From NCBI RefSeq assembly GCF_023028225.1, contig NZ_CP095482.1, positions 2,604,001 to 2,668,000 on the forward strand: a DNA stretch of 64,000 bases. The letters run 5' to 3'. Shown one piece after another: positions 1 through 64,000 of the stretch (positions are counted from its first letter, which is position 1; each line of letters starts with the position of its first letter). The notes below the pieces were generated by a model that made no database searches, had not been told where the DNA came from, and was given only the letters and a program-made list of their open reading frames with translations. Origin of the DNA: Halorientalis litorea (lineage in GTDB: Archaea; Halobacteriota; Halobacteria; Halobacteriales; Haloarculaceae). Both the position numbers and the translations under genes were made by a program.

Positions 1-460
1 CGCCGGCGGGTGGACCCGCGAGTGGGGTGTACTCGTCCCCGCTGGCAACCCCGCGGACGTGACGGGTCTCGCGGACCTCGTGGACCGCGACGCGCGCTTC
101 GTCAACCGGGGGCAGAACAGCGGCCTCCGGCGCGCGCTCGACGACGCGCTCGCAGCACTCGCGACGGACCGCGACACCGACCGCGCCGCCCTGACCGACG
201 CCATCGACGGCTACGACATGACGGTCCGCGCCCACGAGAGTCCGGCCCGACGGGTCGCCGCCGGGGACGCCGACGCCGGACTCGGCCTGCGTGCGACCGC
301 CGAGCAACTCGGCCTCGGGTTCGTGTCGCTCGGCGAGCAGTCCACGTCCGTCCTCGTCAACCCCGAGCGAACGGGCAAGGAGGGCGTCGAGGCACTCCGC
401 GAGGTCGTCGAGAACGCGGACGCGGTCCTCGCCGACCTGCCGGGGTACGCCACCGAGTAG
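1..460 (+). CDS. C-terminal part of a PBP-like (molybdate/MoeA-type) protein, 5' truncated
   Basis: The reading frame is open from the window edge and stops with TAG at 458-460, so only about 152 C-terminal residues are present. The residues resemble the periplasmic-binding-protein-like domain that follows MoeA or a molybdate-responsive HTH in haloarchaea: a GVLVPAGNP-like strand, the phrase FVNRGQNSGLR, and a late stretch with GLGLRATAEQLGLGF. In that family the domain is thought to bind molybdate or a related oxyanion for molybdenum-cofactor synthesis or its control. The upstream domains are off the window, so a stand-alone binding protein cannot be excluded. It converges with the next gene, whose stop codon begins at the very next base. 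Confidence 0.6.
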   Translation, partial: AGGWTREWGVLVPAGNPADVTGLADLVDRDARFVNRGQNSGLRRALDDALAALATDRDTDRAALTDAIDGYDMTVRAHESPARRVAAGDADAGLGLRATAEQLGLGFVSLGEQSTSVLVNPERTGKEGVEALREVVENADAVLADLPGYATE

Positions 461-1117
461 TCAGTCACTGCCCGACCCGACGGTGTCGGGGAGCGCGTCG
501 AGGCTACTGACGCGGGCATCACCGAGGACACACTGACCGCGCCGCTCGTGGCCGTGTCGCTCCACGTGGACCCCGTCGAGGCCAGCGTTCCACGCCGCGC
601 CGATGTCGTGTGGCCCGTCACCGACGAGGACGCCGTCGGTTCCTCCGTGTGCGTGACCGACGCCGTCGAGTGCCATCTCGACCGGTTCCGGGTCCGGTTT
701 CCACCCCGTCTCCTCGGTACAACAGACCACCGTGTCGAACCAGTCTCGGATGTCCAGTCGGTCCAACACCGGGTCGGTGAGGTACTGCTGGCAGTGGGTG
801 ACCAGCGCGACCGGCTCGTCGATGGTGCCTACGACGGCAGCATCGTCGTAGAGGTAGGTGTGTTCGGCGCGGGCACTCGCGTCCTCGACGTCGTGGAACG
901 TCTCCCAGAACGCGTCCACGTCGACGCCCCACTCGCGCAACTGCTCGTTGCGCGACCCGCCGAACCCGTGCCAGATGGTCTCCGCCTCCGCGTCGCTGAA
1001 CGGGCGGCCGAGGCGGTCACCGACCCGCTCGAACACGCGGTGGACGTAGGTCGGTTCCACGTCCACGAGCGTGCCGTCGAGGTCGAGGACCCACACGTCG
1101 TGGTCGCCGATATCCAT
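461..1117 (-). CDS. HAD superfamily hydrolase (phosphoglycolate phosphatase-like)
   Basis: A 218-residue protein opening with the HAD motif I, DLDGTLVD (residues about 12-19), in which the first Asp is the expected nucleophile. Motif II is the LVTHCQQ stretch near residue 105. A Lys (GWKPDPEP) and the GDGPHDIGAA segment fit motifs III and IV. Size and cap arrangement are those of Gph/YjjG-like phosphatases, which act on small phosphorylated metabolites in the cytoplasm; the substrate is not readable. A TTACTTACTA-type TATA element lies about 30 nt upstream of the ATG. It is convergent with the preceding partial gene. Confidence 0.8.
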   Translation of the reverse strand: MDIGDHDVWVLDLDGTLVDVEPTYVHRVFERVGDRLGRPFSDAEAETIWHGFGGSRNEQLREWGVDVDAFWETFHDVEDASARAEHTYLYDDAAVVGTIDEPVALVTHCQQYLTDPVLDRLDIRDWFDTVVCCTEETGWKPDPEPVEMALDGVGHAHGGTDGVLVGDGPHDIGAAWNAGLDGVHVERHGHERRGQCVLGDARVSSLDALPDTVGSGSD

Positions 1118-1214
1118 CGCTCGTCTCTCCCGGTTGTAGTCAGTTAGTAAGTAAGTGCCTTCCGCCGCCGGGGTGGGGAAACGCCGAAGGCCACGGTAGC
1201 CGTAGCCCGGTCCG

Positions 1215-1895
1215 ATGACCGGACCCCACGGGCGTGCCGAGACGGCGGACCGCGGCCAGCGGGTGTACGACTGGTGGAGTCGCCACCGGTTCGCCCGCCA
1301 CCTCCTCTACGCCGTGGCATTCTCCGGCAGGGAACGGACGTTTCGGCGGCGTGGCGTCGACGCACTCTCGCTCGCGCCGGGCGAGTCCGTTCTCGAACTG
1401 GGCTGTGGGCCGGGGTCGAACTTCGAGCGACTCCGCGACGCCGTGGGCGAGTCGGGCCATGTCGTCGGCGTCGACTACAGTGCTGGCATGGTCGAGCAGG
1501 CTCGTACTCGCGCCGCGGAGTGGCACAACGTCCACGCCGTGCGCGGTGACGGGACGGCCCTCCCGGTCGCCGACGACACTTTCGACGCCGCCTACGCCGC
1601 GATGTCGCTCACCGCGATGCCCGACGTGACGACAGCACTCCGGGAAGCCGCCGCCGCGCTCCGACCGGGTGGTCGGATTGCCGTCCTCGACGCGGGCCGG
1701 TTCCAGCGGTTCCCGCTCACCCTCCTCAACCCACTCACGGACCGCCTGTTCGCGCTCACGACGAACTGGAACCCCGAGCAGGACGTGCCGAGGGCACTCG
1801 ATTCGGTGTTTCCCGAGTCCTCCGTCACGCGGTACAACGGCGGGACGATTCTCGTCGGGACGGCCCGGACGGCCGCCGACGAGCACCCCGAGTGA
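1215..1895 (+). CDS. Class I SAM-dependent methyltransferase (UbiE/MenG-like)
   Basis: A 226-residue methyltransferase with a clear SAM-binding motif I (VLELGCGPGSNF, residues about 57-68), an acidic residue at the end of strand 2 (GVDYSAGMVEQA) and a GDGTALPVADDTFD motif II/III. This is the pattern of the UbiE/Coq5-type family, which methylates quinones, lipids or other small molecules. A men cluster lies 20 kb away and no menG candidate sits within it, so a menaquinone C-methyltransferase role is conceivable, but nothing here proves it. The stop abuts the convergent neighbour with no gap. Confidence 0.75.
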   Translation: MTGPHGRAETADRGQRVYDWWSRHRFARHLLYAVAFSGRERTFRRRGVDALSLAPGESVLELGCGPGSNFERLRDAVGESGHVVGVDYSAGMVEQARTRAAEWHNVHAVRGDGTALPVADDTFDAAYAAMSLTAMPDVTTALREAAAALRPGGRIAVLDAGRFQRFPLTLLNPLTDRLFALTTNWNPEQDVPRALDSVFPESSVTRYNGGTILVGTARTAADEHPE

Positions 1896-2600
1896 CTACG
1901 TGGCCTCCGCGACCAGCGAGACGTAGCCGACTTCGCCGGACTCGACGGCCGCTTCGAGGGCCTCGATGCCCGCCAGTATCCGCTCTCCGCGCTCGCCCAG
2001 CAGTCCCAACAGCCCCTCGTAGTCGACTGCCGACTGCACGTCGTCGCGCATCGCCAGCAGGTCATCCCGCTGGTCCCGCACCTCGCCGACTGCGAAGCCC
2101 GCCCCCTCGATGCGGGCGAGCAACGTCTCGCGGTCACGTGGCCCGTCGAGACAGAGTGCCCGCGCCATCGGGTCGGGCACGTCCGGCGTCTCGCCCTCGA
2201 CCACGACGTCCGAGAGTGCCAAGCGGCCGTCCGGTCCGGTGACGCGTCGCGCCTCGGCGAGCGCGCTGTCCACGTCGTCGGCCAGACAGACGACACACTC
2301 GGAGAGCACCACGTCGACGTGTCCCGTGCGGACCGGGAGGCTCGTCACCTCGCCTGCCACCGTCCCGTCGCCCGCCGGGTCGCGGTCCAGTCCCACGGCC
2401 GACGCGCCGCGGTTCCGCGCCAGTTCGAGCGCGCCGCCCGCACCACAGCCAACGTCGAGCAGTTTGGTGTCCGCGGTCACGTCGGCCCGGTCGAGCAGTC
2501 GCTCCGTGGCCTCGTACCCGCCGGGGTGAAGCGGGTCACCGACGACGCGTCGGAGCGCGCCCCACGGGTTCGAGAGCGCGGCGTCGAGTGGGTTCTGCAT
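1896..2600 (-). CDS. SAM-dependent methyltransferase paired with a radical SAM enzyme
   Basis: A 234-residue protein. The start chosen is the ATG at 2600 (MQNPLDAALSNPWG), because a longer frame would read into the radical SAM gene. It has a motif I LLDVGCGAGGALELA and a Cys-containing SECVVCL motif where the acidic post-II segment is expected, and it ends with the GYVSLVAEA phrase common in arsenite-methyltransferase-like and DVU_1556-type enzymes. It is the second gene of a two-gene unit: the upstream stop codon starts 2 nt beyond this ATG. The tight coupling implies that both act on the same substrate, which is unknown. Confidence 0.75.
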   Translation of the reverse strand: MQNPLDAALSNPWGALRRVVGDPLHPGGYEATERLLDRADVTADTKLLDVGCGAGGALELARNRGASAVGLDRDPAGDGTVAGEVTSLPVRTGHVDVVLSECVVCLADDVDSALAEARRVTGPDGRLALSDVVVEGETPDVPDPMARALCLDGPRDRETLLARIEGAGFAVGEVRDQRDDLLAMRDDVQSAVDYEGLLGLLGERGERILAGIEALEAAVESGEVGYVSLVAEAT

Positions 2601-2601
2601 C

Positions 2602-4032
2602 TCAGTCGTCCCCGTCACCCGCCGTCGGATACTCTCCGTCCGGTATCGCGTCGTCCGCGACGGCGACGCCATCCACGTCGAGGGCCGCGTCCGTCCCCGC
2701 ATCGACGCTCGGCCGCCCGCCCCAGTCGTTGCGGTTGCGGAGGGCGTACTCGCCGTCGTCGGTCGTCATGTTGTACGCACAGAACGGCACCAACTCGCCG
2801 TCGGGCGTCGGCACGGAGATACAGCAGTTGTCGAGTCGTTCCACGTCGGCGGCGGCCGCGTCCATGAAACCGGTCAGCGAGACGGGCAACACCTCGCCCA
2901 GCAAGTCCGCCGCACCCTCGGGCAGGTCCGGCCCGCAACAGCCAGCGGCCGAACACGCCCGCTCCTGTCCGGCGGTGGTGTTGGCGAGCAGTTCCATCCA
3001 GTCCGACTCGTCGACCATGCCCGACAGCGAGGCGAACATCTCGTCGTCGACGAACTGCGTCAGCGGCGTCGCACCGCCCTCCCCGTCCGGCTTGAGTGCC
3101 GTCGCCATCTGGCAGTACGACGAACAGCAGGGAATCGGGAGCAGGTCCCGGCGGTCGATGCCCGCGAGTTGGTCCGCGAGTGCCGCGGCGGCTTGGTCGA
3201 GTGAGAACCGCCCACCGTGGTCGTCGTACCGGCCGAACTGTGCGACCGGCTGGAAGTTGACCGACTCCACGACGTCGAGGTTGTCGAGCGCGAACCGCAC
3301 GATGTCGCCCATCTCGTGGTCGTTCACGTCCGGGACGACGGTGGGGACGAGTACCACCGGCAGGTCCGCACCCCGACACGCCGCGATTGCCTCGTGTTTC
3401 TGCTCGGCGATGTCGACTTCCCGGACCTGCTCGTAGGTCTCCGGCTCCAGCCCGTCGAACTGGAGATAGACGGCGGTGACGCCCGCCTCGGCGAGCGTCT
3501 CGGCGTGGCCGTCCTCCGTCGCGAGGCGGAGACCGTTCGTGTTGACCTGGACGTGTTCGAACCCCATCGACTGGGCTTTCTCGACCAGTTCCGGCAGGTC
3601 GTCGCGGACCGTCGGCTCACCGCCCGAGAACTGTACCGGACGCGGACCGCCGGTATCGCGGATGGTGTCGAGTAACTCCACGACCTCCTCGAACGGTCGG
3701 TGGTCCCCGCCGGGGCCGGAACTGGCGAAACAGAACGAACACGACAGGTTGCAGTCCTCGGTCACCTCCACGACGGCCAGACACGCGTGGTCGTTGTCGA
3801 CGGTCAACGCGCCGTCCGGGTCGGCGTCGCCGCCTACTTCGGGGCCGAACTCGCCCGCCCACTCCCAGTGGTCGAGTGAGCCCCACACCCGTCTACTGGT
3901 CGTGCCGTGGTCCGGACACGAGCGCGTGAGGTGTACGCTCTCCCCGCGGAGTTCGTAGGTCCCCGGGACTCGCTCCAGACACGACGGGCACATGCTCGTC
4001 GTCGTGGCCAGTTCCCTCGGTTCGTTACTCAT
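2602..4032 (-). CDS. Radical SAM protein of the MJ0619/Tes-like type
   Basis: A 476-residue radical SAM enzyme. It starts with a metal-binding N-terminal module (CPSCLERVP near residue 15 and CPDHG near residue 40), followed by the canonical CxxxCxxC cluster motif CNLSCSFC near residue 94, then FSGGEPTVR and a TIM-barrel core. The C-terminal half is Cys-rich (CCSSYCQ, then CSAAGCCG) and ends with CCISVPTPDGELVPFCAYN, the layout of MJ0619-type proteins. One member of that family, Tes, builds tetraether lipids by radical coupling of archaeol chains; others carry uncharacterised roles. It is translated just ahead of a methyltransferase. A TATA-like box lies 27 nt upstream of the ATG, supporting this start. 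Confidence 0.8.
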   Translation of the reverse strand: MSNEPRELATTTSMCPSCLERVPGTYELRGESVHLTRSCPDHGTTSRRVWGSLDHWEWAGEFGPEVGGDADPDGALTVDNDHACLAVVEVTEDCNLSCSFCFASSGPGGDHRPFEEVVELLDTIRDTGGPRPVQFSGGEPTVRDDLPELVEKAQSMGFEHVQVNTNGLRLATEDGHAETLAEAGVTAVYLQFDGLEPETYEQVREVDIAEQKHEAIAACRGADLPVVLVPTVVPDVNDHEMGDIVRFALDNLDVVESVNFQPVAQFGRYDDHGGRFSLDQAAAALADQLAGIDRRDLLPIPCCSSYCQMATALKPDGEGGATPLTQFVDDEMFASLSGMVDESDWMELLANTTAGQERACSAAGCCGPDLPEGAADLLGEVLPVSLTGFMDAAAADVERLDNCCISVPTPDGELVPFCAYNMTTDDGEYALRNRNDWGGRPSVDAGTDAALDVDGVAVADDAIPDGEYPTAGDGDD

Positions 4033-4052
4033 GCGGGTCCGGTAGGAAAGAA

Positions 4053-4062
4053 CTATCATAAC
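4053..4062 (-). promoter_or_regulatory. TATA box of the radical SAM/methyltransferase unit
   Basis: The minus-strand reading TTATGATAG is centred about 27 nt before the ATG at 4032, the spacing expected for a leaderless haloarchaeal transcript. Confidence 0.45.
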
Positions 4063-4161
4063 TCTGTGGGGGCCGTGCACGCCGCCCACAACACGGTACC
4101 GACGGGCACGACCGGTGCCCACCCGCGGAACCCTTTTTCACGCCCGTCCGCTGGTTTGCGT

Positions 4162-4911
4162 ATGTCGCTCGACAGCGTCCACGACCCCGGGGTGACCGCC
4201 GACACGGCGATGGCGCCGACGGACTGTGCCCGCGACCTGTTGAGCGCGCTCCGGGCCGGTGACTCGCCCGACCCATACCTCGCCACCCTCGCCGCCTACG
4301 ACGACGCCGACCTCGAACCGATTCGAGCGGACTCCCGGGCCGCGCTCGCGTTCTGGGCGAACTGTTACAACGCCGGTACCCAACTCCTGCTTGACCGACG
4401 ACCCCACCTCTACGAGAGCCCGCTTCGATTCTTCCGGTTTTTCAACGCCACCGCCCTCACCGTCGCCGGGACCGACGTGACCCTCGACGAGATGGAACAC
4501 GGCATCCTCCGCGGGTCCAAGAGCAAGTACGGACTGGGCTATCTCCCACGGTTCCTGCCACGAACCTTCGAGATGCGGTACCGCGTTCCCATCCCGGACC
4601 CGCGGATTCACTTCGTGTTGAACTGCGGGGCGGAGAGTTGCCCGGCCATCCGCGTCTACGAGGCCGACCGCATCGACGAGCAGTTGGACCGCGCGACGGC
4701 GGCGTACCTCCGCTCGGCCGTGACGTACGACGCCGCGGCCGACGTGGTCCGCCTCCCGCGACTGTTCCGCTGGTACCGCGGCGACTTCGGCGGCCCGCGC
4801 GGTATCCGTCGTCTCCTCGCGCGGTACGACGTGACTCCGGCCGACGCGATGCCCGACCTGCAGTACAAGCCGTGGGACTGGTCACGTGCGGCCGCGAAGT
4901 TCGCCGACTGA
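4162..4911 (+). CDS. DUF547 domain protein
   Basis: A 249-residue protein with the DUF547 signature. An AFWANCYNAGTQLLL stretch (residues about 57-70) holds the conserved Asn-Cys-Tyr-Asn. It is followed by DEMEHGILR, the HFVLNCGAESCPAI motif (about residue 150) and a C-terminal LQYKPWDWS. The two conserved Cys and the His have been taken as a possible cysteine-peptidase-like or transglutaminase-like centre, but no reaction is established. The start at 4162 is preceded 28 nt upstream by a CCTTTTTCA TATA-like element. There is no signal peptide. It converges on the pterin dehydratase, its stop abutting a stop codon on the other strand. Confidence 0.75.
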   Translation: MSLDSVHDPGVTADTAMAPTDCARDLLSALRAGDSPDPYLATLAAYDDADLEPIRADSRAALAFWANCYNAGTQLLLDRRPHLYESPLRFFRFFNATALTVAGTDVTLDEMEHGILRGSKSKYGLGYLPRFLPRTFEMRYRVPIPDPRIHFVLNCGAESCPAIRVYEADRIDEQLDRATAAYLRSAVTYDAAADVVRLPRLFRWYRGDFGGPRGIRRLLARYDVTPADAMPDLQYKPWDWSRAAAKFAD

Positions 4912-5040
4912 CTACTCCTGGACGTGGATGCTCGACCCGAGGTACTTCGACGTGACTGCCGGGACGCTGTCGGCGTTGAACAGGCCGAGGTTCGCGTCGG
5001 ATTCGTCACCCGGACCGACACCCTCCGTCTGCCGGGTCCG
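4912..5040 (-). other. 42-codon in-frame extension beyond the pterin dehydratase stop
   Basis: Reading on past the TGA of the downstream-adjacent pterin dehydratase in the same frame gives 42 sense codons and then TAG at 4912-4914. About 37 of 42 third positions are G or C, and the translation has acidic residues and a plausible C-terminal phrase (SKYLGSSIHVQE). The terminal TAG abuts the stop of the convergent DUF547 gene, as real convergent genes do here. There is no ATG, GTG or TTG inside the stretch. It could be a readthrough tail, a pseudogene remnant, or a base-call error that created the TGA. Confidence 0.35.
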
Positions 5041-5319
5041 TCACTCGTACACGTCGTTGAACCGCGCGGCGAGGTCGGTGTCTTTCTCCGTGATACCCCC
5101 GGCGTCGTGGGTGGTCAAACGGACCTCGACCTCACCCCATGTGATGGTAATCTCGGGGTGGTGCCACGCGTCCTCGGCGATGCCGCCGATGCCCGATGCG
5201 AAGCCCACGCCCGGGAGATAGGAGTCGAACTCGAAGGTGCGGACGATTTCGTCGCCGTCGCGTTCCCACCCCTCGGGAAGTCGTGCCTCGATTTCCTCGT
5301 CGGAGAGCAAGTCTGCCAT
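5041..5319 (-). CDS. 4a-hydroxytetrahydrobiopterin dehydratase (pterin-4a-carbinolamine dehydratase)
   Basis: A 92-residue protein, the usual length for this family. It carries the active-site signature DAWHHPEITITWGEVEVRL followed by THDAGGIT (residues about 50-77), in which the paired His and the later His-Asp coordinate dehydration of the carbinolamine. In haloarchaea it may recycle a pterin cofactor or serve in a moonlighting role; no aromatic amino-acid hydroxylase is present in the window. A GTTTATTTT TATA box lies 27 nt before the ATG, so the gene is probably monocistronic and leaderless. The frame stays open for another 42 codons past its TGA. Confidence 0.88.
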   Translation of the reverse strand: MADLLSDEEIEARLPEGWERDGDEIVRTFEFDSYLPGVGFASGIGGIAEDAWHHPEITITWGEVEVRLTTHDAGGITEKDTDLAARFNDVYE

Positions 5320-5341
5320 GGGTATCCCATGGGCGTCCCGG

Positions 5342-5350
5342 AAAATAAAC
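5342..5350 (-). promoter_or_regulatory. TATA box of the pterin dehydratase gene
   Basis: The minus-strand GTTTATTTT is centred 27 nt before the ATG at 5319. Confidence 0.5.
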
Positions 5351-5364
5351 CTCCGCCCGCGAAC

Positions 5365-6687
5365 TCAGTTGTCCAACTGTTCGAGGACGGCACTCGGCAT
5401 GTCGGCGCGCACGTCCTCGGGCAGTTCCTCGGGACCCGTGTCGGAGTTGGGGGTGCCGGCGTCGCCGAAGTCGGGGTCGAACAGTTGGAGGGCGGTGTTG
5501 ATGGTCGCCCAGTCGTCCTCTTCGGCCGCGTCCCGGAGACTCCGGGTCGGCGCGGCGAGCAACTGCCCGACGATGGCGTCGGCCATCGATTCGAGAACCT
5601 CGCGCTCTCCCTCGTCGAGGTCGAGTTTTTCGAGCGCGGTGTTGAGTTCGGACCGCTTGACCTGCTCTGCACTCTCGTACATCGTCGCGATGACTTGGTC
5701 GGCCCGGCGGCGCTTGTACTGGGTGAGGAGATGCTCGAACTCCTCGTCGACGAGTGCCTCGACCGCTTCGGCGGCCTCCGCGCGGTGGGCACGGGACTCC
5801 TCGGTGACCGATTCAAGCGTGTCGAGGTCGTAGACGACGACTCCCTCACGCTCGTCGGCGACCGGCGGCACGTCCCGTGGCTGTGCGAGGTCGATTATCA
5901 GCGTCTCGCCCGCCTCGTCGAAGGCGTCGGCCGGGACGACCGGTTCGGGACTGCCCGTCGCTGTGATGACGAGGTCGGCCTGTTCCATCGCGGCCGGAAC
6001 GCCGTCGAGGCCGACCACGCGTCCCTCGACGTCCAGACGCGCGGCGAGGTGTTCGGCGTGTGGTATCGTCCGGTTGGCGACGACGACTCGCTCGACGGTG
6101 CCGTCGAGTGCCGACGCGACGAGCGACCCCATCTCGCCGGCCCCGACGACGAGCGCGGTTCCGCCCGCGATTTCGCGCTCCTCGCGAGCGAGCGAAACGG
6201 CGGCACTCCCGAGCGAGACGATGCCCTCGTTGATGCCTGTCTCGGTCCGGGCACGCTCACCGACGTGTATCGCCTTGGTGACGCCGCTCTCGAGCACCGG
6301 CCCGATACCGCCGCCACCGCGGGCGTCCTCGTAGGCGTCCCTAACCTGTCCGAGTATCTGGTCCTCGCCGAGGACGACCGATTCGAGCCCCGCCGCCACG
6401 CGGAGGAGGTGGCGCAGACTCTCTTCGTGTCCCATCTCCACGGCCACGTCCTCGACGCCCGTGAGATACGAGTCGAGTGCCGCCCGGCCGACCTCCGCCG
6501 CGGGTGCGACCACGTAGGCCTCCGCGCGGTTGCACGTCTGGAGGACGTACGCCTCCTCGATGCCGGGTTCTGTTAGTAGCGATTCGACGCCGCGGCGTTG
6601 ACTCTCGACGCTCGCGGCCTCGATGTCGTCGACACTCGCACGCTCGTGCGAGACGCTCACACCGACGATGACTCCAGTTCCATCCAT
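5365..6687 (-). CDS. hemA: Glutamyl-tRNA reductase
   Basis: A 440-residue enzyme that reduces glutamyl-tRNA(Glu) to glutamate-1-semialdehyde, the first committed step of tetrapyrrole synthesis by the C5 route. The catalytic Cys sits in VLQTCNRAEAY (about residue 50). GLESVVLGEDQILGQVR follows, then the NADPH-binding VVGAGEMGSLVASAL and a C-terminal helical dimerisation region. The ATG at 6687 overlaps the TGA of sirC by one base, so I prefer it to the GTG one codon upstream. It is the last gene of a three-gene unit, ahbAB-sirC-hemA, which places precursor supply and the siroheme branch under one promoter. Confidence 0.95.
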   Translation of the reverse strand: MDGTGVIVGVSVSHERASVDDIEAASVESQRRGVESLLTEPGIEEAYVLQTCNRAEAYVVAPAAEVGRAALDSYLTGVEDVAVEMGHEESLRHLLRVAAGLESVVLGEDQILGQVRDAYEDARGGGGIGPVLESGVTKAIHVGERARTETGINEGIVSLGSAAVSLAREEREIAGGTALVVGAGEMGSLVASALDGTVERVVVANRTIPHAEHLAARLDVEGRVVGLDGVPAAMEQADLVITATGSPEPVVPADAFDEAGETLIIDLAQPRDVPPVADEREGVVVYDLDTLESVTEESRAHRAEAAEAVEALVDEEFEHLLTQYKRRRADQVIATMYESAEQVKRSELNTALEKLDLDEGEREVLESMADAIVGQLLAAPTRSLRDAAEEDDWATINTALQLFDPDFGDAGTPNSDTGPEELPEDVRADMPSAVLEQLDN

Positions 6688-7334
6688 CACAGTTTCTCAC
6701 CCGTCACGTCCGAAATCACGTCCTCCGCTGCTTGCCGTGCCTTTGTCCTTCCCCTATCTAAACCCTTCCAAACATCGTCGCTTCGGACGACCCGTCGTAT
6801 CGCCTCCCGTCGGTCGTCGGGTGCCACGTCCCGCGACTGCAAGCGGTCGCGCAGGTCCCCCGTCAGCGACGCCATCGCGCCCGCGCCCGCAACCTCACGC
6901 TCGACACGTTCCCGCAGGTGACGGCTCAATGCGGGACTCGTCCCACCCGTCGCGACGGCGACGACCACCGGGTCGTCCCGAACCGTCGCGGGCACGACGA
7001 CGCTCCCGGCGTCGCGGGTACCGTGTTCGTCCGTGCGGTTGACCAGCGCGCCCGCCGCCCGGCCCGCACGCTCGACGGCGGCGTTCAGGTCGGGGTCGTC
7101 CGTCGCCGCGACGACCAGCGCGGGGTCGGTTCGCTCGACCCACTCCGTCACCGCCTCCGCGTCGGGGGCAGCCCGGACGCGCTCTGCACCGCCGAAGTCC
7201 GCGTCGACGAACTCCGGACTGACGACGACGACGCGCGCCTCCTGAGCGAACCGCCGCGCCTTCCGCGCGCCGACGCTCCCGCCGCCGACCACTAACACCG
7301 TCTCGTCCGTGAAGTCGTGGAGCAACGGTATCAT
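6687..7334 (-). CDS. sirC: Precorrin-2 dehydrogenase (possible sirohydrochlorin ferrochelatase)
   Basis: A 215-residue NAD-dependent protein of the Met8p/CysG-N type. The Rossmann fingerprint VLVVGGGSVGARKA begins at about residue 13, VAATDDPDLNAAV follows, and the GGTSPALSRHLRERVE helix near residue 140 is typical of the family's dimerisation/ferrochelatase region. It oxidises precorrin-2 to sirohydrochlorin. Whether it also inserts iron cannot be read. Position and 1-nt overlap with hemA and a 3-nt gap after the siroheme decarboxylase show one operon for heme synthesis by the siroheme route. Confidence 0.88.
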   Translation of the reverse strand: MIPLLHDFTDETVLVVGGGSVGARKARRFAQEARVVVVSPEFVDADFGGAERVRAAPDAEAVTEWVERTDPALVVAATDDPDLNAAVERAGRAAGALVNRTDEHGTRDAGSVVVPATVRDDPVVVAVATGGTSPALSRHLRERVEREVAGAGAMASLTGDLRDRLQSRDVAPDDRREAIRRVVRSDDVWKGLDRGRTKARQAAEDVISDVTGEKL

Positions 7335-7337
7335 CTG

Positions 7338-8399
7338 TCAGTCGTCCGCCGCCGTGTTCGCCCGCGCTCGTTCGTCCAGTCGGATGCCCGTCTTCTTCAG
7401 AATCTGGGTCGAGAACAGGGTGTCCCAGTCGTCCTCGTCCACGTCCCAGAACTCGGCCATCCGCTCGCGCACCTGTTCGACCCGCCGTTCGCTCTCCGCC
7501 TCGCTGCGCCCGTGGGTCATGGCGAAGAAGTTGTACGGCCAGACCCCCTCGTGCCGGGGCCGCTCGTAGCAGTGCGTGACGAACCCGAGCGACGCGATGG
7601 CTGGCCCCACCTCGTCGACCACCTCGTCGGGCACGTCCCAGACCGTCATCCCGTTCTCTGTGTACCCCAGCGCGTAGTGGTTCGGAATGACGCCGACCCG
7701 CCGGACCTTCCCCTCGGCGTCGAACCGCTTGATGGTTTCGAGGACCCACTCGGTGTCCTGTCCGATGGTCTCGGCCACGTCGCGGTACGGCGTCGCGGTG
7801 AGTGGGAGGCCGTCCTGAATCTCGACCACGAGGTCCACCTCCGCGGGCGTCAGCGTCTCGCGGTCCGTCGGCGTCACGTCGGGGCCGTGTCCTGTGAGGT
7901 CTACGTCACCGTCGGGAATCGGGCCGTCGACGTAGAACTTGGCCTCGACACGGAACTCCTGCTGTTTGGGCAGGTTGTACGTCTCCTGTCCCGTCTCGCG
8001 TTCGATTTCGGCGAGGACTTCGCTCACCCTGTCGGCGTCGGCGACGCTGACGACGAACCACATGTTGAGATGTGGATGTTCCCGTTCGTAGTTGTGGGCA
8101 ACCTCGTCGTGTGCGTTGACCTGCTCGGCGATGTCGTCGAAGCGGTCCTCGGGGGCGTGCATCGCCACGAGCGTCGCCTGCCCGCCGATTTCCTCCGCGT
8201 TGATGAGCGCGCCAAAGCGGGTGAGCGTCCCTTCGTCGTCAAGGTGCTTTAGTCGGGCCAGCAACTCATCAGCGTCGATGTCGACGCCGCGTTCGCGGAG
8301 CGCGGCGGCCGCTGGTTCGAAGGGTCGCTCGGTGACGGGGAACCCCCCTTGGAAGGCGTTGACGAGCGCCCTGTCGACTCGCGACAGGTCTGCAGTCAT
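7338..8399 (-). CDS. ahbAB: Fused siroheme decarboxylase AhbA-AhbB (Lrp/AsnC-like)
   Basis: A 353-residue protein made of two tandem copies of the Lrp-like siroheme decarboxylase fold. The N-terminal copy runs over about residues 1-160 (with RFGALINAEEIGGQATLVAM and the EREHPHLNMWFVV strand). The C-terminal copy covers about 185-345 (RRVGVIPNHYALGYTENGM, then YERPRHEGVWPYNFFAM). In the alternative heme pathway AhbA and AhbB decarboxylate siroheme to didecarboxysiroheme and normally form a heterodimer, here encoded as one chain. The start at 8399 is fixed by a TATA box 27 nt upstream. It is the first gene of the ahbAB-sirC-hemA operon. Confidence 0.88.
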   Translation of the reverse strand: MTADLSRVDRALVNAFQGGFPVTERPFEPAAAALRERGVDIDADELLARLKHLDDEGTLTRFGALINAEEIGGQATLVAMHAPEDRFDDIAEQVNAHDEVAHNYEREHPHLNMWFVVSVADADRVSEVLAEIERETGQETYNLPKQQEFRVEAKFYVDGPIPDGDVDLTGHGPDVTPTDRETLTPAEVDLVVEIQDGLPLTATPYRDVAETIGQDTEWVLETIKRFDAEGKVRRVGVIPNHYALGYTENGMTVWDVPDEVVDEVGPAIASLGFVTHCYERPRHEGVWPYNFFAMTHGRSEAESERRVEQVRERMAEFWDVDEDDWDTLFSTQILKKTGIRLDERARANTAADD

Positions 8400-8422
8400 A
8401 CGACAGACTCTGAACCGCGCGT

Positions 8423-8430
8423 GTATAAAT
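8423..8430 (-). promoter_or_regulatory. TATA box of the heme operon
   Basis: The minus-strand ATTTATAC is centred 27 nt from the ATG at 8399, pointing to a leaderless mRNA for ahbAB-sirC-hemA. Confidence 0.5.
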
Positions 8431-8505
8431 CCGCCCTTGCGTTCCCGCCCAGTGGGACCGGGAGACGTACCGTCCGCTTGCTGTCGACGGGACTGACCCG
8501 GCCGG

Positions 8506-8919
8506 TCAGGCGTCCTCGGTGGTGACGCCTTCGACGGTGTACCCGGCGTCGCGGAGGGCCGCGAGGAGTGCGTCTTGGTCGACGCTGGCCTCGTAGTAGA
8601 AGACGACTCTGAACGTCCCCTCACGGACGAGTTGCTGGCATTCCCAGACGAACTCGTCGCCGTCGAGCGTGAGGCCTTGATGTTGGTTCAGTCCGAAATC
8701 GGGGTCGTCGTTACCGGAGTAGACGTACGTGTCGCCCGGGTCGTATCCCGCGTGGGCGGCGATTTCGTTCCCGATTTCGAGCGTCGTCTCGTGGAGCAGT
8801 GACTCGTCGTCGCTGTCGAGGTCGGTGTGGACGATGAGACCCGCGAGGTCGATGTCGCCGGGTTCGAGGAGTGCGACTGTCCGCTGGTAGAGGTCCGGGT
8901 CGCGTGGGTCGTCGGTCAT
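8506..8919 (-). CDS. Conserved haloarchaeal protein, possibly DUF5778
   Basis: A 137-residue acidic cytoplasmic protein beginning MTDDPRDPDLYQRT. Distinctive stretches are ALLEPGDIDLAGLIVHTDLD, YDPGDTYVYSGNDDPDFG and a C-terminal FRVVFYYEASVDQDALLAAL. I recall this pattern from uncharacterised haloarchaeal families (DUF5778), but no catalytic motif is evident and I assign no function. A GAGGTATGT-like promoter element lies about 28 nt before the ATG at 8919, which favours this start over in-frame codons further upstream. Confidence 0.6.
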   Translation of the reverse strand: MTDDPRDPDLYQRTVALLEPGDIDLAGLIVHTDLDSDDESLLHETTLEIGNEIAAHAGYDPGDTYVYSGNDDPDFGLNQHQGLTLDGDEFVWECQQLVREGTFRVVFYYEASVDQDALLAALRDAGYTVEGVTTEDA

Positions 8920-9058
8920 TGTCGGAAGGTGCCGCGCCCGCCACATACCTCTCACGGTCTGTCGTAGCCGCCGCTCGGGTGGTGTGAAAAACTGGGGCGG
9001 GTGCCCCGGAAATCGCAGTTCACCTGACCCGCGTCAGGGGACCGTGACCGTGGCTGGC

Positions 9059-9253
9059 TTACAGGCGCGTCAGGTTCTCTGCTCGCGGACCCTTGTCGGC
9101 TTGCACGATATCGAACTCGACCTCCTGACCCTCTTCGAGGTCGGGGCCGCCCACGTCTTCCATGTGGAAGAACACGTCCTCGTCAGCGTCGTCGGTCTCG
9201 ATGAACCCGTAACCGCCGGTGTCGTTGAAGAAGTCGACAGTTCCTTGTGCCAT
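9059..9253 (-). CDS. Cold-shock domain protein (CspA family), copy 2
   Basis: A 64-residue single-domain cold-shock protein that binds RNA or single-stranded DNA. RNP1-like GGYGFIETDD (residues about 12-21) and RNP2-like DVFFHMEDV are both present, as are the GQEVEFDIV and KGPRAENL strands. It is nearly identical to the gene 5 nt upstream and has no promoter of its own in that gap, so the two are probably cotranscribed. The start is at 9253; an in-frame upstream ATG would overlap the neighbouring stop. Confidence 0.92.
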   Translation of the reverse strand: MAQGTVDFFNDTGGYGFIETDDADEDVFFHMEDVGGPDLEEGQEVEFDIVQADKGPRAENLTRL

Positions 9254-9258
9254 GGTAA

Positions 9259-9453
9259 TCACACCCTGGTCAAGTTTTCCGCGCGCGGGCCCTTGTCGGC
9301 CTGCACGATGTCGAACTCGACTTCCTGACCCTCTTCGAGGTCGGGACCGCCGATGTCCTCCATGTGGAAGAACACGTCTTCCTCGGAGTCGTCAGTATCG
9401 ATGAAACCGTAGCCGCCAGTGTCGTTGAAGAAATCAACCGTACCGTTCGCCAT
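9259..9453 (-). CDS. Cold-shock domain protein (CspA family), copy 1
   Basis: A 64-residue protein with the same RNP1 (GGYGFIDTDD) and RNP2 (DVFFHMEDI) motifs as its downstream twin. The two differ at only a handful of positions (for example DDSEED against DDADED). A TTTTTAATA TATA box stands about 29 nt upstream, so this is the first gene of the pair. The tandem arrangement indicates recent duplication with purifying selection, and supports a dosage role for an RNA chaperone rather than different targets. Confidence 0.93.
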   Translation of the reverse strand: MANGTVDFFNDTGGYGFIDTDDSEEDVFFHMEDIGGPDLEEGQEVEFDIVQADKGPRAENLTRV

Positions 9454-9478
9454 TGCACCTGACCAGAAGTCGTCCCTG

Positions 9479-9488
9479 TATTAAAAAC
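9479..9488 (-). promoter_or_regulatory. TATA box of the cold-shock gene pair
   Basis: The minus-strand GTTTTTAATA lies about 29 nt before the ATG at 9453. The region 9454-9560 is a divergent promoter shared with the prenyltransferase gene. Confidence 0.5.
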
Positions 9489-9529
9489 CTGTGGGTCAGT
9501 GCGTGACACGGCCGTCCCGGAGGACAAGA

Positions 9530-9539
9530 CTCTTATCAC
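9530..9539 (+). promoter_or_regulatory. TATA box of the cis-prenyltransferase gene
   Basis: CTCTTATCAC is centred 27 nt before the ATG at 9561, consistent with a leaderless transcript. Confidence 0.45.
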
Positions 9540-9560
9540 GAGACGTAAAGGTAACTCGTA

Positions 9561-10487
9561 ATGCTCTCGTGGCTTCGCAGACAAGCAGAACGCGGCTACG
9601 AGCGCATGCTTCGTCGGGAAGTGTCGGGCGCGCCCGACCACGTCGCCGTCATTCAGGACGGCAACCGCCGGTACGCCCGGAAGGAGGGCGGCGAGGCGAC
9701 GGACGGGTACCGTACCGGGGCCGAGACGACGGAGCAACTCCTCAACTGGTGTGACGAGTTCGGCGTCCAAGAACTGACGCTGTACACCTTCTCGACCGAG
9801 AACTTCGACCGCCCGGCGGAACAGCAGGAGTCGCTGTTCGACCTCATCGAGGAGAAACTCTACGAGTTCGCCGACGCCGACCGCGTCCACGACGGCGAGG
9901 TGCGCATCCGTGCTATCGGCGAGACGCACATGCTCCCCGAACGCGTCCGCGACGCTGTCCGCTACGCCGAGTCCCAGACCGAGGGGTACGACAGCCTCCA
10001 CCTAAACATCGCGCTGGCCTACGGCGGCCGCGCCGAACTGCTCGGTGCCGCCCGCGACGCCGCCAAGGACGTTGCCGATGGGACGCTCGCCTCCGAGGAC
10101 ATCGACGCGGACACCGTGGAGTCGTACCTCTACGAGGGACCGGTCCGTGACGTCGACCTCATCCTCCGCACCGGCGGAGACGAGCGCACGTCGAACTTCC
10201 TGCCGTGGCACGCAAACGGCAACGAGGCCGCCGTCTTCTTCTGTACGCCCTACTGGCCGGAGTTCAGAAAACTCGATTTCCTGCGCGCTATCCGGACCTA
10301 CGAACACCGCGCGGAGTCGTGGCGGATTGCACGCGCCCGCCGCGCGTTGGTGCTGGTCCGTGCGATGGGGAGCGCGGAACTCGACGAGGCCCGGCGCGTC
10401 CTCGGACAGTTCCGTGACTCGCTTCCCAGCGGTGAGCGCGAAGAACTCGACGCCGAGGAGTTCGAGGCGGACCCGGCCGCCGACTGA
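9561..10487 (+). CDS. uppS: Cis-prenyltransferase (undecaprenyl/decaprenyl diphosphate synthase type)
   Basis: A 308-residue enzyme that condenses isopentenyl diphosphate in cis to make long polyprenyl diphosphates, the lipid carriers for N-glycosylation. The catalytic Asp is in HVAVIQDGNRRYARK (residues about 28-42). TLYTFSTENFDRP, the LNIALAYGGRAEL strand and the DLILRTGGDERTSNFLPW substrate/metal motif (near residue 200) are all intact. The YWPEFRKLDFLRAI segment closes the domain. The start at 9561 fits the TATA spacing. A degenerate paralogue lies 1.1 kb downstream on the other strand. Confidence 0.93.
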   Translation: MLSWLRRQAERGYERMLRREVSGAPDHVAVIQDGNRRYARKEGGEATDGYRTGAETTEQLLNWCDEFGVQELTLYTFSTENFDRPAEQQESLFDLIEEKLYEFADADRVHDGEVRIRAIGETHMLPERVRDAVRYAESQTEGYDSLHLNIALAYGGRAELLGAARDAAKDVADGTLASEDIDADTVESYLYEGPVRDVDLILRTGGDERTSNFLPWHANGNEAAVFFCTPYWPEFRKLDFLRAIRTYEHRAESWRIARARRALVLVRAMGSAELDEARRVLGQFRDSLPSGEREELDAEEFEADPAAD

Positions 10488-10541
10488 GTCCGGACTCTCC
10501 CGAGACAACGTTGATGCCACCCTGCTCAGATAGTGGAAGCT

Positions 10542-11543
10542 ATGGACGCGGAACTTTCGTCGGTGTCGCTCGGGCGCACGGGGTTGCAGGTGAGCGAACT
10601 CTGCTTTGGGACGTGGCGGTTCGGTCGCGAGACGGATGCCGGCCGGTTGGAAATCGGCCGCGACACTGCGATGGACCTGCTCGACGCCTACGCGGACGCT
10701 GGCGGCCGGTTCATCGATACCGCGGACTACTACGGCGACGGGGACAGCGAACGGTGGATCGGTGAGTGGTTGGCCGACCGCGACCGCGAGGACTACGTCG
10801 TCGCATCGAAGGTGTACCTCCCGGTCGGCGACGGTCCGAACCGCCAAGGTCTCGGGCGCAAGCATATCCGCCGGCAGATCGACCGGACGCTCGACAGGCT
10901 CGACACCGACTACGTGGACGTGCTCTACATCCACCGCTGGGACGACGACGTACCGGTTCGTGAGTTCATGCGGACGCTCGACGGCCTCGTGCGCGACGGC
11001 CGCGTCCACTACCTCGGGGCGTCGACACTCGTCCCGAACGCGTGGAAGGTCACACGAGCGAACGAACTCGCCTGCAGGGAGGGCTTCGAGCCGTTCACCG
11101 TCACACAGCCCCGGTACAACCTCGTCAACCGCGAGATAGAGGGGCCGTACTTGGAGATGTGCGAGGCATACGGCCTCGGCGTCTGCCCGTGGAGTCCGCT
11201 GGGACAGGGCTTTCTCACCGGCAAGTACGAGCGCGACGGTGACGTGCCCGAATCCTCCACGGCGGCCGACCGGCCGGGGTGGGCCGACCGCTACCTCACT
11301 GCGGAGAACTTCGACACGCTCGACGTGGTCCGGGAGGTCGCCGCCGAAACCGGTGGCACACCGACGCAAGTCGCGCTCGCGTGGCTGCTCGCCCATCCCG
11401 GTGTGACGGCACCCATCGTCGGCGCGCGGACCGTCGAGCAACTCACGGAGAACCTCGGGGCGGCGGCGGTATCGCTCACCGACGACCAGTTCGACCGTCT
11501 CTCGGCGGCCGCGGACGGCCCGTTCGCGGCACTGGACGTGTGA
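10542..11543 (+). CDS. Aldo/keto reductase
   Basis: A 333-residue NADPH-dependent oxidoreductase of the AKR superfamily. The catalytic tetrad is visible as FIDTADYYGDG (Asp and Tyr), VVASKVYL (Lys) and VDVLYIHRWD (His). The C-terminal VGARTVEQLTENLGAA binds the cofactor phosphate. The voltage-gated-channel-beta/Gcy1-like branch is suggested by SPLGQGFLTGKY; the substrate is unknown. I use the ATG at 10542 rather than the GTG three codons upstream, since the ATG matches the family's short N-terminus. It lies between two cis-prenyltransferase homologues, possibly by chance. Confidence 0.85.
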   Translation: MDAELSSVSLGRTGLQVSELCFGTWRFGRETDAGRLEIGRDTAMDLLDAYADAGGRFIDTADYYGDGDSERWIGEWLADRDREDYVVASKVYLPVGDGPNRQGLGRKHIRRQIDRTLDRLDTDYVDVLYIHRWDDDVPVREFMRTLDGLVRDGRVHYLGASTLVPNAWKVTRANELACREGFEPFTVTQPRYNLVNREIEGPYLEMCEAYGLGVCPWSPLGQGFLTGKYERDGDVPESSTAADRPGWADRYLTAENFDTLDVVREVAAETGGTPTQVALAWLLAHPGVTAPIVGARTVEQLTENLGAAAVSLTDDQFDRLSAAADGPFAALDV

Positions 11544-11544
11544 G

Positions 11545-12153
11545 CTACTCCCCGAACCGACGTTGACGGTCCTGATAGTCCCGGATTGCCCGCAAGTAGT
11601 CGCGCTTGCGGAAGTTCTGCCAGTTCACGTCGGTGAAGTACAACTCGGAGTAGACCGACTGCCAAATCATGAAATCGGAGAGCCGTTCGGCACCGGTCTT
11701 GATGACGAGGTCGGGGTCGGTCGGGAAGACCAGTCGCTCCTCGATGTCTTCCTCTCCGATGTCCTCCGGGACCAAATCGCCGTCCTCGACTTCTTCGGTG
11801 ACGCGCTGGACGGCGGTCGCGAACTCGTGTTTGCCACCGAGGCCGATAGAAATCTGGATGGGTGCGTCGGCCCGCCGGTTGTCGTTCGGGCCCCGGACGG
11901 CGACTGCTCGCGGCGCGTCGACCGATTCGAGTTCCCGGCGGAGCGTCGGGGCGGCCTCCTCGTCCAAGACGCTGACGTACACCATCACGCGGTCCGCGCC
12001 GCACTCGAAGGTCCACCGGAGAAACGCTCCCATCGTGTCGTAGGCACCCTGTTCCAGCAGGTCACGCTCGGTGAGGACGACGGCGACGTTCTCCGGGCGC
12101 GCTTGGTCGCTCCAGCGCGTCCGCACCGCGAGGTACCGGTCGTACAGTCCCAC
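11545..12153 (-). CDS. Degenerate cis-prenyltransferase homologue
   Basis: A 202-residue protein starting at GTG 12153 (GLYDRYLAVRTRW). The C-terminal half is recognisably cis-prenyltransferase: DPDLVIKTGAERLSDFMIWQ matches the family motif that normally reads IRTSGE, and ELYFTDVNWQNFRKRDYLRAI matches its final segment. The N-terminal half lacks the catalytic DGNxR box and reads VAVVLTERDLLEQGAY instead, so the nucleophile-activating Asp is missing and the Arg of RTGG is Lys. By analogy with eukaryotic NgBR/Nus1 it may be a non-catalytic partner of the intact enzyme encoded nearby. A TATA-like element lies about 27 nt upstream. Confidence 0.75.
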   Translation of the reverse strand: MGLYDRYLAVRTRWSDQARPENVAVVLTERDLLEQGAYDTMGAFLRWTFECGADRVMVYVSVLDEEAAPTLRRELESVDAPRAVAVRGPNDNRRADAPIQISIGLGGKHEFATAVQRVTEEVEDGDLVPEDIGEEDIEERLVFPTDPDLVIKTGAERLSDFMIWQSVYSELYFTDVNWQNFRKRDYLRAIRDYQDRQRRFGE

Positions 12154-12251
12154 AGTCGGGCTTCCGTGGGCCGAGCAATGAAGGTCACGGCTGGCGGTGC
12201 GGGGATGGTGCGGAGGGGACCAGCGTACGCGGCACGGAGGGCCGCGGTTCA

Positions 12252-12281
12252 CGGAACTCGCGGAGCGAGTTCCGCTTTTTT
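12252..12281 (+). repeat. Perfect hairpin followed by a T tract
   Basis: A 10-bp stem (CGGAACTCGC paired with GCGAGTTCCG) with a 3-nt loop GGA is followed by CTTTTTT. On the plus strand this looks like an intrinsic terminator, but no plus-strand gene ends here. It opens a palindrome-rich stretch (12252-12397) that also holds stems at 12288-12310 and 12357-12379. Confidence 0.6.
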
Positions 12282-12356
12282 CGCCACCGAAAGACACTGC
12301 GCGTCTTTCGAGCACCCGCTCACTCCGTTCGCGGGAACCACGTCTTTGCCGCGAGC

Positions 12357-12397
12357 GGTGACGCACAGGGCGCGTCACCCGAGCGGGAAAAAGGTGG
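12357..12397 (+). repeat. Dispersed palindromic element, copy A
   Basis: The stem GGTGACGC/GCGTCACC (12357-12364 and 12372-12379) is followed by CGAGCGGGAAAAAGGTGG. The same stem and tail recur at 27084-27124. It lies just upstream of the DUF92 TATA box. Confidence 0.6.
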
Positions 12398-12407
12398 TTG
12401 TTAAGTA
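12398..12407 (+). promoter_or_regulatory. TATA box of the DUF92 gene
   Basis: TTGTTAAGTA is centred about 28 nt before GTG 12431, and this decides the start of the downstream gene. Confidence 0.5.
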
Positions 12408-12430
12408 CCTCTCGGGGATACCTCCGGGAC

Positions 12431-13777
12431 GTGACAACGAGTGCCCGGCGAGCGGGGGCCTTCGCGCTGGTCGGAACCGTCGCGCTGGCCGTGCCGTACG
12501 TCAGCAGCGTCGCGTCGACGGCAGTCGCGACGGTTGCCGGGACGGCCCCGTTCATCGCCATCGCCGTCCTCGCGCTGTACGTCGTCGACGAGGGGCCGCT
12601 GTTCGAGTTGTTCGCGCGCCCCGGCGACAGACAGGACGGCCGGTTGTACGGCCTCGCCGGGTTCGCCCTCGCAATCGCCGGGTTGGCGTTGCTATCCTTC
12701 CAGTTCGGGCTACCCGTGCCCGTCTTCGTCGTTGCCGTGTTCGTCCTCGCGTACGGGAACGTCGCGGAGCAACTCGTCCGGGTGCGGACGGCGGAGGTAA
12801 TCCTCGGGACGGCAGGGTTCGTCACCGGCGGGTTCCTCGCCGGGACCGGAGCGGGGTACCTCGCGGTGACGCTGGTGGCCGGGTCGCTGTCGGTCCCGAC
12901 GCTCCTCTTTTTCGCCGCGAGTGGCGCGCTCCTCGCGTCCTTGCTCCGTGCGGTGTTGTTCGCCCGCGACGACCCGCTCGTGGTCGTCTCCGTGGCACTT
13001 CTGCTGTGGCTGTTCGCGGACCTCGCCGTCAGCGTGACGACGACGCGTATCGCCGTGGCACTCGGGGTGACTGTCGGACTGGGGTACATCTCCTACGCCT
13101 TGGAGACGGCCTCCCTCCCCGGCATGCTGACCGGCGTCCTCCTCGGCCTGTTCGCCATCGTCCTCGGTGATTACGGCTGGTTCGCCATCCTCATCGCCTT
13201 CTTCGGCATCGGCGGGCTGTCGACGAAGTTCCGCTACGACGAGAAGCTAGAGCGCGGCATCGCCGAGGAGAACGAGGGAGCACGCGGGAGTGGGAACGTC
13301 CTCGCCAACTCACTGACCGCGCTGTTCGCACTCGTCGCGGGGGCGGCGAGTCCTTCCCACATCCCGGCGTCGCCCGACCTGTTCCTCTTTGCCTTCGCCG
13401 GAGCCGTCGCGGCGGCGATGAGCGACACGCTGTCCTCCGAACTCGGCGGTCTCGCGGACAACCCGCGACTCATCACCACGCTCGAACCCGTTCCGCCGGG
13501 GACGGACGGCGGCGTGACGTGGCAGGGTGAACTCGCTGGCCTCGTCGGTGCGGGCATCGTCGCCGGTATCGCCGCACTCATGTTCGATACCGTCGGCCCA
13601 CTCGGTGCCGCGGTCATCGTGGCCGCCGGTATCTTCGGGATGACTGCCGACAGTCTGTTCGGGGCCACCATCGAGGGGCGGTACGTCGGCAATCAGGGCG
13701 TCAACTTCCTCGCCACGCTGGTCGCCGCGCTGGTCGGTAGCGCGTTCGCCGTCGCCGTCGGGCTGACGACGTTATGA
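12431..13777 (+). CDS. DUF92 / TIGR00297 integral membrane protein (VTE6-like)
   Basis: A 448-residue protein with about ten to twelve hydrophobic helices. The C-terminal 230 residues carry the DUF92 pattern: LGDYGWFAILIAFFGIGGLSTKF, GSGNVLANSL, AAAMSDTLSSELG and the Asp-rich MTADSLFGATIEGRYVGNQG. The plant homologue VTE6 is a phytyl-phosphate kinase, so a polyprenyl- or isoprenyl-phosphate kinase role is possible in archaea, where the family is common. Its place beside cis-prenyltransferase genes fits that. I choose GTG 12431 because a TATA box lies 28 nt upstream; an in-frame TTG at 12398 falls inside that box. It overlaps the next gene by ATGA. Confidence 0.75.
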   Translation: MTTSARRAGAFALVGTVALAVPYVSSVASTAVATVAGTAPFIAIAVLALYVVDEGPLFELFARPGDRQDGRLYGLAGFALAIAGLALLSFQFGLPVPVFVVAVFVLAYGNVAEQLVRVRTAEVILGTAGFVTGGFLAGTGAGYLAVTLVAGSLSVPTLLFFAASGALLASLLRAVLFARDDPLVVVSVALLLWLFADLAVSVTTTRIAVALGVTVGLGYISYALETASLPGMLTGVLLGLFAIVLGDYGWFAILIAFFGIGGLSTKFRYDEKLERGIAEENEGARGSGNVLANSLTALFALVAGAASPSHIPASPDLFLFAFAGAVAAAMSDTLSSELGGLADNPRLITTLEPVPPGTDGGVTWQGELAGLVGAGIVAGIAALMFDTVGPLGAAVIVAAGIFGMTADSLFGATIEGRYVGNQGVNFLATLVAALVGSAFAVAVGLTTL

Positions 13778-14244
13778 TTCGAGCGGCCACGCCCGAGGAC
13801 CTGCCACGACTTCGCGCGCTCCAGTTGGCGTCGCTCGCGGAGCCGTGGGACGGCCTCCTCGAACCGGCCATCGAGGGGCCGCCGGTGGTACTCGTCTCCA
13901 CGCCACGCGGACACCACGGAGCGGCGACGGCTCTCGACGCCGACACGCCCGTCGGCTACGCCGTCGCCGTGCCGGAGGGTGCGGACGCCTACCTCGCAGA
14001 ACTCGCCGTCGCTGCGGGCCACCGGCGGGAGGGGCACGGCTCGGCACTGCTCGACGCGCTCGCCGACCGACTCGTCGCGGCCGGGCACGAACGGCTGACG
14101 CTCACCGTCCACGAAGGGGACCGCCGGGCGCGGGCGTTCTACGACAGTCACGGGTTCGGCGTCCGGTCGCTGCTGCCCGAACACTACGAGGACGGGGACG
14201 CCCTCGTGTTGGCGCGCCCCGTTCAGGCGTCGAGTTCGAACTGA
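13774..14244 (+). CDS. GNAT family N-acetyltransferase
   Basis: A 156-residue acetyltransferase with the acetyl-CoA-binding pattern of motif A (LAVAAGHRREGHGSALLDALADRL, residues about 72-95; R/Q-x-x-G-x-G/A is present as RREGHG) and motif B (RARAFYDSHGFGVRS). The substrate is unknown. The ATG overlaps the DUF92 stop (ATGA), so the two are cotranslated. The last 22 nt overlap the 3' end of convergent dnaG, an unusually deep tail-to-tail overlap. Confidence 0.82.
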   Translation: MIRAATPEDLPRLRALQLASLAEPWDGLLEPAIEGPPVVLVSTPRGHHGAATALDADTPVGYAVAVPEGADAYLAELAVAAGHRREGHGSALLDALADRLVAAGHERLTLTVHEGDRRARAFYDSHGFGVRSLLPEHYEDGDALVLARPVQASSSN

Positions 14245-15599
14245 GCGGCGGTTCGGACCCGAACGTCCGTCGGCCGTTTCACGAACTCGCCCGTCGAGCG
14301 GGCGACGATTTGCTCGACGCCGCGCTGGGCGGCCACGTCGAGGACGCGCTGGCCGAGTTCCCCGTCGAGGACGACGGTCGCCGGGACCCGCTCGCTCTCC
14401 GCGACGGCCTCGAACGCGTCCGCGGCCGGCGCGGTTCCGAGCCGTTCGAACTCGCTGTCGAGGAGGACTACCTCGCCAGTCTCCTCGCCGATGACTGCCT
14501 GTACGTGGCCGGCGATGGTCTCCGGCGTCGGGGGCGGGTCGTCCGTCTCGGCCGTGTCGGCGGTGTCCGTCTGTTCGGCGTCGGGACGCTCCGTCGCCTG
14601 CGTGTCGGTAGGCCGCTCGTCGTCAGTCTGCTCGTCGGGTTCGTTCTCGGTCGCGTCTGATTGTGTGACTTGACTGTCGGTCGCCGCCTCCGAGTCTGCG
14701 TCCCTCTCGGGCCGTGGTGCCGTGTCGTCCGTCGTGCCGGGCGGTGCCGGGCGCGCGCTCCCGTCCGTGGCGGCGACTCGCTCGTGGGGCGCGTTCGCGT
14801 CGGCGACGGCGTCCACCGGGACCTTGTTGCGGAGGGCAGTCATCACTTCGTCGCGTGCGAGTTCTTCGACGGAACGGCCCTCGGGCGCGAACGCGACGTA
14901 CTCGACGGCCCCGACCTGCAGGAGCTCCTTGAGGATGAGGTCGCCGCCCCTGTCACCGTCGAGGAAGGCCGTGACGGTGCGTCCGTCGGTCAAGCTCGCG
15001 ACTGCCTCGGGAACGTTGGTGCCCTCGACGGCGATAGCGTTTTTGATGCCGTACTGGAGCAACTGGAGCACGTCGGCGCGTCCTTCGACGACGACGATGG
15101 CGTCGCTGTCGGCGACCCGCGGCCCGGCCGGGAGTCCCTCGTGCTCGGTGATGTCCTCGACGCGCACCGCCTGCCGGACTTCCTCGACGAGGTCCTCGCT
15201 GGTGGTGGCCTCGGCCTCGAAGTCCGCCAGCAGGTCCGTCGCTCGCTCGACTATCTGCCGACGCTTGGCCGCCCGTACGTCCTCGAGGCCCGTCACCTCG
15301 AAGTCCGCCCGGCACGGGCCGACCCTGTCGATCGTTTCGAGGGCCGCCGCGAGGATAGCCGTCTCTACCTTATCGAGGCCGCTGGCGACGGTCACGTCGC
15401 CGAACGACCGGCCTGCCTCCGATTGGACCGTCACGTCGATGCGACCGACCTTCGAGGACTCCTGTAGGTTCCGGAGGTCGAGTTCGCCGCCGAGCAACCC
15501 TTCCGTCTGGCCGAATATCGCGCCGACGACGTCACTCCGCTCTACCACCCCGTTGGCGGTGATGTCCGCGTGAATGAGATATTTCGCTGTATCTTGCAT
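14223..15599 (-). CDS. dnaG: DnaG-type primase (archaeal)
   Basis: A 458-residue archaeal DnaG. It begins MQDTAKYLIHADITANGVVERSDVVGAIFGQTEGLLG, the family N-terminus. It carries the TOPRIM motifs VVVEGRADVLQLL (catalytic Glu, near residue 170) and TAFLDGDRGGDLILKEL (DxD). A low-complexity acidic, Thr/Asp-rich linker of roughly 100 residues precedes a C-terminal domain (HVQAVIGEETGEVVLLD). Archaeal DnaG associates with the exosome and can prime DNA. I use ATG 15599; the frame is open to GTG 15674, but that extension is His-rich and unlike the family. It converges on and overlaps the acetyltransferase gene. Confidence 0.93.
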   Translation of the reverse strand: MQDTAKYLIHADITANGVVERSDVVGAIFGQTEGLLGGELDLRNLQESSKVGRIDVTVQSEAGRSFGDVTVASGLDKVETAILAAALETIDRVGPCRADFEVTGLEDVRAAKRRQIVERATDLLADFEAEATTSEDLVEEVRQAVRVEDITEHEGLPAGPRVADSDAIVVVEGRADVLQLLQYGIKNAIAVEGTNVPEAVASLTDGRTVTAFLDGDRGGDLILKELLQVGAVEYVAFAPEGRSVEELARDEVMTALRNKVPVDAVADANAPHERVAATDGSARPAPPGTTDDTAPRPERDADSEAATDSQVTQSDATENEPDEQTDDERPTDTQATERPDAEQTDTADTAETDDPPPTPETIAGHVQAVIGEETGEVVLLDSEFERLGTAPAADAFEAVAESERVPATVVLDGELGQRVLDVAAQRGVEQIVARSTGEFVKRPTDVRVRTAAQFELDA

Positions 15600-15842
15600 T
15601 GGTGAACTGCCCCTGTGTGGGGCGGTGTTGTGAACCGCGTGATGATGATGAATCCATGGCGACCATGGAACCACCTCTGACTACGCCCCGTGCGTCCCTA
15701 ATACCTACCCCTCGGTCCCACCGCGCCCGAGCGTATCCCGCCCGCCGACGCGTCCGCAGTATTGATGGAAAAATCTCTTCGATACTCGTCTCCGTTCACA
15801 TCCGACACTACTAAGCGACTTCGGTAGGAAGACGTAGTACAT
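15600..15842. other. Divergent promoter region between dnaG and the DUF3311 gene
   Basis: It holds a GCCCC/GGGGC hairpin at 15608-15622 just upstream of the dnaG ATG, a minus-strand GGTATTAGG TATA-like box near 15701 that would start the dnaG mRNA near 15674, and a plus-strand CTACTAAG element near 15812 serving DUF3311. No gene is evident. Confidence 0.4.
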
Positions 15843-16064
15843 ATGGCGGTGTCGAACGCGACGCTCGGCTGGGGTGTGGTCGCACTCGTACTGATGGCAC
15901 TGGCGGTGCCGTGGTTCCTGTGGGGCGAAAGCGGTGTCGTCGCCGGACTGCCGGTCTGGGTGTGGTGGCACGTCGGGTGGCTCTGCCTGACTGCCGTCGT
16001 CTTCGCCGTCTTCGCCCGGCACGCGTGGGGCACCGGCATCGAGGGGGGTGGTGTCGATGGCTGA
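15843..16064 (+). CDS. DUF3311 small membrane protein, symporter partner
   Basis: A 73-residue protein with two transmembrane helices (about 8-27 and 37-59) separated by a short WGESGVVAGLP loop, the DUF3311 pattern. Members of this family are nearly always encoded just ahead of a sodium:solute symporter and probably assist it. Here the symporter ATG at 16057 lies inside this gene, overlapping by 8 nt, so the pair is translationally coupled. A TATA-like CTACTAAG lies about 30 nt upstream of the ATG. Confidence 0.8.
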   Translation: MAVSNATLGWGVVALVLMALAVPWFLWGESGVVAGLPVWVWWHVGWLCLTAVVFAVFARHAWGTGIEGGGVDG

Positions 16065-17583
16065 GACGACGCTGCAACTCGGTATCGTCGCCGCGTACCT
16101 GCTCGTGGCCCTCGGCGTCGGCCTCCTCGCCTACCGACTGTCCGACCGGACCGCCGAGGACTACTTCCTCGCCAGCCGGACGTTCGGGACGCTCGTCCTC
16201 CTGTTCACGACGTTCGCGACGCTGTTGTCGGCGTTCACTTTCTTCGGCGGGCCGAACCTCGCGTTCAGTGCTGGCCCCGAGTGGATACTGGTGATGGGGC
16301 TGATGGACGGCGTCATCTTCGGCATCCTGTGGTACGTCGTCGGCTACAAACAGTGGCTGGTCGGACAGGATCACGGCTACGTCACGCTCGGGGAGATGTT
16401 GGGCGACCGGTTCGGGTCGCGTCTGTTGCGGGTGTTCGTCGCCGGAGTCAGCCTATTCTGGCTGGTGCCGTACGTGATGCTCCAGCAACAAGGTGCCGGG
16501 ACGGCACTCGTCGCGCTGACTGAGGGGGCCGTTCCCTACTGGGTCGGCGCGGGCGGTATCACGCTGTTCATGATTGTGTACGTGACCATCTCCGGTATGC
16601 GTGGGGTGGCGTGGACCGACACGCTCCAAGGGCTATTCATGCTCGGGATGGTCTGGCTGGCCGCCGCGTGGGTCCTCGCCGCCGTCGGTGGCCCGAGTGC
16701 CGCCACGTCCCGATTGGCCGAGACGAACCCCGAGTTCCTCGCGCTGGGTGGCGGCCTCTACTCGCCCGCGTTCGTCCTCTCGACGGCTATCTCCATCGCG
16801 TTCGGGGTGACGATGTTCCCGCAGGTGAACCAGCGGTTCTTCGTCGCGCAGTCGAAGGCCGTCATCAAGCGGACGTTCACGCTCTGGCCCGTCCTCGTCC
16901 TCCTGCTGTTCGTCCCGGCGTTCATGCTCGGCGCGTGGGCGCAGGGACTCGGCATCACGGCCGACGCGGGCGAGAACGTCCTCCCACTGTTGCTGAACGA
17001 GTACACGCCCGCGTGGTTCGCCGCGCTGGTCGTCGCGGGCGCGATGGCCGCGATGATGTCCTCCAGCGACTCGATGCTGTTGTCCGGGTCGTCGTACCTG
17101 ACGCGTGACGTGTACCGACAGGTCGCCACGGGCGTCACCGACCGCCGGGAAGCCCTCGTCGGGCAGGCCGGTGTGGTCCTCTTGGCGCTGGTTTCCTTCG
17201 GGCTGAGCCTCCTCCGGCCGGGGACGCTCATCCAAATCGGCGACACGGCCTTCGGCGGGTTCGCGCAACTCACACTGCCCGTCCTTGTCGCGCTCTACTG
17301 GCAGGGCACGACCCGTGACGGGATGCTCGCCGGCGTCGTCGGGAGTCAACTGTTCTACGTTCCGAGCGTCATCGACTCGATTCCGTTCGTCCCCTACTAC
17401 AGCACCCTCGCGGGCGTGTTCCCCGACGCCTACGTCCTCCCGTTCGCCCCCGGCCTCGGCGGCTTCTCGCCGTCGCTCGCGGGGATGGCACTCGGGCTGG
17501 TGCTGACCGTCGGCGTGTCGTTCGTCACCTCCCCCTCTGCCACCGAGGACGCGAGCCTCTACGACGGGCTGTCGGCGGACTGA
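16057..17583 (+). CDS. Sodium:solute symporter (SSF family)
   Basis: A 508-residue transporter with about 13 predicted helices. The SSF signature is spread through DYFLASRTFGTLVLLFTTFATLLSAFTFFG (helix 2), the GMRGVAWTDTLQGLFML stretch, ITLFMIVYV and AMAAMMSSSDSMLLSGSSYLTRD (helix 9, with the Ser/Asp residues that line the sodium site). The family imports sugars, amino acids, carboxylates or urea with sodium; the substrate is not readable. I chose ATG 16057 (MAETTLQL) over the GTG at 16048. DUF3311 precedes it in the same unit. Confidence 0.88.
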   Translation: MAETTLQLGIVAAYLLVALGVGLLAYRLSDRTAEDYFLASRTFGTLVLLFTTFATLLSAFTFFGGPNLAFSAGPEWILVMGLMDGVIFGILWYVVGYKQWLVGQDHGYVTLGEMLGDRFGSRLLRVFVAGVSLFWLVPYVMLQQQGAGTALVALTEGAVPYWVGAGGITLFMIVYVTISGMRGVAWTDTLQGLFMLGMVWLAAAWVLAAVGGPSAATSRLAETNPEFLALGGGLYSPAFVLSTAISIAFGVTMFPQVNQRFFVAQSKAVIKRTFTLWPVLVLLLFVPAFMLGAWAQGLGITADAGENVLPLLLNEYTPAWFAALVVAGAMAAMMSSSDSMLLSGSSYLTRDVYRQVATGVTDRREALVGQAGVVLLALVSFGLSLLRPGTLIQIGDTAFGGFAQLTLPVLVALYWQGTTRDGMLAGVVGSQLFYVPSVIDSIPFVPYYSTLAGVFPDAYVLPFAPGLGGFSPSLAGMALGLVLTVGVSFVTSPSATEDASLYDGLSAD

Positions 17584-17661
17584 CCGCACCGCTGTGTCTT
17601 CGAGCCACCGCCGCCGGGGCCGTGTTCGGCCGGACTCGCGGGCCGGTCGGAGACTCGAACG

Positions 17662-17669
17662 CTTAACAT
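17662..17669 (+). promoter_or_regulatory. TATA box of the HFX_2341-type regulator
   Basis: CTTAACAT is centred 27 nt before the ATG at 17692. Confidence 0.45.
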
Positions 17670-17691
17670 CCCGAGCTAAGTAACGTCAGTC

Positions 17692-18639
17692 ATGCAGACC
17701 CACATCGTCCCGGTCGGCTTCGACTACGACCGGCTCATCGCGCCGCTCGTCCGGGAGCAGTTGGACGTGGACCGCGTTATCCTGCTGGAGGGGGCAGTCG
17801 GGAGCGAGGCGAACGTCGAGTACTCCCGGAACCTCGCCGAGAAGTTGGAGACGGACTTCCGGAACCTGCTCGGGGCCGAAACCGAACGCATCGTGGTCGA
17901 CGACGTGTACGACTACGACGAGGCGTTCGAGCAGGCCTACGACCTCATCATGACCGAACTCGACCGGGGACGGGACGCCGAGGACGCCACCGAGCGCAAC
18001 CCGCGGGTGGCCGACGACGACGAGGTGTGGGTCAACATCTCCGCGATGCCACGGACTGTCTCCTTTGCCTTCGCCACCGCCGCCCACTCGATTATGGTCG
18101 AGCGGGAGGCCGACCGTGACCGCATCCACACCTACTACACGGTGCCGGAGAAGTACCTCGAAACGGAACTCGCGGAGGAACTCCGGCGGCAGATCGCCCT
18201 CCTCTCGGACTTGGACGACGACGTGGACGACGATCGCGTGACCGAGCGGCTCACCGCCGCACGGGACTTGCTCGCGGAGTTCGACGAGCGCGGGACGACC
18301 ATCGGCGCGAAGGAAATCGACGGGAGCCACATCGTGGAACTCCCGGTCGCGTCGTTCTCGAACGTCAAGCCCTTCGAGGAGATAATCCTGTTCACGCTCG
18401 GCGAACACGGCGAGTTCGAGTCCGTCTCGGAGTTGGCACAGGAACTCGCGCTCGAACTCGGCGAGGAGTACACCGACTCGTTCCGCTCGAAGGTCATCTA
18501 CAACGTCGACCGACTGGGGCCGGGCGGGAAGGGCTACATCGAACAGGAGGAACACGGGAAGTCGTACCGAACCCGCCTCTCGCGCATCGGTGAACTGTGG
18601 GTGCGTGCCCACGCCGACAGCGACGAGAACGGGGAATAA
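17692..18639 (+). CDS. HFX_2341-type regulator with a CARF-like N-terminal domain
   Basis: A 315-residue protein. Residues 1-150 form a Rossmann-like domain beginning THIVPVGFDYDRLIAPL, followed by the strand RVILLEG. A later strand plus Arg-containing loop, VWVNISAMPRTVSFAFATAA, resembles CARF motif II. Residues about 225-305 look like a winged helix (HGEFESVSELAQELALELG, then VIYNVDRLGPGGKGYI). The family is annotated in haloarchaea as a transcriptional regulator (HFX_2341/DUF6293). If the CARF resemblance is real, it may sense a nucleotide ligand. No CRISPR gene is near, and it appears monocistronic. Confidence 0.7.
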   Translation: MQTHIVPVGFDYDRLIAPLVREQLDVDRVILLEGAVGSEANVEYSRNLAEKLETDFRNLLGAETERIVVDDVYDYDEAFEQAYDLIMTELDRGRDAEDATERNPRVADDDEVWVNISAMPRTVSFAFATAAHSIMVEREADRDRIHTYYTVPEKYLETELAEELRRQIALLSDLDDDVDDDRVTERLTAARDLLAEFDERGTTIGAKEIDGSHIVELPVASFSNVKPFEEIILFTLGEHGEFESVSELAQELALELGEEYTDSFRSKVIYNVDRLGPGGKGYIEQEEHGKSYRTRLSRIGELWVRAHADSDENGE

Positions 18640-18657
18640 GAAGCCGTCCGGTGGTGA

Positions 18658-19545
18658 TTATTCGGTCGTGACGGTCGTGTGCGCGTGGACCATCGTCGCC
18701 CGGTGTGAGCCGGAACCGACCTGGAAGTGGATGGTGTGTTCACCGGATTCGTACTCGTCACCGAGCTGTCCGGCGAGGTCGATGCTCCCGCTCGTCGACC
18801 CGTCGCCGTAGTGGATGTGGTTCGCGTCGCTCGGGATGACCTCGCCCACGGGGACGTGGTCGGTGTCGATGACGGCGTGGAGGTGGCCGGCGTTCGAGTT
18901 GATCCCCTCGCTGGACGGCTCGATGGTGTAGTCCGTTGCGGTCACCTCCCACTCGACGGTACTCCCGTCGACTGTCGTCGAGAGGTCAAGATTGGCCGTG
19001 TCCTCGACGGTCACCTCGACGGTGTCGGTCAGTGCCATCGCGGTGTGCGCCCCGTCTGCGACCTGTAGGTGGAGCGTGTGGTCGCCGGGTTCGAGTTCGA
19101 GGACCCCGTCGGCCTGGCCGGTGCCGTAGTGGACGTGCTGGTCATCGCTCGGGATGGTCTCGCCGGGCTCGACCGGGTCCGTGTCGACGAGGACGTGGTA
19201 GTGGCCCGCGCCCTCGTTCACCTCGCCGGACTCCTCGATGGTGACGCCATCGGCCTCGGCGTCCCACTGGAGGTACGGGCTGTTCGCTGTCGTCCCGTCG
19301 GCCGGGACGGCGAGAGATACCGACGCGTCCTCGGCGACGCCGTTCCGGTACGGTCCCGTCTCGGTCCCGTCGGCTGTCGTCCCGCTCTCGTCTGTCGTCG
19401 CCTCACCGTCACCGCTCGTCGTGGTTTCGCCGTCACTTTCGGCCGTCGTTTCGGCTTCACTGTCGGTACTACAGCCTGCGACGCCCGTGGCGACCGCACC
19501 TGCGGCCAGCCCGAGGACGTCCCGTCGCGTGGTTTCGTCGAACAT
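18658..19545 (-). CDS. Tat-exported lipoprotein with two DUF4399-like domains
   Basis: A 295-residue protein with a twin-arginine signal (RRDVLGLAAG, residues 8-17) and lipobox GVAGC near residue 25, so it is probably anchored to the outer face of the membrane. A Thr/Glu/Ser-rich linker (about 26-62) is followed by two related domains. Each contains an ALxHxHV-type core (GAGHYHVLVDTDPVEPGE and NAGHLHAVIDTDHVPVGE) and a DxxHVHYGTG/NHIHYGDGS loop. DUF4399 proteins are often periplasmic; the His clusters may bind metal. A GTAATTATT TATA element lies about 30 nt upstream. Confidence 0.75.
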   Translation of the reverse strand: MFDETTRRDVLGLAAGAVATGVAGCSTDSEAETTAESDGETTTSGDGEATTDESGTTADGTETGPYRNGVAEDASVSLAVPADGTTANSPYLQWDAEADGVTIEESGEVNEGAGHYHVLVDTDPVEPGETIPSDDQHVHYGTGQADGVLELEPGDHTLHLQVADGAHTAMALTDTVEVTVEDTANLDLSTTVDGSTVEWEVTATDYTIEPSSEGINSNAGHLHAVIDTDHVPVGEVIPSDANHIHYGDGSTSGSIDLAGQLGDEYESGEHTIHFQVGSGSHRATMVHAHTTVTTE

Positions 19546-19571
19546 ATTACGCTCACTACAATTCCGTTGAG

Positions 19572-19581
19572 GTAATTATTT
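19572..19581 (-). promoter_or_regulatory. TATA box of the DUF4399 lipoprotein gene
   Basis: The minus-strand AAATAATTAC lies about 30 nt upstream of the ATG at 19545. Confidence 0.45.
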
Positions 19582-19644
19582 CTCACGAAAACAGCCGTAA
19601 ACAAAACCTTCGTGATCGTCCGAGGGTGCGGATTCCGAGGGGGG

Positions 19645-20403
19645 TCAGGTCCGTTCGACCTTCTTCACTCGTGTCGCCAACGCGAGGAAGACGGCCAACA
19701 CGGTCAGGAACACGGCTCCAGCGGCCGCGGCGTCGTGGGCGGGAAGCGCGTGGTTGATGCCGTCGGCGGTAAACTCCGCCGTCAGCAGGGTGTGGTGCGG
19801 GTCACCGACGACGGGGACGAAGTAGTCCACGATGTCGTTCCCGAGATACCAGACGGTGGCGACGGCGACGGCCCACACCGGGAAGTCGCTGTAGCGGTGG
19901 ACGAGGAAGGCTTCGACGGCCATCGCGAGGTGGCTCCAGACCAGAAAGTGATAGAGCCACAGCGGCGTCTGTCCGAGACCGTTGATACCCAACTGGACGT
20001 AGGGCGTCCACAGGCCGAGTTTGATACAGCCGAAAAACGCCATGACGTGGAGCCAATCGGCTTCCCAGTCGAGTCGCCACGCGACGAGCGAGAGGCCGAT
20101 GAACGCAGTTGCGACGGGGCTATCGGGGACGAACACCCACATCTCCGGCGGCGTGATTGCGAACTGGCCGGTCACCAGCGGCGTCGACGTCGGAACCGGC
20201 TGGAACCCGTAGTACCAGAAGCCGAAGGCCGTCCCGACGAGGTTCACGAGGGCGATGGGCCACGCCAACCGAAGGGCGGCGTCTTCCAGCCACGCGGGAA
20301 GGGGCGAGACGTACCACGGGAGTGACTCTCGGTCGGGGAGTCGGCCGCCGAAGTACCGGGCGACGAACTGCTCGAACCGTCGCCCGGCGTCGCGTACTGC
20401 CAT
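19645..20403 (-). CDS. DUF1405 membrane protein
   Basis: A 252-residue protein with about six transmembrane helices and the DUF1405 arrangement: a helix with WPIALVNLVGTAFGFWYYG, then a PTSTPLVTGQFAITPPEMWVFVPDSP loop region, LFWTPYV-like and DIVDYFVPVVG segments. The family (YpjA-like) is uncharacterised. I start at ATG 20403 (MAVRDAGRR), as longer in-frame options are Pro-rich. It faces pdxS across a shared upstream region 20404-20537. Confidence 0.72.
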   Translation of the reverse strand: MAVRDAGRRFEQFVARYFGGRLPDRESLPWYVSPLPAWLEDAALRLAWPIALVNLVGTAFGFWYYGFQPVPTSTPLVTGQFAITPPEMWVFVPDSPVATAFIGLSLVAWRLDWEADWLHVMAFFGCIKLGLWTPYVQLGINGLGQTPLWLYHFLVWSHLAMAVEAFLVHRYSDFPVWAVAVATVWYLGNDIVDYFVPVVGDPHHTLLTAEFTADGINHALPAHDAAAAGAVFLTVLAVFLALATRVKKVERT

Positions 20404-20507
20404 GCCCGGAGGCACGGCCGGGGGTGGCAAAACCCTAGTGGTCACTGGTCCGACTGACCGCTCGCGGCGGCCACTCGCTGGCGGTGCTCGCCCGGCAAAG
20501 GAGACGT

Positions 20508-20515
20508 GTTAAGTG
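20508..20515 (+). promoter_or_regulatory. TATA box of pdxS
   Basis: GTTAAGTG is centred 27 nt before the ATG at 20538. The nearby AAGGAG (20531-20536) would then lie upstream of the RNA start and not act as a ribosome-binding site. Confidence 0.45.
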
Positions 20516-20537
20516 CGTCAAGACCCTACGAAGGAGT

Positions 20538-21446
20538 ATGTCAGACGCGACCGATTTGGAAGACCTCCAGCGCGGGACCGAGTTGGTCAAGCGCGGGTTC
20601 GCCAAGATGCAGAAAGGCGGGGTCATCATGGACGTGGTCAACCGCGAACAGGCCCGCATTGCCGAGGACGCGGGTGCTGTTGCGGTGATGGCACTCGAAG
20701 CAGTCCCCGCCGACATCCGCAAGCGGGGCGGCGTCGCCCGGATGCCCGACCCCGTCGACGTCGAGGGCATCATCGACGAGGTGTCCATCCCGGTGATGGG
20801 CAAATCCCGAATCGGTCACACGAAGGAGGCCCAGATTCTGGAGTCGCTCGGCGTGGACATGATAGACGAGTCCGAAGTGCTGACGCCCGCCGACGACCGC
20901 TTCCACATCGACAAGCGCGACTTCACGTCGCCGTTCGTCTGCGGCGCGCGCAACCTCGAGGAAGCCCTCCGTCGCGTCCACGAAGGGGCGGCGATGATTC
21001 GCACGAAAGGCGAGGCCGGGACGGGCGACGTGAACCAAGCCGTCCACCACCAGCGCAACATCAAGGGGTCGATACGCGAACTCAAGGGGATGACTCACGA
21101 GGAGCGCGAGCGGTGGGCGCGCGACCACGAGGCACCCATCACCCTCGTCCACGAGACGGCAGAGATGGGACGCCTTCCGGTCGTCAACTTCGCGGCCGGT
21201 GGCATCGCCACGCCCGCCGACGCCGCCTTGATGATGCACCACGGCTGTGACGGCATCTTCGTCGGGTCGGGTATCTTCGGTGCGGAGGACCCCGTGGCGA
21301 TGGGCGAGGCCATCGTCGAAGCGGTCAACAACTGGGACGACCCCGACACGCTCGCGGACATCGCCAAGGGCATCGGCTCGGGGATGAAAGGCGACGCGAA
21401 CGCCGACCTCGACGAGGAAGAGAAACTCCAGGGACGGGGCGTCTGA
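20538..21446 (+). CDS. pdxS: Pyridoxal 5'-phosphate synthase lyase subunit PdxS
   Basis: A 302-residue TIM-barrel enzyme that makes pyridoxal 5'-phosphate from ribose 5-phosphate, glyceraldehyde 3-phosphate and ammonia supplied by the PdxT glutaminase. Family landmarks are clear: [28 protein letters not shown], the catalytic Lys in [25 protein letters not shown], the second Lys region [17 protein letters not shown], and the phosphate loop [16 protein letters not shown]. The length is normal. No pdxT adjoins it, so the partner must be elsewhere. The TATA spacing supports a leaderless mRNA. Confidence 0.96.
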
Positions 21447-21571
21447 GGCCCACACCGACGACTGTTCTCCGATTCTCGACTTCGTATTCCGTGTTCTGAA
21501 TTTCGCCGCCAGCGGTTCGCTTCGCCAGTCGACCGGGCGGTGGCCTGTCGTCGAGTAGCACCCTGCTTCAC

Positions 21572-22249
21572 TCACTCGTCACCGACGAGTGACTGTCGGT
21601 AGCCACGCCGGAGTACGAGCAGGCCGAGGACAGTTCCCACGAAGGACAGAGTCCAACGGTCGTCGATGCCGCGGTCCGACCCGACTGGACCGACGATGTA
21701 GTAGTTCGAGCCATCGCGGACGAACCGAGCGGCCTCGTACTCGTGTCTGGACGTTGCCGTCCCCTCCCGAACCGCTCGCTGGAACGGGTCGGGAGCGCGT
21801 GCCCGCGTGACGCTCACTGCCGACAGCACCGTCTGTGCGTCGACGCGTTCGTACTCGACGCGCCCGGTGTCCTCGATATCGGTCGCCGTCCGGCGGTAGA
21901 ATCCGCCTTCGAGGTGGACGAACTCGGCACTGGGTCGGTCGTAGCCGCGCTCGGTGGTGACCGTGACCGACCCGTTCACTGCCGCGCGCTCTTCGAGGTA
22001 GCAGGTCCACGGACGGTCGAGGAGGTAGCAGTCGACGCCGCGGAGGTCCGTCCCGTACGGTGTGCGCGTGTCTTCCGCGAAATCGAGGGAGTCACCGGCC
22101 GGTTCGACCGGCGCGGCAGTGTACTCGTATCTGGGTCCCCCGAGGTCGAACTGCTGGGCGAGGAAGGGGTTCAACACCAACAGGAGGCCGACCACGAGGG
22201 AGAACGCACGACGTTGCGTGTCGGAGGGCGACCAGCCGCGGGCGAACAT
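21572..22249 (-). CDS. Hypothetical membrane protein with two terminal helices
   Basis: A 225-residue protein. One helix near residues 15-32 (AFSLVVGLLLVLNPFLA) and one near 200-217 (LSFVGTVLGLLVLRRG) bracket a soluble domain of about 165 residues, probably exposed outside the cell. The domain has two Cys (DCYLLDRPWTCYLEER), compatible with a disulfide. I do not recognise the family. A CTAAAAAA-type TATA box stands 27 nt before the ATG. Confidence 0.6.
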   Translation of the reverse strand: MFARGWSPSDTQRRAFSLVVGLLLVLNPFLAQQFDLGGPRYEYTAAPVEPAGDSLDFAEDTRTPYGTDLRGVDCYLLDRPWTCYLEERAAVNGSVTVTTERGYDRPSAEFVHLEGGFYRRTATDIEDTGRVEYERVDAQTVLSAVSVTRARAPDPFQRAVREGTATSRHEYEAARFVRDGSNYYIVGPVGSDRGIDDRWTLSFVGTVLGLLVLRRGYRQSLVGDE

Positions 22250-22283
22250 GCCGGGCCGTACTCGTGACTCTCCTAAAAAACGC

Positions 22284-22628
22284 TCACTCTTCGTAGGCGA
22301 GATTCATCACCCACTGGGAGAAGGCGTCCGAGTGGGGGTCGACCTCCTCGTCGCCGATGAACGGCGAGAGCATGTCACCGGCCATCAACAGGGAGAAATC
22401 GAGGTCGCGCGGCGCGGGCGTCAGGTGGTACGTGTTGTGCCCTTCGTAGATAGTTTCCTCGCGCTGGATGAGTCCCTTTTCGGCGAGCGACTCGACGATT
22501 CGACTGCCTTTCCGTGAAGACACGCCGAGTTCCTTCCAGAACTCGCTCTGGTGGATGCCCCCCGTCTCCCGCACGAGTTCCAGTCCGGCACGCTCGTCCT
22601 CGGAGATGTCTTGGTCCGACGCAGCCAT
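22284..22628 (-). CDS. Small winged-helix transcriptional regulator
   Basis: A 114-residue protein whose residues 10-65 read as an MarR/Lrp-like helix-turn-helix: LELVRETGGIHQSEFWKELGVSSRKGSRIVESLAEKGLIQREE, followed by a wing (YEGHNTYHLTPAP). The short C-terminal tail may serve dimerisation. Targets are unknown. Its TATA box (GGTTTAAGC, 22656-22664) overlaps the stop codon of the NRDE-family gene upstream, so it can be transcribed on its own. Confidence 0.75.
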   Translation of the reverse strand: MAASDQDISEDERAGLELVRETGGIHQSEFWKELGVSSRKGSRIVESLAEKGLIQREETIYEGHNTYHLTPAPRDLDFSLLMAGDMLSPFIGDEEVDPHSDAFSQWVMNLAYEE

Positions 22629-22657
22629 ATCGTCTCAACCTACGTACGGTCGGCGGC

Positions 22658-23398
22658 TTAAACCTGACTTTCGACACGGCGGTACTCCGTCTCGCAGGGC
22701 GGCCCGTCGGCGAAGCGGTAGGTGCCGCCCTCGGGTCCGAGCGTCACCAGCGACGACGAGCGCGTCCCGAACCGGTCGCGGTGGATGCAGACGCCGTACT
22801 CGTGGTCGGCAATCACGTCGGCCGCTCGCTCCAGCCAGACGCCCGCCTGCTCGCCCGGTTCCGGTTGGAGCGCGGTTCTGACGGCGTTCGCGTTGCCCGC
22901 CTGCTGTTCGCCCACGTCCGGTCGTGCGGCGGGTATCACGTAGTCGCCGTCGGCACCGACGTTCACGACGACGTGGACGCCGGGTTCGAGGTTCCGAACA
23001 GCGAACTGGCCGTCCCACTCGAGTAGGACGGCCGCACTCTCGTCGGCGACGACGAGATTGAACCCGTCGTACTCGTCGTCCCTGACGGCCTGTTCGACGT
23101 AGCGGGCAGCGTCCTCCGCACGCTCCCGTTCGAGCACGTCACGGACGAGCAAGCCGCGCGAGCGGTCGCCCGCGAGGTCGGTGTCGGTCCAGCGGTTCGT
23201 GATACCGGCGAACAGTGCGTGTTCGTTGTAGCCGACCCACGTCCCACCGGCCTCGGCGTCACGCGGGGCGACGATGGCGGGATTCTCCGCGATGCGTGCC
23301 GGTGGCTCCGAGGGGCGGCCCACCATCTCGTCGCGGTTGGCCGCGACGGCGACGGGCGTGTCGGCGAACACTTGCCATGCGAGGACGAGCGTACACAC
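22658..23398 (-). CDS. NRDE family protein (TANGO2-like)
   Basis: A 246-residue protein starting at GTG 23398 (CTLVLAWQ). The second residue Cys and the ANRDE motif (residues about 20-24) are the family hallmarks, and the Ntn-hydrolase-like fold places this Cys at the processed N-terminus. Further conserved pieces are GGTWVGYNEHALFAGITNR and RSRGLLVRDVL. Eukaryotic TANGO2 has been linked to heme or lipid handling; the archaeal role is unknown. A GGCCTTAATT-type TATA box lies 27 nt upstream and includes the menE stop codon. Confidence 0.82.
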   Translation of the reverse strand: MCTLVLAWQVFADTPVAVAANRDEMVGRPSEPPARIAENPAIVAPRDAEAGGTWVGYNEHALFAGITNRWTDTDLAGDRSRGLLVRDVLERERAEDAARYVEQAVRDDEYDGFNLVVADESAAVLLEWDGQFAVRNLEPGVHVVVNVGADGDYVIPAARPDVGEQQAGNANAVRTALQPEPGEQAGVWLERAADVIADHEYGVCIHRDRFGTRSSSLVTLGPEGGTYRFADGPPCETEYRRVESQV

Positions 23399-23420
23399 GG
23401 GCGACCGTAGGTTCCACGCC

Positions 23421-23429
23421 GAATTAAGG
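23421..23429 (-). promoter_or_regulatory. TATA box of the NRDE gene overlapping the menE stop
   Basis: The minus-strand CCTTAATTC is centred 27 nt before GTG 23398. The menE TAA (23426-23424) lies inside the box. Confidence 0.45.
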
Positions 23430-24926
23430 CCTGTCCTCGCGCAACCGGTCCCGGACCGCCTCGCGGTCGACGGTCCCCGACGCGGTCCGGGGGAGGGCGT
23501 CGGCGAACGCGACGGTTCGCGGCCGCTTGAATCCCGCCAACCGCGTCCGGCAGTGGGCTTCGATGTCGTCCGCCGTCGGCACGTCCTGTGGGTCGGGAAC
23601 GACGAGGGCGGCGACCCGTTCGCCCCACTCCGGGTCCGTGAGGCCGACGACGGCGGCGTCCCGAACCCCTGGGTGGTCGCGGAGTGCCCCGACCACTTCA
23701 CCGGGGTCGACGTTCTCCCCGCCGGTCACGATACGGTCGTCAAGTCGGTTGAGGACCCAGACCCGGCCGTCCTCGTCCCGATAGCCCGCGTCGCCCGTGT
23801 GCAGGCCGTACTCGCCGAACGCCGCGTCAGTCACGTCGCCGTCGAGGTAGCCCGGCGTCACCGTCGGTCCGGCGACGACCAACTCGCCGCGCTCGCCCAC
23901 TTCGCAGGGCGTTCCGTCCTCTCCCACCACCGTCACGTCGGTGTTCACGAGCGGCTGTCCGATGGTACCTTCGCGGGAAGAAACCTGCTCGGGTCGTGCG
24001 GTCGCTATCTGTGAGGCCGTCTCGGTCATGCCGTAGGTCGGGTGGACGGGGACGTTCTGGTCGAGTGCCCGGTCGAGGAGGTCGGTCGTGGCCGGCGCGC
24101 CACCGAGGAGGACGAACCGGAGGGTCGGTGACGGCTCCCAGTCAGCGTCGAGCAGTCGTCGGAGCATCGTCGGCACCAACGAGACGCCGGTCGCACCGTA
24201 GTCGGCCAACACGTCGGCCGTCCGCTCGGCATCGAAGGACCGCTGGAGGAAGACCGTCGTTCCGTAGAGCGTCGAGCGGACGACGGGGGCGAACCCGCCC
24301 ATGTGGTACATCGGGAGACAGCACAGCCAGCGGTCCCCGGGTGTGACGCCGAGGCGGTACGCGGAGGCTGTCGCGCTCGATACGAGGTTTCCGACCGTCA
24401 ACCGGACGCCCTTCGGTCGCCCTGTCGTCCCCGAGGTGAACAGGACGAGCCACTCCGTCTCGCGGTCCACGGGTGCCGGTTCGACGGCTGCCCCGTCCCC
24501 GCCGTCGAGTGAGTGTACGTCCGCTGTCTCCGGCGTGTCGACGCTGGCGACCGGTCCGTCGCCGACTTCGCGAGCGAGCGTCTCCGTGTTCGCGCCACAG
24601 ACGAGCAGGTCGGGGGTGGTCCGCGCGACTCGGTCGTCGAGTTCACTCGCCGTGAGCCGCGTGTTCAGGGGGACGAGCGTCCCGCCGAGGCGGAGCGTGG
24701 CGAACGCGATGTCGGCGAACGCCGGGCGCGTGTCGAGCAACAGCGCGACGGTCGGAGCCTGCCCGGCGAGCGAGGAGAGCGCGGCCGCCCGCTCGTCTAC
24801 CGCCGCGTCGAACTCGCGGTATGTTCTGGTCGTGTCGTCGTCGGTGTCGACGATGGCGGTCCGCTCGGGCGTCGCCGCGACGCGCCGGGCGAGGGGGTCA
24901 CGACTCGACCACGCGTCCGGAGTCAT
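23424..24926 (-). CDS. menE: o-Succinylbenzoate-CoA ligase
   Basis: A 500-residue adenylate-forming enzyme that converts o-succinylbenzoate to its CoA ester. The P-loop LFTSGTTGRPKGVRL (about residue 165), YGMTETASQ (A5), the LHTGDAGYRDEDGRVWVLNRLDD A7/A8 hinge and the C-terminal Lys in PRTASGTVDRE are all intact. Specificity comes from context: it overlaps menC by ATGA, and menC overlaps menA in the same way, so menA-menC-menE is one translationally coupled unit on the minus strand. Confidence 0.9.
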   Translation of the reverse strand: MTPDAWSSRDPLARRVAATPERTAIVDTDDDTTRTYREFDAAVDERAAALSSLAGQAPTVALLLDTRPAFADIAFATLRLGGTLVPLNTRLTASELDDRVARTTPDLLVCGANTETLAREVGDGPVASVDTPETADVHSLDGGDGAAVEPAPVDRETEWLVLFTSGTTGRPKGVRLTVGNLVSSATASAYRLGVTPGDRWLCCLPMYHMGGFAPVVRSTLYGTTVFLQRSFDAERTADVLADYGATGVSLVPTMLRRLLDADWEPSPTLRFVLLGGAPATTDLLDRALDQNVPVHPTYGMTETASQIATARPEQVSSREGTIGQPLVNTDVTVVGEDGTPCEVGERGELVVAGPTVTPGYLDGDVTDAAFGEYGLHTGDAGYRDEDGRVWVLNRLDDRIVTGGENVDPGEVVGALRDHPGVRDAAVVGLTDPEWGERVAALVVPDPQDVPTADDIEAHCRTRLAGFKRPRTVAFADALPRTASGTVDREAVRDRLREDRP

Positions 24927-25954
24927 TGCTCGTCCGGGGAGACGCCGAGACCGTCGGTCTGTGGGACCTCTATCTCACCGGCCGCGACCGGTGCGGGGTC
25001 ACGACACATGTCGCTTTCCAGCCACGCCGCCGTCGCCAAGCCACACGCCGGCACGTCCGGAATCGCCGCCGCGACGTGGACGGCGGCAGTCCGGGCGACG
25101 ACGCCGTCTATCGTCGTCGAGACGACGGGGGTGACACCAGCCTGCCGGGCCTGTCGTGCCGCCTGTCGTGCCCGGTCCGGCCCGCCCAGGGCCATCGGCT
25201 TGAGGACGAGGTAGTCGGCGGCGTCCGTGGCGAGCACGTCGGTGACGGACCGCGCCGACAGCGACTCGTCGAGGGCGATGGGGACGGTCCCCGCAGAGCG
25301 GAGGGCCGCGTGTGCCGGCACCTCCGACGCGGGTAGTGGCTGCTCGACGTACTGGAGGCCGAACGACGCGAAGGAGTCGAGCGCGCGCTCGGCTTCCGCA
25401 CGGTCCCACGCGCCGTTGGCGTCCGCACGCAGGGTCACGTCCGGACCGACCGCCTCCCGGACCGCCTGCAGCCGGTCGGCGTCCGCCGTGACGCTCCGGG
25501 CACCCACCTTCACCTTCACGCAGCCGAACCCGTCGGCGACGGCCTCGGCCGCCCGCTCGGCCGTCTCTGCCGGGTCTGCGTCGCCGACGGTGGCGTTGAC
25601 CGGAACACGGTGGACCAACTCGTCGCTCCCGAGCGACCGGTACAGCGGCACGCCGCGCGCCCGTGCCTTGGCGTCGGCCAGTGCCACCGCGAGCGCGTGC
25701 CGCGCGGCGGGTGCGTTCGTCTCCCCGAGCGCGACACCCCAGTCCTCCTCGCGGGCGAGTTCGGGTGCGCGTTCGAGCGCGTCCCGACAGTCCGAGAGCG
25801 ATTCGGTCCACCCCGGCAGCGGCGTCGCTTCGCCCACGCCAGTCTCCTCGGCGTACTCGATGCGCACGAGGAAGCCGTCGCGCTGGTGAATCGGCCCCCG
25901 TGCTGTTTCGAGCGGCCGCGTCAACTGTAGGGTGAACGGCTCGATCGACATCAT
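24923..25954 (-). CDS. menC: o-Succinylbenzoate synthase
   Basis: A 343-residue enolase-superfamily enzyme that dehydrates SHCHC to o-succinylbenzoate. The catalytic Lys pair is in VKVKVGARS (near residue 150). Metal-ligand acids are in LRADANGAW, YVEQPL and LDESLSA, and a Lys follows in YLVLKPMALGG. The start at ATG 25954 overlaps the menA stop as ATGA; a second ATG follows directly. Muconate-cycloisomerase-like relatives are alternatives by sequence alone, but the men context settles the call. Confidence 0.92.
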   Translation of the reverse strand: MMSIEPFTLQLTRPLETARGPIHQRDGFLVRIEYAEETGVGEATPLPGWTESLSDCRDALERAPELAREEDWGVALGETNAPAARHALAVALADAKARARGVPLYRSLGSDELVHRVPVNATVGDADPAETAERAAEAVADGFGCVKVKVGARSVTADADRLQAVREAVGPDVTLRADANGAWDRAEAERALDSFASFGLQYVEQPLPASEVPAHAALRSAGTVPIALDESLSARSVTDVLATDAADYLVLKPMALGGPDRARQAARQARQAGVTPVVSTTIDGVVARTAAVHVAAAIPDVPACGLATAAWLESDMCRDPAPVAAGEIEVPQTDGLGVSPDEQ

Positions 25955-26901
25955 GCGAGTGCCAACCCCGTTGCGAACAGTACCGAGTGCATCGCCAGTA
26001 ACTGTCCAGTCCGTTCGAGTGCCGGGTTGAGTGCCGCCCCGTCGGTCCGGACGTACACGACCCGACTGATTGCGATGGCCAGCGGAAGCGTCAGGAGCGG
26101 CAACAGCACCGTCAGTCCGAAACTCGGGTCGAGCGCGAACACGACGGGGACGACGTAGGCCATCCCGACCATCGCCGTCCACTCGACTCTGCTCGCCCGG
26201 TAGCCCAAGATGACCGCCAGCGTCCGCTTGCCCGCCGCCGCGTCCTCTTCCTTGTCGCGGATGTTGTTGACGACGAGGATGGCTGTCGAGAGGCCGGCGG
26301 CCGGGAGGCTGGCGGTCAGTGCCGCCGCGGTGACCGTCCCCGGCGGAATCCCGACGGCGAGCGGGCCGACGGCTGGGAGCGACGCGGCGGCTTGAACGTA
26401 GTACGTCCCCGTCACCGCCACGAGGCCGAAGTAGACGAACACGAACAGGTCACCGAGGCCGCGGTAGCCGTACGGATACGGACCGCCGGTGTACGCGACG
26501 CCCGCGAGGATGCTCGACAGGCCGACGACGAGGATGGGGACGCCGCCGACGGAGACCAGATAGAGGCCGACGACGACGGCCAACCCGTAGGTGGCGGCCA
26601 TCGCCCGCTTGACCCGCGCGGGTTCGATGAGACCACCGGCGGTGACGCGGGTGAACCCCTCGCGTTCGGCGGAGTCGGTCCCCTTCACCGCGTCGTAGTA
26701 GTCGTTGGCGAAGTTCGTCCCTACTTGCAGGAGGACCGCGCCGAGGAGTGCCGCGACTGCCGGGAGGAGCGCGAACACGCCGGCGTGGAGCGCGAGTCCG
26801 GTCCCGACGATGACGGGAGCGGCCCCCGCCGGGAGCGTCTGTGGACGCGCCGCCATCAGCCACGCGCGTGTTCGTGACACGTCTGCCTCGGCCGTTGCCA
26901 T
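25951..26901 (-). CDS. menA: 1,4-Dihydroxy-2-naphthoate polyprenyltransferase
   Basis: A 316-residue UbiA-family membrane enzyme with about eight to nine helices, which attaches the polyprenyl tail to DHNA. The first Asp-rich motif is NFANDYYDAVKGTD (residues about 63-76) and the second is NNIRDKEEDAAAGKRTLAV (about 212-230). MAARPQTLPAGAAPVIVG is a typical N-terminal stretch. It is the first gene of menA-menC-menE. A weak TATA element precedes it in the 224-nt region upstream. Confidence 0.93.
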   Translation of the reverse strand: MATAEADVSRTRAWLMAARPQTLPAGAAPVIVGTGLALHAGVFALLPAVAALLGAVLLQVGTNFANDYYDAVKGTDSAEREGFTRVTAGGLIEPARVKRAMAATYGLAVVVGLYLVSVGGVPILVVGLSSILAGVAYTGGPYPYGYRGLGDLFVFVYFGLVAVTGTYYVQAAASLPAVGPLAVGIPPGTVTAAALTASLPAAGLSTAILVVNNIRDKEEDAAAGKRTLAVILGYRASRVEWTAMVGMAYVVPVVFALDPSFGLTVLLPLLTLPLAIAISRVVYVRTDGAALNPALERTGQLLAMHSVLFATGLALA

Positions 26902-27027
26902 TGCCGTACTGTTGGATTCCCAGCCGTGTCAACCTTACCACTCCGTTCGTCCGCGGGCGTCGTGGCAGGCGGTTGCAGAGCGGCACGGATACGGGGCGGG
27001 GCGGTTGCGGTGGCACGAGCATAGCAA

Positions 27028-27056
27028 CCGCGAGCGCACCACTGGTGCGCTCGCGG
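27028..27056 (+). repeat. 14-bp near-perfect inverted repeat
   Basis: Arms at 27028-27041 and 27043-27056 are exact reverse complements around a single central base (core GCACCACTGGTGC). On the plus strand it is followed 14 nt later by CGTTTTTC. Confidence 0.6.
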
Positions 27057-27083
27057 CTTCTTCGCCCACGTTTTTCAAGGAGT

Positions 27084-27124
27084 GGTGACGCGCTCCGCGC
27101 GTCACCCGACGCGGAAAAAGGTGG
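27084..27124 (+). repeat. Dispersed palindromic element, copy B
   Basis: The stem GGTGACGCGC/GCGCGTCACC (27084-27093 and 27097-27106) with a TCC loop is followed by CGACGCGGAAAAAGGTGG. The stem and tail match copy A at 12357-12397. Here it lies at the 3' side of menB rather than at a promoter. Confidence 0.6.
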
Positions 27125-27125
27125 G

Positions 27126-28001
27126 TTAGTAGTGCCAGGGGAACTGCTCGAAGTCCGGCTCCCGATCTTCGTTGAACGCGTCCCGCCCCTCCTGTGCCTC
27201 GGCGGTCTGATAGCCCAGTCGTGTCGCCTCGCCCGCGAACACCTGCTGACCCATCAGGCCGTCGTCGACGAGGTTGAACGCGTACTTCAACATCCGGATG
27301 GCCGTCGGGGACTTACTCATGATGGCTTCGGCCCACGCCAGGGCCTCGTCCTCCAGTTCGGCGTGGGGAACTACGTCGTTGACCATCCCCATGTCCGCGG
27401 CTTCTTCGGCGTCGTAGGTTTTCCCGAGGAAGAACACCTCGCGGGCCTTCTTCTGGCCGATTTGGCGGGCGAGATACGCCGACCCGAATCCGGCGTCGAA
27501 GGAGGCCACGTCGGGGTCCGTCTGGAGGAACTTCGCGTGTTCCTCGCTTGCGATGGTCATGTCCGAGACGACGTGGAGGGAGTGGCCGCCGCCGACGGCC
27601 CACCCGGGGACGACGGCGACGACGACTTTGGGAATCGTGCGGATGAGCCGCTGGACTTCGAGGATGTGGAGGCGTCCCGTCTTGCCATCACTGTCGTATT
27701 CGTACCCGTCGGGTCCTCGGACCCGCTGGTCGCCACCCGAGCAGAAGGCCCACCCGCCGTCGTCGGGCGACGGGCCGTTGCCGGTCAGCAGGACACAGCC
27801 CACGTCGGTCTGTCGCTTGGCATGGTCCAGTGCGACGTAGAGTTCGTCCACCGTCGGCGGACGGAAGGCGTTGCGCACCTCGGGGCGGTCGAACGCGATG
27901 CGGACCGCGCCGGTGTCCGTCGCGCGGTGGTAGGTGATGTCCTCGAAGTCGAACTCTCCGATTTCCTCCCATCGCTCGCCGTCGAAAATCTCAGAGACCA
28001 T
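27126..28001 (-). CDS. menB: 1,4-Dihydroxy-2-naphthoyl-CoA synthase
   Basis: A 291-residue crotonase-fold enzyme that closes the second aromatic ring of menaquinone. MenB-specific features are FCSGGDQRVRGPDGYEYD (oxyanion loop and substrate clamp), VVPGWAVGGGHSLHVVSDMTIAS and DAGFGSAYLARQIGQKKAREVFFLG. The C-terminus NEDREPDFEQFPWHY is typical. A TATA-like CTATTTGATG lies about 27 nt before the ATG at 28001, so it has its own promoter apart from menA-menC-menE. Confidence 0.95.
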   Translation of the reverse strand: MVSEIFDGERWEEIGEFDFEDITYHRATDTGAVRIAFDRPEVRNAFRPPTVDELYVALDHAKRQTDVGCVLLTGNGPSPDDGGWAFCSGGDQRVRGPDGYEYDSDGKTGRLHILEVQRLIRTIPKVVVAVVPGWAVGGGHSLHVVSDMTIASEEHAKFLQTDPDVASFDAGFGSAYLARQIGQKKAREVFFLGKTYDAEEAADMGMVNDVVPHAELEDEALAWAEAIMSKSPTAIRMLKYAFNLVDDGLMGQQVFAGEATRLGYQTAEAQEGRDAFNEDREPDFEQFPWHY

Positions 28002-28021
28002 ACCCCGAGTGAGGTTGGCCG

Positions 28022-28031
28022 CATCAAATAG
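28022..28031 (-). promoter_or_regulatory. TATA box of menB
   Basis: The minus-strand CTATTTGATG is centred about 26 nt before the ATG at 28001. A plus-strand ATTTATAC at 28063-28070 serves the divergent J-domain gene. Confidence 0.4.
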
Positions 28032-28104
28032 GTTCCCGGTTGCGGTGGTGCGGAGCGGCTGGATTTATACGACCGCGCTCGTAGGACTCGGCCACTGCCC
28101 TCCA

Positions 28105-28995
28105 ATGACCGAGACGTTCTACGAGGTGCTGTCGGTCCCATCCGACGCCTCGCGCGAGGAAATCGAGGCCGCGTACCGGGCCCGCGTCAAGGAGACGCAC
28201 CCGGACGTGAGCGACGCGCCCGACGCCGAAGACGAGTTCAAGCGCGTCACGCGAGCCCGCGACGTACTCACCGACGAGGACGAGCGAGCGACGTACGACC
28301 GCCTCGGTCACGACCGGTACGTCGAGCGAGTACTGGGCGGTCCCGGCGTCGGTGCTGACACCGACGACACGGCGGACGCCGCAGGTGCCGGAACCGCGTC
28401 CTCAGACGACCGGACGGCGGACGACACGGCGGCGGCCGGCGGTGGCCGAGCGGGCACCGGCACGGAATCGCGGGGGAGCCGTACTGGGAGTGACACGAAC
28501 CGTCAGCGGACGGGAGCGGACGCGACGGGGACGGCCGACGCGAGTGCCACGACGGGTGACTCGACGGACGGCGCGGCCACGGGACGCTATCGCCAGTCCC
28601 GGCGCGGCGGCGAGGAGACCACCTACGCCACGCAGACGGAGTACACCGGCGGGTCCTCCGACAGCGTCCGCCTGCCGCTGACGCCCCGGACGGTCATCCT
28701 GATGGGGACGATGTCGCTCCTCTATCCCGTGTTCGTCGTCGCCAGCGTCTTGCCGGCGTTCCCGATGGCGGTGAACGTCGTGGTCGCCCTCTGTACGCTG
28801 GCCGTCGTGGCGTACCTCGTCTCGATGCCGAACGTGGCCGTCGTCGTCTTCGGGGTGTGGAGCGTCCTCGCACCGCTTCTGTTGCTCGGTATCGGCGGTC
28901 TCTCGCTGTTCTCCCCCGTGGGCTTGCTCGTCCCCGTCGCGGCGTGGTTCCCGTTCTGTCTGGCACTCCTGACGCGGGCGGCACTCCGGCCGTGA
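28105..28995 (+). CDS. Membrane-anchored J-domain protein
   Basis: A 296-residue protein. Residues 1-70 form a J domain (TFYEVLSVPSDASREEIEAAYR, then THPDVSD with the HPD that stimulates Hsp70 ATPase, then RATYDRLG). A Thr/Ala/Gly-rich disordered linker of about 110 residues follows. The last 90 residues hold four hydrophobic helices (starting PRTVILMGTMSLLYPVFVV). The protein would present the J domain to DnaK at the membrane. It is a plus-strand gene inserted between menB and menD; its stop lies 1 nt from the menD stop. Confidence 0.85.
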   Translation: MTETFYEVLSVPSDASREEIEAAYRARVKETHPDVSDAPDAEDEFKRVTRARDVLTDEDERATYDRLGHDRYVERVLGGPGVGADTDDTADAAGAGTASSDDRTADDTAAAGGGRAGTGTESRGSRTGSDTNRQRTGADATGTADASATTGDSTDGAATGRYRQSRRGGEETTYATQTEYTGGSSDSVRLPLTPRTVILMGTMSLLYPVFVVASVLPAFPMAVNVVVALCTLAVVAYLVSMPNVAVVVFGVWSVLAPLLLLGIGGLSLFSPVGLLVPVAAWFPFCLALLTRAALRP

Positions 28996-28996
28996 C

Positions 28997-30754
28997 TCAG
29001 ACGGTTTCGAGGACGCGCTCGTGGACCGCCTCGCGAGTCCGGTGGCTGGCTTCGCCGTCGACGACGACTTCGATTACCTGCGTCCCGTCCCGGCCCACGG
29101 ACTCGTCGAACGCCTCGCGGAACCGCTCGCCCGGCGGGACGCGCTGGAAGCCCAGCCCGTAGAGATCGGCCGTCGGCTGGAAGTCGAGGCCGTGGGGCGT
29201 CACGAACTGCTCGGTGAACGGTGGGTCGAACTGCTCGATGGGAAGCAGGTGGAAGATACCGCCGCCGTCGTTGTTGACGAGGACGATGGTGGCGTCCACC
29301 CCACACCGCTCGACGGAGAGCAGGCCGTTCGAGTCGTGGAAGTACGCCAAGTCGCCGGTCACGAGAACGAGGGGGTCGTCCGTCGCGCTCCCCGCACCCA
29401 GTGCCGTGCTGGTGATGCCGTCGATACCGCTCGCGCCCCGGTTGCCGTGGACAGTCACCGCTGTCGAGCGAGGCCGCCCGAACCGGTCCAAATCCCGGAC
29501 CGGCATGCTGTTCGAGACGAATAGCGTCGCCGGGTCGGGAACCGCGTCGGCCACGTCCGCGAGTATCGCTCCCTCGAAGGACTCCTCGTTGCGGGCCGTC
29601 GCCACGATGTCCCAGTACGTCCGCTCGGCGTCGGCAAACTGCTCGCGCCACGCCGACGCCGCCGCGTCAGCCACTCCGTCGGCCAGCGTCCGCGCCAGCC
29701 GCGTCGGGTCCGCCACGACGAGGTCCGTAGCGGTGAACTCCGCCTCGCGCCACCCGCCCGCCGGGTCGACGACCACCTGCCGCTCGGCGTGGTCACGGAG
29801 GTACTGTCTGAGGACCTTCGAGGTCGGCGACGCCCCGAGTCGGAGGACGACATCGGGGTTCGGCCAGTCGTCGGCCCCGTCCAGATACGAGTCGTACCCC
29901 CCACAGACGGTCACGTCCGTCCGGTCGACGTGTCCCCCGAAACGGAGGCCCGAGAGCGGGTCGGCCAGTATCGGCGCGCCGACGGCCGCCGCGAGGTCGG
30001 CCACAGCGTCGGCGTCCGGCGTCGGCGCGTCCGCCGGTCCGGCGACGACCAGCGGCCGGTCAGCCGCGTCGAGTGCCGCCACGAACCTCTCGGCGGCATC
30101 GGCGGCCACCTCCGGGCGGCCCGCCGCCGTCTCCACGAACGGCCCCGCCCGGCCCTCGACGGCCAGCGGTGCCTCCTCGGCCAGCGACTCGGGCACGTCG
30201 CCGGGCACCTCGACGGGTTCCAGCGGCTTCGCGAACGGGCAGTTGAGGTGGACTGGCCCGGCGGGCGTCCCCGTCGTCTCGGCGACGGCCCGGCAAACGG
30301 TGGTCCGGAGCGAGCGGAGTGCCCGCGCTCGCGGTTTCGGTTCGGGGAGCGTGCGGGACGTGCGAACCGCGTCGCCGTAGAGGTCGGACTGGTCGATGGT
30401 CTGGTTCGCGCCGCTGTCCTGCAGTTCCGGCGGTCGGTCGGCAGTCAGCACGAGGAGTGGCACCCGCGACTGGTGTGCCTCGATGACGGCCGGGTGGAAG
30501 TTCGCCGCGGCCGTTCCGGAGGTACAGACGATGGCCGTGGGGTCGCCGGTCCGGCGAGCCCGGCCCAGCGCGAAGAAGGCCGCCGAGCGTTCGTCGAGTA
30601 TCGAGAACGTCTCGATACTCTCGTGGTCGGCGAGGGCGACGGTCAGCGGTGTCGAGCGGCTACCGGGCGCGATGCACGCCGCGGTGACGCCGCTTTTGGC
30701 CAGTTCGTCGGCGACGGTCCGACCCCACAGTGTGGCGCGGTTCGGTGCCGTCAT
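28997..30754 (-). CDS. menD: SEPHCHC synthase (2-succinyl-5-enolpyruvyl-6-hydroxy-3-cyclohexene-1-carboxylate synthase)
   Basis: A 585-residue thiamine-diphosphate enzyme that couples isochorismate with 2-oxoglutarate. It shows the MenD N-terminus with GSRSTPLTVALADH (residues about 30-43), AAANFHPAVIEA, the VTGDLAYFHDSNGLL ThDP region and VLVNNDGGGIFHLLP, which are strongly diagnostic. The start at 30754 is 2 nt beyond the menF stop, so menF-menD form one unit. It is separated from menB by the opposing J-domain gene. Confidence 0.94.
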   Translation of the reverse strand: MTAPNRATLWGRTVADELAKSGVTAACIAPGSRSTPLTVALADHESIETFSILDERSAAFFALGRARRTGDPTAIVCTSGTAAANFHPAVIEAHQSRVPLLVLTADRPPELQDSGANQTIDQSDLYGDAVRTSRTLPEPKPRARALRSLRTTVCRAVAETTGTPAGPVHLNCPFAKPLEPVEVPGDVPESLAEEAPLAVEGRAGPFVETAAGRPEVAADAAERFVAALDAADRPLVVAGPADAPTPDADAVADLAAAVGAPILADPLSGLRFGGHVDRTDVTVCGGYDSYLDGADDWPNPDVVLRLGASPTSKVLRQYLRDHAERQVVVDPAGGWREAEFTATDLVVADPTRLARTLADGVADAAASAWREQFADAERTYWDIVATARNEESFEGAILADVADAVPDPATLFVSNSMPVRDLDRFGRPRSTAVTVHGNRGASGIDGITSTALGAGSATDDPLVLVTGDLAYFHDSNGLLSVERCGVDATIVLVNNDGGGIFHLLPIEQFDPPFTEQFVTPHGLDFQPTADLYGLGFQRVPPGERFREAFDESVGRDGTQVIEVVVDGEASHRTREAVHERVLETV

Positions 30755-30756
30755 CG

Positions 30757-32118
30757 TCAGTCGTCTGGCCCGTCCGCGCCGTTCTCGAGTTCGTCGAGGA
30801 TGGGGCGGTACTTGGGCTGGATTTCCTCCCACTCCTCGTCCGGGTCGCTGTCGGCGACGATGCCACACCCGGCGAACAGCGTGGCGTGGGTACCGCCGGC
30901 GACGCCCGAGCGGATGCCGACGGCGAACTCGCCGTCACCGTTCGAATCGAACCAGCCGACCGGTGCGGCGTACCACCCGCGCTCGAACGACTCCGTCTCC
31001 CGGATGACTTCCCACGCCCGGTCCGGCGGGAGGCCGCCCACCGCCGGCGTCGGGTGGAGTGCCTCCAATATGTCGAGGACGTGCCCCTCGCCGTCCAAAT
31101 CAGCCGTAATCGGCGTCTGGAGGTGCTGGATGTTCGTGAGTTTCCGCACGTCCTGTTCCCCCTCGTGAACGTCGCCGAGCGGTTCGAGTTGGTTCCTGAT
31201 GGCGTCGACCACCAACTGCTGTTCGTGCTGGAGTTTCTCGCTGTCGAGCATCGACTGTGCGTAGTCGGCGTCTTTCTCGGGCGTCTCGCCGCGCGGGACG
31301 GACCCCGCGAGTGCCTCTGTCTGGACGCGCCGGCCGTCCATCCTGACGAGACGTTCCGGCGGCGGCCCGAAGAACGCGCCGTCGTCGCCGGGTTGGACGA
31401 GGAAGCGGTAGCAGTTCGGGTAGGTGCGGCGCAGTCGTTCGAGTACGTCCGGCACGTCGATGTCGTCGGCGAGGTCGACCTCCAGTGCCGTCGCGAGGAC
31501 GACTTTCCGGAGGTCGCCGGAGCGGATGTACCCCGTCGCCTGTTCGACCTGTTCGGTCCACTCGTCTTTGGGCGGCGTGACGCGCGTCTCGAGGACGCCC
31601 GGCGGCCCGCCGCTGGGTCGCATCACCGGGAGGTCCGCGATGTCTTCGCGGGTCCGTTCGAGCGTGGCGGCGACGCGTTCGCCCGTTGCCTCGGTGTCGT
31701 ACGCCCGGACGGTCAGCCACGTCGTGCCGTCGGCCCGCGTCAACTGGACGCGTGGGAGCGTGAACGACGCGGCGGGAAACCCGGTCCACGGCCCGCGCTC
31801 TTCGTGGTTCTCGTTGAACGCGAGGCCGCCGAGTAGTCGCGGCCGTGTCTCCGGCGGCCCCGAGCGGTCGACCGTCTCGAAGACGGTAGCCGCCCCGCGG
31901 CGCAGGCTCTCGAAGCGGTCGGAGCCGTCTGCGGTGAGCGTGACGGCGGCCCCGCTCCCGACGACTTCGAGGCCGTCGGGCGCGGCCCAGTGGACCCGTG
32001 GGGCCGGTTGGCTGGCGAGAAACGCCCGGTAGGACACGTCCGGTATCTCGCAGGTTCGACCGACGAGGGCCGCGCCCGTTCGCGGACCCGTCGTCTCCTC
32101 GCGGTGGGCCGGTTCCAT
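30757..32118 (-). CDS. menF: Isochorismate synthase
   Basis: A 453-residue chorismate-utilising enzyme that makes isochorismate for menaquinone. The conserved block runs from KVVLATALEVDL through TYPNCYRFLVQPGDDGAFFGPPPERLV, EALAGSVPRG (with the Ala-Gly of the active site), LQHEQQLVVDAI, HLQTPI and HPTPAVGGLPPDRA to YAAPVGWFDSNGDGEFAVGIRS, carrying the Glu and His ligands for magnesium. It is upstream of menD by 2 nt. Salicylate or enterobactin isochorismate synthases are alternatives by fold; the neighbours decide for MenF. Confidence 0.93.
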   Translation of the reverse strand: MEPAHREETTGPRTGAALVGRTCEIPDVSYRAFLASQPAPRVHWAAPDGLEVVGSGAAVTLTADGSDRFESLRRGAATVFETVDRSGPPETRPRLLGGLAFNENHEERGPWTGFPAASFTLPRVQLTRADGTTWLTVRAYDTEATGERVAATLERTREDIADLPVMRPSGGPPGVLETRVTPPKDEWTEQVEQATGYIRSGDLRKVVLATALEVDLADDIDVPDVLERLRRTYPNCYRFLVQPGDDGAFFGPPPERLVRMDGRRVQTEALAGSVPRGETPEKDADYAQSMLDSEKLQHEQQLVVDAIRNQLEPLGDVHEGEQDVRKLTNIQHLQTPITADLDGEGHVLDILEALHPTPAVGGLPPDRAWEVIRETESFERGWYAAPVGWFDSNGDGEFAVGIRSGVAGGTHATLFAGCGIVADSDPDEEWEEIQPKYRPILDELENGADGPDD

Positions 32119-32197
32119 CTGCCTCTAGTAAGGGTGCAGGGTTCTTGAGAGTGTCCTTCCCCGTCGGTAGTCAACGCGCGACGGGTTGTCGAGTCGC

Positions 32198-32788
32198 TCA
32201 GCTGTACCGGTCTTCGGTCCACGGGTTCGCGGTCACCGAGTACCCGCGCTTCTCCCAGAACCCCCGCTCCGGGTCCGTGAGGAACTCGACGCCACAGACC
32301 CACTTCGCTCCCTTGTAGGCGTAGCGGTGAGGCGTCACGACTCGGAGCGGCCCGCCGTGGTCCGCCGCCAAGTCGTCCCCGTCGTACCCCCACGCGAACA
32401 GCACTTCGTCGCGCATGCACGCTTCGAGCGGGAGGTCTGTCGTATAGTCGTCGAGGCTGGTGAACATGACGTGACAGGCGTCGTCGTGGACGCCTGCGCG
32501 CTCGGCGAGTTCGGGGAACGGAACCCCGGTAAACTGACAGTCGAACTTGCTCCACCCGGTCACGCAGTGGAAGTCCTGTCGCTGCGTCTCGCTCGGCAAC
32601 GCCCGGAACTCCTCGAACGAGAGCGTCAGTTCCTCCTCGACGGCCCCGGAGACGCGGAACTCCCACGCCTCCGGGTCCCACCGTGGCGTCGTCCCCTTCG
32701 AGAGTATCGGGAAACCGTCCGTCTCGTGCTGGCCGGGCGGTAACCGGTCGTCGCCGAACTCCCGGTAGAGGTCGGTTACGTCGCGCAT
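32198..32788 (-). CDS. Molybdopterin-dependent oxidoreductase (YedY/sulfite oxidase fold)
   Basis: A 196-residue protein with the sulfite-oxidase-type molybdopterin domain only. The Mo-ligand Cys is in HCVTGWSKFDCQFTGVPF (about residue 76). DYTTDLPLEACMRDEVLFAWGYDG and HGGPLRVVTPHRYAYKGAKWV bind the pterin. There is no signal peptide or heme domain, so it is probably cytoplasmic or relies on a partner. The substrate is unknown; MsrP-like methionine sulfoxide reduction is one option. The start is ATG 32788 (MRDVTDLYREFG). Confidence 0.82.
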   Translation of the reverse strand: MRDVTDLYREFGDDRLPPGQHETDGFPILSKGTTPRWDPEAWEFRVSGAVEEELTLSFEEFRALPSETQRQDFHCVTGWSKFDCQFTGVPFPELAERAGVHDDACHVMFTSLDDYTTDLPLEACMRDEVLFAWGYDGDDLAADHGGPLRVVTPHRYAYKGAKWVCGVEFLTDPERGFWEKRGYSVTANPWTEDRYS

Positions 32789-33012
32789 GCGACAATCCAC
32801 GTGGCGGTGCCGTGTAGACCCATCGACCGAGACTCGCTACTGCCGTCGACGCCGCGAGTGGTCTGTCCGATAGCGCAGGATTCTTGGCCTCACACAAAAT
32901 TCACATGGGGCTTTTTGGAACGAGTGTTCTCACTGTCGGAGTAATTATTTTCTATCGTCGCAATATCCCCGCCAAGCTTAAATACCCCTCAGTCGAAACC
33001 TCGAACGTCAAG
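32789..33012. other. Intergenic region upstream of the ribbon-helix-helix gene
   Basis: The right half is AT-rich. It holds a GTAATTATTTT element at 32940-32950 and the TATA box of the next gene at 32977-32985. No gene is visible. Confidence 0.4.
32977..32985 (+). promoter_or_regulatory. TATA box of the ribbon-helix-helix gene
   Basis: CTTAAATAC is centred about 32 nt before the ATG at 33013, giving a leader of only a few nucleotides. Confidence 0.5.
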
Positions 33013-33228
33013 ATGCCCAAGGCAGAGATCAACATCCCGGAACACTTGGAGATGCAAATCGCCCAGCTCGTCGAGAAGGGCGAGTTCCTCAACCGCGAGG
33101 AAGCCATCGAAGACTTACTCTCGACCGGGATAAAGGCGTACAAGACGAGTGGTCCGGTCGACGACGAGGAGGAGGCCGGTCTGGAGGACGACGGGATGAT
33201 GGGCCACGACGACGAATACGTGTTTTGA
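33013..33228 (+). CDS. Ribbon-helix-helix (CopG-type) protein, DUF7120-like
   Basis: A 71-residue protein. The N-terminal beta strand KAEINIPEHLEMQIAQLV and helix FLNREEAIEDLLSTGIKAY form a ribbon-helix-helix DNA-binding fold (residues 3-45). The acidic tail ends GHDDEYVF. This small protein is strongly conserved among haloarchaea and probably acts as a dimeric regulator, with unknown targets. The start at 33013 fits the TATA spacing. Confidence 0.8.
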   Translation: MPKAEINIPEHLEMQIAQLVEKGEFLNREEAIEDLLSTGIKAYKTSGPVDDEEEAGLEDDGMMGHDDEYVF

Positions 33229-33258
33229 CTGGTTTTCGAGCCATCGACTGTCAGAAAT

Positions 33259-33266
33259 CCTTAAAC
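33259..33266 (+). promoter_or_regulatory. TATA box of the UPF0058 gene
   Basis: CCTTAAAC is centred 27 nt before the ATG at 33290. Confidence 0.45.
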
Positions 33267-33289
33267 CGCCGTCTCACCAACCCGTAGCC

Positions 33290-33568
33290 ATGCACAAAGA
33301 CGAACTGCTCGAACTGCACGAACACATGGTGCTGATAATGGAGTACTTCAAGGACCTCGAAGGCACGGACTCCTCGCTGTTCGACGCCTACGAGGAACTC
33401 GACGTGACGCCGGACGACGTTCACATGTCCAAGAGCGAGCACAAGCACGCGGTGTTCGTCCTCGGTAACGCGCTGGCGACGGCGATGAGCGAAGACGAGT
33501 TCTCCGACGCGGGCCGCATCGGTAAGCGAATGCAGGAACTCGCCGACGACGCCGAGAGTAAACTGTAA
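33290..33568 (+). CDS. UPF0058 family protein
   Basis: A 92-residue, wholly helical-looking acidic protein with the UPF0058 pattern: MHKDELLELHEHMVLIMEYF at the start, DVTPDDVHMSKSEHKHAVFVLGNALATAM in the middle, and a short C-terminal helix. The family is restricted to euryarchaea and its function is not established. It is monocistronic with its own leaderless promoter. Confidence 0.88.
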   Translation: MHKDELLELHEHMVLIMEYFKDLEGTDSSLFDAYEELDVTPDDVHMSKSEHKHAVFVLGNALATAMSEDEFSDAGRIGKRMQELADDAESKL

Positions 33569-33614
33569 CTCGCGGCCCTCTCCTGTCACGCCTGCTCGGC
33601 CGGCGTCAACCGAA

Positions 33615-33623
33615 GTTTTCAAT
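33615..33623 (+). promoter_or_regulatory. Probable promoter of the biotin transporter operon
   Basis: GTTTTCAAT is centred about 32 nt before the short ORF ATG at 33651. The bioY ATG at 33686 has no comparable box at the right distance. Confidence 0.35.
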
Positions 33624-33650
33624 CGGGTTGACTGTGACGGACAGGTACGT

Positions 33651-33689
33651 ATGTCTCTAGCGATTGGCGATACGGGGTGGCAGCGATGA
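33651..33689 (+). CDS. 12-codon upstream ORF overlapping the bioY start
   Basis: ATG at 33651 opens MSLAIGDTGWQR and ends with TGA at 33687-33689, which overlaps the bioY ATG (33686). Its ATG lies near the expected transcription start, so it may be translated as a leaderless ORF that feeds ribosomes into bioY. It is too short for coding statistics. Confidence 0.35.
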   Translation: MSLAIGDTGWQR

Positions 33690-34267
33690 GTACCGACACC
33701 GAGGCGGTCGAACTGGTGGGCGACGAGACAGTCGAGAACGTCGGGCGCGCGGCTCTGTTCGCCGCACTGATGGGTGCGTTCGCCTACGTCACGTTCCCCA
33801 ATCCGGTCTCGCCGGCACCGATTACGCTCCAAGTACTGGGCGTGTTCCTCGCCGGTATCATGCTCGGTCCGCTGTGGGGCGGGGCGTCGCTCGTCCTCTA
33901 CCTCGCGGCGGGGGCCGTCGGGGCACCGGTGTTCAGCGGCGGTGCGGCGGGACTCGGCCAACTGTTGGGGAGTACGGGCGGCTATCTATGGTCGTACCCG
34001 CTCGCGGCCATCGTCGTCGGTACCATCGTCCACAGCGGGTTCACGCTCGGGGACCCGCGGTCGGTCAGCCTCCCGCGGCTCGTGGGTGCGATGGTCGTCG
34101 GCGTCGTCATCATCTACGCGATGGGCGTCGCCGGGCTGATGCTCGTCCTCGGTCTCGGCCCGGAGGCGGCGTTCTTCGCGGGTGCGGCCGCGTTCATCCC
34201 CGCCGAGGCGTTCAAAATCGCGGCCGCCGTCGCCGTCGTGCGGAGCGACGAGATAATGGCTCGATGA
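33686..34267 (+). CDS. bioY: Biotin ECF transporter substrate-binding subunit BioY
   Basis: A 193-residue S-component with six helices. BioY landmarks are present: AALMGAFAYVTFPNPVSPAPITLQVLGVFLAGIMLGP (first helices), LVLYLAAGAVGAPVFSGGAAGLGQLLGSTGGYLWSYPLAA and PAEAFKIAAAVAV at the end. It binds biotin in the membrane and works with the ATPase and T-subunit encoded next. I use ATG 33686; an in-frame GTG lies 9 nt upstream. It overlaps bioM by ATGA. Confidence 0.92.
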   Translation: MSTDTEAVELVGDETVENVGRAALFAALMGAFAYVTFPNPVSPAPITLQVLGVFLAGIMLGPLWGGASLVLYLAAGAVGAPVFSGGAAGLGQLLGSTGGYLWSYPLAAIVVGTIVHSGFTLGDPRSVSLPRLVGAMVVGVVIIYAMGVAGLMLVLGLGPEAAFFAGAAAFIPAEAFKIAAAVAVVRSDEIMAR

Positions 34268-34962
34268 TACGGACGCGTGGACTCCGGTACGCCTACGGCG
34301 AGACGGCGGTCCTCGACGGCGTCGACTGTACGATAGCCGACGGCGAGTTCGCCGTCGTCGTCGGGCCGAACGGGTCCGGCAAGTCCACGCTGATACGTCA
34401 CTTCAACGGCCTGTTGGAACCCGACGAGGGCGACGTTTCGGTCAACGGGCGGCCGGTGGCCGCCAATCTCGTGGCGGCACGGCAGGCCGTCGGCATGGTG
34501 TTTCAGGACCCTCGCGACCAGTTCGTGGCCGCGACGGTGGCAGCCGACGTGGCCTTCGGCCCGGAGAACCTCGGGCTCTCCCACGAGGAAATCGACCGCC
34601 GGGTCGACACCGCGTTGGCGGCCGTACGGATGACCGACCGCCGCGAGGAGCGCGTCGACCGACTCTCCGGGGGCGAACAGGCCCGCGTCGCCATCGCCGG
34701 CGCGCTGGCGATGGAGCCGGACCACCTCGTGCTGGACGAACCGCTGACCAGCCTCGATTGGCCGGCACGGCAGACCGTCCTCGACCACCTCGAACGCCTC
34801 CACGAGGCGGGGACGAGCGTCGTCGTCGTCACGCACGACCTGCGGGACCTCACGGAACTGGCCGACCGCCTCTTGCTACTCGACGACGGCACCCTCGCGG
34901 CCGCGGGGGCACCGGCCGACCTCCGGGACGACCTCCCGGACTACGGCGTGCGTGTATGCTGA
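34264..34962 (+). CDS. bioM: Biotin ECF transporter ATPase BioM
   Basis: A 232-residue ABC ATPase. Walker A is GPNGSGKST (residues about 35-43), the Q-loop is in GMVFQDPRDQFVA, the signature is LSGGEQARVAIAGAL, Walker B is HLVLDEPLTSLDW and the switch His is in VVVVTHDL. It is of the CbiO/EcfA type and energises biotin uptake with bioY and bioN. ATGA overlap with bioY and a 7-nt overlap with bioN show a three-gene operon. Confidence 0.92.
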   Translation: MIRTRGLRYAYGETAVLDGVDCTIADGEFAVVVGPNGSGKSTLIRHFNGLLEPDEGDVSVNGRPVAANLVAARQAVGMVFQDPRDQFVAATVAADVAFGPENLGLSHEEIDRRVDTALAAVRMTDRREERVDRLSGGEQARVAIAGALAMEPDHLVLDEPLTSLDWPARQTVLDHLERLHEAGTSVVVVTHDLRDLTELADRLLLLDDGTLAAAGAPADLRDDLPDYGVRVC

Positions 34963-35660
34963 GGTACGACCCCGGGGCGTCGCTCGCTCACTCGCTCGAC
35001 CCCCGGAGCAAACTCGCCGTCCAAGTCGGCTTCGCCGGCGCCGCGTTCGCCCACACCACGCCGACCGGGCTGGCGACACTCACCGCCGTCACGGGTGGCG
35101 TGCTGGCGGCGGCCCGCCTCTCGCCGGTCGCCGTCGCAGTCGACATCCGGTACGTCCTCCCGATTCTGGTCGCCGGGCCGATACTGGAGGGCGTCCGACT
35201 CGGCCCGCCGTGGTTCTCGGTGTCCGCGGCCACCTTTCCGGCACTCGCGAGCTACCGGGTGCTGTTGATTCTGTTCGTGAGCGCGGCGTACGTCCAGACG
35301 ACACCGGTCCGGGAGTCACGCGCGGCGATTCAGTGGCTCGTGCCCGGCAAACCCGGACAGTTCCTCGGAATGGGCGTGTCGTTCGTCTTTCGCTTCCTGC
35401 CGGTCCTGCGGGCCGACCTCTCCCGTGCGCGGGACGCGATGCACGCCCGACTCGGGACGGAGTTGCCGCTGACCGAGCGGATGCGGCTGGTCGCCGTGTC
35501 GGGATTCGCGCGTGCTTTCGACCGCGCCGACCGCCTCTCGCTCGCGCTCCGGGCGCGGTGTCTCTCGTGGAACCCGACGCTGCCACCGCTCACGTTCGGG
35601 ACCGGGGACGTTGCGGCGACGTTAGTCGCGCTCGCCCTCGCCGGGTCGGTCCTGCTGTGA
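34956..35660 (+). CDS. bioN: Biotin ECF transporter transmembrane subunit BioN
   Basis: A 234-residue T-component (EcfT/CbiQ type) with about five helices: it begins [26 protein letters not shown] and carries the two coupling Ala-Arg-Gly-type motifs as DAMHARLGT and LALRARCLS (in place of the canonical ARG triplets). It links BioM to BioY. Its stop lies 2 nt from that of convergent mtnA. Confidence 0.88.
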
Positions 35661-35661
35661 G

Positions 35662-36726
35662 TCAGTGTGCGGGCGTCGCCGTGTCCTCGACGACTGCCTC
35701 GCGGTCCAGCGGCGGCTCGAAGACGCCGACTTCGGTCACCACGTAGTCCACGAGCGACATCGGCGTCGGGTCGAAGGCGGGGTTGTACACCGGCACGTCC
35801 TCGGGCGCGTTCTGCGTCCCGTAGATTTCCCGGAGTTCGTCGCCGTCCCGCTCCTCGATTTCCACGTCCTCGACGCTGGTCTCGGCGTCGATGGTCGCCC
35901 GGGGAGCCGCGACGACGAAGGGAACGTCGTGCCGGTCCGCGAGGACGGCGTGTTTGTACGTCCCGATTTTGTTGAACACCGCACCGTCGGCGAACTCGCC
36001 CGTCCCGCTCAGGACGATGCGGTCGGCCCCGACCACCACGGCGTCCACGCGGCCCTCCTGCATGACGCGGCCGCTCGCGTTGTCCGGGATGAGCGTCGTC
36101 TCGACGCCGTGTTCCTGTAGTTCGACCGTCGTGATGCGCGCCCCTTGGTTCAGGGGGCGCGTCTCGTTGGCGATGACCGACACCGCCTTGTCCGCCTCGT
36201 GGGCGGAGTAGACGACGCCGAGCGCGGTGCCCCAATCGACCGTCGCCAGCGCGCCGGCGTTGCAGTGGGTCATCACGGTGTCGTCGTCGGCGAGCAGTGC
36301 CGCGCCGTGTTCCCCGAGGCGTTTGTTGCGCTCCACGTCCCGGTCACAGACCGCCTTCGCGTGCGTGAGCGTCCGCTCGCGGGCCTCGGCGATGCTGGTC
36401 GCGGCGTCGAGTTCGCCGAGTGCCGCCTCGACTTCCCGCGAGAGGTTGACCGCCGTCGGCCGTGCGGTTGCGATGCGGTCGGCGTCCTCGCGGACCGCCG
36501 CCTCGTACGCGTCGTAGGTGTCGCCGTCGTTGCGGCGCGCGGCGAGTGCGACGCCCAGCGTTCCCGCACCGCCGAGGCCGGGCGCGCCACGAATCCGCAG
36601 TACCTCGATGCTCTCGACGAGGTCTGCCACCGTCTCGGCGTAGTAGGTGGTGTACTCCGCCGGGAGTTTCGTCTGGTCGACCATCGCGATGCAGTCCCGG
36701 CCGTCGTCCCACTGAATTGTTCTCAT
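35662..36726 (-). CDS. mtnA: S-methyl-5-thioribose-1-phosphate isomerase
   Basis: A 354-residue isomerase that converts methylthioribose-1-phosphate (or 5-deoxyribose-1-phosphate) to the ribulose form. Diagnostic pieces are [42 protein letters not shown] (catalytic Cys), [15 protein letters not shown] (catalytic Asp) and [24 protein letters not shown]. eIF2B-like and ribose-1,5-bisphosphate isomerase relatives differ at these sites. A GTTTTTATC TATA box lies 27 nt upstream. A class II aldolase gene precedes it on the same strand. Confidence 0.92.
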
Positions 36727-36748
36727 ACCACACACTTCGACACGCAGC

Positions 36749-36757
36749 GATAAAAAC
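36749..36757 (-). promoter_or_regulatory. TATA box of mtnA
   Basis: The minus-strand GTTTTTATC is centred 27 nt before the ATG at 36726. Confidence 0.5.
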
Positions 36758-36804
36758 AGTCGGTCGCCGCCGCAGTGAGGGTCGTCGGTTCCTCGCCACC
36801 GCCC

Positions 36805-37437
36805 TCACTCGTCCTGCCCGTACGCGTCGAACTTCGCCGCGACGGCCGCGAGTTCCGACTCGGGGAGTTCCCGCGGGTCGCCGATGGTCGCCGCCTGACA
36901 GTAGAGGCGGGCCGTCGTCTCGACGGCGCGGGCGGTTTCGACGGCGGCGGCCGCGTCCTCACCCGTGGCGACGACGCCGTGGTTGGCGACGAGGCAGGCC
37001 GACACGTCGGCCTCGGTCAGGGTCGCGACGACGTTCGCGGCGAGGTCCGCCGTGCCGTAGGTCGCGTAGTCGGCGACCGGAACCCTCCCGCCCGCGTGGG
37101 CCAGCGCGTAGTGGACCGGCGGAACCGGTTCGCCCAGCACCGCGAGCGTGGTGGCCCACGGCGAGTGCGTGTGGGCGACGGCCCCGGCGTCACGCTCCCG
37201 GTAGATGCCCCGGTGCATCGCTGTCTCGCTCGATGGGTCGGCGTCGCCCGCCACTTGCTCGCCGTCGAGGGTCAGAACCGGCACGTCGGCCGCCTCGATA
37301 TCGTCGTATGGAACGCCGGTCGGCGTGACGGCAAACCGGTCGCCCCGGCGGACGCTGAGGTTCCCCGACGTACCGGGCGTGAGCGCGGCGAGGTCTGACA
37401 GATGGGCACAGACGGCCCGTCGCTCAGCGTCGAGCAT
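36805..37437 (-). CDS. Class II aldolase (fuculose-1-phosphate aldolase family)
   Basis: A 210-residue zinc aldolase. The metal His pair is in VAHTHSPWATTLA (about residue 90), a further His is in CLVANHGVVATGED, and an acidic catalytic residue is expected in PSSETAMHRGIY. SGNLSVR is the phosphate loop. Next to mtnA it most likely cleaves methylthioribulose-1-phosphate or 5-deoxyribulose-1-phosphate to DHAP and an aldehyde (DHAP shunt), rather than acting on fuculose. The MtnB dehydratase is the other close relative and cannot be excluded by sequence alone. Confidence 0.82.
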   Translation of the reverse strand: MLDAERRAVCAHLSDLAALTPGTSGNLSVRRGDRFAVTPTGVPYDDIEAADVPVLTLDGEQVAGDADPSSETAMHRGIYRERDAGAVAHTHSPWATTLAVLGEPVPPVHYALAHAGGRVPVADYATYGTADLAANVVATLTEADVSACLVANHGVVATGEDAAAAVETARAVETTARLYCQAATIGDPRELPESELAAVAAKFDAYGQDE

Positions 37438-37480
37438 CGGCGGCCTCCCGGTTCCTCGCAGGTGACTGGGCGTCAGTCAT
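37424..37480 (-). CDS. 18-codon upstream ORF overlapping the aldolase start
   Basis: ATG at 37480 opens MTDAQSPARNREAADARR, with TGA 14 nt inside the aldolase gene. A minus-strand TTCTTTAC TATA-like box (37503-37510) is centred exactly 27 nt upstream of this ATG rather than of the aldolase ATG, suggesting that the mRNA starts at the small ORF. Confidence 0.4.
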   Translation of the reverse strand: MTDAQSPARNREAADARR

Positions 37481-37521
37481 CCCCGGGGGCTACGCGGGCC
37501 GGGGTAAAGAATGGTGGTCGG

Positions 37522-38679
37522 TCAGGGCCGTTCGAGGACGTTCACGCAGGACACCGCGCCGGTGGCGTTCCGGCCGATGCCGATGTTGTGCTGGAGACCG
37601 ACCTCCGGGTCGTCGACCTGCACGTCGCCGGCCTCGCCGCGCAACTGCTCGAAGATTTCGGCGATTTGGGCGACGCCGGTGGCACCGATGGGGTGGCCCT
37701 TCGAGAGCAGGCCACCGGAAGGATTGACCGGTTTCTCGCCGTCGAGGTGTGGCTTGCCGTCGTCGACGAACTGCCCGCCCTCGCCCTCGGCGCAGAACCC
37801 GAGGTCCTCGTAGGTGATGAGTTCCGTGATGGAGAAGCAGTCGTGGACCTCGGCCACGTCGATGTCCTCCGGCCCGAGGCCCGCCCGCTCGTAGGCCTGA
37901 CTGGAGGCCTGCCGGGTGGCCGGGAAGTTCGAGAGTGCCTCGGGCGCGCCCCGCTGGAAGGAGTCGCTGGCGAGGCCGTAGCCCGCGACCCGAATCGGGT
38001 CGTCCGTGAACTCGTGGGCGCGCTCCTCGCTCGTCACCAGCACCGCACACGCCCCGTCCGTGATGGGACAGCAGTCGTAGAGGTTCAGCGGGTACGAGAC
38101 GGTCGGTGACTCCTTGACATCCTCGACCGTACACTCGAACTGCTGGTGGGCGTGGGGGTACTTCGTCCCGTTCTCGTGGTTCTTGACGCTGATTTCCGCG
38201 ATTTGTTCGCGGGTCGTGTCGTAGACGTCGAGGTGGCGGGTCGCCCGCATCCCGAAGTAGGCGGGCATCGTGACGCCGCGGCCGCGCCAGAGGCGTTCCA
38301 GCGCGGCACTGGCGATGAGTCCCTCGGTGGAGTCGGTCATCTTCTCCGCACCGAGGACCAAGGCGACTTCGGCGTCGCCGGCCTTGACCGCCTGTGCGGC
38401 GTTACGGAACGCGTCGCTCCCGGTCGCACAGGCGTTCTCGACGCGGGTGATGGGCGTCTCGAACAGGCCCGTCGCGTGGGCGAGTGCCGACCCCGACGAC
38501 CCTTCGTTGGCGATGTCGATGGTGCCGTACCACGCGGCGTCGATGTCGCTGGGGTCCAGTCCCTTGTCGACGTTGTCGAGCAAGGAGATGTAGGCGTCCT
38601 CTATCAGGTCGTCGAAGGACTGCTCGTACAGTTCCCCGAAGTCTATCATCCCCGCGCCGACGACGTACGGTTCTGTCAT
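37522..38679 (-). CDS. Thiolase family protein (acetyl-CoA acetyltransferase/SCP2 type)
   Basis: A 385-residue thiolase. The nucleophilic Cys is in VENACATGSDAFRNA (about residue 84), the HDCFSITELITYEDLG motif has the His of this subfamily, NPSGGLLSKGHPIGATGVAQ provides the GHP His, and a second Cys is near the end (GAVSCVNVL). All catalytic residues are present. It forms an ATGA-coupled operon with DUF35 and an HMG-CoA-synthase-like protein, the same trio as the archaeal thiolase/HMGCS complex. Confidence 0.9.
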   Translation of the reverse strand: MTEPYVVGAGMIDFGELYEQSFDDLIEDAYISLLDNVDKGLDPSDIDAAWYGTIDIANEGSSGSALAHATGLFETPITRVENACATGSDAFRNAAQAVKAGDAEVALVLGAEKMTDSTEGLIASAALERLWRGRGVTMPAYFGMRATRHLDVYDTTREQIAEISVKNHENGTKYPHAHQQFECTVEDVKESPTVSYPLNLYDCCPITDGACAVLVTSEERAHEFTDDPIRVAGYGLASDSFQRGAPEALSNFPATRQASSQAYERAGLGPEDIDVAEVHDCFSITELITYEDLGFCAEGEGGQFVDDGKPHLDGEKPVNPSGGLLSKGHPIGATGVAQIAEIFEQLRGEAGDVQVDDPEVGLQHNIGIGRNATGAVSCVNVLERP

Positions 38680-39095
38680 GCTTTCTCCTCCCGTGGGACC
38701 GCGAACTTGAACGAGTTGATGGGCCGCTCACCGTCGCTGAACATCTCGCGGAACCGTGCTTCGACTTCGGTGCCGACCTCGATTTCTTCCAAGTCGGTCT
38801 CGGTCAGCAAGCCGAACGCTCGGGCCGGTTCGCCGTCGCCGTCGGCCTGTGGGAGGTCCACGATTGCCACCGGTTGGGGCGTCTCGATGTCGTCCGGCAG
38901 GTACTCTTGGACGACGAACGTCTGAATCTCGCCGCGTTCGGCGAGTTGAACTTCCTCCATCTCGGCGGGCGCGTCGCCACACCGCTTGCAGGTCCGCTTC
39001 TCCTCGGGGAAAGACACCCAGCCACAGGCCCCACACTCGAAGCCGACGAGGTGCTGGTCCTGTCGCTTGCGTCGCTCGTAGCGTGGCCCACTCAT
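38676..39095 (-). CDS. DUF35 OB-fold protein with zinc ribbon
   Basis: A 139-residue protein: an N-terminal rubredoxin-like zinc ribbon (FECGACGWVSFPEEKRTC then KRCG, four Cys) and a C-terminal OB fold with GEIQTFVVQEYLPDD and VAIVDL. In the characterised archaeal complex DUF35 bridges thiolase and HMG-CoA synthase and shares a CoA-binding site. It overlaps both neighbours by ATGA, as expected for a stoichiometric complex. Confidence 0.9.
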   Translation of the reverse strand: MSGPRYERRKRQDQHLVGFECGACGWVSFPEEKRTCKRCGDAPAEMEEVQLAERGEIQTFVVQEYLPDDIETPQPVAIVDLPQADGDGEPARAFGLLTETDLEEIEVGTEVEARFREMFSDGERPINSFKFAVPREEKA

Positions 39096-40087
39096 GGCGT
39101 CTTCACCCCCTCGTACTCGACCGGTTCGCGGTACGCCAGATGCTTCGCGTAGGTGACTTCCTCGCTCGCGTCGAGGTAGGTCTGGACCGAGCGCGCGCCG
39201 CCGTCGCCCACGCCCGCGCCCGTCGAGAGCGTGAGGGCGTCCGCACCGCCCGCCCCGTAGCCGACGACGAGGACCGTCTCGTCGGCGTCAGCCGTCTCCA
39301 GCAGGTGTGCGAGGTCGAGCAACACCGCGGCGGTGCCCGCGTCACCCACGCCGTCGTGCGTCGAGACGTGTTCGACCTCCGGGAAGTCGCCGAGTGCGGC
39401 CCGTGCCGTCCGCGGGTCGGGCGCGCCGACGACGGCGCGGCCGGGCGTCTCCCCGTCGAGTGCCCGCTCGCTGGCCGCGCCGACGGCCGGACCGAAGCCG
39501 TACTTGCCCTCGAACTTCGAGTCGCCGGCGACGGCCGTCTCGCCGTGTTCGCGGTGGCGTTCGACGAACCCGGTCGTCTCCTGCCCTAGCCCTGTGAGGG
39601 TCGCGGCGGGTGCCTCGGCGTCGGGGCGGAGGACGACCGCCCCCGCACCGGCCCCGGCGGTGGCCGCGTCCGCGTCTGAGTCGGCGGGCATCACGTCGGC
39701 GGCGACGACGAGCGCGCTCCCATCCGTCGCGCGGACGAACTCCCGGGCGGCGACGAGGGCGTCGGTGGCCGCCCGTTCGGTTCCCCGGAAGTCGCCGGTG
39801 CGAACGTCGCCGGTCGCGCCGAGGCGGTAGGCGACGTGGGCCGCGATGCCGTGGTCCGCGAACGGGTCCGTGACGCTGGCGGCGAAGACGGCGTCGAGGT
39901 CCTCGCCCGCGACTGCCGCCCGTGCGAGGGCGTTCCCGGCCGCCTCGCTCGCCATCGTGACGTGGTTCTCGTCGCGGGCGGGGACGGCACTCTCGCCGCT
40001 GGCGCGGCCGCCGTGCTGAGCCGCGACTTCACTGCGGTCGACCCGATAGAGCGGGACGTAGCCGCCGTGCCCGTCGACTACGACCAC
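39092..40087 (-). CDS. HMG-CoA-synthase-like protein lacking the catalytic cysteine
   Basis: A 331-residue thiolase-fold protein of the archaeal HMG-CoA synthase group: GGYVPLYRVDRSEVA at the start, ENHVTMASEAAGNALARA, and the FEGKYGFGPAVGAASERAL segment. The expected EFACKAGT nucleophile loop reads GDFRGTERAAT, and there is no Cys anywhere in the protein. It is therefore unlikely to catalyse condensation and may be a structural partner for the thiolase. I choose GTG 40087 because GGAGG lies 8 nt upstream; GTG 40096 is the alternative. Confidence 0.75.
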   Translation of the reverse strand: MVVVDGHGGYVPLYRVDRSEVAAQHGGRASGESAVPARDENHVTMASEAAGNALARAAVAGEDLDAVFAASVTDPFADHGIAAHVAYRLGATGDVRTGDFRGTERAATDALVAAREFVRATDGSALVVAADVMPADSDADAATAGAGAGAVVLRPDAEAPAATLTGLGQETTGFVERHREHGETAVAGDSKFEGKYGFGPAVGAASERALDGETPGRAVVGAPDPRTARAALGDFPEVEHVSTHDGVGDAGTAAVLLDLAHLLETADADETVLVVGYGAGGADALTLSTGAGVGDGGARSVQTYLDASEEVTYAKHLAYREPVEYEGVKTP

Positions 40088-40137
40088 CGCGAACACCTCC
40101 CGCTCGACGCCGTGTCTCGTGCGTGTCGCTCTGACAT
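40078..40137 (-). CDS. 19-codon upstream ORF overlapping the HMGCS-like start
   Basis: ATG at 40137 opens MSERHARDTASSGRCSRWS and stops inside the HMG-CoA-synthase-like gene. A GCTATTAC box near 40166-40173 would place the RNA start at this ATG; a second box (GTTAAT near 40141-40146) would start transcription downstream of it, so translation is uncertain. Confidence 0.25.
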   Translation of the reverse strand: MSERHARDTASSGRCSRWS

Positions 40138-40260
40138 ACGATTAACGGTGTGCGTCGCCGAGGGAGTAATAGCTACCGATGGAAGATGCCCGGCTGAGAG
40201 AGACAACACCTGTAACGACCCGTCGGTGGAATTATGCCAGTCGGGGACGCACGCGAGTCC

Positions 40261-42219
40261 ATGGACCCGGACGACATCGACCAGGTGACAGTCCTCGGTG
40301 CGGGTAGCATGGGCCACGGCATCACGGAAGTCGTCGCGTTGGGCGGCTACGACGTGGTAATGCGTGACATCGAACAGGAACTCGTCGACGACGGCTACGA
40401 CGACATCGAGTGGAGTCTCGAGAAACTCGCCGAGAAGGGCCGCATCGACGAGTCTCCCGAGGAAGTACTCGACCGCATCACGACGGCGGTGGACCTCGAA
40501 GCGGCCGTCAGGGACGCCGACCTCGTCATCGAGGCCGCCCCCGAGCAGATGGCCTTGAAAAAGGAGATTTACGGCGACCTGAACGATTACGCCCCCGACG
40601 ACGCCGTCCTCGCCTCGAACACCTCCTCGCTCTCGATTACGGAGATGGCGAGCGTCACCGACCGCCCCGAACAGGTGGTCGGGATGCACTGGTTCAACCC
40701 GCCGGTGAAGATGGACCTCGTGGAGGTCATCTACGGCGAGGAGACCAGCGACGACACGGCGGAACTCGTCTACGAGTTCGTCGAGTCGCTTGAGAAGACG
40801 CCCATCTACGTCCGCAAGGACGTGCGCGGGTTCGTCGTCAACTCCGTCCTCGGTCCCTTCGGCGAGGAGGCGGCGTGGATGGTCAGCGAGGGCGATGCCG
40901 AGATTCGGGAGGCCGACGCCACGATGGTCCACGAACGGGGCTACCCGATGGGACCGTTCGAGTTGGGCGACATGACGGGCATCGACATCGGCTACCACGT
41001 CCGGAAGGAGGCCGGCGTCCCGATTCCGCCCATCATGCAGGAGAAGGTGGACGCGGAGAACCTCGGCCGCAAGACAGGGAAGGGGTACTACGACTACGAG
41101 GACGGTGACGGGGTGGACTACGACCCCGACGACCTCACCGACGAGTTCGACTGGCTCCGCATCGAGGCCCGGATGGTCAACGAGGCGGCGAAACTCGTCG
41201 GGGGGGACGTGGCGACGCCCGACGCCATCGACACCGGGATGCGCCTCGGTGCCGGCTTCCCGGAGGGGCCGTGCCGCCGGGCCGACAAACTCGGCCTCGA
41301 CCGGATTCTCGACAAACTGCAGACACTCCACGAGGAGACGGCGGCCGACCGCTTCGAACCGGCCGACTACCTCGTCGAACTCGTCAACAGCGGCCACACC
41401 GGCGAGGACGCGGGTCGGGGCTTCTACGAGTACGGCGGCACGGGCGGCGAGCGCGAGTACCGGACGCTGAACGTTCTGCGCGAGGACGAACTGCTCGCCA
41501 TCGAACTCGACCGCCCCGAGCGGATGAACGCCCTCAACGAGGACCTGATGGACGAAATCGAACACGTCCTGAACAACGCGGACCTCGACACCGTCCGGTG
41601 TGTCACCTTCGAGGGCGCGGGCGAACGGGCCTTCTGCGCCGGCGCGGACATCGGCGGCTTCGCCGACGCCAGACCGTGGAAGCGCGGGACCATCACCTCG
41701 ATGTTCGAGACGGTCAGCGAGTTCCCCCGGCCGACCATCGCCAAGATAGACGGCTACTGTCTCGGCGGCGGCCACGAACTCGCCTTGGCCTGTGACCTCC
41801 GCATCGCCACGAAAGGGTCGGAGTTCGGCTTCCCCGAAATCTCGCTGGGCCTCCTGCCCGGCGGGGGCGGCACCCAGCGCGCGATGCGCATCATCGGCGA
41901 GACGCGGGCGAAGGAACTGGTCTTCCGCGGCAAGCGAATCGAGGCCGAACGCGCCGAGGACTGGGGCCTCATCAACCGCGCCGTCGACCCCGACGAGTTC
42001 GAGGACGTGGCGAGCGAGTTCGTCGACGACATCGTGGAGGGACCGCCGGTCGGCCTCGAAATCGCCAAGAAGGTGATGAACCGCGGACAGGATGTCTCCC
42101 TAGAGGCCGCGCTCACGATGGAGAGTCAGGGCTTCGGCCTCCTGCTCTCGACGGAGGACGCCCTCGAAGGGACGACGGCGTTCGCGGAGGACCGCGAACC
42201 GGAGTTCGAGGGTAAATGA
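40261..42219 (+). CDS. 3-Hydroxyacyl-CoA dehydrogenase / enoyl-CoA hydratase fusion
   Basis: A 652-residue bifunctional beta-oxidation enzyme. The N-terminal dehydrogenase has the NAD fingerprint VTVLGAGSMGHGIT, DLVIEAAPEQMALKK, NTSSLSITEMA and the catalytic GMHWFNPP, followed by the two 3HCDH C-terminal domains (to about residue 390). The C-terminal crotonase domain (about 400-652) has AFCAGADIGGFADARP and DGYCLGGGHELALACDLRIAT, with Glu in FPEISLGLLPGGGGTQ. The order is the reverse of FadB. ATG 40261 is preceded at the right distance by GGAATTATG; an in-frame ATG at 40234 is the alternative. Confidence 0.92.
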   Translation: MDPDDIDQVTVLGAGSMGHGITEVVALGGYDVVMRDIEQELVDDGYDDIEWSLEKLAEKGRIDESPEEVLDRITTAVDLEAAVRDADLVIEAAPEQMALKKEIYGDLNDYAPDDAVLASNTSSLSITEMASVTDRPEQVVGMHWFNPPVKMDLVEVIYGEETSDDTAELVYEFVESLEKTPIYVRKDVRGFVVNSVLGPFGEEAAWMVSEGDAEIREADATMVHERGYPMGPFELGDMTGIDIGYHVRKEAGVPIPPIMQEKVDAENLGRKTGKGYYDYEDGDGVDYDPDDLTDEFDWLRIEARMVNEAAKLVGGDVATPDAIDTGMRLGAGFPEGPCRRADKLGLDRILDKLQTLHEETAADRFEPADYLVELVNSGHTGEDAGRGFYEYGGTGGEREYRTLNVLREDELLAIELDRPERMNALNEDLMDEIEHVLNNADLDTVRCVTFEGAGERAFCAGADIGGFADARPWKRGTITSMFETVSEFPRPTIAKIDGYCLGGGHELALACDLRIATKGSEFGFPEISLGLLPGGGGTQRAMRIIGETRAKELVFRGKRIEAERAEDWGLINRAVDPDEFEDVASEFVDDIVEGPPVGLEIAKKVMNRGQDVSLEAALTMESQGFGLLLSTEDALEGTTAFAEDREPEFEGK

Positions 42220-42677
42220 GCGGCGACACCCACCCCGGCGAGTACCCGCTCGACGCGGAGTTGGCTTCCGAAGCAATCCAGCACCACGGGTACCTCGACT
42301 GGCTCGACATCTCGGTCGCAGAACTGGACCCGGGCCGGGCAGTCCTGACGCTCCCCCACCGCGAAGAGCTAGCGAACTGGGGGTCCGGCACCGTCCACGG
42401 CGGCGTCACCGCCACGCTCGTGGACACGAGTTCGGCGTTCGCCCTGCGGACGGTGCTGGACGACCCCGTGGGTGCGACGCTAGCGACAACCGACATGGAC
42501 GTGAAGTACGTCCGGCCCGCGACGGACGACCTGCGGGCCGAAGCCGAAGTGGTTCGGAGCGGTACGTCGACGGGCGTCACGCGCGTCTCCGTCGAGAGCA
42601 CCAGTCCCGACGGCGACACGAAGGAAGTCGTCGTCGGCACCACGACCTACCGGATATTCACCGAGGGACAGCTATGA
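42216..42677 (+). CDS. PaaI-type hotdog thioesterase
   Basis: A 153-residue hotdog-fold thioesterase: LANWGSGTVHGGVTATLVDTSSAFAL carries the family HGG motif and catalytic acid, and ATTDMDVKYVRPAT forms the second conserved strand. It hydrolyses acyl-CoA esters, perhaps to release stalled intermediates. It overlaps the dehydrogenase/hydratase fusion and the MaoC gene by ATGA on either side, giving a three-gene operon. Confidence 0.85.
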   Translation: MSGDTHPGEYPLDAELASEAIQHHGYLDWLDISVAELDPGRAVLTLPHREELANWGSGTVHGGVTATLVDTSSAFALRTVLDDPVGATLATTDMDVKYVRPATDDLRAEAEVVRSGTSTGVTRVSVESTSPDGDTKEVVVGTTTYRIFTEGQL

Positions 42678-43123
42678 CGACAGAGAGTTACTTCGACGAA
42701 ATCGAGACGGGCGAACAGCGCGAAACCCGCGGGCGGACCATCACCGAAGCCGACGTGGTGAACTTCGCGGGCGTCAGCGGCGACTTCAACCACCTCCACA
42801 CCGACGAGGAGGCGATGGCCGAGACGGGCTTCGGCGAGCGAATCGCCCACGGAATGTTAGTGTTCTCGGTGGCGACGGGCCTGCTCTGGCAGTCGCGTCC
42901 CGAGCGCGAACAGGACGCCGTGGTCGCGTTCTACGGCATCGACCACGTGCGGTTCGTCGCGCCGACGTTCATCGGCGACACGGTTCACGTCGAAATCGAG
43001 GTGCTGGACAAAGCGGAACGCGACCACCCGGTGGCCAACGGCGTCGTCCGCTACGGCGTCGAGGTGGTCAACCAGAACGACGAGACGGTACTCGCCTGCG
43101 AGATGCTGACGCTGCTGGAGTGA
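42674..43123 (+). CDS. MaoC-like (R)-enoyl-CoA hydratase
   Basis: A 149-residue hotdog-fold hydratase. The hydratase-2 motif reads VVNFAGVSGDFNHLHTDEEAMAETGFGERIAHGMLVFS, which supplies the catalytic Asp and His and the overlying Gly. It hydrates trans-2-enoyl-CoA to the (R)-3-hydroxy form. As last gene of the operon it complements the (S)-specific crotonase domain upstream, so the pathway could handle or epimerise both stereoisomers. Confidence 0.88.
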   Translation: MTTESYFDEIETGEQRETRGRTITEADVVNFAGVSGDFNHLHTDEEAMAETGFGERIAHGMLVFSVATGLLWQSRPEREQDAVVAFYGIDHVRFVAPTFIGDTVHVEIEVLDKAERDHPVANGVVRYGVEVVNQNDETVLACEMLTLLE

Positions 43124-43129
43124 GCGGCG

Positions 43130-43687
43130 TCACCGCCGAACGTCGCGCCTGTCCTCCTCGCCGTGGAGCGTCTCCAGAATCTCGGGGTCGGTTCGGAACT
43201 TCATGACGTTGTGGACGACGGAGTTGCGGATGTTCTGGACGACCTTCCCGTGTTCCTTGTAGAACTCGTGAATCCAGATGGATTCGGCCGCCCGCGAGGG
43301 GAACATCATCACGGCCTTCCACTGGTACTCGCCGTCCGAGAGGAAGTACATCAGCGTGTTCGGCGAGTCGCGGATGGCCTCCATCGCGTCGCGCCACCCC
43401 TCCGCGAAGTGTTCGGGGTTGATTTTGAACTCGAACATCCCGAAAATGAAGTACTCCTCGTTCGGGATGATGGCCTCGCGGAAGACGCCCTCCTCGCGCA
43501 TCCCGCGGATGGACTCGCTGACGGTGACGTGACTCACGTCGATGTCGTGGTCCTCCGCGAGGATGCGCGCGAGGTCACGCGAGGAGAGTTGTGGGTCCCG
43601 GGACAGTTCCCGCAGGATGAGTACGTCCCGCTCCTTGAAATCCCACTCCGGCCGCTCGCTGTCGTCCGTCACGCTGTGCCCTCCCAT
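43130..43687 (-). CDS. Winged-helix (Lrp/AsnC-type) transcriptional regulator
   Basis: A 185-residue protein. The N-terminal helix-turn-helix is in ERDVLILRELSRDPQLSSRDLARILAEDHDIDVSHVTVSESIRGMREEGV (residues about 20-68). The C-terminal 110 residues (MFEFKINPEHFAEGWRDAMEAI, FLSDGEYQWKAVMMFPS) may sense a ligand. Its position among acyl-CoA genes suggests control of that region. Its TATA box (43716-43724) lies within the last codons of the hydrolase upstream. Confidence 0.8.
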   Translation of the reverse strand: MGGHSVTDDSERPEWDFKERDVLILRELSRDPQLSSRDLARILAEDHDIDVSHVTVSESIRGMREEGVFREAIIPNEEYFIFGMFEFKINPEHFAEGWRDAMEAIRDSPNTLMYFLSDGEYQWKAVMMFPSRAAESIWIHEFYKEHGKVVQNIRNSVVHNVMKFRTDPEILETLHGEEDRRDVRR

Positions 43688-43711
43688 GTGCTGTGTGTCG
43701 TGTTCGTCATA

Positions 43712-44563
43712 TCAGTTTAAAAATGTACTCACTTCGTCGGCGTATCGCTCCGGGCGGTCCTCGACGACCCAGTGGTAGGCGTCGAGTTCGACCACCTCGC
43801 CGCCAACGTCCTCGGCCAGTCGCTCGCCGTACGCCAGCGGTTGCATCACGTCGTCGGCCCCCCACAGACAGAGCAGGTCGGCGTCGATGGCTCCGTAGTC
43901 GATTTCCGTGGTGTGGTTCGTGTTGGTCGCCACGGCGTTGCGACACAGAGACACCTGTCCCGCCTCGCTGTCCCACGGGTGGGCGATGCCCTCGACGAAC
44001 GCCTCGTCGGCCTCGTCGTAGAGTCCCTGCCGGAACGCGCCGTCGAGCGTCGCCACGAACTCCTCGTGGTCCTGTTCCGCCGTCTCCGGCAGGCCGAGGT
44101 CCGAGATGAACTGGACCGGCCACGAGTCGTAACAGACGGCGTTGGACATGACCAGCGAGGAGACGGCGTCGGGTTCGTGGGCCGCGTACCGCACCGCTGC
44201 ACCGCCGCCGATGTCGTGGGCGACCAGCGCGCAGGTGTCGATACCCAACTGGGCCAGCAGGTCCGCGAGCATCTGCTCTTGGGCCCGCACCGACCGGTCG
44301 AACCCGTCGTGCATCGCGGAGTTGCCGTACCCCAGCATGTCCGGGACGACGACGCGGCGACCCGTGGCCGCGGCGACGGCGGGGGCCACGTCCCGCCAGA
44401 GAAACGACCACGTCGGAATCCCGTGCAAGAACACGACCGGCGGGTCGTCCGTCGCGTCGTCACCGTCGTCCGTCCAATAGGCGACGGTCAACTCGTGGCC
44501 GTCCACCGTCACCGTCCGCTCTGATTGCTCGTCGGTCCACTCCCCGTGTGTGTATCTCGTCAT
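43712..44563 (-). CDS. Alpha/beta hydrolase with Asp nucleophile (haloalkane dehalogenase/epoxide hydrolase-like)
   Basis: A 283-residue hydrolase. The oxyanion motif is VVFLHGIPTWSFLWRD (residues about 43-58). The nucleophile elbow reads VAHDIGGGAAVRYA, with Asp where lipases have Ser, as in dehalogenases and epoxide hydrolases. An acid is available in LLCLWGADDVM and the His in AYHWVVEDRPERYADEV. Trp residues that would form a halide site are only partly evident, so the exact substrate is open. Its ATG overlaps the stop of a 28-codon upstream ORF. Confidence 0.83.
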   Translation of the reverse strand: MTRYTHGEWTDEQSERTVTVDGHELTVAYWTDDGDDATDDPPVVFLHGIPTWSFLWRDVAPAVAAATGRRVVVPDMLGYGNSAMHDGFDRSVRAQEQMLADLLAQLGIDTCALVAHDIGGGAAVRYAAHEPDAVSSLVMSNAVCYDSWPVQFISDLGLPETAEQDHEEFVATLDGAFRQGLYDEADEAFVEGIAHPWDSEAGQVSLCRNAVATNTNHTTEIDYGAIDADLLCLWGADDVMQPLAYGERLAEDVGGEVVELDAYHWVVEDRPERYADEVSTFLN

Positions 44564-44646
44564 CGTTCGCGGTCGCTCCCCCCGTTCGTGGTGCCCGCGG
44601 CGTGGCCCCCGACGGCCACCTGTCTGTCCGCTAGCAGGACCGGCAT
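44560..44646 (-). CDS. 28-codon leaderless upstream ORF coupled to the hydrolase
   Basis: ATG 44646 starts MPVLLADRQVAVGG and runs to TGA 44562-44560, which overlaps the hydrolase ATG (ATGA). Third positions are mostly G or C. A TATA box at 44670-44678 is centred 27-28 nt before this ATG, but 110 nt before the hydrolase ATG, so the transcript should begin at the small ORF. It may encode a real microprotein or serve translational coupling. Confidence 0.5.
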   Translation of the reverse strand: MPVLLADRQVAVGGHAAGTTNGGSDRER

Positions 44647-44669
44647 ACCACGCGGTTTGTTACCACTGG

Positions 44670-44678
44670 TAAAATAAG
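44670..44678 (-). promoter_or_regulatory. Promoter of the hydrolase unit with upstream CATTTGGG motif
   Basis: The minus-strand CTTATTTTA box is preceded by CACCATTTGGG at about 44688-44698. The same motif and box occur before the acyl-CoA ligase gene. Confidence 0.5.
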
Positions 44679-44731
44679 TTCCGGGATGCCCAAATGGTGT
44701 TAACTGTATAGGTGGGTGGTTTGGTAGGGGA

Positions 44732-46357
44732 TTACTCCGCTTGCTCGCCCTCGCGCAACTCGAACTTCTGGACCTTCCCCGTCGTCGTCCGGGGCAGTTC
44801 CTCGACGAACTCCACTTCCCGGGGGTGTTTGTACTCCGCGAGGTGCTCCAGACAGTACTGCGTGATGTCCTCGGGGGTGGCCTCTGCATCCGGCGTCGGC
44901 ACGCCGTCGGACTCGCCTCCCTCGTCCGACGAGCCCCCACTCGCGGCACTCGTGGGGACGATAAACGCTTTGACCGTCTCGCCGCGGCGTTCGTCGGGGA
45001 TGCCGACGACGGCGGCGTCGGCCACGTCCGGGTGTTCGAAGAGCAACTCCTCGACTTCCCGGGGGTAGACGTTGTACCCGCCCGTGACTATCATGTGTTT
45101 CTCGCGGTCGACGACGTAGAAGAAGTTGTCCTCGTCCCAGTACCCGAGGTCCTCGGTGTGGAACCACGTCTTGCCCTCGGCCTCGGTGAACGCCTGCTCG
45201 TTGGCCTCGGGGCGGCCGTGATAGCCCTGCATCACGTTCGGGCCGGAGACGACGACTTCGCCGACCACGTCGTCCAAGTCAACTTCGTCTTCGTCGACGG
45301 GGCCTTCCTCGACGCGGGGCATCTCCTCGAAGTCGTGGTCGACGATTTTGGCGTCCACCCCGGGAATCGGCTTGCCGATGGACCCCTTCCGGCGGGCACC
45401 GGGGCGGTTGGCGTGGGTGATGGGGCTGGTCTCGGTCAGGCCGTACCCCTCGTTGAGTTGGATGCCGTAGATGTCCTCGAAGCGGTCGATGACCTCGATG
45501 GGGATGGAGGCCCCGCCGGAGTTGACGAACCGGAGGCTGGAGAGGTCGTAGTCGGCGGCGTCCGGTTGGTTGATGACGTCGTTGTACATCGCGGGGACGC
45601 CGTGCATGATGGTCAGCCCCTCGTCCTCGATGAGCGAGAGGGCCGTCTCGGCGTCCCACTCGGGCAGGGGGTAGTAGGTCGCACCGTTGTACAGGCCGGC
45701 GTTCATCACGACGGTCATGCCGTAGATGTGGAACAGCGGGAGGACGCCGAGCAGTTTGTCGCCGGGGCCGTAGTCCTCCTCCATCACGTCGCCGGCGTGG
45801 CGGGTCATCCAGCCGAGGTTCTCGTGGGTCAGGAGGACGCCCTTCGGGGTGCCCGTGGTCCCGGAGGTGTACGGCTGGGCGGCCACGTCGTCGTCAGCAC
45901 GGTCGACCGTATCGAGGGTGTCCGCGGCGAGGAACTCGTCGAACTCGGTGGCTCCCTCGGCGTCGCCGCCGACGGCCACGACGGTCTCGACCCCGGTGTC
46001 GTCCTGTACCTCACGGACGAAGGGCAGGAGGTCCGCGAGTGCGACGACGGCCGTGGCCTCGCTGTCGCTGAGCATGTGTCCGATTTCCCGTGTCTTGTAC
46101 TGGGGATTCATCGGGACGACGACGCCCCCGGCCCGCAGGACGCCGTAGTACGAGAGGACGAACTGTGGAAGGTTCGGGAGGTAGACGCCGACCCGGTCGC
46201 CCGGTTCGACGCCCGCGTCGGCAAACGCCTGAGCCAACTGCCCGGTCCGGTGCCACAACCCCTCGTAAGATATCTCCTGCCCCCGGAACGAGATGGCCGT
46301 CTGTTCGGGATATCGCTCGACTGCCTCCGCCACACCTGTCACGAGATTCGTCATCAT
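44732..46357 (-). CDS. Long-chain or medium-chain acyl-CoA ligase
   Basis: A 541-residue AMP-forming ligase. The P-loop is YTSGTTGTPKGVLLTHENL (about residue 180), LNEGYGLTETSP is A5, WFHTEDLGYWDEDNFFYVVDREKHMIVTGGYNVYP spans A7-A8, and the catalytic Lys is in LPRTTTGKVQKFEL. A Ser/Gly/Glu-rich insertion of about 25 residues interrupts the C-terminal domain near residue 480. It activates a carboxylic acid for the beta-oxidation genes nearby. TATA spacing supports ATG 46357 or the adjacent ATG 46354. Confidence 0.88.
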   Translation of the reverse strand: MMTNLVTGVAEAVERYPEQTAISFRGQEISYEGLWHRTGQLAQAFADAGVEPGDRVGVYLPNLPQFVLSYYGVLRAGGVVVPMNPQYKTREIGHMLSDSEATAVVALADLLPFVREVQDDTGVETVVAVGGDAEGATEFDEFLAADTLDTVDRADDDVAAQPYTSGTTGTPKGVLLTHENLGWMTRHAGDVMEEDYGPGDKLLGVLPLFHIYGMTVVMNAGLYNGATYYPLPEWDAETALSLIEDEGLTIMHGVPAMYNDVINQPDAADYDLSSLRFVNSGGASIPIEVIDRFEDIYGIQLNEGYGLTETSPITHANRPGARRKGSIGKPIPGVDAKIVDHDFEEMPRVEEGPVDEDEVDLDDVVGEVVVSGPNVMQGYHGRPEANEQAFTEAEGKTWFHTEDLGYWDEDNFFYVVDREKHMIVTGGYNVYPREVEELLFEHPDVADAAVVGIPDERRGETVKAFIVPTSAASGGSSDEGGESDGVPTPDAEATPEDITQYCLEHLAEYKHPREVEFVEELPRTTTGKVQKFELREGEQAE

Positions 46358-46378
46358 CACAACGCAGGGCACACCCCA

Positions 46379-46387
46379 CTAAAATAG
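46379..46387 (-). promoter_or_regulatory. Promoter of the acyl-CoA ligase gene with upstream CATTTGGG motif
   Basis: The minus-strand CTATTTTAG is centred 27 nt before the ATG and is preceded by GCATTTGGGGGAA at about 46388-46400. Confidence 0.5.
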
Positions 46388-46400
46388 TTCCCCCAAATGC

Positions 46401-46441
46401 GACCAGTGTTTTCTAGAATGGTCGAGAATGCTAACGCTGGT
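46401..46441. promoter_or_regulatory. Inverted repeat upstream of the acyl-CoA ligase promoter
   Basis: GACCAGTGTT (46401-46410) and AACGCTGGTC (46432-46441) match as an inverted repeat at 9 of 10 positions, spaced about two helical turns apart, in the 116-nt gap between livF and the ligase gene. It may be an operator. Confidence 0.4.
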
Positions 46442-46473
46442 CACTTTCAGGCAAAAATGTCTTACGTCGGAAG

Positions 46474-47217
46474 CTATCCGCCGAGGTACGACTCCCGGAT
46501 GTAGTCGTCGTCTCTGAGTTCCTCGGGCGGTCCCTCCCGGACGATTTCACCGTTCTCCAGCAGGTGAATTCGGTCGGCGTGGTTCATCGCGAAGGTGACG
46601 TTCTGCTCACAGAGCAGGACGGTCACGCCGGCCTCCTGTATCTGGTCGATGCCCTCGCTGATGTCCTGCAGGATGACCGGCGCGAGGCCGAGCGTCGGTT
46701 CGTCCAGTACCAGCAGGTCGGGGTCACCCATCAGCGCGCGCCCGATGGCGAGCATCTGCTGTTCGCCGCCGCTCATCGTGTTGGCGTGCTGGCTCTTGCG
46801 CTCTTCGAGCGTCGGGAACAGGTCGTAGACGAACGCCTTGCGTTCGGCCACGTCGCCCCGACGGTAGGCCCCCAATTCGAGGTTGTCCGCCACGTCCATG
46901 AATCCGAACAGGTCCCGGGACTCGGTGCAGTGGATGAGGCCCTGACTCACCAAGTCGTCCGGGTTCTGTCCCGCGACTTCCGCCCCGCGGAACTCGACGG
47001 ACCCGTCGTACTCCTTGAACCCCGAGATGGTGTTCGCGAGCGTCGACTTGCCCGCACCGTTCGGGCCGATGACCGAGATAATCTCGCCCTCGGTCACGGT
47101 GAGGTCGACGCCACGGAGTGCCTGTACCTTCCCGTAGGACACTTGCAAGTCCGAGACGGTGACGACACTCTCGCGTCCCGTCTCCGTGACTGCCGCCGTG
47201 TCCGCGTCCGAACTCAT
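46474..47217 (-). CDS. livF: Liv-type ABC transporter ATPase
   Basis: A 247-residue ABC ATPase of the LivF group. Walker A is GPNGAGKST (about residue 52), the signature is MSGGEQQMLAIGRAL, Walker B is LLVLDEPTLGLAPVI and the switch is LLCEQNV. The lack of the LivG N- and C-terminal extensions and the EQN (not DHN) switch distinguish it. It is the last gene of livJ-H-M-G-F and overlaps livG by 4 nt. Confidence 0.9.
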   Translation of the reverse strand: MSSDADTAAVTETGRESVVTVSDLQVSYGKVQALRGVDLTVTEGEIISVIGPNGAGKSTLANTISGFKEYDGSVEFRGAEVAGQNPDDLVSQGLIHCTESRDLFGFMDVADNLELGAYRRGDVAERKAFVYDLFPTLEERKSQHANTMSGGEQQMLAIGRALMGDPDLLVLDEPTLGLAPVILQDISEGIDQIQEAGVTVLLCEQNVTFAMNHADRIHLLENGEIVREGPPEELRDDDYIRESYLGG

Positions 47218-48008
47218 ATCTCGTCACCCCCGAGGTACGCCTCCTGCACGTCGGGGTTGTTCTTTATCTCCTCGGGCGTGCCCTCCGCCAGCAGCGACCC
47301 GAAGTTGATGACGATGGCGCGGTCGATGAGTTCGAGTAGGCCCCGCATGTTGTGGTCGACGACGACCAGCGTCAGCCCCTCCTCGCGGAGTTCGAGCAAC
47401 AGGTCGGAGACGCTCTCGACTTCCGGGCCGGACAACCCGGCGAACGGCTCGTCGACCAGCAGCAGGTCGGGGTCCGAGGCGAGTGCCCGACCGAGTTCCA
47501 GACGGAGCAACCCTGCGTGAGGCAGTTCGTCGGGCATCATCTCGGTCCGGTCGCCGAGACCGACCCGCTCGCAAATCTGTATCGCCCGGCGTTTCGTCTC
47601 GCCGCGCAGCCCCTGCATCGAGAACAACTTGTCGGGCGTCAGCGCGAGCGCGACGTTCTTGACGACGGTCCGGTCCTCCAACGGACGGAACTCCTGGAAC
47701 GTCCGGGCCAGCCCCTTCTTGACCATCGCGTGGGAGGCCGTCCCGGTGACGTCCTCGCCGCGGTAGTAAATCGTCCCCTCTGTCGGGGGGAACCGGCCGG
47801 TGACGCAGTTGAACGTCGTGGACTTGCCCGCGCCGTTCGGGCCGATGAACCCGAGTATCTCGTTCTCCTCGACGGCGAACGAGAGGTCCTGCACGGCCGT
47901 CAGGCCGCCGAACCGCTTCGTCACTTCGTCCAGCACGAGGACGCCGTCCTCGGGGCCGAACGCCCTGTCCGTCGCCGCGTCGTCGGCTGTGTCTGTCTCA
48001 GCGCTCAT
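47214..48008 (-). CDS. livG: Liv-type ABC transporter ATPase
   Basis: A 264-residue ABC ATPase of the LivG group: Walker A GPNGAGKST, FNCVTGRFPPTEG, RTFQEFRPLEDRTVVKNVAL (Q-loop region), LPHAGLLRLELGRALASDP in place of a canonical LSGGQ, Walker B LLLVDEPFAGL and the LivG-type switch VVVDHNM. The signature motif is diverged (PHAGLLRLE). It overlaps livM by 11 nt and livF by 4 nt. Confidence 0.88.
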   Translation of the reverse strand: MSAETDTADDAATDRAFGPEDGVLVLDEVTKRFGGLTAVQDLSFAVEENEILGFIGPNGAGKSTTFNCVTGRFPPTEGTIYYRGEDVTGTASHAMVKKGLARTFQEFRPLEDRTVVKNVALALTPDKLFSMQGLRGETKRRAIQICERVGLGDRTEMMPDELPHAGLLRLELGRALASDPDLLLVDEPFAGLSGPEVESVSDLLLELREEGLTLVVVDHNMRGLLELIDRAIVINFGSLLAEGTPEEIKNNPDVQEAYLGGDEI

Positions 48009-49137
48009 CGTCGTTCCTCCCGGTTAGCTCGCGTAGTTGCTCGGTGTAGTTCTCGTAGACCTGCACCAGCGGCGTCGTCCCGCCGTCGGCCGCTACCTCC
48101 TTCCCCGTCGTTCGCTCGACCACTCTGCCGCCGATGCCCACCGCCCAGCGGACGATGCCGCCGGGGAGGATGAACAGCAACGCCAGCGTGATGAGCGCGA
48201 ACACGAGGAAGTTGATTTCCGACACCGGCGTGTTCAATACCGGAATGACGACATCGAGGCCGATGAGTTGCTCTGCGAGCAGACTCAACAGCAGGCCGCC
48301 GATTGCCGCCCCGACGATGGTCCCCATCCCGCCGAGGATGGCGGCGATGATGACCTCGACGTTGATGATGATGGACATCAGCACGTCCGGGCTGACGGAG
48401 GCCCGCGGCGTGTGGACGAACATGGCACCGCCGAGGCCGCCCACGGCCGCGCTGAGGACGAACGCCATAATCTTGAACTTCGCGGGGTTGAGTCCCGCGG
48501 CAGAGACGGCGTCCTCGTCCTCGCGGATGGCCGTGAACACCGCTCCGGCGTCCGACCGGGTGAGGGCCAGCAGGCCGAAGAGGATGACCGCGAACAGGAC
48601 GAACGCGATGTAGTACACCGCGTAGGCGTCCCCGAGGCCGAACCCGAGGAAGTTGTCGGGATTGCCGAGGCCGAGTTCACCGCCGAAGATGTCGCTCCGG
48701 ACGATGAATATCTGGGTCAGTATCAGCGGCGCGACCAGCGTCACCAGCGACAGGTACGGTCCCCGCAGTCTGAGCGCGGGGACGCCGATGATGACGCCGG
48801 CGATGGCCGCGAGGACGACGCCGAGGGGAATCGACAGCACGGGGTCGAGGCCGTGCCCCATGTTCAACAGTGCAGACGTGTAGCCGCCCACGGCGAAGAA
48901 CACGCCGTGACCGAAGCTAATCTGTCCCGTGTAACCCGAGACCACGTCCCAAGACATGGTGAATATCGCGAAGTAGAACGCGCTCACCATCACGAACGCG
49001 TTGATGGGGCTCAACACCGTCGGGAGGACTGCCAGACCGAGCAGTCCGACGATACCGAGTTTGTGCCGCAGTGCCATGTTCCGCGGGTTCAACAGGGAAC
49101 GCAGGGTGTCGTCGGATGTGGATGTATCGTCACTCAT
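47998..49137 (-). CDS. livM: Liv-type ABC transporter permease
   Basis: A 379-residue permease with about ten helices. Landmarks are SWDVVSGYTGQISFGHGVFFAVGGYTSALL (residues about 63-92), PALRLRGPYLSLVTL, and GGLGGAMFVHTPRASVSP, then GGMGTIVGAAIGGLLL near the EAA-like coupling loop. The short hydrophilic C-terminus is acidic. It pairs with LivH, whose gene ends 4 nt upstream. Confidence 0.9.
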   Translation of the reverse strand: MSDDTSTSDDTLRSLLNPRNMALRHKLGIVGLLGLAVLPTVLSPINAFVMVSAFYFAIFTMSWDVVSGYTGQISFGHGVFFAVGGYTSALLNMGHGLDPVLSIPLGVVLAAIAGVIIGVPALRLRGPYLSLVTLVAPLILTQIFIVRSDIFGGELGLGNPDNFLGFGLGDAYAVYYIAFVLFAVILFGLLALTRSDAGAVFTAIREDEDAVSAAGLNPAKFKIMAFVLSAAVGGLGGAMFVHTPRASVSPDVLMSIIINVEVIIAAILGGMGTIVGAAIGGLLLSLLAEQLIGLDVVIPVLNTPVSEINFLVFALITLALLFILPGGIVRWAVGIGGRVVERTTGKEVAADGGTTPLVQVYENYTEQLRELTGRNDDER

Positions 49138-49141
49138 GCTA

Positions 49142-50005
49142 TCACTCCGCCAGCTCCCGGCCGAAGAGGCCTTCGGGTTTCACCAGTAGCACCACTATCA
49201 GTACGACCAACGGCATCAACCCCTGTAACTGCGGGTCGACGACGCTCAACACCGTCACTTCGAGCGTTCCGATGAGGTACGCGCCGACGACGCTCCCTTT
49301 GATGGAGCCGATGCCGCCCAGCACCACGATTGAGAACGACAGCACGAGCGGGTTGCGGCCCATGATGGGCGTCGCAGTCAGTTGCGACCCGAGGAACAGG
49401 CCAGCGACGCCGGCCAAACCGCCGGCGATGACCCACGTTCCGAGGTTGATGCGCCCGCTGTCGATGCCGACGAGGGCAGCACCCTTGTCGGACATGCTCG
49501 TCGCCATGATGGCCTTCCCCTGTCTCGTCCGGTTGATGAACAGGAACAGGCCGATGATGATGGCCCACGACAGCACGAACACCGCGATAGCGTTGTTGTT
49601 CACGCGCGTCCCTTGGATGATGGTGTTGCCGCTGACGAGGTTCGGTATCGCCTTCGACTGCGCGCCAGCGGTGTTGAGAAACAGCGTCTCGACGGCCACC
49701 GACACCACCAGCGTGAGTATCATCACCATTATCGGCTCGTGCTCGAACCGCTGTATCATCCCGAGGTACATGACGCCGCCGAACAGCGCGGGGACGACCA
49801 ACGCCGCCGCGAACCCGCCCGGCAGCCCTAACCCGAGGACGGAGATGGCGAACCACGCGCTGTAGGCACCGATAGCGATGCTCGCTCCGTGGGCGAGGTT
49901 CAGCACGCCACCGACCCCGAAGATGAGCGTGAAGCCGAGTGCGACGAGCGCGTAGAGCGCGCTCCGCATTACCGACTGGATGGCAATCTGTAGTATGTCT
50001 ACCAT
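49142..50005 (-). CDS. livH: Liv-type ABC transporter permease
   Basis: A 287-residue permease with about eight helices: MRSALYALVALGFTLIFGVGGVLNLAHGASIAIGAYSAW (residues about 13-50) is the typical LivH N-terminus, and VLGGIGSIKGSVVGAYLIGTLEV is the C-terminal conserved loop. It forms the membrane channel with LivM for branched-chain amino acids or related carboxylates. Confidence 0.9.
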   Translation of the reverse strand: MVDILQIAIQSVMRSALYALVALGFTLIFGVGGVLNLAHGASIAIGAYSAWFAISVLGLGLPGGFAAALVVPALFGGVMYLGMIQRFEHEPIMVMILTLVVSVAVETLFLNTAGAQSKAIPNLVSGNTIIQGTRVNNNAIAVFVLSWAIIIGLFLFINRTRQGKAIMATSMSDKGAALVGIDSGRINLGTWVIAGGLAGVAGLFLGSQLTATPIMGRNPLVLSFSIVVLGGIGSIKGSVVGAYLIGTLEVTVLSVVDPQLQGLMPLVVLIVVLLVKPEGLFGRELAE

Positions 50006-50028
50006 AGATGAGGTGGAGAGAGACTACG

Positions 50029-51408
50029 TTAGACCCACGGCGGTGCTTGGTAGTCGGCCGTCGCCAGGTCGTCGGGATAGATGACCTCCTGACTCCCGCT
50101 GCCGTCCTCGCCCTCCTGCCACTGCTGGAAGACCGGCCAGACGAGTCCCTCCTCGTATTTCACGTCGTGAGCGAACTCGTGGTCGGGACCGTAGTATTCG
50201 ATGGTCCCAGCGGTGCCGGTGTAGGAACTGCCCTCCAGTCCGGACACCACGTCGTCGGCCGCCTTCGACTCCTGTGCGGCGACGACGTTCGCGTACTGGT
50301 TGACCGCGTCGTAGGTGATGTAGCCCGTGTAGACCGGGAACTGGTCGAACTCCTCTTCGAAGGCGTTGGCGAACGGAACCGTGTTCTCCGTCACCTCGGC
50401 TGTCGGCGTCGCCGAGTTCTGGGTGACGCCGAACCGGCAGGCCCCGCCGGTCGCCTCGTAGTAGGACGGCAACTGCATCGGGACGTGGATGCCGCCGAAC
50501 TCGAAGGGTCGCTGCTGTTGTGCCCACTGGACGACGGCGGGCGTCCCGGTGTGTGCCATCGCGATGAACGCCGCGTCCGCCCCGGAACTCTCGACTTCGT
50601 CGTAAATCGGGCTGAAGTCCTCCGTCCCCGAAGCGTACCGGCGACTCATCGCGATGTCGATGCCGGTGTCTCCGAGTTGCTCGTTGAGGACGTCCGAAAC
50701 CGGTTCCGTCCACGCGTAGTCCTCGACCAGTACGGCCACGGACTCCCAACCGATGTCGTCGTTTTTCGCGTCCATGAAGTCGACGAGATTCTCGCCGAGG
50801 TGGTGGGCGTTGATGGGACCGGTCCGGAAGTGGTACTTGTACTGGTCGTAGCTCTCGTTGACCAGCGCGCTGGCCTCCGGCGTCGCCGCCCCGGCGGTCA
50901 TGTGGGGGATTTGCTGGTTGGCGATGTCGTCCATTATCGCGAGCAACACTTCGCTGGTGAAGACGCCAGTCGTCGCGTCGACTTGCTCTTCGAGTGCCAG
51001 CGTCTGGTACCGGTTCCGGCCGGTCTGTGGCGACTCCTCGGTGTTCTCGACGACCACCTCGACTTCCGCGTCGCCGATGCCCCCGTCGTCGTTGATGTGT
51101 TGTGCGGCCAACCGCGCCCCGTTGGCTATCGACGCGCCGATGGGGTTGTCCGACGGATTGGGTGCGAGCACGCCGATTTTGACGGTGTCACCGATGCCAC
51201 CACCGTCGCTGCCACCGTCGCCACCACCGTCGCCGTCGCCGCCACCACCGTCGCCTTGGTTGAGACAGCCCGCTAGCCCGAGGGCCGCCGCACTCGTCCC
51301 CGCCGCCTGTAGGAACCGTCGCCGGTCCACGATACCGCGCGTGACAGTATCTGACGCACCGTCACTGTATCCCTCACTATCTGCGGCCTGTTTACCATCG
51401 TTAACCAT
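50029..51408 (-). CDS. livJ: Liv-type substrate-binding lipoprotein (Tat-exported)
   Basis: A 459-residue periplasmic-binding-type protein. A twin-arginine motif (VDRRRFLQAAG, near residue 28) and lipobox LAGC (near 48) are followed by an acid/Gly-rich linker rich in GDGGG repeats, then the type I binding fold (VKIGVLAPNPSDNPIGASIANGARLAAQHIN). It is the first gene of the five-gene importer. The genes around it suggest branched or short acyl substrates as well as amino acids. A TATA box and palindrome lie just upstream. Confidence 0.88.
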   Translation of the reverse strand: MVNDGKQAADSEGYSDGASDTVTRGIVDRRRFLQAAGTSAAALGLAGCLNQGDGGGGDGDGGGDGGSDGGGIGDTVKIGVLAPNPSDNPIGASIANGARLAAQHINDDGGIGDAEVEVVVENTEESPQTGRNRYQTLALEEQVDATTGVFTSEVLLAIMDDIANQQIPHMTAGAATPEASALVNESYDQYKYHFRTGPINAHHLGENLVDFMDAKNDDIGWESVAVLVEDYAWTEPVSDVLNEQLGDTGIDIAMSRRYASGTEDFSPIYDEVESSGADAAFIAMAHTGTPAVVQWAQQQRPFEFGGIHVPMQLPSYYEATGGACRFGVTQNSATPTAEVTENTVPFANAFEEEFDQFPVYTGYITYDAVNQYANVVAAQESKAADDVVSGLEGSSYTGTAGTIEYYGPDHEFAHDVKYEEGLVWPVFQQWQEGEDGSGSQEVIYPDDLATADYQAPPWV

Positions 51409-51437
51409 GATACACCTCACCACAACGGAAAGGGGCC

Positions 51438-51447
51438 TAATAAATAT
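51438..51447 (-). promoter_or_regulatory. TATA box of the liv operon
   Basis: The minus-strand ATATTTATTA is centred about 35 nt before the ATG at 51408, predicting a leader of roughly 8 nt. Confidence 0.5.
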
Positions 51448-51452
51448 GGGTG

Positions 51453-51465
51453 CCGTTTGAAACGG
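51453..51465. promoter_or_regulatory. Palindromic operator candidate upstream of livJ
   Basis: CCGTTTGAAACGG is a perfect palindrome around a central G, 16 bp upstream of the TATA centre. Additional CCGTTT half-sites follow at 51470-51475 and, on the other side, ACGGAAA at 51425-51431. Confidence 0.5.
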
Positions 51466-51520
51466 TTTCTCCGTTTCTGTCGGCTAACTGTCCCGATTCG
51501 GCTGGTATCGGTCAGCGTGG

Positions 51521-52312
51521 TTAGTGGCCCTCGAACTCGGGGTCGCGGCTCTCCATGAACGCTGTCGCACCCTCCTCGTGGTCGCGTGTCGCGAACACCG
51601 GCCCCTGTGCCGCCGCCTCGTTGGTCATCGCTTGGTCGAGCGAACTCTCCAGTCCCTGCCTGATGAGTCGCTTCGAGGCTTTCAGTGCCACCGTCGGCCC
51701 GGTCGCGATGGTGTCGACGTACTCCTCGGCCCGTGCCTCGAACTCGTCGTCGTCGTACACCTTGGTGAACAGGCCGAGTTCACCCGCCGCCTCGGCGTCG
51801 AGCATCTCGCCGGTGAGCACGAGTTCTTTCGCCTTGTTCTCGCCGACGATGCGCGGGAGGAAATAGGACGTGCCGGTGTCGACGGTCAAGCCGACCTGTC
51901 GGAACCCGAAACTGATTCGGGAGGACGCACTCGCGACCTGCGTGTCACAGGCGATGGCGAGGTTCGCCCCCGCACCGAAGGCCGCCCCGTCTATTTTCGC
52001 CACCACTGGGAGCGGACACTCGTAGACGGCCCGGACCGCCTCGGAGGTGCCCATGACCGACTCGACCTTCTCGTGCGGCGGAACGTCCTCCTGTAGGCCT
52101 TCGAGCATCTTGTTGATGTCTCCGCCCGCACAGAACGCGCCGCCGGAGCCCTGAATCACGACACAGCGAGCGTCCGTGTCCTCGATACCGTCGAGTGCGT
52201 CCACGAGTCCGTCGGCGATGTCGCCCGTCAGTGCGTTCCGCACGTCCGGTTTGTTCAGCGTGACCGTTGCTGTTCCGTCCTCGATGTCGAGCAGTACGGC
52301 ATCGTCTGACAT
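51521..52312 (-). CDS. Enoyl-CoA hydratase/isomerase family protein
   Basis: A 263-residue crotonase. The oxyanion segments are GAFCAGGDINKM (about residue 62) and VAKIDGAAFGAGANLAIACD (about 105). The usual catalytic Glu near GLTVDTGTSYFLPRIVG is replaced by Asp/Thr-type residues, so hydratase chemistry is not certain; isomerase or hydrolase activity is possible. The C-terminus ATAFMESRDPEFEGH is typical. A CCTATATG TATA box lies near 52340-52347. Confidence 0.85.
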   Translation of the reverse strand: MSDDAVLLDIEDGTATVTLNKPDVRNALTGDIADGLVDALDGIEDTDARCVVIQGSGGAFCAGGDINKMLEGLQEDVPPHEKVESVMGTSEAVRAVYECPLPVVAKIDGAAFGAGANLAIACDTQVASASSRISFGFRQVGLTVDTGTSYFLPRIVGENKAKELVLTGEMLDAEAAGELGLFTKVYDDDEFEARAEEYVDTIATGPTVALKASKRLIRQGLESSLDQAMTNEAAAQGPVFATRDHEEGATAFMESRDPEFEGH

Positions 52313-52339
52313 ACTACGACACACGTCGGGACACCGCTT

Positions 52340-52347
52340 CATATAGG
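52340..52347 (-). promoter_or_regulatory. TATA box of the enoyl-CoA hydratase gene
   Basis: The minus-strand CCTATATG is centred about 31 nt before the ATG at 52312. Confidence 0.45.
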
Positions 52348-52407
52348 TTACCCATGCTGCTACCACTGGAACGTCAGGGTATCATCCAGCCTAACGTTGT
52401 AAAAATC

Positions 52408-53175
52408 TCACTTCGCGGTCCAGCCGCCGTCCACGGCGAGGACCGACCCAGTGACGTAGGAGGCGGCGTCGCTGGCGAGGAAGACGGCCGGTCCGGCGAT
52501 TTCTTCCGGGTCCGCGAACCGTTCGAGCGGCGTCCGGTCGAGCAGCGACTGTTTGATGGAGTCGTTCTCCAGCGCGCCTTCGATGAACTCCGTGGCGACG
52601 TACCCCGGTGCCACGGCGTTGACCCGCACGTCCGGTGCCCAGTCCAGTGCCATGCTCTTCGTGATGCCGACCAACCCGTGTTTCGTCGCCACGTACGGGT
52701 GCTGGCGCGGGAGACCGACGAGGCCGCCCACGCTGGCGACGTTGACGACGGTTCCCCCGTCGCTCTCCTGGAGCGACTCGGCGGCCGCCTGCGCGCAGGC
52801 GAACGCACCACGGAGGTTCACGTCGACGGTCAAATCGAGGCCGTCGAGGTCCACATCCTCCGGTTTCCCGAGTGCCCCGTCGGGATTGACGCCAGCGTTG
52901 TTGACCACCACGTCGACGCCGCCGAACGCGTCCTCGGCCGCCGCGATGAGCGACTCGACGCTCTCCGCGTCCGCCACGTCGACGGTGGCGGCGTGTGCTT
53001 CCCCGCCGTCCTCGCGGATGGACTCGACGACGCGCTCTACGTCCGCGGTAGTGCGCGACGCGGGGACGACGGACGCACCGGCCGCCGCCATTCCTTCGGC
53101 GATAGCGCGTCCGATTCCCCTGCTCCCGCCGGTGACGACTGCGACGCGGTCCGAGAGGTCGAACTGGTCCTGCAT
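52408..53175 (-). CDS. Short-chain dehydrogenase/reductase (3-oxoacyl reductase-like)
   Basis: A 255-residue SDR. The cofactor motif is VVTGGSRGIGRAIAEGM, the NNAG strand motif is VVVNNAGVNPDG, and the catalytic Ser (VVNVASVGGLVG) and Tyr-x3-Lys (HPYVATKHGLVG) are present. PGYVATEFIEGAL and SYVTGSVLAVDGGW complete the FabG-like pattern. It may reduce a 3-oxoacyl or hydroxy intermediate of the surrounding pathway. A CCCTTATGCC promoter element lies about 28 nt upstream. Confidence 0.88.
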   Translation of the reverse strand: MQDQFDLSDRVAVVTGGSRGIGRAIAEGMAAAGASVVPASRTTADVERVVESIREDGGEAHAATVDVADAESVESLIAAAEDAFGGVDVVVNNAGVNPDGALGKPEDVDLDGLDLTVDVNLRGAFACAQAAAESLQESDGGTVVNVASVGGLVGLPRQHPYVATKHGLVGITKSMALDWAPDVRVNAVAPGYVATEFIEGALENDSIKQSLLDRTPLERFADPEEIAGPAVFLASDAASYVTGSVLAVDGGWTAK

Positions 53176-53486
53176 GCCCCTCGCTGGGCGGGGCACCGGC
53201 ATAAGGGTGCGGGGCGGACCGAACCGCTGAAGAGCCACCCGTTGCTGTCTGGACACGGAGCCAAATCTCGCCGGCGACGACCCGGTGCTCGGCACCGAGC
53301 GGTGCATATGATTAAAGTGGCGGCTATACTAGGCGATATATTAATACCGCAGTGGTATATGATGGTTTATCGTGATGGGTGTTGGAGTGGTGGGGTACCA
53401 CACAGTAAGAGACGAGTCAGCGAGCGGCGTGGAACGACCACCGGTTCAGCTACTGGGTTCTGGGCACTTCGACTCGCACTGACCCA
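53176..53486. other. 311-nt intergenic region before DUF445
   Basis: The left part carries the SDR promoter. The middle is AT-rich: GCTATACTA near 53322-53330 and TATATTAATA at 53337-53346 are candidate TATA boxes for the plus strand. An open frame from ATG 53359 to TGA 53490 overlaps the DUF445 ATG, but its third positions are not GC-biased, so I do not call it a gene. Confidence 0.45.
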
Positions 53487-54830
53487 ATGATGGCACAGCT
53501 ATCCGGTTTCGGTCTCCAGTTCACCCTCGCGTCCGCCAGCGAGGTCACCAGCCTGCTCTCCGGCATCGACTGGAGTCTGGCGATGATACCCCTCATCTCG
53601 GGTATCATCGGGTACATCACCAACTGGGTCGGCATCAAGATGCTGTTCTACCCGATGTCGTTCTACGGCGTCCGGGTTCCCGGCCTCAAGAACCTCTCGC
53701 GGTTCCTCCCGAAGAAAATCCAGCAGATTCCCGGCGTCCTCCGCGGCAAGGTGGGCTGGCAGGGTATCATTCCTTCGCGGGCGGCGAAGATGGGGAGCAT
53801 CGCCGTCGACAAGGGCATCGCGAAACTCGGCAGCGAGCGCGAGTTCTACGAGGAGTTCGGCCGCGACAAACTCGCACAGCACGTTATCGCTACGGCCAAC
53901 GGTGAAATCCGGGAGATAACCGAAGCGGCCATCCGAGCCGAGTATCCCGCGCTGTGGGCCGCTGCCCCACAACAGGTCCGAGAGAACATCCTCGACCGGG
54001 TGCAGCAACAGATTCCGTTCGTCATCGAATCGGTGACCGACGAACTCGGCGAGAACATCACGGACATGCTCGACGTGAAGCTGATGGTCGTCGAACACAT
54101 TCGGGAGAACCCGGAACTCGTCAACCGGATTTTCCTCGAATGTGGCGACCGGGAACTGAAGTTCATCGTCAACTCGGGGTTCATGATCGGGACGCCGCTC
54201 GGGATGCTGACGATACCGCTGTTCGTCTACATCGACGCGTGGTGGGTCCTCCCGGTGGCTGGCGTCTTCGTGGGCTACACCACCAACTGGATTGCCCTCA
54301 AAGTCATCTTCAACCCGCTGTACGAACACAAAGTCGGCCCCTTCCGCATTCAGGGGCTGTTCATGAAGCGACAGGACGAAGTGTCGGAAACGTACGCCTC
54401 GATTATTGCCGAGGACATCATCACGATGGTCAACGTCGGCAAGAACGTCATGCACGGCCGGCAGGCGGACCGGACTCGGCTGATGATTCAACGGGCCATG
54501 CGTCCGGTCGTCGACGACGTGATGGGGGCGATGGCACCGGTCATCCGCGCCGCGGGTGGCACCGAGAGTTACCAGAACTTGCGCAAGACGGCCGCGGACG
54601 AGGGTGTCGGGTTCGCGATGGAGGCGTTGCACGACCCCGAATTCAGTGAGGCTCGGAGCGACGCGATTCGAGAGATGTTGTACGACCGAATGAAGGTGCT
54701 CAACGAAGCCGAGTACGCGGAGATGCTCCACACCGCCTTCGAGGAGGACGAGTGGTTGCTCATCCTCATCGGGGCTGTACTCGGATTCATCGCTGGCTGG
54801 CTCCAGTTGCTGCTGATAACCGCACTATGA
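53487..54830 (+). CDS. DUF445 membrane protein
   Basis: A 447-residue protein. One helix sits near residues 30-50 (MIPLLISGIIG-like, then YITNWVGIKMLFYPM), a second pair near 225-250 (IPLFVYIDAWWVLPVAGVFVGYTTNWIALKVIFNP) and one at the C-terminus (LLILIGAVLGFIAGWLQLLLI). The repeated YxTNWxxIKxxFxP motif at the two internal sites is the DUF445/YheB hallmark, and between them are long amphipathic helical stretches. Function is unknown. The stop overlaps the next ATG (ATGA), so the two products are made together. Confidence 0.85.
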   Translation: MMAQLSGFGLQFTLASASEVTSLLSGIDWSLAMIPLISGIIGYITNWVGIKMLFYPMSFYGVRVPGLKNLSRFLPKKIQQIPGVLRGKVGWQGIIPSRAAKMGSIAVDKGIAKLGSEREFYEEFGRDKLAQHVIATANGEIREITEAAIRAEYPALWAAAPQQVRENILDRVQQQIPFVIESVTDELGENITDMLDVKLMVVEHIRENPELVNRIFLECGDRELKFIVNSGFMIGTPLGMLTIPLFVYIDAWWVLPVAGVFVGYTTNWIALKVIFNPLYEHKVGPFRIQGLFMKRQDEVSETYASIIAEDIITMVNVGKNVMHGRQADRTRLMIQRAMRPVVDDVMGAMAPVIRAAGGTESYQNLRKTAADEGVGFAMEALHDPEFSEARSDAIREMLYDRMKVLNEAEYAEMLHTAFEEDEWLLILIGAVLGFIAGWLQLLLITAL

Positions 54831-56935
54831 CTGACAACGATCCATTCCAATGGGAACGGGGCGCGGCGGAGACAGACAACGAACCGTCCGACGCGGACGC
54901 ACCAGACAGCGACAGTGGACCGAGCGAGGCGGACGCGATAGACGGCGATGACGGACCGTTCGAATGGCCGCAGGCAGGAGCGGAGACGGACGACGGGCCG
55001 CGGAGCGGACTCGTCACGGACAGTGGACCGAGTGAGGCGACCGTTACGGACAGCGACGGTGGACTGGCCGGCGAGGTGGCTACGGACGGCCCGAGCGACG
55101 AGAGCGTGACGGACAGCGGCGACGGGCCGGTCGGCTGGATGCTGAAAGCAGTCGGGAGCGACGCCGGGCCGAGCGGTGTGGACGCGACAGCCGGTGGCGG
55201 GCCAATCGAGTGGGTGCGAAACGTAGTGGGAGTAGGCAGTGAACTGACCGAATCCGTGACAGGCGGAACGAACCACGCCGAGAGCGGCACGGACCCATCG
55301 GAGGCTGAAATCACCAGTCCGGTTCTCAACTCGAACGCCAGCAGGAACGGCGACAGTGGGGGCGAACTCACCGTCCCCGAAGTAGAACGGATGCGGTCGG
55401 TTATCGCCGGTGCCCGGGATAGTCCCACAGACATCGCCCCGACACCGACGGATGGTGGCGTGGTCGACCCCTTCGGCATCGGGCAACTGGGGGAGGACGT
55501 GGCGGACCTGTTCGTCCCGGGCGACTTCGGGGAGAGCGTGACGGCACTGTTTCTCCCCGGACAGTCGGGCGCGGGCGCGAGCGACGTGCCCAGAATCGCC
55601 CGCGTCGTCGCCGAATCGACGTGGCAGGTCTCGGACTACTCCATGCAGGCACAGATGCGCGCCTCCCGCCGGATAGCGGAAGCCGTGACCACCTCCCAGT
55701 CGCCGGACGAACTCCTCACGGAACTGCTCGATATCGCCGAGGCCGAAGTCGAACAGGCGGAGGCCGAACTCCAGCGGCAAGGCATCGACCTGTCCGACAT
55801 CCGCCAGACGACAGCGTACGATGACGGCGACAGCGACCACCACGCGGACACTGCGAGTGCCGGGGCGGACCCCCCTGCCGCGACGGATTCGATGCCCGAC
55901 TGGGTATCCAGTGACGGCGGGACTGCACGGGCGACCCCCGCGTCCACGGCGACCAACCCAGAGACGCCGCCGAGTCCCACGTCTCCCGCGACGAACCCGG
56001 ACACGCTGGCGACTCCTACCGCCACAGCGGCCGACCCGGACACGCCCGCGGCCCCACCCTCCACAGCCACTGACCCGGACGCGGTGGGCGGTCCCGGGCA
56101 ACGCTCGACGCTCGAAGGACTGGCCGAGAGCCTGCCCGACATCTCCACGTCGTGGATGCGAGAGGTGGCGTCCAGTGCCCCCCTCGTGTTCGGTGCGGTG
56201 CGGCGGGTCGCGGAGTACTCCGTCCAAGCACAGGCCCGCACCGCCCGCCGGTTGTGGCGCACCGCCACGAACGCCGACTCCCCGGACGCGTTGCTGGACG
56301 AGACGCTGAACGCCGCCATCGAAGAGGGGGAGCGACTGGGATTCGACATCGAGCAGGACATCTCCGACCGCATCGCTGGCCGACGCAGCGTCACGTCGGC
56401 GGACCCGGACGAGGCTGCGAGGCTGTTGAGCGAACGCGGCAGTCAGTTACTGCACCAGTCCGCCGATACGGAGGCCGAGGAAGAGATTCACCCGGCGTAC
56501 GCACACATTCTGAAGCAGGTCTCCGGCGACGAGGCCCGCATCCTCCGGCTACTCGCGACCGAGGGCAGACAGCCGGCAGTCGACGTGCGGAGCAAGGGGC
56601 TGGTGATGGGGTCGGAACTCGTCGCGGAAGGCCTGTCGATGATCGGCATCGAGGCCGGGTGTCAGAACCCGGACCGAACGTCGGTGTACCTCGACAACCT
56701 CGAACGACTCAGGCTCGTCCGTATCGCCGACGAACCGCTCGACAACCTCAAACGCTATCAGCTACTCGAAGCCCAACCCGACGTCGCGGAAGCCGAAGAG
56801 GAAGCCAACCGCGCGAGCATCGTCTACCGGAGTATTTGCCTGACGCCCCTCGGTGCCGACTTCTGTCGGGTGTGCTTTTCGGTCGACGCCGATGCGGAAC
56901 ACGTCGTGGGCGAAAAGCACAGCGACGGCGAGTGA
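54827..56935 (+). CDS. Large acidic protein with duplicated helical module and Abi-alpha (DUF4393)-like C-terminus
   Basis: A 702-residue protein. Residues 1-250 are low-complexity and acidic, with a recurring GP-x-x-W motif (DGPFEW, GPVGW, GPIEW). A helical module occurs twice, at about 255-327 and 439-510 (YSMQAQMRASRRIAEAV then SPDELL, against YSVQAQARTARRLWRTA then SPDALL). Between them is a Thr/Pro-rich linker with about four TATNPDTP-like repeats. Residues about 553-700 resemble DUF4393/Abi-alpha: HPAYAHILKQVSGDEARILRLL, a GCQN segment and a winged-helix-like end with LTPLGADFCRVCF. It is coupled to DUF445. No function is known for this architecture. Confidence 0.6.
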   Translation: MTDNDPFQWERGAAETDNEPSDADAPDSDSGPSEADAIDGDDGPFEWPQAGAETDDGPRSGLVTDSGPSEATVTDSDGGLAGEVATDGPSDESVTDSGDGPVGWMLKAVGSDAGPSGVDATAGGGPIEWVRNVVGVGSELTESVTGGTNHAESGTDPSEAEITSPVLNSNASRNGDSGGELTVPEVERMRSVIAGARDSPTDIAPTPTDGGVVDPFGIGQLGEDVADLFVPGDFGESVTALFLPGQSGAGASDVPRIARVVAESTWQVSDYSMQAQMRASRRIAEAVTTSQSPDELLTELLDIAEAEVEQAEAELQRQGIDLSDIRQTTAYDDGDSDHHADTASAGADPPAATDSMPDWVSSDGGTARATPASTATNPETPPSPTSPATNPDTLATPTATAADPDTPAAPPSTATDPDAVGGPGQRSTLEGLAESLPDISTSWMREVASSAPLVFGAVRRVAEYSVQAQARTARRLWRTATNADSPDALLDETLNAAIEEGERLGFDIEQDISDRIAGRRSVTSADPDEAARLLSERGSQLLHQSADTEAEEEIHPAYAHILKQVSGDEARILRLLATEGRQPAVDVRSKGLVMGSELVAEGLSMIGIEAGCQNPDRTSVYLDNLERLRLVRIADEPLDNLKRYQLLEAQPDVAEAEEEANRASIVYRSICLTPLGADFCRVCFSVDADAEHVVGEKHSDGE

Positions 56936-56956
56936 CCCGAGTGGAGATACGGCCGC

Positions 56957-57178
56957 TTAGAACAGCCAATCGACGAGGGCCTTTATTTCGTCGGCCAGTA
57001 GCGGGGTAGCCACGGCGAGCGCGAGCGCGTAGAACGCTGCTGCGACCACCGTGTTGCCGGTGGTAGCGACCAGCCAAGTGGCGGCCGCGAGCGTCACCAA
57101 CACGGCGGTTACGAGCCCAGCATGCCCGCTGTACCCGCCGAGGTCCGAGAGCCTCGTCGCTTTATTCGTTCGTCTCAT
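56957..57178 (-). CDS. Small two-helix membrane protein
   Basis: A 73-residue protein with helices at about 21-38 (GLVTAVLVTLAAATWLVA) and 46-62 (AAAFYALALAVATPLLA) and a basic N-terminus. I do not recognise the family. The call is supported by a near-ideal TATA box (GATATAAAT, 57205-57213) centred 27-31 nt upstream. It converges on the Abi-alpha-like gene. Confidence 0.65.
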   Translation of the reverse strand: MRRTNKATRLSDLGGYSGHAGLVTAVLVTLAAATWLVATTGNTVVAAAFYALALAVATPLLADEIKALVDWLF

Positions 57179-57204
57179 TGTGTCTGAATAAACGGCCGGT
57201 GACC

Positions 57205-57213
57205 ATTTATATC
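57205..57213 (-). promoter_or_regulatory. TATA box of the small membrane protein gene
   Basis: The minus-strand GATATAAAT lies about 30 nt before the ATG at 57178. Confidence 0.5.
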
Positions 57214-57382
57214 TCTTCCCTCATTACAATGGTTTCTCTCCAGATGCCCGGGTTTGCGAAAGATTGACGAATTTTAGGCCGCTTTTTTCCACATCCGCTG
57301 GCGTGTGTGGCGATGGCCGGCGGGCCGGCCCGCCACCGGAGCGGTGCCGTGGGGTTTTGGGGGTCCCAGCCTAGCAACGAGT

Positions 57383-58789
57383 ATGCGTCTACACTGGCAC
57401 CGCCGTGACCTGCGCGGGGCGGACAATCGTGCGTTGCGCGCGGCCGTCGACGCGGGCGGGGGTGTCGTCCCCGTCTTCGTCTTCGACCGGGACGTACTCG
57501 CCCACGCTGGCCCGCCTCGCGTGGCGTTCATGCTCGACGCGCTCGACTCGCTCCGTGAGTGGTACCGCGAGCGCGGAAGCGACCTACTCGTCGCGGAGGG
57601 CGACCCCCGCGATGTCATCCCGGAACTGGCCGCCCAGTACGACGCCGACGGCGTGACGTGGGCGGCGGACTATTCGGGGCTCGCCCGCGAGCGTGACGCC
57701 GCGGTCCGACAGGCACTCGACGACGCGGACGTGGCCCGCGAGAGCGTCCACGACGCCGTCTTCCACGAACCGGGCACCATCCGCACCAACGACGGCGACC
57801 CCTACTCCGTGTTCACCTACTTCGGCCGCAAGTGGCACGACCGGCCGAAACCCGACCCGGCCGACCCGCCGACGGCCGACGAACTCGCGGCCGTGACCGA
57901 CGACACGCCGCTGCCGACGCTGGACGGGTTGGGCTTCGACGCGCCCGAGGCCGACGTTCCGGAAGCGAGTCCCGACGCCGCCCGCGAGTTGCTGGCAGAC
58001 TTCTGTGCGTCGCCCATCTACGAGTACGGCGACCGACGGGACTACCCGGCCGACGGCTGTACGTCCCGCCTCTCACCCCACCTCAAGTGGGGGACTATCG
58101 GGATTCGGACGGTCCACGCGGCCACCGAGAACGCGAAGGCGGACGCCCCCGACGAGGACGCCGCCGAGTCCGTCGAGGAGTTTCAGGACCAACTCGCGTG
58201 GCGGGAGTTCTACACGCAGGTCCTCTTTTTCAATCCCGAGGTGGTGACTGCGAACTACAAGAGCTACGACAACCCCGTCGAGTGGAACGACGACCCGGCG
58301 GCGTTGCAGGCGTGGAAAGACGGCGAGACGGGCTATCCAATCGTCGATGCCGGGATGCGGCAGTTGCGCGCGGAGGCGTACATGCACAACCGGGTGCGGA
58401 TGATAGTCGCCTCCTTCCTCACGAAGGACCTGCTCGTGGACTGGCGGCACGGGTACGACTGGTTCCGCGAGAAACTGGTCGACCACGACACCGCAAACGA
58501 CAACGGCGGGTGGCAGTGGGCCGCCTCGACGGGGACGGACGCACAGCCGTACTTCCGCGTGTTCAACCCGATGACACAGGGCGAACGCTACGACCCCGAC
58601 GCGGAGTACATCACGTCGTACGTCCCGGAACTGCGCGGCGTCGACCCCGAGGTCATCCACGGGTGGCACGAGTGCTCGCCGACACAGCGCGACCGGACCG
58701 CGCCGGAGTACCCCGCGCCCATCGTCGACCACGGCGAACGGCGCGAGCAGGCCATCGCGATGTTCGAGCGCGCCCGCGGCGACGACTGA
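57383..58789 (+). CDS. phr: Cyclobutane pyrimidine dimer photolyase
   Basis: A 468-residue flavoprotein of the class I photolyase/cryptochrome family, which uses blue light to split thymine dimers, an obvious need in sunlit brines. The N-terminal antenna domain begins RLHWHRRDLRGADNRALRAA. The FAD domain has SRLSPHLKWGTIGIRTV, LAWREFYTQVLFF, GYPIVDAGMRQLRAEAYMHNRVRMIVASFLTKDLLVDWRHG and DNGGWQWAASTGTDAQPYFRVFNP. The tryptophans of the electron-transfer chain are in place. The start is ATG 57383; 26 in-frame codons upstream are not family-like. Confidence 0.93.
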   Translation: MRLHWHRRDLRGADNRALRAAVDAGGGVVPVFVFDRDVLAHAGPPRVAFMLDALDSLREWYRERGSDLLVAEGDPRDVIPELAAQYDADGVTWAADYSGLARERDAAVRQALDDADVARESVHDAVFHEPGTIRTNDGDPYSVFTYFGRKWHDRPKPDPADPPTADELAAVTDDTPLPTLDGLGFDAPEADVPEASPDAARELLADFCASPIYEYGDRRDYPADGCTSRLSPHLKWGTIGIRTVHAATENAKADAPDEDAAESVEEFQDQLAWREFYTQVLFFNPEVVTANYKSYDNPVEWNDDPAALQAWKDGETGYPIVDAGMRQLRAEAYMHNRVRMIVASFLTKDLLVDWRHGYDWFREKLVDHDTANDNGGWQWAASTGTDAQPYFRVFNPMTQGERYDPDAEYITSYVPELRGVDPEVIHGWHECSPTQRDRTAPEYPAPIVDHGERREQAIAMFERARGDD

Positions 58790-58802
58790 CGCTCACACCG
58801 AA

Positions 58803-58815
58803 ATCATACTATGAT
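58803..58815. promoter_or_regulatory. Inverted repeat upstream of the superoxide dismutase promoter
   Basis: ATCATACTATGAT is a perfect inverted repeat around a central C. It is followed by two ATACC repeats (58815-58825) and by the TATA box, so it may bind a regulator. Confidence 0.4.
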
Positions 58816-58837
58816 ACCGCATACCATACGCGTTCTA

Positions 58838-58847
58838 AACCTTTAAC
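58838..58847 (+). promoter_or_regulatory. TATA box of the superoxide dismutase gene
   Basis: AACCTTTAAC would start transcription near 58870, leaving a 15-nt leader with a Shine-Dalgarno. Confidence 0.45.
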
Positions 58848-58871
58848 AGGTATCCGGCCGACGTAAACAGT

Positions 58872-58877
58872 GGAGGT
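58872..58877 (+). promoter_or_regulatory. Strong Shine-Dalgarno of the superoxide dismutase gene
   Basis: GGAGGT stands 7 nt before ATG 58885 and decides that start over the GTG at 58870. Such a complete site is uncommon in this window, where most genes look leaderless. Confidence 0.6.
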
Positions 58878-58884
58878 TTCAATT

Positions 58885-59490
58885 ATGCCCGAGCACTCGA
58901 ATCCAGAACTACCACCGCTTCCGTACGACTACGACGCGCTTGAGCCGTCCATCAGCGAACAGGTCCTCGAATGGCACCACGACACCCACCACCAAGGCTA
59001 CGTGAACGGCCTCGAAAGTGCCGAGGAGACGCTGGCCGAGAACCGTGAGAACGGTGACTTCGGCGGCTCTGCCGCGGCTATGGGTGACGTGACCCACAAC
59101 GGCTGTGGTCACTATCTCCACACGCTGTTCTGGGACAACATGGACCCCAACGGCGGCGGCGAGCCGTCGGGTGAACTCGCCGACCGCATCGAGGAAGACT
59201 TCGGTTCCTACGAAGGCTGGAAGGGCGAGTTCGAGGCCGCTGCGGGTGCCGCCGGTGGCTGGGCACTGCTGGTCTACGACCCAGTCGCCGACCAACTACG
59301 CAACGTTCCCGTCGACAAGCACGACCAGGGTGCCCTCTGGGGTTCCCACCCGATTCTGGCCTGTGACGTTTGGGAGCACTCCTACTACTACGACTACGGG
59401 CCGGACCGCGGCAGCTTCATCGAGGGCTTCTTCGAGGTCGTCGACTGGGACGAAGTCGCGGACCAGTACCAGAAGGCAACCTCGCAGTAA
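58885..59490 (+). CDS. sodA: Superoxide dismutase (Mn/Fe)
   Basis: A 201-residue superoxide dismutase that converts superoxide to peroxide and oxygen in the cytoplasm. Metal ligands are visible as His in SEQVLEWHHDTHHQGYV (first), His in GHYLHTLFWDNM (second), and Asp and His in LACDVWEHSYYYDYG (third and fourth). GGAAGAAGGWALLVYD is the family core. The sequence matches the haloarchaeal manganese type. A GGAGGT site and a leader distinguish its translation from its neighbours. Confidence 0.96.
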   Translation: MPEHSNPELPPLPYDYDALEPSISEQVLEWHHDTHHQGYVNGLESAEETLAENRENGDFGGSAAAMGDVTHNGCGHYLHTLFWDNMDPNGGGEPSGELADRIEEDFGSYEGWKGEFEAAAGAAGGWALLVYDPVADQLRNVPVDKHDQGALWGSHPILACDVWEHSYYYDYGPDRGSFIEGFFEVVDWDEVADQYQKATSQ

Positions 59491-59605
59491 GTGCCGTAGT
59501 CGAATCCCGACGTTTCTTTCGATACCAGTCAGAGAGCGGCGGCACTGTGGACGCACTCCCGCGAAAGCGACAAAATGCTGGTCCGTATCGCGAAGGCTCG
59601 ACAGC

Positions 59606-60790
59606 TCAGTGAAGGTCCGACTCGTGTCGAAGCTTGTCCCGTGTAATTTCCGGCACGGTCCGACAGCCAGACAGCCCCATCGTCAGGTCGAACTCCGCGA
59701 TGAAGTTCTGTAGGTAGGTACTGACGCCTTCGGCACCGTCGACGGCCAACGAGTAGGCGTACGGTCGACCCAACAACACGGCGTCGGCACCGAGTCCGAT
59801 AGCTTTGAACGCGTCCGAAGCGCGACGAACGCCGCTATCGAACGTAATCGGCACCTCGCCGTCGACTTCCTCGGCCACGGCGGGCAGTGCCTCGATAGCC
59901 GAAATGGAGCCGTCGACCTGGCGACCACCGTGTGTGGAGACACCGATACCATCCGCGCCGTGTTCGAGTGCTAACCGGGCGTCTTCGGGGTCGAGAATCC
60001 CTTTTATGAGGACGGGAAGGTCGGTGTTGTCGTGGACGAACTGCAGGTCGTCCCACGTGAGACTGGAGTCACCGAAGATGTCGAGGAAGTGTTCGACGGC
60101 GGCCGATGGGTTCTCCTCGGGCGGTTCGTCGAGCTGTGCCCGGAACTCCGGGTCGGAGAAGTAGTTCCCCACGCCCTCGCCTTCGAGGAAAGGGTAGTAA
60201 CCGCGCTCGACCAGTCGCTCCCGCCAGCCCAGAATGGGTGCGTCGACAGTGACGACGATGGCGTCGTAGCCCGCCGCTTCCGCACGGTCGAGGAAGCTCT
60301 TGGCGATAGCATCGTCCGAGGACCAGTAGAACTGAAACATCTTGGGTGTGTCACCGAGTGCGTCGGCCACGTCCTCCATCGGCTCCGTCGAGAGTGAACT
60401 CAACACCAAGGGAACGTCCATCTCGGCAGCCCCCTGTGCGGTTCCGATTTCGGCCGACTCGTGGAGCAACGACTGAACCCCGAGCGGCGTCAGCGCGATG
60501 GGGACATCGAACTCGGTGCCGACGAGTTCCGTCGAGAGGTCACGCGACTCGACGCCGCGAAGCATCCTCGGGACGATCCGCCACGGCGAGAAGTCCTTGT
60601 TGCGCTCGAACGTCTCGTCGCTGCCCGCGCCACCGTGGACGTACGCTTGACCCTCGTCGCTCATAGCCTCGTGTGCGGCCTCCCGAAGGTCCGAGTAGGA
60701 CACCGGGAAGTCCGTGGTTTCGTCTTCTAGCATCCCGCGTCGATAGATTTCGTTGACGCGGTCGTCGCCGAACCTGTCTGAATCTGGCAT
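59606..60790 (-). CDS. FMN-dependent alpha-hydroxy-acid oxidoreductase (lactate dehydrogenase/monooxygenase-like)
   Basis: A 394-residue TIM-barrel flavoprotein. YVHGGAGSDETFERN (about residue 50) is the N-terminal FMN site, VPIALTPLGVQSLLHE and FQFYWSSDD follow, LIKGILDPEDARLALEHGADGIGVSTHGGRQVDG has the active-site His and Arg, and FDSGVRRASDAFKAIGLGADAVLLGRPY binds the FMN phosphate. It oxidises L-lactate or a similar 2-hydroxy acid. Isopentenyl-diphosphate isomerase type 2 is excluded by the active-site pattern. ATG 60790 fits a GGTATTGAG promoter element. Confidence 0.88.
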   Translation of the reverse strand: MPDSDRFGDDRVNEIYRRGMLEDETTDFPVSYSDLREAAHEAMSDEGQAYVHGGAGSDETFERNKDFSPWRIVPRMLRGVESRDLSTELVGTEFDVPIALTPLGVQSLLHESAEIGTAQGAAEMDVPLVLSSLSTEPMEDVADALGDTPKMFQFYWSSDDAIAKSFLDRAEAAGYDAIVVTVDAPILGWRERLVERGYYPFLEGEGVGNYFSDPEFRAQLDEPPEENPSAAVEHFLDIFGDSSLTWDDLQFVHDNTDLPVLIKGILDPEDARLALEHGADGIGVSTHGGRQVDGSISAIEALPAVAEEVDGEVPITFDSGVRRASDAFKAIGLGADAVLLGRPYAYSLAVDGAEGVSTYLQNFIAEFDLTMGLSGCRTVPEITRDKLRHESDLH

Positions 60791-60920
60791 ATGGACTCGA
60801 TACGGCCCGCACTCAATACCAGTTTCGACCAACTTCGTTACGAGTTGATGAACTGAACTCCGCGAGTGACTGTTCGTCGCCCGACGCAAACCGATGAGGA
60901 ATAGTGTGGTGGATACCGAC

Positions 60921-62684
60921 TCAGCCGTCGCCCGCCTGCCGTGTCGCTTCGCTCCCGTCGTCGTCTCGGAACAGCGACAGGTCCCCCTCGTCCGGTTCCT
61001 CGATGTCGGCGACGGGTGCGGCGTTCAGTACGTCGAACTGAGCACCGCCACGCGCGCTCTCGGTGACTTCGACCTCCCAGCCGTGTGCCTGCGCGATGCT
61101 GGCGACGATTGCGAGGCCGAGGCCCGTTCCGTCCGATGCCGTCGTGTAGCCGTGTTCGAGGACGGTGTCGCGCTCCGCCGGTGGGATGCCCGGACCGTCG
61201 TCGGCCACGTAGAAGCCGTCGTCCGTCTCGGTGTCGCCGACGGTCACCGCCACGCCCGCGCCGCCGTGTTCGATACAGTTCCGGAACAGGTTCTCGAACA
61301 GTCGCTGGAGGCGGGCCGGGTCGGCGTCGACCGTACGGTTCGTCGTGACCGAAAGCGTCGCCTCGGCCGTGTCGACGTGGTCCCACGCGTCTTCGGCGAC
61401 GCTGGCGAGTGAGACCCGCTCTTTCTCGTCGATGGTCTGCCCTTGGCGGGCCAGCGTCAGGATGTCGTCGATGATGTCCTCCATCCGGTCGAGCGCGTCG
61501 GTCACCGCCTCGGCGTGGCTCGCCTCGCCGGTCTCCGCCGCGAGTCGCGCCCGGCCACTGGCGACGTTGAGTGGGTTGCGCAAGTCGTGGGAGACGACGC
61601 TCGCGAACCGGTCGAGTTGTTCGTTCTTCCGTTCGAGTTCGCGCTGGCGGCGTTTCTGCGCCGTCACGTCCCGGGCGACGAACACCCTCCCCGCGAGACG
61701 GTCGTGGCGGTCGTACAGCGGCGACATCTGCACTGACAGGTCCCGCAACTCGCCGCCCATCGAGACGGTCATCTCGCCCCCCCTGTCCTCGATGATTCTC
61801 GCTATCTCCTCGCGGTACCCCGGCATCGACGCGACCACCTCGTCGAGCGGTCGGCCGACGAGGTCAGCCCGGTCCGTTCCGAGTAACTCGGCTCCACGTG
61901 GGTTCACGTCGACGATTCGGTCCCGGTAGTCGAGGACGAACACCGCCTCGTGTATCGTCTGGACGACTTCGTCACGAGCGACCGGCGTCACGTCCATCAG
62001 CCCCATCCGCCTCGTGGCGAACAGGAGGACGACCCCCGTCAGGGTGAACCCGACGGGCGTCACGTCGATGGGGATGACGCCGACGAAAAACAGGACGTGT
62101 GCGGCGAACGGTGGGAGTGCGGCGACAGCCAAGGCAGTGGCCTGCTGGCGGAACACGTCGCGTGACCGCGCGACGAACCGGAAGACGAGCGCGATACCCA
62201 CGGAGAAGACAGCATATGAGTAGACTACGTGGAGGACGAATATCGGTCCGAACCCGAGTGCGAAGCCGGTCGGCCCGACATCGCCGGTCTGACTGACGAC
62301 GTACGTGAGGTCCGTCCCGACAGTCGCCGCGGTTGCGACGACGGCGACCACGGGTTCGACCGACAGGAGTGCCACCGTGTGCCTGACGGATGTCGGCCAG
62401 CTGTCGGTGTAATCGATGGCGAACAACACCCACCCGGTGACTGATATCCCGCCAGTGGCGATGACGACGACGAGTAGCCCCCAGTAAACTGCCGCCGAGT
62501 CCGTCAGTATGAGCCCGATGATACACAGCGACCACGTCGCCGCTGCCGCCAACAGAACCGTCAGAACCCGTGCCGCTGTGAGTGCCTGTCGCTGCCACGC
62601 GATGTAGCTCGTACCCACCGTTACCGCGATTGCAACGGCGTACATGGCGAGGTACAGGGACGCTTCGGGAGTCGGCACGGACAC
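60921..62684 (-). CDS. Sensor histidine kinase (7TM-PAS-HisKA-HATPase)
   Basis: A 587-residue membrane kinase. Seven helices occupy about residues 1-225 (histidine-kinase 7TM region). A PAS domain follows (IHEAVFVLDYRDRIVDVNPRGAELLG, about 240-350). Next come the dimerisation helix with the phospho-acceptor His (FASVVSHDLRNPLNVASGRARL, near 377), the N box (FENLFRNCIEHGG), the G1 box (VADDGPGIPP) and the G2 box (GTGLGLAIVASIAQAHG). No response regulator adjoins. I choose GTG 62684 because a TATA box stands about 24-28 nt upstream; the far longer frame upstream is not coding-like. Confidence 0.9.
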   Translation of the reverse strand: MSVPTPEASLYLAMYAVAIAVTVGTSYIAWQRQALTAARVLTVLLAAAATWSLCIIGLILTDSAAVYWGLLVVVIATGGISVTGWVLFAIDYTDSWPTSVRHTVALLSVEPVVAVVATAATVGTDLTYVVSQTGDVGPTGFALGFGPIFVLHVVYSYAVFSVGIALVFRFVARSRDVFRQQATALAVAALPPFAAHVLFFVGVIPIDVTPVGFTLTGVVLLFATRRMGLMDVTPVARDEVVQTIHEAVFVLDYRDRIVDVNPRGAELLGTDRADLVGRPLDEVVASMPGYREEIARIIEDRGGEMTVSMGGELRDLSVQMSPLYDRHDRLAGRVFVARDVTAQKRRQRELERKNEQLDRFASVVSHDLRNPLNVASGRARLAAETGEASHAEAVTDALDRMEDIIDDILTLARQGQTIDEKERVSLASVAEDAWDHVDTAEATLSVTTNRTVDADPARLQRLFENLFRNCIEHGGAGVAVTVGDTETDDGFYVADDGPGIPPAERDTVLEHGYTTASDGTGLGLAIVASIAQAHGWEVEVTESARGGAQFDVLNAAPVADIEEPDEGDLSLFRDDDGSEATRQAGDG

Positions 62685-62703
62685 CTGTTCATGGTCACGT
62701 GTG

Positions 62704-62712
62704 AATAAATTA
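62704..62712 (-). promoter_or_regulatory. TATA box of the histidine kinase gene
   Basis: The minus-strand TAATTTATT supports a leaderless start at GTG 62684. Confidence 0.45.
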
Positions 62713-62843
62713 TCTCCCACTTCGTGGTATGAAACACCACACCATGCACTTCGAGTACTCCACCGGAAGGTGCCGCTGGGACGGCGGCAGACATCCAGTT
62801 CACGGACCGCACGATTTACCAGCACGGCCGAGTACCCGCATCT

Positions 62844-63140
62844 ATGCCAGTTCCGAAATCGGAGTTCGACGACCTCCGACCGCTCGCCTTCCGTGACCCG
62901 TCGGAGGTACTCGACCCCGACGAGATGTACACTGTCTACGAGATAGCCCGCCTGTTTCAGGGCCTCGACCCCGGTACCGACGTGGACCCCGAGACGGAGG
63001 CTATCCTGCTCGACTGGACCATTCCGTGGATGGTGTATCACGCCGACGCGTTCGTCTTCGCCGAACCGGCCAGTGACGCCGACCCCGGACTCTACGGCCT
63101 CGCGGTGGACGGGGGCGGCGCGGAGACCGACTCGGAATGA
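62844..63140 (+). CDS. Conserved haloarchaeal protein, possibly DUF5827
   Basis: A 98-residue acidic protein: MPVPKSEFDDLRPLAFRDP at the start, then DEMYTVYEIARLFQGLDPGTDVD and ILLDWTIPWMVYHADAFVFAEP. I recall this pattern as an uncharacterised haloarchaeal family (DUF5827), without functional data. It overlaps the downstream ATPase gene by ATGA, so the two probably act together. A GATTTACC promoter element lies about 30 nt upstream. Confidence 0.7.
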   Translation: MPVPKSEFDDLRPLAFRDPSEVLDPDEMYTVYEIARLFQGLDPGTDVDPETEAILLDWTIPWMVYHADAFVFAEPASDADPGLYGLAVDGGGAETDSE

Positions 63141-63952
63141 ACCTGCTCGTCGCCGGAGCGGACCGCGTGGACGCCGGGAAGACGACGTTCTCGGTCGGTC
63201 TGCTCGAACACACCGGCGCGATAGGATTCAAGCCACGCGCCGGGAACGACCACTGGTTCCACCACGACGACGTGCGCCACGCAGTCTCGGCCGGCCGGCT
63301 CTACGGGAAGGATGCCCGCCGCCTCGCCGCCGCGAGTCCGGGCGCGTACGACCCCGAGGATATCAATCCCGTCCACCGACTCTGGACACCCTCGCCAGGG
63401 AGCGGAACCGGCCTCCTCGGCCGAGATGACCGCCAGTTCCTCGTGGACCGCGTGGGCGAGACGTACGTCGTCAACGACACCGTCACCATCCCGCTGCTGG
63501 TCCGGGAGTCCCTCCCACTCTCGGAGGCCGTCCGCGTCGACTCGCTTCCGGAGTTCAACGACGTGATGGAACGACTCCACTTGGTCGCCCTCGAAGGTAT
63601 CAAAGACCGTATCGCCGACCACGACCGAACCGTCGTCGAGTCCTACGGGAACGTCGCCCGGCCGCTCCGGGGGGCCGACCCGGACGCCGTGGCCGTCGTG
63701 GAACCCGGCCGCGCCCGCATCTACCGGGGAGAGCGGTACCGGAAAGCCTGTCAAGTGGCGAGCGGCGGCCCGGAGGAAGGACAGTTAGAGGAGCGAGTCC
63801 CGTCGGTCGTCGACCTGATAGACCCGGTGGAGGCAGTCACCCTCCCGGCGTTGGGGTCGGCGGCGCGGACCGACCCTGCGGCCGTCGCCGACGCGTACGA
63901 ACCCGCCTACGACGCGCTCCTATCCTGTCTGTCGGAGTTCCCTGACCGCTAA
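63137..63952 (+). CDS. Predicted P-loop ATPase/GTPase
   Basis: A 271-residue protein opening with a strand and a variant P-loop, LLVAGADRVDAGKTTFSVGLL (GKTT). A DTBS-like arrangement is suggested by IGFKPRAGNDHWFHHDDV and DRTVVESYGNVARPL. Archaeal proteins of this type are annotated only as predicted ATPases related to dethiobiotin synthetase and SIMIBI-class GTPases. No specific reaction can be assigned. It is cotranslated with the small protein upstream and converges on the last, partial gene with a 4-nt overlap. Confidence 0.75.
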   Translation: MNLLVAGADRVDAGKTTFSVGLLEHTGAIGFKPRAGNDHWFHHDDVRHAVSAGRLYGKDARRLAAASPGAYDPEDINPVHRLWTPSPGSGTGLLGRDDRQFLVDRVGETYVVNDTVTIPLLVRESLPLSEAVRVDSLPEFNDVMERLHLVALEGIKDRIADHDRTVVESYGNVARPLRGADPDAVAVVEPGRARIYRGERYRKACQVASGGPEEGQLEERVPSVVDLIDPVEAVTLPALGSAARTDPAAVADAYEPAYDALLSCLSEFPDR

Positions 63953-64000
63953 CCCATCCGTGCGGCGTGGGCCGCGAGTTCGATGTCGTGGTACGGGTTC
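63949..64000 (-). CDS. C-terminal end of an unidentified gene, cut by the window edge
   Basis: On the minus strand the frame ending at TAG 63951-63949 reads NPYHDIELAAHAARMG, with third positions mostly G or C. Its stop overlaps the stop of the convergent ATPase gene, as is common here. Only 16 residues are visible, too few to name a family. Confidence 0.45.
   Translation of the reverse strand, partial: NPYHDIELAAHAARMG

Follow-up and report, generated by a model that had tools for sequence, protein, structure and literature searches.

Short open reading frames (ORFs) that begin at the predicted 5' end of the mRNA and stop at the start codon of the following gene probably act in haloarchaea as leaderless minicistrons, delivering ribosomes to that gene by termination-reinitiation. 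We hold this reading with considerable confidence, both for the entire class and for bioY, a hydroxymethylglutaryl-CoA synthase-like (HMGCS-like) gene, an alpha/beta hydrolase gene, secF and truD, at each of which the architecture is conserved and the peptide mostly is not. In the proposed mechanism, transcription would begin on the upstream AUG or only a few nucleotides away from it, as the promoter position suggests, and the ribosome would initiate on this bare 5' AUG, as it does on most haloarchaeal mRNAs. It would then translate 3-30 arbitrary codons, terminate where the stop codon overlaps or adjoins the main start codon (usually as RTGA) and reinitiate, with a Shine-Dalgarno (SD)-like motif inside the minicistron holding or positioning it. 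Since the job of the minicistron would be ribosome delivery, it would keep its frame, the position of its stop and its SD motif, whilst its peptide would be free to change.

Portions of three published studies on Haloferax provide the setting for this proposal. In Haloferax volcanii, 72% of protein-coding transcripts are leaderless and 16 upstream ORFs (uORFs) lie in long leaders (PMC4983044), an SD motif had no role in fresh initiation at a tested Haloferax 5' leader (PMC3986360), and overlapping H. volcanii genes are translated via termination-reinitiation, for which an SD motif is reported to work (PMC6728339).

Four layouts in the window

The window, a stretch of 64,000 nucleotides, is part of a 3.2-Mb haloarchaeal genome. 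All four layouts named in the original prediction, at the aldolase, bioY, HMGCS-like and hydrolase genes, were recovered (Table 1), and the predicted spacing of 27 nt between TATA box and upstream ATG holds for the aldolase and is a few nucleotides longer at bioY and the HMGCS-like gene. Scored with a matrix derived from the source genome, promoters at the upstream ATG and the main start reached 6.2 and 3.7 for bioY, 6.0 and -3.9 for the aldolase, 3.1 and -3.0 for the HMGCS-like gene and 9.8 and -3.1 for the hydrolase. Only two of the four sites, the aldolase and the hydrolase, pass the genome-wide filter used below: bioY fails because its main-start score exceeds 3, and the HMGCS-like gene because its upstream-ATG score is below 4. 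Upstream ATG and main start are 35-83 nt apart at the window sites, which places them outside the class of Haloferax uORF leaders of 150-250 nt. The four layouts exceed chance, and the weakest of them is the aldolase, the headline example of the original prediction.

Table 1. Coordinates of the features at the four window sites (positions within the window)
Feature	Position	Strand	Remarks
bioY operator, inverted repeat GTCAACC-N14-GGTTGAC with TATA-like AGTTTTCAAT between its arms	33605..33632	+	In 157/161 distinct haloarchaeal bioY loci
bioY upstream ORF, 12 codons (MSLAIGDTGWQR)	33651..33689	+	TGA overlaps bioY ATG 33686 (ATGA); starts 18 nt past the operator
GGTG, SD-like core within the bioY upstream ORF	33676..33679	+	From sequence
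bioY, biotin transporter substrate-binding subunit	33686..34267	+	PF02632
Ribulose-1-phosphate aldolase	36805..37437	-	NF053831, RU1PAldHalo (NCBIfam)
Aldolase upstream ORF, 18 codons (MTDAQSPARNREAADARR), out of frame	37424..37480	-	Score 6.0 at ATG; stop 37426-37424, 14 nt inside the gene starting at 37437; not conserved
GGAGG, SD-like motif inside the aldolase upstream ORF	37444..37448	-	6 nt before the aldolase ATG
TATA-like CTTTACC, putative promoter	37503..37509	-	Centre ~27 nt 5' of upstream-ORF ATG 37480
HMGCS-like protein gene	39092..40096	-	Below NCBIfam cut-offs
HMGCS-like upstream ORF, 19 codons (MSERHARDTASSGRCSRWS)	40078..40137	-	TAG 10 nt inside the gene from GTG 40087
GGAGGTG, SD-like motif before GTG 40087	40094..40100	-	From sequence
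TATA-like CTATTAC	40166..40172	-	~31 nt 5' of the upstream-ORF ATG; promoter score 3.1
Alpha/beta hydrolase	43712..44563	-	PF00561
Hydrolase upstream ORF, 28 codons (MPVLLADRQVAVGGHAAGTTNGGSDRER)	44560..44646	-	TGA overlaps hydrolase ATG 44563 (ATGA)
Strong TATA element ACTTATTTTA	44670..44679	-	Conserved in two other genus members

Promoter-linked upstream ATGs in the source genome

To place these sites in context, we used an 864-kb sample of the source genome (40 stretches and the window), in which 833 genes were called with our own simple coding-potential gene finder, which also supplied the gene starts. A promoter matrix trained on positions 5' of main starts converged on CGAAA..TTTAW, which matches the known haloarchaeal BRE/TATA, and detected a promoter at leaderless distance in ~64% of the 501 genes with an upstream gap of at least 60 nt. 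The 201 genes without a main-start promoter carried 97 out-of-frame ATGs in the gap, of which 19 had a promoter at leaderless distance. With a stop window and promoter cut-offs chosen on the source genome itself, 17 of these 19 ATGs opened a frame that stops at 0 to +14 of the main start. The same was true of 14 of 71 upstream ATGs lacking a promoter and of 64 of 252 control trinucleotides that had one (p = 3e-8 for each comparison). The preset window of -30 to +40 gave 18/19 against 32/71, whilst counting per gene gave 16 coupled and two uncoupled cases with a promoter against 12 and 37 without (p = 2.5e-6). GTG upstream starts showed no excess over controls genome-wide, although GTG is present in the bioY set described below.

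The promoters are also in phase with these ATGs. At leaderless distance, a promoter was found on 17 of 34 coupled-type ATGs, dropping to 0-8 at shifted positions, and on just two of 63 other upstream ATGs; the matrix thereby puts the predicted transcription start at the upstream ATG. Stops at exactly +4, the RTGA overlap, were in excess among promoter-linked ATGs (9/19). Ends of this kind easily arise by chance, because the main start followed by A supplies TGA in one frame, and ATGs without a promoter had them in 9 of 71 cases. Overlaps in the coupled set were 1, 4, 8, 10, 11 or 14 nt long, mostly 4 nt, resembling the same-strand gene pairs of the same sample, 74 of 152 of which overlap by 4 nt.

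An SD match of at least 4 nt precedes 15 of the 16 coupled genes, compared with 61 of 256 leaderless genes (p = 2e-8). The argument from the general lack of SD sites in haloarchaea, on which the original prediction had leaned, is thus reversed, since the main starts of coupled genes are enriched in such motifs. This enrichment agrees with published Haloferax reinitiation data, and the coupled genes share with haloarchaeal termination-reinitiation pairs both the overlapping stop and start codons and an SD motif in the upstream frame. The counts across the genome lend good support to the predicted handover from a leaderless AUG, as does the layout kept at bioY, secF, truD and the HMGCS-like and hydrolase genes, with the exception of its headline example, the aldolase; the function that these data point to is ribosome delivery, rather than translational control in the sense of regulation.

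Two rival explanations bear on these counts. Four look-alikes could have been picked by chance, as ATG and TGA are frequent before starts: out-of-frame upstream ATGs are common (97 in 201 genes), RTGA provides a free stop, and the aldolase alone is without comparative support. However, promoter phase, stop clustering and SD enrichment coincide only in the promoter-linked set, and the layout is kept across species at five genes, so that chance is already disfavoured and, in our assessment, very unlikely. Alternatively, these mRNAs might carry short 5' leaders from which ribosomes locate the main start directly, and it would be incidental that an upstream AUG sits at the end of the mRNA. Leadered Haloferax mRNAs are indeed translated without the need for an SD motif, according to part of PMC3986360, and the aldolase is compatible with such leaders too. 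This account nevertheless leaves unexplained why solely promoter-linked ATGs stop at the main start, and we consider it improbable.

Replication in other haloarchaea

We applied the source-genome matrix to three other haloarchaeal genomes (400 kb each). When pooled, stops fell at 0 to +14 for 9 of 22 promoter-linked ATGs and 19 of 91 without a promoter (p = 0.06), at -10 to +14 for 14/22 and 26/91 (p = 0.003), and at -30 to +40 for 16/22 and 40/91 (p = 0.018); matrices learned per genome gave 0 to +14 counts of 2/8, 5/8 and 2/7. On this weaker replication, the layout exists in other haloarchaea but seems to be denser in the source genome, unless the difference comes from the small samples. None of the 16 candidate genes had a match in the G006 sample (400 kb). 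Counts over related genomes, here and below, are not independent.

Conservation at bioY

The inverted repeat upstream of bioY, which we take to resemble a BirA operator, has the haloarchaeal consensus GTMAACC-N14-GGTTKAC, is highly conserved around the TATA box and anchors an RTG downstream of it. In most haloarchaea it is the bioY start codon itself that lies 13-18 nt past the operator, a place occupied here by the upstream RTG. Among 161 distinct bioY loci (one bacterial locus excluded and identical upstream sequences counted once), the operator-anchored RTG was in frame with bioY in 124, absent in nine and out of frame, opening a mini-ORF, in 24, with no operator call in four. All 24 out-of-frame mini-ORFs, which are 3-22 codons long, end exactly at the bioY RTGA, a coincidence that short leaders with an incidental AUG would leave unexplained. 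Loci of G055 and Halorientalis marina, each with an RTGA-ending mini-ORF and no operator call, stand outside this tally. An SD motif of at least 5 nt precedes the bioY start at 15 of the 24 mini-ORF loci, compared with 7 of 120 leaderless loci (p = 1.6e-9).

A bioY gene tree (FastTree), from which 40 short loci were left out, required at least five changes between the leaderless and mini-ORF states. As the anchored RTG is in frame at most loci, including a group with an extended BioY (below), the operator-anchored start is probably the ancestral leaderless bioY start, with a mini-ORF probably arising when the frame breaks and RTGA coupling is available.

The operator half-sites differ by family, with GTCAAC and GTAAAC types. 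At three loci of genus g4 (L125, L126 and L131), BioY is read in frame from the operator-anchored ATG and thereby gains 13 N-terminal residues, whose beginning resembles that of the peptide encoded by the mini-ORF in some f3 genomes (MTEP...). A haloarchaeal bioY, together with its operator and a mini-ORF, is also present on a contig labelled as a Bacteroidetes metagenome-assembled genome (L413), which is probably a binning error.

Conservation at the HMGCS-like gene, the hydrolase, secF and truD

Homology to orthologues indicates that the HMGCS-like gene probably starts at GTG 40087; counted from the longest-ORF start, GTG 40096, the mini-ORF stop would lie 19 nt inside. Eight of 20 loci were inspected, and the layout is kept in 5/5 orthologues at least 62% identical (G000, G006, G060, G059 and G073), with promoter scores of 3.1-9.2 at the upstream ATG and a GAGG-containing motif before the main start. 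The distance of the ATG varies (-41, -38, -26, -32 and -26) and the frame is held at every distance; the mini-ORF stops at one alignment position through TAG, TGA, TAG, TAA and TAG, respectively. Same-position stops via three different codons are again left unexplained by an incidental AUG on a short leader. Of the 3020 Val-(Val/Ile) codon pairs in the source genome, no more than 123 (4.1%) contain such a stop, and GTA makes up 3.5% of valine codons; given the rarity of these pairs, the gene's own codons appear to have been selected to terminate the mini-ORF.

For the hydrolase, seven of 30 loci were inspected. Three genus members (G000, G002 and G006) keep the layout, with a common TATA element 23-24 nt from the ATG, promoter scores of 8.0-10.5 and unrelated peptides, and their mini-ORFs end in ATGA, in GTGA or 2 nt before the ATG. 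In G001, G003, G004 and G005, the hydrolase instead follows closely behind an upstream gene, presumably an acyl-CoA dehydrogenase. The 28-codon ORF peptide had no family match in NCBIfam. At locus L073, the mini-ORF ends in REHL and a stop, like the C-terminus of the hydrolase-preceding gene in other genus members, and may be what is left of an operon partner that has been lost.

At secF (20 of 30 loci inspected), a leaderless ATG is the SecF start in 15 of the 20 loci. Three genus members (L269-L271) carry a frame-breaking insertion of 56 or 62 nt just after this ancestral leaderless ATG, and the resulting mini-ORFs keep the old SecF N-terminus (MVEFEVP...) and end at a new ATGA. A different coupled mini-ORF is present in G055 and G057. 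At truD (13 of 30 loci inspected), the mini-ORF ends in TGATG in three genus members.

The peptides themselves were considered as attenuators, in which the nascent peptide or its codons would stall the ribosome and regulate the gene. Short leaderless ORFs do precede biosynthetic or transport genes here, and cysteine-rich leaderless ORFs of such a kind have been proposed in mycobacteria, in the cited part of PMC4633059. However, orthologue peptides differ even within one genus at bioY, the hydrolase, the HMGCS-like gene and truD, with parts shared only by close relatives, and inspection revealed neither a conserved peptide nor a common residue or codon bias. We give peptide sensing hardly any credence.

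Relation to known systems and significance

Leaderless minicistrons are best read as a putative archaeal counterpart of the leaderless coupled small ORFs of mycobacteria, whose RTGA excess and unconserved peptides are described in portions of Shell et al. 2015 (PMC4633059). Both have a short ORF, an excess of RTGA overlaps and an architecture that is kept whilst the peptide is not, and the haloarchaeal ORFs are predicted to begin with a leaderless RTG as well. The mycobacterial ORFs are bacterial and backed by transcript and ribosome data, whereas ours belong to Archaea and are known from sequence alone. The haloarchaeal set also differs from what those portions describe in its SD-like motif inside the mini-ORF, in a group reported to do without SD for fresh initiation, in the operator-anchored starts of bioY and in the frame-breaking insertion of secF.

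Within haloarchaea, the overlapping gene pairs of Haloferax volcanii (part of Huber et al. 2019, PMC6728339) likewise combine ATGA or TGATG overlaps with an SD motif in the upstream frame; those pairs are annotated genes, whereas the first cistron here is an unannotated ORF of 3-30 codons with no conserved product. The H. volcanii uORFs with mapped starts (15-31 codons; Babski et al. 2016, PMC4983044) are also short ORFs before normal genes, but the portions on long-leader uORFs cover leaders of 150-250 nt only and do not discuss coupling, whilst our mini-ORFs would span the distance from transcript end to main start in leaders of ~16-100 nt. Bicistronic design (PMC12548453) and 5'-terminal upstream AUGs of Escherichia coli (PMC4965119) similarly use a short ORF to bring ribosomes to the next start or to influence it, although the cited parts concern engineered constructs or SD-leadered bacterial mRNAs. 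Our literature search, whose reach stopped short of two relevant Haloferax ribosome-profiling papers, found no archaeal description of leaderless minicistrons.

Whether leaderless minicistrons amount to a general third haloarchaeal way to start genes, by 5' AUG loading, arbitrary codons and SD-assisted reinitiation, is a proposition for and against which we see equal grounds. If true, it would account for the persistence of SD motifs where 5' leaders do not use them, giving these motifs a concrete role in organisms reported to carry out ordinary initiation without using them. It would also provide an evolutionary safety net through which a leaderless gene survives an N-terminal frame-breaking insertion, as apparently at secF. 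Of the haloarchaeal genes that have a promoter of their own, a few percent (16/499 in the sample) would then rely on an unannotated mini-gene, and such dependence would call for a fresh look at how start sites are annotated, how expression constructs are designed and how N-termini evolve in haloarchaea.

Aldolase and MC1

The aldolase was rejected as a type case: among the eight of 30 homologous loci inspected, the mini-ORF was found in one (G000), and promoter signals lie at the main start itself in three close relatives, which are among the closest (scores of 7.3 in G002, 4.2 in G144 and 3.1 in G114). That the aldolase upstream ORF acts as a leaderless minicistron is, in our view, slightly less likely than not.

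The chromosomal-protein gene MC1 was likewise rejected as a further conserved case, since in several relatives the upstream ATG is lost or the ORF reads on for 100 nt. Seventeen of 30 loci were inspected (L329-L345). Nine of the 17 carry a three-codon ORF (MER) that terminates 4-5 nt short of the start, the ATG being absent or the ORF open in the remainder, and in four of the 17 the upstream ORF extends 100 nt into the gene. The leader of MC1 is short and conserved and contains an SD-like GGAG..GGTGA, and its retention in relatives that have lost the upstream ATG is a point in favour of short leaders on which the main start is found directly.

Follow-up and report, generated by a model that had tools for sequence, protein, structure and literature searches.

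The gene pair and its products

The window, the whole 64,000-nucleotide stretch of Halorientalis litorea DNA that was analysed, carries a gene for a DUF445 membrane protein followed directly by a gene for a large protein ending in an Abi_alpha domain. The features of the pair, in window coordinates, are as follows.

53490..54830, + strand: DUF445 membrane protein, 446 aa; the ATG at 53487 is also a possible start (two in-frame ATGs; 446-447 aa)
54827..56935, + strand: Abi_alpha-domain protein, 702 aa, an open reading frame with a PF14337 match
54827..54830, + strand: ATGA stop/start overlap of the two genes
54827..55366, + strand: N-terminal region peculiar to the window copy, acidic and predicted disordered, with GP-x-x-W three times
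55583..55813, + strand: helical-hairpin module, first (extra) copy, aa 253-329
56147..56335, + strand: helical-hairpin module, second, family-wide copy, aa 441-503
56420..56875, + strand: Abi_alpha / winged-helix-like domain, aa 532-683, modelled with pLDDT mostly 88-98 and resembling PDB 3h35 (E 4e-7)

The product of the first gene matches PF04286 (E 2.3e-16, 61 bits against a cut-off of 33.8); in the search of the window's own genome PF04286 misses this protein and alignment A2 detects it. Hydropathy and an AF2 model predict four membrane segments (about aa 28-53, 220-248, 253-274 and 421-445). In the model (pLDDT 85) two helical domains are surrounded by these membrane-length helices. The prediction supports an earlier suggestion that DUF445 is the membrane component. 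The motif IGYxTNWxxIxxLFxP is present twice, the TNW region being repeated. The fold had no significant match in the PDB (TTYH, E 2e-3, TM about 0.2). Nothing was matched in a viral fold library.

A preliminary description of this DNA had likened the C-terminus of the partner to DUF4393/Abi-alpha, and profile search bears this out: aa 532-683 match PF14337 Abi_alpha (= DUF4393) with an E value of 7e-42 (144 bits against a cut-off of 29), and all 52 members of the Abi_alpha alignment (A4) match the same model above cut-off. The domain, predicted with high confidence by AF2, has a winged-helix-like fold and resembles PDB 3h35 (ABO_0056 of Alcanivorax borkumensis; Foldseek TM 0.64 by target length), although that protein is uncharacterised and only 25% identical; MarR-type winged helices gave weak Foldseek matches only. 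The stop codon of DUF445 and the ATG of its partner do share ATGA, and the helical module noted as occurring twice is a true internal duplication. Residues 253-329 and 441-512 align with a BLOSUM62 score of 103, where 500 shuffles reached no more than 54, the module aligns with the family profile at 2.9e-11, and AF2 gives a helical hairpin for each copy. It is the second copy that is conserved in the family, the first being an addition in the window protein. The hairpin was considered as a phasin homologue and rejected (hhalign probability 0.1). The acidic region with its recurring GP-x-x-W motif was likewise found, the motif occurring three times (aa 43, 100 and 125), but it is N-terminal and not a tail as first described. 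Residues 1-250 contain 20% D+E and 3% K+R, and the N-terminal region is largely disordered in the AF2 model. Beyond the window copy the motif is seen in one homologue only (a single GPGNW in L055). The 702 aa of the window protein compare with 392-602 aa in other haloarchaea and mostly 234-369 aa in actinobacteria.

Conservation in haloarchaea and Actinomycetes

The preliminary description had proposed an undescribed two-gene system and a survey of haloarchaeal genomes for its co-occurrence. In an even sample of the class (292 genomes), Abi_alpha and this DUF445 subfamily are found in exactly the same 11 genomes (Fisher 4e-20), while among 297 Actinomycetes genomes Abi_alpha is present in 20, DUF445 in 22 and both in 18 (Fisher 5e-23), the species in these and the following comparisons being related so that the Fisher values overstate independence. 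Co-occurrence is far above chance and extends beyond one lineage, in support of the proposal. Across the whole haloarchaeal family to which the window belongs (f1), 33 of 146 genomes have Abi_alpha. A second pair lies in the window's own genome (L004), its DUF445 and Abi_alpha proteins being 55% and 45% identical, respectively, to the window copies.

The two genes are also tightly arranged. An overlap of exactly 4 nt (ATGA or GTGA) is shared by all 34 adjacent haloarchaeal pairs and by most same-strand actinobacterial pairs, and the genes are adjacent by their listed coordinates in 18/18 Actinomycetes genomes that have both. In Halorientalis salina (G229) the pair has been split onto two contigs and both genes are kept. 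Two Actinomycetes genomes with Abi_alpha (G503 and G583) are without a DUF445 of this kind, and a remote DUF445 branch with reversed gene order occurs within the paired Actinomycetes (G390, G546 and G432:C11). Searching 85,000 species genomes also brought up the pair in Rhodococcus, Nocardia, Tsukamurella, Haloechinothrix, Conexibacter and uncultured Actinobacteria; in Nocardia, Abi_alpha flanks DUF445 on both sides. Most genomes hold a single chromosomal copy with conserved synteny, often among related species. In the DUF445 tree the haloarchaeal sequences all fall on one side and the actinobacterial sequences on the other, with weak branch support (39%), and DUF445 and Abi_alpha family distances correlate within the groups (r 0.86 and 0.76). 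The pairing of DUF445 with Abi_alpha is genuine, and both Archaea and Bacteria have conserved it. No role for DUF445 was found in the literature searched.

Neighbouring genes and wax-ester synthesis

Directly upstream of 25 of the 34 haloarchaeal pairs, in genera whose flanks otherwise differ, lies a usually divergent gene for an acidic, amphipathic helical protein that resembles phasins. It stays beside Abi_alpha in the split genome of H. salina. Its paralogues are the phaP genes of phaR-phaP-phaE-phaC clusters, an order established for Haloferax mediterranei (PMC10948481), and one of them belongs to a phaP-phaE-phaC cluster (L185) in the window's own genome. The gene is assigned by synteny, since Pfam phasin models stay below cut-off (20.2 bits against 28.8), apolipoprotein-type models scoring higher. 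ZorA, SMC, gas-vesicle and other coiled-coil proteins were considered as identities for this neighbour and gave only sub-threshold, composition-type matches.

Genes of wax-ester synthesis, a pathway first shown in archaea only in 2025 (PMC11948995), occur in some of the same loci. Several Halovenus loci have an FcrA-like gene, a wax synthase/acyltransferase (WS/DGAT) gene or both next to the pair. Three of them (L023, L054 and L056) encode, in this order, an HMG-CoA-reductase homologue, the phasin-like protein, DUF445, Abi_alpha and WS/DGAT. The reductase homologue has the N-terminal domain PF25653 and the motif WVTSH, with a Trp four residues before the catalytic His (Trp528/His532 in L023), and from these sequence marks it is likely to be FcrA, the fatty-acyl-CoA reductase of archaeal wax-ester synthesis (PMC11948995). 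The split-off DUF445 of H. salina lies near another gene with FcrA marks and a Condensation-type acyltransferase. In the actinomycete G432 (locus L216), WS/DGAT, Abi_alpha and DUF445 stand in a row. The window pair itself is flanked by a short-chain dehydrogenase/reductase (SDR) and an enoyl-CoA hydratase, with neither a phasin nor a wax synthase as neighbour; in this genome it is the paralogue L004 that is phasin-linked. No FcrA turned up in the approximately 47% of the chromosome examined.

WS/DGAT (PF03007) follows the pair through the haloarchaeal family f1, two genomes of family f11 falling outside the comparison. Of its 146 genomes, 31 have both, two the pair only, one WS/DGAT only and 112 neither (Fisher 3e-28); the 32 genomes with WS/DGAT thus comprise 31/33 with Abi_alpha and 1/113 without, this last being a 75%-complete MAG. 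Counting strong WS/DGAT matches only, the table becomes 25/8/1/112 (p 4e-20). Pair and WS/DGAT co-vary within the genera of mixed status (Natronomonas, Halovenus and Halorientalis), and both are present in G099. N. pharaonis makes wax-ester inclusions and N. moolapensis, which is without WS/DGAT, makes none (PMC11948995); DUF445 does not appear in the main text of that paper. The PF03007 matches of Halorientalis are weak, and the two examined are Condensation/PapA-type acyltransferases and not true WS/DGAT. Both exceptions to the PF03007 rule have a related acyltransferase, beside DUF445 in H. salina and as a tandem pair (L257) in the window's genome, the presence of these Condensation-type (PF00668) enzymes, unlike that of PF03007, having been read only in pair-bearing genomes. 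Polyhydroxyalkanoate (PHA) was considered as the storage product and rejected, since PhaE, a subunit of PHA synthase, is not distributed with the pair.

In the Actinomycetes, WS/DGAT is present in 18/18 genomes with the pair compared with 39/60 without Abi_alpha (p 0.002), and in neither of the two with Abi_alpha alone (39/62 over all non-pair genomes tested). WS/DGAT is common in this group anyway, and its association with the pair is weaker there than in haloarchaea. Overall, the association of the pair with neutral-lipid synthesis is strong.

Possible roles of the pair

We favour the view that the pair serves wax-ester (neutral-lipid) inclusions as an accessory module and give it a probability of about 0.55. 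Prokaryotic lipid bodies are believed to originate at the cytoplasmic membrane, and DUF445 would anchor the translationally coupled pair there. The Abi_alpha protein, with its helical hairpin and winged-helix domain, would be the cytoplasmic partner that forms a complex with DUF445. It may bind DNA and tie the nascent inclusion to it, in the manner of PhaM and MLDS, or, like PhaR and MLDSR, it may signal the state of the inclusion to transcription. The dedicated phasin-like protein of haloarchaea would coat the inclusion. A bolder version, in which the pair is a dedicated machine that builds or controls neutral-lipid bodies at the prokaryotic membrane in Archaea and Actinobacteria alike, is put forward tentatively and at less than even odds.

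Several known systems offer parallels. In Rhodococcus jostii, MLDS is a DNA-binding lipid-droplet protein and MLDSR a droplet-associated regulator (PMC5504291). Compared by description, the likeness to the pair lies in the proposed role, a link between neutral-lipid bodies and DNA or transcription. An XRE-type helix-turn-helix domain is ascribed to MLDSR, and the passages on these proteins describe no DUF445 partner. The PhaR, PhaP and PhaM proteins of polyhydroxyalkanoate granules similarly combine DNA-binding granule proteins with a phasin, and the haloarchaeal neighbour is of the PhaP family by synteny, but their DNA binding is AbrB-type (haloarchaeal PhaR) or histone-like (PhaM). The haloarchaeal wax-ester pathway of WS/DGAT and FcrA (PMC11948995) is found in the same genomes as the pair, and in Halovenus at the same locus, but its members are enzymes.

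The actinobacterial flanks are mixed, including heat-shock, steroid-catabolism and housekeeping genes, and two other readings draw on them. Several Actinomycetes have the pair near dnaJ and clpB or between them, and an Hsp20-like gene adjoins the pair at one archaeal locus (L083), as might be expected if it were a module for general membrane or proteostasis stress that has nothing to do with lipid stores. Such contexts are confined to part of one phylum and that single archaeal locus, and a stress role leaves unexplained the co-occurrence with WS/DGAT and the linkage to phasin and FcrA genes in haloarchaea, so we regard it as unlikely. The other reading is of a lipid-linked transcription regulator that works with a membrane sensor and controls the breakdown of fatty acids or steroids, not inclusions; it would suit the predicted winged-helix-like fold. 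It would also suit the KshA and other ring-degradation genes near the pair in Rhodococcus (locus L095), the thiolase/FabG/MaoC-like genes seen by eye in Solirubrobacterales-type loci, and the enoyl-CoA hydratase and SDR genes of the window and of Haloglomus-type genomes. DNA binding is, however, a prediction from the fold, and the linkage to phasin-like and WS/DGAT genes points to storage, which makes a purely catabolic regulator improbable.

The preliminary description had suggested an anti-virus role, taken here as abortive infection, with Abi_alpha detecting the infection, DUF445 sensing or executing membrane damage, and the cell dying. The defence label derives from a prophage protein of Enterococcus faecalis and from automated calls. 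Abi-alpha of E. faecalis V583 prophage 6 (EF2833; DUF4393/PF14337), the founder of the family, is a 272-aa protein that was tested as an abortive-infection gene and leads to premature lysis of phage-infected cells (PMC6356687). The window protein matches the PADLOC profile PDC-S47 (E 1.8e-19), and DefenseFinder reported AbiAlpha in a strain of Rhodococcus erythropolis. The Abi_alpha domain is common to both systems, but EF2833 is prophage-borne whereas the present pair is chromosomal, is coupled almost perfectly to DUF445 and, in haloarchaea, has long N-terminal regions in its Abi_alpha protein. A prophage or mobile location like that in E. faecalis was considered and does not apply to this syntenic, mostly single-copy pair. 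The ten tested neighbours of the window pair include no defence genes and form no defence island, giving only generic ABC-ATPase matches. Among IMG/VR viral contigs there was no relative of Abi_alpha, and DUF445 gave a single weak fragment; only two phage matches to the pair were found, both weak and distant. The pair tracks lipid synthesis instead; an anti-virus role is thus unsupported and appears very improbable, and the pair is more probably part of the fat-storage apparatus.

Little is known of how wax-ester and triacylglycerol bodies arise at the membranes of prokaryotes, and a conserved pair that tracks the wax-ester trait provides named candidates for the membrane site and for a regulator. 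If a role in inclusions is correct, it would be the first function for this DUF445 subfamily, and many 'AbiAlpha' defence calls would be lipid-storage genes. In the R. erythropolis genome that was searched, PF14337 matches one gene only, which is adjacent to DUF445. Because of this, and of the ring-degradation neighbourhood in a close Rhodococcus relative, the neutral-lipid-inclusion module is favoured. Since the sole PF14337 gene of that genome is a DUF445 partner, automated AbiAlpha phage-defence calls may be mistaken in all cases where DUF445 is the gene's partner.

Acyltransferases and other genes in Halorientalis

Acyltransferases of the Condensation/PapA type occur in Halorientalis, and in the window's own genome they are arranged in tandem (locus L257). 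In H. salina an FcrA-like gene adjoins a gene for an acyltransferase of this type. These enzymes are candidate alternative wax synthases where a true WS/DGAT is absent. The features, by locus read from the genomes or by window position, are:

L197:12409-13770; L257:2541-5254; L220:6270-7583, Condensation/PapA-type acyltransferases
L185:1906-3282, PhaC (PHA synthase) encoded in the window's own genome, with a C-terminal helix-hairpin-helix domain (PF14520)
window 46474-53307, strand opposite to the pair and upstream of it, genes for branched-chain amino-acid ABC transport, together with an enoyl-CoA hydratase gene and an SDR gene

Additional DUF445 and Abi_alpha copies

One Natronomonas genome carries a second DUF445 copy, for which no Abi_alpha partner was found:

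L198:8152-9192 (G251:C36), second DUF445 copy, interrupted by a stop

In Nocardia (L202, L203, L113 and further loci), DUF445 is flanked on both sides by Abi_alpha, one gene lying within the operon and the other divergent.

Actinomycete neighbourhoods and the AbiAlpha call

DefenseFinder reported AbiAlpha in Rhodococcus erythropolis NI86/21 (PMC12915292). Judging from a different R. erythropolis genome, this is probably the DUF445 partner and not a phage-defence gene. Among the Actinomycete loci L199-L210, dnaJ and clpB lie close to the pair in several, and in others a ferredoxin-NADP-reductase-like gene adjoins it.
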